DNA from: a bacterium
Lineage (GTDB): Bacteria; UBP15; UBA6099; DSWB01
Assembly: GCA_020061125.1 (NCBI GenBank)
Contig: JAGUYV010000396.1
Location: 1 to 9,208 of the forward strand
Reading direction: 5' to 3'
Length of the DNA: 9,208 nucleotides
The notes below the pieces were generated by a model. The model saw only the letters and a list, made by a program, of their open reading frames with translations. It did not search any database and was not told where the DNA came from. Of this stretch, positions 1 to 9,208 are shown in pieces; the stretch's first letter is position 1; each line of letters begins with the position of its first letter. The position numbers were made by a program, and so were the translations under genes.

Positions 1-624
1 CGCCAAGGTTTCACGCGCGCTCCGGGTGGCCCGGCTCACGGCGCGCGCACGGCGAGTTTCAGACAAATCATCCGAATCTTCATCCATTCCCAAATCCAGA
101 GATGCGATGGCCTCATCCTCAAGGGGCGCTTCCGCGATTTCCATGGACATGGTTTCCGGCGGCGCCACGGCGTTCCCCGTGTTTTCAAGAGTCAGCTTTT
201 GCGCTTTTTCTGCAACCGCGGCGCGGGATGAGGTCTTGGCCTGCTGTTTGCCTGCCAGGAATTTGCCGGCATTGTCATACACGAACCAAGAGCCGCCCGC
301 GAGCATGGCGAGCAGAAATGTGGCGGCCAGGGCCATGCGGTTCACCCGGGGAAAGCGCACCTGGGAAATTGTGCTGCTGATGCGCCCGCGCCGCGGGATG
401 AGCCGCTCTTTTTCCATGACGATGCGGATGCTCTCGGCCAGGTGCGGGGGCGAGGCTGTAGGCCCGAACCGGCGCATGATGTCGCGGGTACCGCGATAGG
501 CATCGAGTTCGTGGCGGCAGCTCTGGCACGATTCCACATGCGCGGCCACCTGCCGGGTCTCGAACTCGCCGAGCTCCCCGTCCAGATACGCGTTGAGTTG
601 TTCGCGCGCTTGATGGCAGTCCAT
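1..624 (-). CDS. zf-HC2 anti-sigma factor, single-pass membrane protein (C-terminus cut by window edge)
   Basis: This frame is open from the ATG at 622-624 to the left edge, giving 208 codons without a stop, so the C-terminus lies outside the window. The N-terminus carries the zinc-binding anti-sigma signature: Cys3, then H29-x3-C33-x2-C36 (HVESCQSC). A hydrophobic segment at about residues 97-116 (MALAATFLLAMLAGGSWFVY) follows a basic stretch, which places the zinc finger in the cytoplasm and the rest in the periplasm. The visible periplasmic part is Ala/Glu/Asp-rich and turns Arg-rich near the edge. Proteins of this family bind and hold their cognate ECF sigma factor until an envelope signal releases it. 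The gene starts 8 bp after the sigma stop codon, and its AGGTGA ribosome site (633-638) overlaps that stop, which fits translational coupling and a cognate pair. The family call is firm. The signal sensed is not visible. Confidence 0.9.
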   Translation of the reverse strand, partial: MDCHQAREQLNAYLDGELGEFETRQVAAHVESCQSCRHELDAYRGTRDIMRRFGPTASPPHLAESIRIVMEKERLIPRRGRISSTISQVRFPRVNRMALAATFLLAMLAGGSWFVYDNAGKFLAGKQQAKTSSRAAVAEKAQKLTLENTGNAVAPPETMSMEIAEAPLEDEAIASLDLGMDEDSDDLSETRRARAVSRATRSARETLA

Positions 625-632
625 GGGTGTCG

Positions 633-638
633 TCACCT
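633..638 (-). promoter_or_regulatory. Ribosome binding site of the anti-sigma gene, overlapping the sigma stop codon
   Basis: On the minus strand AGGTGA lies 8 nt before the anti-sigma ATG, and its last three bases are the TGA stop of the sigma gene. Ribosomes finishing the sigma factor would sit on this site, which favours balanced production of the pair. This supports ATG 624 as the start. Confidence 0.75.
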
Positions 639-1268
639 GCCCGGCTCCAGGCAGCCCAGTTGTGTGAGCTTCTCGCGCAGCAGCAACCTGGCCCGCGCGA
701 TGCGGCTCTTTACCGTTCCAATCGGCACGCCTGCGATCTCCGCAATTTCCTCATAGCTGAAATCGTTCACATCCTTAAGCACGATAACTTTCCGGTATGT
801 TTCCGGCAGATCCTTGATAGCCTGCGTGAGCATTTCGCTCATAGCGTTCTGCTCGAGTTTCTTTTCCGGCGCATTGGTGATGTCCGGTATCACGGACACG
901 GGGTCAAACTCGGTGGTCTGTTCCGGGTCCTGGGCCGTGTGCTGCCTGTACTTCTCGCGGATGCGGTAATACGCCAGCGCGTTCTTACATGTAGAGGAAG
1001 CGATGGTGAAGAGCCATGTGCTGAACTTGCCGTCTCCGCGATAGTTGCCCAGGTAGCGGAATGCGCGCAGGAAAATGTCCTGCGTGACCTCGCGGGAGTT
1101 CTGGTAGTCCCCGAGCATGCGCAGGGTGAAGTTGAACACCCGGTTTTCGTAACGCTGCAGGAGCATGTCGAAAGCCCTCATGTCGCCGGCCCGGAAACGG
1201 TCCACAAGTTCCGCGTCTTCGGCGGCCTGGTCTTCGCTGACTTGCCCCGCAGGCAGCAAACGCTTCAT
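633..1268 (-). CDS. ECF-family RNA polymerase sigma factor (RpoE/SigW-like)
   Basis: This 211-aa protein has the two-domain ECF layout. The sigma-2 region spans about residues 20-102, with the -10 binding segment around DIFLRAFRYLGNYRG and FSTWLFTIA. The sigma-4 region spans about residues 139-201, with helix-turn-helix residues FSYEEIAEIAGVPIGTVKSRI. A short acidic linker joins them, and there is no C-terminal extension. Its length is normal for the family. ECF factors direct RNA polymerase to a small envelope-related regulon and are usually held inactive by the anti-sigma encoded next to them, which is the case here. The ATG at 1266-1268 is preceded by a modest GAGTGAG ribosome site. The leader contains both a housekeeping-like promoter (1367-1395) and a candidate ECF promoter (1293-1320). 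The sigma subgroup is not assigned, and its targets beyond its own gene are unknown. Confidence 0.95.
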   Translation of the reverse strand: MKRLLPAGQVSEDQAAEDAELVDRFRAGDMRAFDMLLQRYENRVFNFTLRMLGDYQNSREVTQDIFLRAFRYLGNYRGDGKFSTWLFTIASSTCKNALAYYRIREKYRQHTAQDPEQTTEFDPVSVIPDITNAPEKKLEQNAMSEMLTQAIKDLPETYRKVIVLKDVNDFSYEEIAEIAGVPIGTVKSRIARARLLLREKLTQLGCLEPGR

Positions 1269-1292
1269 CGGCTCACTCGTGCTTCTGTTCTC

Positions 1293-1320
1293 TTGGACAG
1301 ACGGGCGCTGAAAAAGTTCC
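1293..1320 (-). promoter_or_regulatory. Candidate ECF-sigma promoter (autoregulatory) of the sigma/anti-sigma operon
   Basis: On the minus strand GGAACTT (1320-1314) is followed after 16 nt by TCCAA (1297-1293). This resembles the RpoE-type pattern of GGAACTT, 15-16 nt, then a TC-A-rich -10. Transcription would start near 1287, leaving a leader of about 20 nt before the ATG at 1268. Many ECF sigma genes are self-activated through such a site. The -35 match is perfect and the -10 match partial, so this remains a candidate. Confidence 0.5.
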
Positions 1321-1366
1321 CGCGGCTCAATGCGCCGCCGCGTCCGTCCGCGACTGTACGCCCTTT

Positions 1367-1395
1367 ATTCTATATATATTCATTGTTTTTGAGAA
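1367..1395 (-). promoter_or_regulatory. Candidate housekeeping promoter upstream of the sigma gene
   Basis: On the minus strand TTCTCA (1395-1390) and TAGAAT (1372-1367) are separated by 17 nt within an AT-rich island (about 1361-1395) that stands out from the GC-rich surroundings. They match the sigma-70 consensus at four of six and five of six positions. This would give basal transcription of the sigma operon from a point about 75 nt upstream of the ECF-type site. Confidence 0.45.
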
Positions 1396-1426
1396 TCCCC
1401 GGCGCTTCTTGCGATCCTGCTATCTG

Positions 1427-1435
1427 TGCTATAAT
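1427..1435 (+). promoter_or_regulatory. Extended -10 promoter for the first barrel-FecR-lipoprotein operon
   Basis: TGC directly followed by TATAAT is a perfect extended -10 element (TGnTATAAT). A weak -35 (TTGCGA, 1409-1414) lies 15 nt upstream, which is short, but extended -10 promoters need little -35 contact. Transcription would start near 1442, about 57 nt before the ATG at 1499. It points away from the sigma operon, so 1269-1498 is a divergent promoter region. Confidence 0.6.
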
Positions 1436-1498
1436 GATCCGCAGCGGCCTCGAGCCGCGGGATTTTGGCATGCATTTCTGTTTCCAGGGAGACCGGAT

Positions 1499-2230
1499 AT
1501 GAACAGGACAATCCTGCCCGTGATTGTTGCGCTGGCCCTCGCGGCCGCGGCGCTGCCCGCTCGCGCGCAGATGGGGCCGCCCGTGATGCAGTCCGTGCTG
1601 CGCGTGGAAACGCACTCGGATAGCGCCAGCCCGGACGATTACATTTTCAAGATGATCAGCGTGAGCCGCCAGCTCGAAGGTGGCGTCATCGGCAATGTGT
1701 TCTATGTTTACAAACACAACATTGATGAAGCCAACACCGGCGGCCACATCGCGGGCGTGAACATCATCAAGATGTTTTCCGATGAAACCATGTTCATGTT
1801 CGGGTACTCGTACAACAAGATTGACGAGCGCAGCTCGGGCCTGCGCAACACGGACAGGGACCGCTGGGTGCTCGGCCTGCACCACTTCCCCTACAAGGAC
1901 GAGCGCGGCAACCGGATCACTTTAAGCTCCGTGTACAACACGCAGACGGACTGGTCCGAATCCCGCGCCATTGATTTCGGGATCGCTTACAAAGCCATGC
2001 TGGGCGACAAATGGTCCGCGCGCATGGGCTACAAATACACCCATGGCCTCGGCGCCGTGGACACGCACCTTCTGAACCAGTGGAACCTGGATTTCTCCTG
2101 GGACATCAGCAAACGCTGGTCCGTAGACCTTGGTTATCTGTTCGTGGACAAAGTGTTTTCAGTGCCCGCGCCCGGCGCGCAGCCCGAAGACGACCATGTG
2201 GTTCGCACAGGCTTGAAATACACCTACTAA
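1499..2230 (+). CDS. Predicted small outer-membrane beta-barrel protein (copy 1)
   Basis: This 243-aa protein begins with a Sec signal peptide: Lys/Arg-poor start, hydrophobic core at residues 5-18, and likely cleavage after ARA at 23. The mature part consists of alternating polar and hydrophobic strands rich in Tyr, Trp and Phe, such as FMFGYSYNKIDE, WSARMGYKYTH and WSVDLGYLFVD. It ends in an aromatic-rich strand, RTGLKYTY, with a terminal Tyr as expected for barrel assembly. No enzyme motif is visible. I chose ATG 1499 because AGGGAG (1486-1491) sits 7 nt upstream and the signal peptide begins there; the frame is open further back, to an ATG at 1409. It resembles the protein at 5081-5806 in size, in an ETHS/ESHS motif near mature residue 15, and in strand pattern. 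Both are followed by a FecR-domain gene. The specific function is unknown. Confidence 0.8.
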   Translation: MNRTILPVIVALALAAAALPARAQMGPPVMQSVLRVETHSDSASPDDYIFKMISVSRQLEGGVIGNVFYVYKHNIDEANTGGHIAGVNIIKMFSDETMFMFGYSYNKIDERSSGLRNTDRDRWVLGLHHFPYKDERGNRITLSSVYNTQTDWSESRAIDFGIAYKAMLGDKWSARMGYKYTHGLGAVDTHLLNQWNLDFSWDISKRWSVDLGYLFVDKVFSVPAPGAQPEDDHVVRTGLKYTY

Positions 2231-2258
2231 TGACCCGGATTTCGGGGAGGGATATGCC

Positions 2259-3149
2259 ATGAAAAAACCCGTTCTGATTCTGATCCCCATGCTGGCCGCG
2301 GTTCTGGCGCTGTGCGCCGTGGCGCGCGCCGCGGGCGAAGTGGAGGCCTTCTCGGTCAAGGGGTCCGTGGAATTCGCCAAAAAGGGATCGAGTTCCTGGA
2401 TGCCTCTGGCCAAGGGCGTGCTGGTGCCGCAGGGCCACACCGTGCGCACAGGCGCCGATGGCAGCGTGACCCTGCGCTGGCACGACGGCAACGCGGCCAA
2501 ACTCGGTCCTTCCACTCTGTTCACTGTGGACAGTTTGTCCAAATCCGGAAACTCCGAGACTTCCAAACTTGACCTGGCGCAGGGCAGCGCGTATGTAAAG
2601 GCAAAAAAGGTTGCCGGCGGACAGAACACCTTCGAGGTCAAAACCCCGACCGCCATCGCCGGCGTGCGCGGCACCGAATTCCTGTCAGAAATCGGCGATG
2701 CGGGCAAAGCCACCTTTGCGGTCACGGACGGACAGGTCTCCGTGGAGGCGCAGGGCGTCACGGTCATCATTGACACCAATTACATGATTTCCGTGGACCC
2801 GGGCCAGCCGCCCGGAGAGATCTTCAGCATCCCGGACGACCTCAAGACACGCCTCGACGAAGACTCACAGGAAGTCAAACAGGCCGCGGCCGCACCCGCC
2901 CCGGAGAAAAAGGAAGAAGAAAAGAAGGAAGAAAAGAAAGAGGAAAAAAAGGAAGAGAAGAAGGAAGAGAAAAAAGAAGAGCCTAAAGCGGAAAAGCCCG
3001 CAGCGGAAACCAAGCCCGAAGCCACGGACGCCGCTGAAGCCATTGACACCGCAGTCGAGGTCCTCACCGGCGAACTCATCGAGCAGGATGTGCTCAATTT
3101 GATTCTCGACGATGTGGTGACGCCCGTGCTGAACTGCTGCACGCAATAG
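2259..3149 (+). CDS. Exported FecR-domain protein with Lys/Glu-rich tail (copy 1)
   Basis: This 296-aa protein has a signal peptide with likely cleavage after ARA at 24. A FecR domain follows at about residues 27-165, with the family landmarks VKGSVEF, GHTVRTGADGSVTLRW, LGPSTLF and FEVKTPTAIAGVRGTEFL. Residues 216-242 form a run built on KKEE units, probably an extended charged linker. Next comes an acidic, helix-prone segment (about 257-290) and a C-terminal pair of cysteines (NCCTQ). Unlike classical FecR regulators, it has no cytoplasmic anti-sigma domain and no internal membrane anchor, so it should be released into the periplasm or held at the surface. It starts 28 bp after the barrel gene with a strong GGGGAGGG ribosome site. 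FecR domains are thought to bind ligands or partner proteins; pairing with the upstream barrel is my inference. Confidence 0.88.
   Translation: MKKPVLILIPMLAAVLALCAVARAAGEVEAFSVKGSVEFAKKGSSSWMPLAKGVLVPQGHTVRTGADGSVTLRWHDGNAAKLGPSTLFTVDSLSKSGNSETSKLDLAQGSAYVKAKKVAGGQNTFEVKTPTAIAGVRGTEFLSEIGDAGKATFAVTDGQVSVEAQGVTVIIDTNYMISVDPGQPPGEIFSIPDDLKTRLDEDSQEVKQAAAAPAPEKKEEEKKEEKKEEKKEEKKEEKKEEPKAEKPAAETKPEATDAAEAIDTAVEVLTGELIEQDVLNLILDDVVTPVLNCCTQ
2903..2981 (+). repeat. 79-bp homopurine tract encoding KKEE-type repeats
   Basis: Every base from 2903 to 2981 on the plus strand is A or G, inside a region that is otherwise GC-rich and mixed. The tract encodes approximately six KKEE units in the FecR-domain protein. 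Codon use alternates between aaa/aag and gaa/gag, so the repeat is looser in DNA than in protein. Such tracts can slip in length or form triplex DNA. Confidence 0.9.
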
Positions 3150-3201
3150 CGCGGATACAAGACGGGACAAACCTTTGCAGTTAACGAGGGAGCGAACTTC
3201 A

Positions 3202-4920
3202 ATGAAGCGATATTTCGGAACCGGGATCGGGATCGGCGCTCTGGCGCTCATCATAGGCCTTACGCTGGCGGGATGCGGAGGCGGTGGCGGCGGCGCCCTG
3301 CCCCATGTGCCCAATTCACTGGGCCGCACCTGCGTGGCGCCCGGTACCGCGGTGCGCAACTCCACGCGCGCCGCCGCATCGCTCATCTCCCCCTACGCCG
3401 GTTACTGGACCGGCACATTCTCCGCGGGCAGCGCCCTGTCGGGAACCATCACGCTCGCCATCAGCAATGACGGCTCCACCTTCACCGGCTCCGTGTCGGG
3501 AACCAACAGCTCCTGCGGCTCGGTGTCCATCAGTTTCTCCGGAACCGTAAGCAACGGCGTGCTCACCTTCACCTCGTTCTCCGGCTCGGACGGCTGCGGC
3601 GCCATCTCCGGCTCCATGAGCGGCAGCATCTATTCCGCCTCTTCCCTGTACATTTCCATGAGCGGCACGCTTACGCACGCCTCCCAGGGATCGCTTTCGG
3701 CATCCGCATCGGCGTATCCCCGCCAGGGAACCATTCAGTGCATCCAGATAAACACGGACGCCGCCATCTCCCCGCAGACCGCATCAGTCACATATCCGGC
3801 CACACAGTCTTTCTTCATCACCATATACGACGACGGATGCAATCCCATGCCCGCCTGGACTACGGTTTCGTGGAGCGTTGACAGCGCCATCGGGTCCATC
3901 ACGGGCAGCGGCGTGTTCACGCCCGTAAGCTCGTCCAGCGCCGTGCAGGGCTATGTTTACGCAACATTCGAGGGACATACGGACGCTGTTCTCGTAACCG
4001 TGAACGGCGATACCACGGCGCCGACCATCAGCGAAACGGTTCCCTCGGACGGCGCGGCGACCGTGGCCGCGGACGGACCCACCTTTAAGGTCATTTTCAG
4101 CGAATCCATGGACAGCGCCGTGAACCTCAACGACAGCGCAACCCTGTCCGCCTCGGGGTTCGGCATCGCCCTGCAGCGCAGCGACACCGGCGCAAGCATC
4201 ACTGTTGATTCATCCAACGCCCTGTCCTACGGAGTGTTCTCCTGGATGTCCACGACAAACTCCAACGACACCCTGGCGTTCACCCTCAAGAGCAGCGCTG
4301 TGCTTGAAGCCGCAGGCCTGAAAACCCTCAAGGCCGGCCGCACCTACAACATCACATCCTGGACCGCGCCCTCGAATGTCACGGACGCTTCCGGCAACGC
4401 CTTGAGCACAACAGGGGTGAGCACGACCGGCTCGTTCACCGCAAGCGCGGACACCACCGCGCCCCAGGTGTCCTCCCTGTGGCCGTCCAACGGCGCAACC
4501 AATGTGGCTTCTGACCAGCCCCAGTTCAGAGTCTATTTCAATGAATCCATGGATCACACCGTGAATCTCAACAACAGCGCGACACTGTCGGCTTCGGGCT
4601 TCAGCATCACCCTCCAAAAAGCCTCCACGGGCGCATCCCTCACCATAGACGCATCCAACGCCCTGGCCTACGGGTCGTTCATCTGGATGTCCACAACCTA
4701 CGACAACGACACGCTCGCGTATGTGCTGAACAGCAACGCCACTCTGGGTTCCAGCGGGCTGAAAACCCTGGACGCGGGCACGCTGTACAACATCACGGCG
4801 CGCACCGTGCCGGCGAACCTCCGTGACCAGGCCGGAAATGCGCTGAACACGACAACGAACATTCCCACAACGGGTTCGTTCACCACGCAGAGCGGCGGCA
4901 TGCTCGTGGGGCGCTTGTAA
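3202..4920 (+). CDS. Ig-like-domain lipoprotein with two tandem SbsA-type (Big_5) repeats
   Basis: This 572-aa protein begins with a lipoprotein signal, ending in the lipobox LAGC with Cys25 as the lipidated residue. A six-glycine tether follows. Domains in order are: a Ser/Gly/Thr-rich beta region at about 65-165 (starting GYWTGTF, with cysteines at 105 and 132); a Big_2-like Ig domain at about 183-268; and two SbsA-type Ig-like repeats at 270-416 and 417-564. Each repeat opens with DTTAP and contains an F-S/N-ESMD motif. ATG 3202 is preferred over the in-frame ATG at 3175 because GAGGGAG (3186-3192) is 9 nt upstream and the signal peptide starts there. It lies 52 bp after the FecR gene and ends at a terminator, so it is the last gene of the operon. 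It probably acts as a surface or periplasmic structural or adhesive protein. No catalytic motif or sorting tail is seen; the protein stops just after the last repeat. Confidence 0.87.
   Translation: MKRYFGTGIGIGALALIIGLTLAGCGGGGGGALPHVPNSLGRTCVAPGTAVRNSTRAAASLISPYAGYWTGTFSAGSALSGTITLAISNDGSTFTGSVSGTNSSCGSVSISFSGTVSNGVLTFTSFSGSDGCGAISGSMSGSIYSASSLYISMSGTLTHASQGSLSASASAYPRQGTIQCIQINTDAAISPQTASVTYPATQSFFITIYDDGCNPMPAWTTVSWSVDSAIGSITGSGVFTPVSSSSAVQGYVYATFEGHTDAVLVTVNGDTTAPTISETVPSDGAATVAADGPTFKVIFSESMDSAVNLNDSATLSASGFGIALQRSDTGASITVDSSNALSYGVFSWMSTTNSNDTLAFTLKSSAVLEAAGLKTLKAGRTYNITSWTAPSNVTDASGNALSTTGVSTTGSFTASADTTAPQVSSLWPSNGATNVASDQPQFRVYFNESMDHTVNLNNSATLSASGFSITLQKASTGASLTIDASNALAYGSFIWMSTTYDNDTLAYVLNSNATLGSSGLKTLDAGTLYNITARTVPANLRDQAGNALNTTTNIPTTGSFTTQSGGMLVGRL
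4009..4893 (+). repeat. Tandem duplication of an SbsA-type Ig-like unit (441-444 bp)
   Basis: Unit A covers 4009-4449 (147 aa) and unit B covers 4450-4893 (148 aa). They align along their whole length with one extra residue in B, and share segments such as NL-N-SATLSASGF, TGAS-T-D-SNAL-YG-F-WMSTT and GLKTL-AG--YNIT. The DNA has diverged at many third positions, so the duplication is not recent. Confidence 0.92.
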
Positions 4921-4926
4921 GCGGCC

Positions 4927-4972
4927 TTCCGCCCGGCGCCAGCGCCGCCGGGAGAATCGGAGGCGGATTTTT
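4927..4972 (+). terminator. Rho-independent terminator ending the first operon
   Basis: A TCCGCC/GGCGGA outer stem (4928-4933 with 4962-4967) encloses an inner hairpin CCCGGCG/CGCCGGG (4932-4938 with 4946-4952). The two share bases 4932-4933 and may be alternatives. TTTTT follows immediately at 4968-4972. It sits 7 bp after the lipoprotein stop codon and separates the first operon from the second barrel-FecR pair. Confidence 0.75.
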
Positions 4973-4986
4973 GATTGCGGAAACTC

Positions 4987-5015
4987 TTTACAGACCGTTA
5001 TTGTTGCATTAAAGT
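4987..5015 (+). promoter_or_regulatory. Candidate promoter for the second barrel-FecR pair
   Basis: TTTACA (4987-4992) and TAAAGT (5010-5015) are 17 nt apart in an AT-rich stretch after the terminator. They match the sigma-70 consensus at five of six and four of six positions. Transcription would begin near 5022, giving a leader of about 60 nt. The second pair can therefore be expressed independently of the first operon. Confidence 0.5.
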
Positions 5016-5023
5016 GTTTGAAT

Positions 5024-5038
5024 GCCACAATTCGTGGC
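5024..5038 (+). repeat. Inverted repeat GCCAC-AATTC-GTGGC in the leader of barrel copy 2
   Basis: This is a perfect 5-bp inverted repeat with a 5-nt centre, just downstream of the predicted transcription start. In RNA it would form a small hairpin at the very 5' end of the message. In DNA it could serve as an operator. It is short enough to be chance. Confidence 0.4.
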
Positions 5039-5080
5039 TCTTAATACTAATGCTAAAAGGTTATGAAAGGAGACCGCATC

Positions 5081-5806
5081 ATGAGCATCAGACACGCACT
5101 TCTCGCTGTACTGGCCGCGGCCCTGACCGCCTCGGCCGCGAGCGCCGCCGCATTTGACGATGTCAAAATCTTCGCGGCCACGCGCTTCGAGTCCCACAGC
5201 CTGGAAGCCAGAAACCAGGCGGACAACTCGCTGCTCACCACGCTCACCTTTGTGTCCCAGACCGGCCGGCAGGGTTCGGCCCTGGTTTCCATCGGGCACA
5301 AGCAGGATCTCGAGGACAGTGAATCCGACGGCCTGGCCTTGAGCGCCTCGTATGTCCACAACTTTTCCAGAAGCTCCTACGCGCTGGTGGGTTATTCGAA
5401 TTACCACAGCTACCAGAGCGTGGACGACGGCCGGATTGACGACACATCCGACATGATCTACATCGCGCATGGGTGGAAGGTGCTCAAGCGCGACCGCGTG
5501 CAGGGCACGCTGTTCACCACCATGAGCACGGACACCGCATTCGACGACAACCGCATGATCAGCGAAACCGTGCGGTTCACCGGCCCCGTGGGCCGCACCT
5601 ACCGCTGGAACGCAGGCTACCAGTTGGGATATTCGCTGGTGGATGACAGGCGCTCCCTCGGCGCGCTGGAGGCCGGAGTGGCCAAACCCGTGTCGCGCCA
5701 GGGCGTGGTCTCCGTGTCCCACCGCCGCGTTTCGTATGTGAACAATCCGGGCGCAGACCTGGAAGACAATCAGTGGATTGTGGCATACAGCCACAAAATC
5801 CGGTAA
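5081..5806 (+). CDS. Predicted small outer-membrane beta-barrel protein (copy 2)
   Basis: This 241-aa protein begins with a signal peptide (hydrophobic core at residues 6-18, cleavage near ASA-A at 22-23). The rest is short amphipathic strands rich in Tyr, Ser and Val, for example SSYALVGYSNYHSY, WNAGYQLGYSLVDD and GVVSVSHRRVSYV, the pattern of an outer-membrane barrel. Unlike copy 1, the last residue is Arg (WIVAYSHKIR), so the usual terminal aromatic is missing or displaced. ATG 5081 is chosen because AAAGGAG (5066-5072) lies 8 nt upstream; an in-frame ATG at 5063 would leave the signal peptide with an odd extension and no such site. Size, the FESHS motif near the mature N-terminus and the following FecR gene make it a likely paralogue of 1499-2230, though sequence identity is low. 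No specific family or substrate is recognised. Confidence 0.75.
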   Translation: MSIRHALLAVLAAALTASAASAAAFDDVKIFAATRFESHSLEARNQADNSLLTTLTFVSQTGRQGSALVSIGHKQDLEDSESDGLALSASYVHNFSRSSYALVGYSNYHSYQSVDDGRIDDTSDMIYIAHGWKVLKRDRVQGTLFTTMSTDTAFDDNRMISETVRFTGPVGRTYRWNAGYQLGYSLVDDRRSLGALEAGVAKPVSRQGVVSVSHRRVSYVNNPGADLEDNQWIVAYSHKIR

Positions 5807-5823
5807 CCGGGGAGGGACCAGAC

Positions 5824-6624
5824 ATGTTCAGACACAAGACGATTATAACGGCATTGATTATGGCGCTGGCCCTGTCCGCGCCCGCAGCCGCGGAGAACTA
5901 CAAGGCCGTGGCGGGCAACATCAAAGGCACGGTTCAGATGTCAACCGGCGGCGGGTCGTGGAAGGCCGTGAAAAACCACGACAAGCTGCGCATGGGCGAC
6001 AAGGTCAAAACCGGCGCGGACGGTTCCGTAATTCTGTCCTTCGGGCAGGGCAATGTGCTGGCCCTGTCGCCGCTCACCTCCATCACCATCGAGGACATAA
6101 GCAGCCGGGGCAACACAAAATCCAGCGTGATCCGCGTGGAATCCGGCCGCATGCTGGCCACGGCTCGCAAGCTCAAAACCCCGGATTCGGTGTTCGAGGT
6201 GCGCACCCCGCACGGCTCCGCGGGCGTTCGCGGCTCCGAGGTCGCCGTGACCGTGGATCAGGGCGCCTCCCTGTTCCAGATCATCTCCGGCGTGTTCAAT
6301 GTGACCGTGGGCGGCGTCTCCGAGCTGCTCCAGGCCGGGTTCCAGATGGACATCGCCGCCGGGCTTTCCGCGCCTCCGGCGGCAGCCGCCATTGACCCGG
6401 CCGTGCTCGAAGCTCTCAAAAAGGAAGTCCAGGAAAAGACCGAGGCCGGAAAGCAGACCGAGGCCAACAGCGCCGCCGAGGACAACACCATCGAGGCCGC
6501 GAACGATGTGTTCGAAATCCTGGATCGCGCCAACCACGGCTCGTGCCGCACCGTGTGCTCGTATTTCAGCAGCGACGGCTCCTGCATGTACATTTATGAG
6601 ATGTGCGAATACCACAGCTATTGA
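5824..6624 (+). CDS. Exported FecR-domain protein with four-cysteine C-terminal tail (copy 2)
   Basis: This 266-aa protein has a signal peptide with cleavage near APAAA at 23. The FecR domain spans about residues 26-165, with landmarks GNIKGTVQM, MGDKVKTGADGSVIL, ALSPLTSITI and FEVRTPHGSAGVRGSEVAV. A Lys/Glu/Ala-rich, probably helical segment follows at about 190-233. The C-terminal tail holds all four cysteines (241, 245, 254, 261) and ends in Tyr. Like copy 1, it has no anti-sigma domain and no second membrane segment, so it should be free in the periplasm or attached to a partner. The gene starts 17 bp after the barrel gene behind GGGGAGGG (5809-5816) at 7-nt spacing, the same ribosome site and spacing as copy 1. 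Two disulfides in the tail are plausible in the oxidising periplasm. The function of the tail is unknown. Confidence 0.87.
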   Translation: MFRHKTIITALIMALALSAPAAAENYKAVAGNIKGTVQMSTGGGSWKAVKNHDKLRMGDKVKTGADGSVILSFGQGNVLALSPLTSITIEDISSRGNTKSSVIRVESGRMLATARKLKTPDSVFEVRTPHGSAGVRGSEVAVTVDQGASLFQIISGVFNVTVGGVSELLQAGFQMDIAAGLSAPPAAAAIDPAVLEALKKEVQEKTEAGKQTEANSAAEDNTIEAANDVFEILDRANHGSCRTVCSYFSSDGSCMYIYEMCEYHSY

Positions 6625-6649
6625 CATTGCATGAACCTGACCCGTAACG

Positions 6650-6678
6650 CCGGGAAGCCGCCCCGTGCGGCTTCCCGG
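6650..6678 (+). terminator. Strong hairpin after the second FecR gene, probable terminator without a U-tract
   Basis: A perfect 12-bp GC-rich stem, CCGGGAAGCCGC with GCGGCTTCCCGG, encloses a 5-nt loop (CCCGT), 25 bp after the stop codon. No run of T follows on either side, so classical intrinsic termination is uncertain. It could equally be a 3'-end stabiliser at which transcription ends by Rho. Confidence 0.55.
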
Positions 6679-6722
6679 ATGCGGGACAGTTCCGCGCCCT
6701 TCCCCAATTCCCACCATTCCCC

Positions 6723-6750
6723 TTGCGCATCGCTCCATAAAAAGTACAAT
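6723..6750 (+). promoter_or_regulatory. Candidate glmS promoter
   Basis: TACAAT (6745-6750) matches five of six -10 positions, and TTGCGC (6723-6728) lies 16 nt upstream as a weak -35. It sits in an AT-rich patch between the hairpin at 6650-6678 and a GC-rich leader. Transcription would begin near 6757, leaving about 143 nt before the glmS ATG. The leader (6757-6899) holds a small hairpin CGGGCG/CGCCCG (6804-6821). I see no other gene in 6625-6899. Confidence 0.5.
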
Positions 6751-6899
6751 CATCTTAATGGCGTTCTGGGACGCGGCGGCGCGCGCGCAACATCACTCGA
6801 ACCCGGGCGCGGCATCGCCCGCCGCTTCAACGAAAAACTTTCCTTCGCAACGGCCTCCGGCGACAACTCAACCTGTGATGCCAAAAAGGAGTATTTGCT

Positions 6900-8729
6900 A
6901 TGTGCGGAATCGTGGGATACATCGGCAGCGGTGAAGCCACGGAATACATCTTCGACGGACTCAAGCGGCTCGAGTACCGCGGCTATGATTCGGCGGGCAT
7001 CGCCACAATCACCAACGGCGGCATAGACCGGCGCCGCGGCGAGGGCAAGCTCGTGAACCTCGAAAAGAAACTGCGCGAGCAACCCCTGGCCGGCTCCGTG
7101 GGCATCGGCCACACCCGCTGGGCCACGCACGGGCGCCCCACCGAGTTCAACGCCCACCCCCACACCGACGGCTCCGGCAAAATCTCCGTGGTGCACAACG
7201 GCATCATCGAAAATTACATGCCCCTCAAAGAGGAGCTTATCGAAAAGGGGCACCGCTTCGTGTCCCAGACCGACACCGAGGTGCTCGCCCACCTGATCGA
7301 GGACGAGTTCAAAGACGACCTCGAAGCCGCGGTGCGCGCCGCGCTCAAGCGCGTGGAAGGCGCCTACGCCATCGGCGTGATCTCAACCCATGACCCCGAC
7401 ACCCTCATCGCGGGCCGCAAGTCCAGCCCCCTCATTCTCGGACTGGGAGACAACGAGAATTTCATCGCATCGGATGTGCCCGCCATTCTGCCCCACACCC
7501 GAAAAATCATTTACCTCGACGACGAGGAAATCGCCGTGCTCACCCGTTCCGGCGCGACCGTCAAGGACCTCGGCGGCAACACCGTGGACAAGAAGGTCGA
7601 AACCATCGAGTGGAACCCGGTGCTGGCCGAAAAAGGCGGCTACGACCACTTCATGCTCAAGGAGATCTTCGAGCAGCCCCAGGTCATCCGCAACACCATC
7701 GGCGGCCGCACCGACGAGGAACACGCCAAAATCTACCTCGAAGAAATGGGCCTGTCCGTCGAAGATGTGAAGAAGCTCAAGCACATCTACATCGTGGCGT
7801 GCGGCACCGCATATTACAGCGGCTGCGTGGGCAAATACATGATCGAGCAGCTCGCCCGCGTGCAGGTCGAGGTGGACTTCGCCTCCGAGTTCCGCTACCG
7901 CAACCCCATCGTGGACGAGTCCACGCTCGTGATCGTAATCTCGCAAAGCGGCGAAACCGCGGACACCCTGGCCGCGCTGCGCGAAGCCAAAAAGCGCGGC
8001 GCCAGGGTCATCGGTATCGTGAATGTCAAAGGCAGCAGCATCGCCCGCGAGGTGGACGGCGTGCTGTACATCCACGCCGGGCCGGAAATCGGCGTGGCCA
8101 GCACCAAGGCGTACATGGCCATGCTCATCGCCCTCATTCTGATCGCCATCCAGTTCGGCCGCATGCGTGAGCTGGTGGATGTGCCCGAGGCGCGCCGCCT
8201 CATCCGCGAACTCAAGCGCCTGCCGCGCCTCATCGAGCGCACTCTGGCCGATGTCGGCAACATCCAGGAAATCGCCGAAACCTTCTTCGAGGCCCGGGAC
8301 TTCCTGTACCTGGGCCGCGGCGTGAACTTCCCTACCGCGATGGAAGGCGCGCTCAAGCTCAAGGAAATCTCCTACATCCACGCCGAGGCCTACGCAGCGG
8401 GCGAGATGAAACACGGCCCCATCGCGCTCATTGACCGCAACATGCCCGTGCTGTGCATCGCCACCAAGAGCGCCACCTACGACAAAGTCTTGAGCAACAT
8501 CCAGGAAGTCAAGGCGCGCGAGGGCAATGTCATCGCCCTGGTCACAGACGGCGACGAGGAAATCCTCAAGTTCACCCGCGATGTCATCTCCGTGCCAGAG
8601 ACCGAGGAAATATTGTCCCCGATCGTCAATGTCGTGCCCATGCAGCTTCTGGCGTACTACATCGCCCTGCGCCGCGGCTCCGATGTGGACCAGCCCCGCA
8701 ACCTGGCCAAGTCCGTGACCGTGGAATAG
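6900..8729 (+). CDS. glmS: Glutamine--fructose-6-phosphate aminotransferase (isomerizing)
   Basis: This 609-aa protein catalyses the first step of UDP-GlcNAc synthesis, making glucosamine-6-phosphate from fructose-6-phosphate and glutamine in the cytoplasm for peptidoglycan and lipopolysaccharide. The N-terminal glutaminase domain starts MCGIVGYIG, so Cys2 becomes the N-terminal nucleophile after Met removal. It shows YRGYDSAG, HTRWATHG (71-78), HNG (99-101) and QTDTE (123-127). Two SIS sugar-isomerase domains follow. The first has CGTAYYSG (301-308), SQSGETADT (348-356) and STKAY (401-405). The second has GRGVNFPTAMEGALKLKE (from 472) and HAEAYAAGEMKHGP (494-507). The C-terminus is the family's NLAKSVTVE. 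Length is normal and all key residues are present. The start is fixed by AAAAAGGAG (6883-6891), 8 nt upstream. It appears to be transcribed alone. No glmS ribozyme core is visible in the leader. Confidence 0.98.
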   Translation: MCGIVGYIGSGEATEYIFDGLKRLEYRGYDSAGIATITNGGIDRRRGEGKLVNLEKKLREQPLAGSVGIGHTRWATHGRPTEFNAHPHTDGSGKISVVHNGIIENYMPLKEELIEKGHRFVSQTDTEVLAHLIEDEFKDDLEAAVRAALKRVEGAYAIGVISTHDPDTLIAGRKSSPLILGLGDNENFIASDVPAILPHTRKIIYLDDEEIAVLTRSGATVKDLGGNTVDKKVETIEWNPVLAEKGGYDHFMLKEIFEQPQVIRNTIGGRTDEEHAKIYLEEMGLSVEDVKKLKHIYIVACGTAYYSGCVGKYMIEQLARVQVEVDFASEFRYRNPIVDESTLVIVISQSGETADTLAALREAKKRGARVIGIVNVKGSSIAREVDGVLYIHAGPEIGVASTKAYMAMLIALILIAIQFGRMRELVDVPEARRLIRELKRLPRLIERTLADVGNIQEIAETFFEARDFLYLGRGVNFPTAMEGALKLKEISYIHAEAYAAGEMKHGPIALIDRNMPVLCIATKSATYDKVLSNIQEVKAREGNVIALVTDGDEEILKFTRDVISVPETEEILSPIVNVVPMQLLAYYIALRRGSDVDQPRNLAKSVTVE

Positions 8730-8752
8730 ATCTTCCCATATCAAGAATTCAT

Positions 8753-8784
8753 GCGGGAAGCGCCCAATACTGCGCGTTCCCCGC
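8753..8784. terminator. Imperfect hairpin between convergent genes, possible bidirectional terminator
   Basis: GCGGGAAGCGC (8753-8763) pairs with GCGCGTTCCCCGC (8772-8784), with two single-base bulges and an 8-nt loop. It lies 23 bp after the glmS stop, and a short T-containing stretch (AGTTTCATTT) follows on the plus strand. As the only strong hairpin between two convergent genes, it may stop transcription from both sides. The T-tract is weak. Confidence 0.45.
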
Positions 8785-8856
8785 AGTTTCATTTCCTGTG
8801 CATGAAAAACGATATTGGGGATGCGGCTGGATATTCAGCTTGCCATTGAAAGAAGT

Positions 8857-9208
8857 TTATTTCAACCTAATCTCCGTCCACACGGGCAGGTGGTCGCTTA
8901 GCGGATCGCAGGTCTTCGCAGGGCAGATGCCGCTGTCTTGAATGTCCGCGTCTTTTACGAAAATCAAATCGATGACCATGCGAACGCCGTATTCCACGCG
9001 CGTGGTGCCTCGCTTGTGCGGCTTGATGGCCGCGTGCGCGTCCGCGTATCCCGCGTCTGTGAGCGCCGGGACCGTGGAATCGTTAGGCGCGCCGCCGGAC
9101 GCGAGGTCCGCGGCATACGCAAAGGTATTCATGTCCCCGCCAATGACCACGGGGCCGGGGAACGCCGCAGCATGAGCTGCGAGCTGGCGTGCCTGTGCGC
9201 CGCGAAAG
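8857..9208 (-). CDS. Endonuclease/exonuclease/phosphatase-family protein, C-terminal fragment
   Basis: The frame is open from the right window edge to the TAA at 8859-8857, so about 116 C-terminal residues are visible and the start lies outside. The fragment carries three hallmarks of this metal-dependent hydrolase superfamily, in order: GGDMNTF (the G-D-x-N motif), IDLIFVKD (the D-x-I-F motif) and LSDHLPV (the S-D-H motif with the catalytic Asp-His). The protein ends soon after, as is usual. Members cut nucleic acids, sphingomyelin, inositol phosphates or other phosphodiesters. The N-terminal part that would narrow this down, and show any signal peptide, is missing. The gene converges on glmS across a 127-bp gap and shows no link to the FecR cassettes. 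Confidence 0.85.
   Translation of the reverse strand, partial: FRGAQARQLAAHAAAFPGPVVIGGDMNTFAYAADLASGGAPNDSTVPALTDAGYADAHAAIKPHKRGTTRVEYGVRMVIDLIFVKDADIQDSGICPAKTCDPLSDHLPVWTEIRLK

What the first reader, a model, noticed from the sequence alone, without database searches (positions are those of the whole stretch)
1499..6624. Duplicated two-gene cassette: small outer-membrane barrel followed by an exported FecR-domain protein
The sequence shows two copies of the same order: a barrel-like protein of about 242 aa with a signal peptide, then within 17-28 bp a secreted FecR-domain protein of 266-296 aa. FecR domains are known mainly as the periplasmic part of sigma regulators paired with TonB-dependent receptors. 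Here they lack any cytoplasmic anti-sigma part, and no TonB receptor is present. I infer that each FecR protein partners its own barrel, for example as a periplasmic plug, ligand sensor or scaffold. The divergence between copies suggests two specificities.
Basis: partly seen in the sequence, partly recalled or inferred. Interest (0 to 1): 0.65.

Follow-up and report, generated by a model that had tools for sequence, protein, structure and literature searches.

The report
Barrel–FecR–lipoprotein surface cassette
In a little-sampled lineage of bacteria, genes for a small 12-strand outer-membrane barrel, an exported FecR-fold protein and usually an Ig-like surface-type lipoprotein travel together as a unit, which looks like an uncharacterised way of holding or displaying proteins on the cell surface rather than an iron-sensing gene switch.

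Summary
Two barrel→FecR gene pairs are present, with gaps of 28 and 17 bp. AlphaFold2 gives barrel 1 as a 12-strand porin-like barrel (best match KdgM, Z 19.3). FecR1 matches the juxta-membrane FecR fold of PupR (Z 16.8), but it lacks both the cytoplasmic anti-sigma part and the receptor-binding STN part. Its N-terminal third also matches the cell-surface anchoring (retention) domain of a giant ice-binding adhesin.

The pair is real and conserved: 8 of 10 barrel-family genes in three genomes of the same order are directly followed by FecR, and the two proteins co-diverge. Two corrections apply. First, the copies are ancient paralogues (barrels about 18% identical), not a recent tandem duplication. 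It follows FecR even more often (10 of 15) than the barrel precedes it (8 of 15).

In other phyla, FecR genes again sit beside outer-membrane barrels. In Nitrospinota a Slam-like TPR barrel precedes FecR and a CGGGGGG/Big_5 lipoprotein.

Best reading: a surface-protein display or anchoring module with FecR as periplasmic adaptor. The partnership is inferred from genomics; no physical contact was tested.

The parts
1499..2230 (+). Barrel 1: exported 243-aa protein (signal peptide about residues 1-24), predicted 12-strand outer-membrane beta-barrel
   Evidence: AlphaFold2 pLDDT 83.3, pTM 0.76, 12 strands; KdgM Z 19.3, NanC, NalP, EspP and FapF barrels; no Pfam family over cut-off
2259..3149 (+). 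FecR1: exported 296-aa protein; signal peptide about 1-25, retention-fold/FecR beta domain 25-212, K/E-rich and disordered tail 213-296
   Evidence: PF04773 57.1 bits at residues 61-160; AlphaFold2 pLDDT about 97 over 31-210, low in the tail; PupR CJM Z 16.8 and 5ix9 anchoring domain
3202..4920 (+). Lipoprotein 1: 572 aa, lipobox LAGC followed by GGGGGG, two C-terminal Big_5 Ig-like domains; third cassette member
   Evidence: Big_5 62 bits, two stretches; homologues in the same position in C93 and G001 C160, blastp E 1e-48 and 3e-49
5081..5806 (+). Barrel 2: exported 241-aa paralogue of barrel 1
   Evidence: own-genome search E 3.2e-4; pairwise blastp E 0.002, 20% identity; family profile
5824..6624 (+). 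FecR2: exported 266-aa FecR protein with Cys-rich C-terminal tail, no lipoprotein gene after it
   Evidence: PF04773 44.8 bits; 32% identity to FecR1 over 150 aa, E 3e-22
4921..5080 (+). Spacer between cassette 1 and cassette 2, with a GC-rich inverted repeat followed by T5 (by eye) and one promoter-like site 4987-5015
   Evidence: sequence read; promoter scan found 2 sites against 1.7 expected, so chance level

Best explanation
This is a surface-protein display or anchoring cassette. The small 12-strand barrel sits in the outer membrane. The FecR protein is exported to the periplasm, where its retention-fold/FecR domain acts as adaptor or anchor at the inner face of the barrel. The Ig-like lipoprotein (Cys-Gly6 linker plus Big_5 domains) is the protein held, or helped across, for display at the cell surface. 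The disordered FecR tail would reach the lipoprotein. Supported by computation: the barrel fold, the FecR fold, the missing anti-sigma and STN parts, gene order, conservation and co-divergence. Inferred: cellular location, physical contact, the display role, and which partner the FecR tail binds.
For: Gene order barrel→FecR→CGGGG lipoprotein recurs in six loci of three genomes: the window, C93, G001 C160 and C62, G005 C162 and C512. Barrel→FecR holds in 8 of 15 small-FecR loci and FecR→lipoprotein in 10 of 15 (my count). The lipoproteins of three cassettes are homologous. Barrel and FecR distances co-vary, r 0.77, p 7e-4. In another operon type of the same order, an unrelated large protein with a barrel-like C-terminus precedes FecR, a FecR/Invasin-type protein and again a CGGGGGG lipoprotein. 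In Nitrospinota (L105) a TPR protein with full-length SlipAM (Slam) similarity precedes FecR and a CGGGGGG lipoprotein with Big_5. In Deltaproteobacteria and Omnitrophota, barrel-type genes are followed by one protein in which FecR is N-terminal, with Ig domains in the deltaproteobacterial cases; this is a Rosetta-stone link between FecR and surface Ig proteins. The N-terminal third of FecR1 matches the cell-surface anchoring domain 5ix9 (Foldseek 62 columns, rmsd 1.5, 27% identity; VIA Z 7.0, 74 of 76 residues), also by sequence profile at E 0.002.
Against: No contact between the proteins was tested. Co-divergence is also expected for linked genes that are simply inherited together. Four FecR→lipoprotein loci have no barrel directly upstream, and cassette 2 has no lipoprotein of its own. 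One barrel (C444) has no FecR beside it. The window barrel shows no sequence link to the TPR barrels of other phyla (hhalign probability 6.6%). A Z of 7 to a 76-residue domain is only moderate.
Confidence: 0.45

Rival explanations
1. The barrel is an ordinary small-solute porin (oligosaccharide or nucleoside type) and FecR a periplasmic accessory that gates it, links it to the cell wall or binds its ligand; the lipoprotein is only an operon neighbour.
For: The best structural matches of barrel 1 include KdgM, NanC and VhGalP, 12-strand oligosaccharide porins. In C1 a FecR gene follows an Alginate_exp porin. Some barrel–FecR pairs lack a lipoprotein (window cassette 2, G001 C121).
Against: FecR keeps the lipoprotein more often than the barrel (10 against 8 of 15 loci), and the same lipoprotein type follows FecR in Nitrospinota behind a Slam-like barrel. 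Autotransporter and FapF export barrels match almost equally well (Z 17-18).
Confidence: 0.25
2. A sensory relay: the outer-membrane barrel and periplasmic FecR pass a surface or envelope state to an inner-membrane sensor encoded elsewhere, such as a CHASE2 kinase or cyclase.
For: Across 42 downstream neighbours of FecR in other phyla, 12 have CHASE2 and 7 a cyclase domain, and several Omnitrophota loci run FecR→barrel-like protein→protein of about 640 aa, a set that includes the CHASE2 matches. A secreted LysM-FecR protein sits beside a CHASE2 kinase in a Burkholderia biofilm-regulating operon (PMC5192318).
Against: No CHASE2 or other sensor gene was seen in the window. The ECF sigma gene next door has its own zinc-finger anti-sigma gene, and its orthologues in five genomes lie on contigs without a FecR hit.
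Confidence: 0.15
3. A FecR-type sigma regulator that has lost parts, still working in TonB-receptor signalling with a receptor elsewhere.
For: PF04773 membership and the same CJM fold as PupR.
Against: No anti-sigma domain, no membrane helix other than the signal peptide, no STN part. PupR needs both CJM and STN to bind its receptor (PMC7186176). The genome has 19 FecR matches, many with other kinds of neighbours.
Confidence: 0.04

Closest known systems
FecR/PupR cell-surface-signalling sigma regulators
   Same: CJM beta-solenoid fold, Z 16.8 over 136 residues; PF04773 domain
   Different: no cytoplasmic anti-sigma domain, no STN subdomain, exported by signal peptide, no TonB receptor or partner sigma gene
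Retention / cell-surface anchoring domain of RTX adhesins (5ix9; NCBIfam retention_LapA)
   Same: fold of residues 25-118 and weak sequence match
   Different: separate small protein with a signal peptide, not the N-terminus of a type I-secreted giant adhesin; scores below the NCBIfam cut-off
Slam / type 11 secretion (SlipAM, DUF560)
   Same: works-like analogy: outer-membrane barrel gene next to a surface lipoprotein gene; in Nitrospinota a Slam-like barrel occupies the same position before FecR and a CGGGGGG Big_5 lipoprotein
   Different: window barrel has 12 strands, no TPR, no SlipAM match; lipoprotein shows Ig domains rather than a C-terminal eight-strand barrel; FecR is not mentioned in the two T11SS surveys held
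KdgM/NanC 12-strand porins
   Same: strand number and overall barrel fold
   Different: no Pfam sequence-family match; gene partners
Secreted FecR proteins without anti-sigma part (COG4254 LysM-FecR; Leptospira Lsa33, Lsa19, LipL45)
   Same: signal peptide plus FecR domain; Lsa33 matches FecR1 at E 3e-15, below its cut-off
   Different: no LysM and no lipobox on FecR itself; coupled to a barrel and an Ig lipoprotein here

Membership tests
FecR/PupR sigma regulator | N-terminal cytoplasmic anti-sigma domain and one transmembrane helix | tested here: not met
   protein starts with a signal peptide; FecR fold begins at about residue 25
FecR/PupR sigma regulator | CJM beta-solenoid (FecR domain) | tested here: met
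   PF04773 57.1 and 44.8 bits; PupR 111-250, Z 16.8
FecR/PupR sigma regulator | C-terminal STN subdomain | tested here: not met
   no STN hit; residues beyond 235 have no predicted structure, pLDDT under 60
FecR/PupR sigma regulator | linked ECF sigma gene without another anti-sigma, and TonB receptor | tested here: not met
   neighbouring ECF gene has its own zf-HC2 anti-sigma gene; orthologues lie on contigs without a FecR hit; no TonB receptor in window
Slam / T11SS | TPR domain plus SlipAM 14-strand barrel | tested here: not met
   12 strands, no TPR or SlipAM hit. For the whole genome the SlipAM search is uninformative: no control rang
Slam / T11SS | cargo with C-terminal eight-strand barrel | tested here: inconclusive
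   lipoprotein 1 ends in Big_5 domains; it was not modelled
RTX adhesin retention module | retention / anchoring fold | tested here: met
   5ix9: 74 of 76 residues, rmsd 2.5, Z 7.0; moderate score
RTX adhesin retention module | NCBIfam retention_LapA cut-off (50 bits) | tested here: not met
   19.6 and 23.9 bits
RTX adhesin retention module | one long protein exported by type I secretion | tested here: not met
   296 and 266 aa with N-terminal signal peptides
KdgM-type 12-strand porin | 12-strand barrel | tested here: met
   (barrel 1 only)
KdgM-type 12-strand porin | sequence family match | tested here: not met
   no hit over cut-off in Pfam or NCBIfam
COG4254 LysM-FecR | LysM domain | tested here: not met
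   no LysM hit

The most novel reading that the evidence does not exclude
An undescribed outer-membrane display system in which a FecR-fold periplasmic protein, related to adhesin retention domains, couples interchangeable outer-membrane barrels (small 12-strand barrels here, Slam-like TPR barrels in other phyla) to Ig-like surface lipoproteins. FecR would then be an ancient envelope-anchoring fold shared with, or borrowed by, signalling proteins.
Probability: 0.3. Interest if true: 0.75.

Novelty: new variant of a known kind. Interest (0 to 1): 0.52.

Why it matters
FecR domains are usually read as parts of iron-signalling regulators. Here up to 19 per genome are found, and those of the cassettes are exported, stripped of the signalling parts, and tied to outer-membrane barrels and Ig-like lipoproteins. 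If the display role is right, many 'FecR family' annotations in Omnitrophota, Nitrospinota and other phyla mark surface-protein systems. It would also connect three subjects treated separately: sigma-regulator periplasmic domains, adhesin retention domains and surface-lipoprotein export.

Tried and rejected
First genome-contig scan with the barrel alignment found no relative; the FecR alignment was used instead.

The idea that the divergent ECF sigma/anti-sigma pair forms a conserved unit with the cassette was rejected: its orthologues in five genomes are on contigs without a FecR hit. Local regulation is not excluded.

The idea that the window barrel is a trimmed Slam barrel was not supported (hhalign 6.6%). 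The SlipAM genome search was uninformative because no control rang.

The idea that the conserved FecR C-terminal motif (GTGGIxGTIx[F/Y]) inserts into the barrel was not supported: similar tails (TGDVEIII, SGNLEIIVH, TGQFELDV) occur in FecR proteins with no barrel directly upstream but mostly with a lipoprotein, and the window copies lack the motif.

A read-through translation of a relative's barrel and FecR as one chain was drafted but not folded, because the tool returns no coordinates and contacts could not be read.

Promoter and terminator scans were at or below chance level. PADLOC: no hits.
Full report
Observation. The window is contig C82 of a 4.1-Mb genome in 513 contigs. On the + strand it holds barrel 1 (1499-2230), FecR1 (2259-3149), a lipoprotein (3202-4920), barrel 2 (5081-5806), FecR2 (5824-6624) and glmS (6900-8729). 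On the - strand an ECF sigma gene and a zinc-finger anti-sigma gene lie before barrel 1.

Barrels. Neither barrel passes a Pfam or NCBIfam cut-off. AlphaFold2 on barrel 1 with five aligned relatives gave pLDDT 83.3 and pTM 0.76, a signal helix and then 12 strands. Against solved structures the closest are KdgM (Z 19.3, rmsd 2.2, 170 of 171 residues), NanC, the NalP and EspP translocator domains and FapF. This is a common 12-strand barrel fold; fold alone does not say porin or exporter. Barrel 2 was not modelled.

FecR proteins. FecR1 with 61 relatives gave pLDDT about 97 over residues 31-210 and a disordered Lys/Glu-rich tail. Residues 57-205 match the PupR periplasmic domain (Z 16.8) and BDI_1681 (Z 16.3); residues 25-118 match 5ix9, a cell-surface anchoring domain listed in the PDB as an antifreeze protein, also seen by sequence profile at E 0.002. 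That 5ix9 is the retention domain of a giant ice-binding adhesin is my own knowledge. In PupR the CJM is residues 110-238 and the STN 250-324, and both are needed to bind the receptor's signalling domain (PMC7186176). FecR1 has only the CJM, and it carries a signal peptide in place of the anti-sigma domain. So it shares a domain with FecR regulators but is not one.

Conservation in the order. The own genome has 19 FecR matches, and six relatives have 4-17 each. The collection holds only these six relatives of the same order before kinship drops to 'same domain'. Barrel-family members occur in the own genome (4), G001 (4) and G005 (2); copies in G002 and G006 are partial, those in G002 cut by contig ends. 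Of these ten, eight are directly followed by FecR, one has FecR two genes on (G001 C54), and C444, a 95% copy of the C93 barrel, has none within the contig.

The small FecR genes of these three genomes that I class with the cassettes number 15, counted by hand: barrel directly before in 8, CGGG-type lipoprotein directly after in 10, both in 6. The lipoproteins of the window, C93 and G001 C160 are homologous. Across eight barrel-FecR pairs the distance matrices correlate at r 0.77, p 7e-4. The two window cassettes are about 18% (barrel) and 26% (FecR) identical and are not nearest relatives, so the duplication is old or the copies arose separately.

Beyond the order. FecR relatives from 74 named loci lie beside proteins with a signal peptide and a barrel-type C-terminus: 17 of 54 upstream neighbours and 12 of 51 downstream, against 17 of 361 other genes (Fisher p 3e-8 and 4e-5). 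This is a rough sequence proxy on mechanically called genes, and it includes a few loci from the same order. Among 42 selected upstream neighbours (mostly the immediately upstream gene; a few lie one gene further), 12 match BBP2_2, 8 SlipAM, 8 DUF2860 and 17 TPR_2. L105 (Nitrospinota) runs TPR-SlipAM barrel→FecR→CGGGGGG lipoprotein with Big_5 (E 2e-27). L106, L122 and L137 (Deltaproteobacteria) have FecR fused to Ig domains behind a barrel-type gene, in L106 and L122 with one small open frame between. Downstream neighbours include CHASE2 (12 of 42) and cyclases (7), pointing to a signalling branch as well; a LysM-FecR protein beside a CHASE2 kinase is known from a Burkholderia biofilm operon (PMC5192318).

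Interpretation. The steady neighbours of exported FecR in this order are an outer-membrane barrel on one side and an Ig-like lipoprotein on the other. A shared role in surface display or anchoring explains this best. A porin with a periplasmic accessory is the main rival. Physical contact, location and direction of transport are inference. The T11SS surveys held do not mention FecR, and I found no description of a barrel-FecR-lipoprotein cassette, but the library lacks most subscription papers.

Noticed in passing
L016, L019, L014 (own genome); L049, L063, L067, L074, L075, L082 (same-order genomes): A second conserved operon type in the order: a protein of about 676 aa (Cu_amine_oxidN1 domain in C145, barrel-like C-terminus) → FecR of about 309 aa → a large FecR/Big_1 or Invasin_D3 protein → CGGGGGG lipoprotein; several members lie at contig ends, so not every locus shows all four genes.
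   Followed up: partly
L053, L056, L066/L087: A third type: a FecR protein of about 600 aa (with Ig or Glucodextran_B domains in L053) followed by a 645-aa protein ending in a barrel-type signal, weak OMP_b-brl match in L087.
   Followed up: partly
L116:5275-12318, L131:3294-10337, L079, L083: Very large exported proteins (1,400 to over 2,300 aa seen here) with an N-terminal FecR domain; in Omnitrophota they directly follow a TPR-barrel gene.
   Followed up: partly
L110, L141, L143, L149, L158 (Omnitrophota): Recurrent order FecR → barrel-like protein of about 340 aa → protein of about 640 aa; CHASE2 and cyclase domains are frequent in the scanned set that includes four of these.
   Followed up: partly
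window 2625-2675 against L014:3155-3205: 51 bp of the FecR core motif are 98% identical at DNA level between FecR1 and the C145 FecR gene, although the proteins are only 28% identical overall; gene conversion or strong codon bias.
   Followed up: no
L028:1060-1766 against L017:4085-4791: A 707-bp stretch covering almost only the barrel gene is 95% identical between contigs C444 and C93 with sharp ends; C444 has no FecR neighbour. Strain variant, recombination or assembly chimera.
   Followed up: partly
window 4095-4376 and 4536-4817: The two Ig-like units of lipoprotein 1 are a 71% identical direct DNA repeat.
   Followed up: no
L036 and L040 (G002 C152 and C157): Two barrel-family copies in G002 are cut at the same base at contig ends, as expected from near-identical repeats that broke the assembly.
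   Followed up: no
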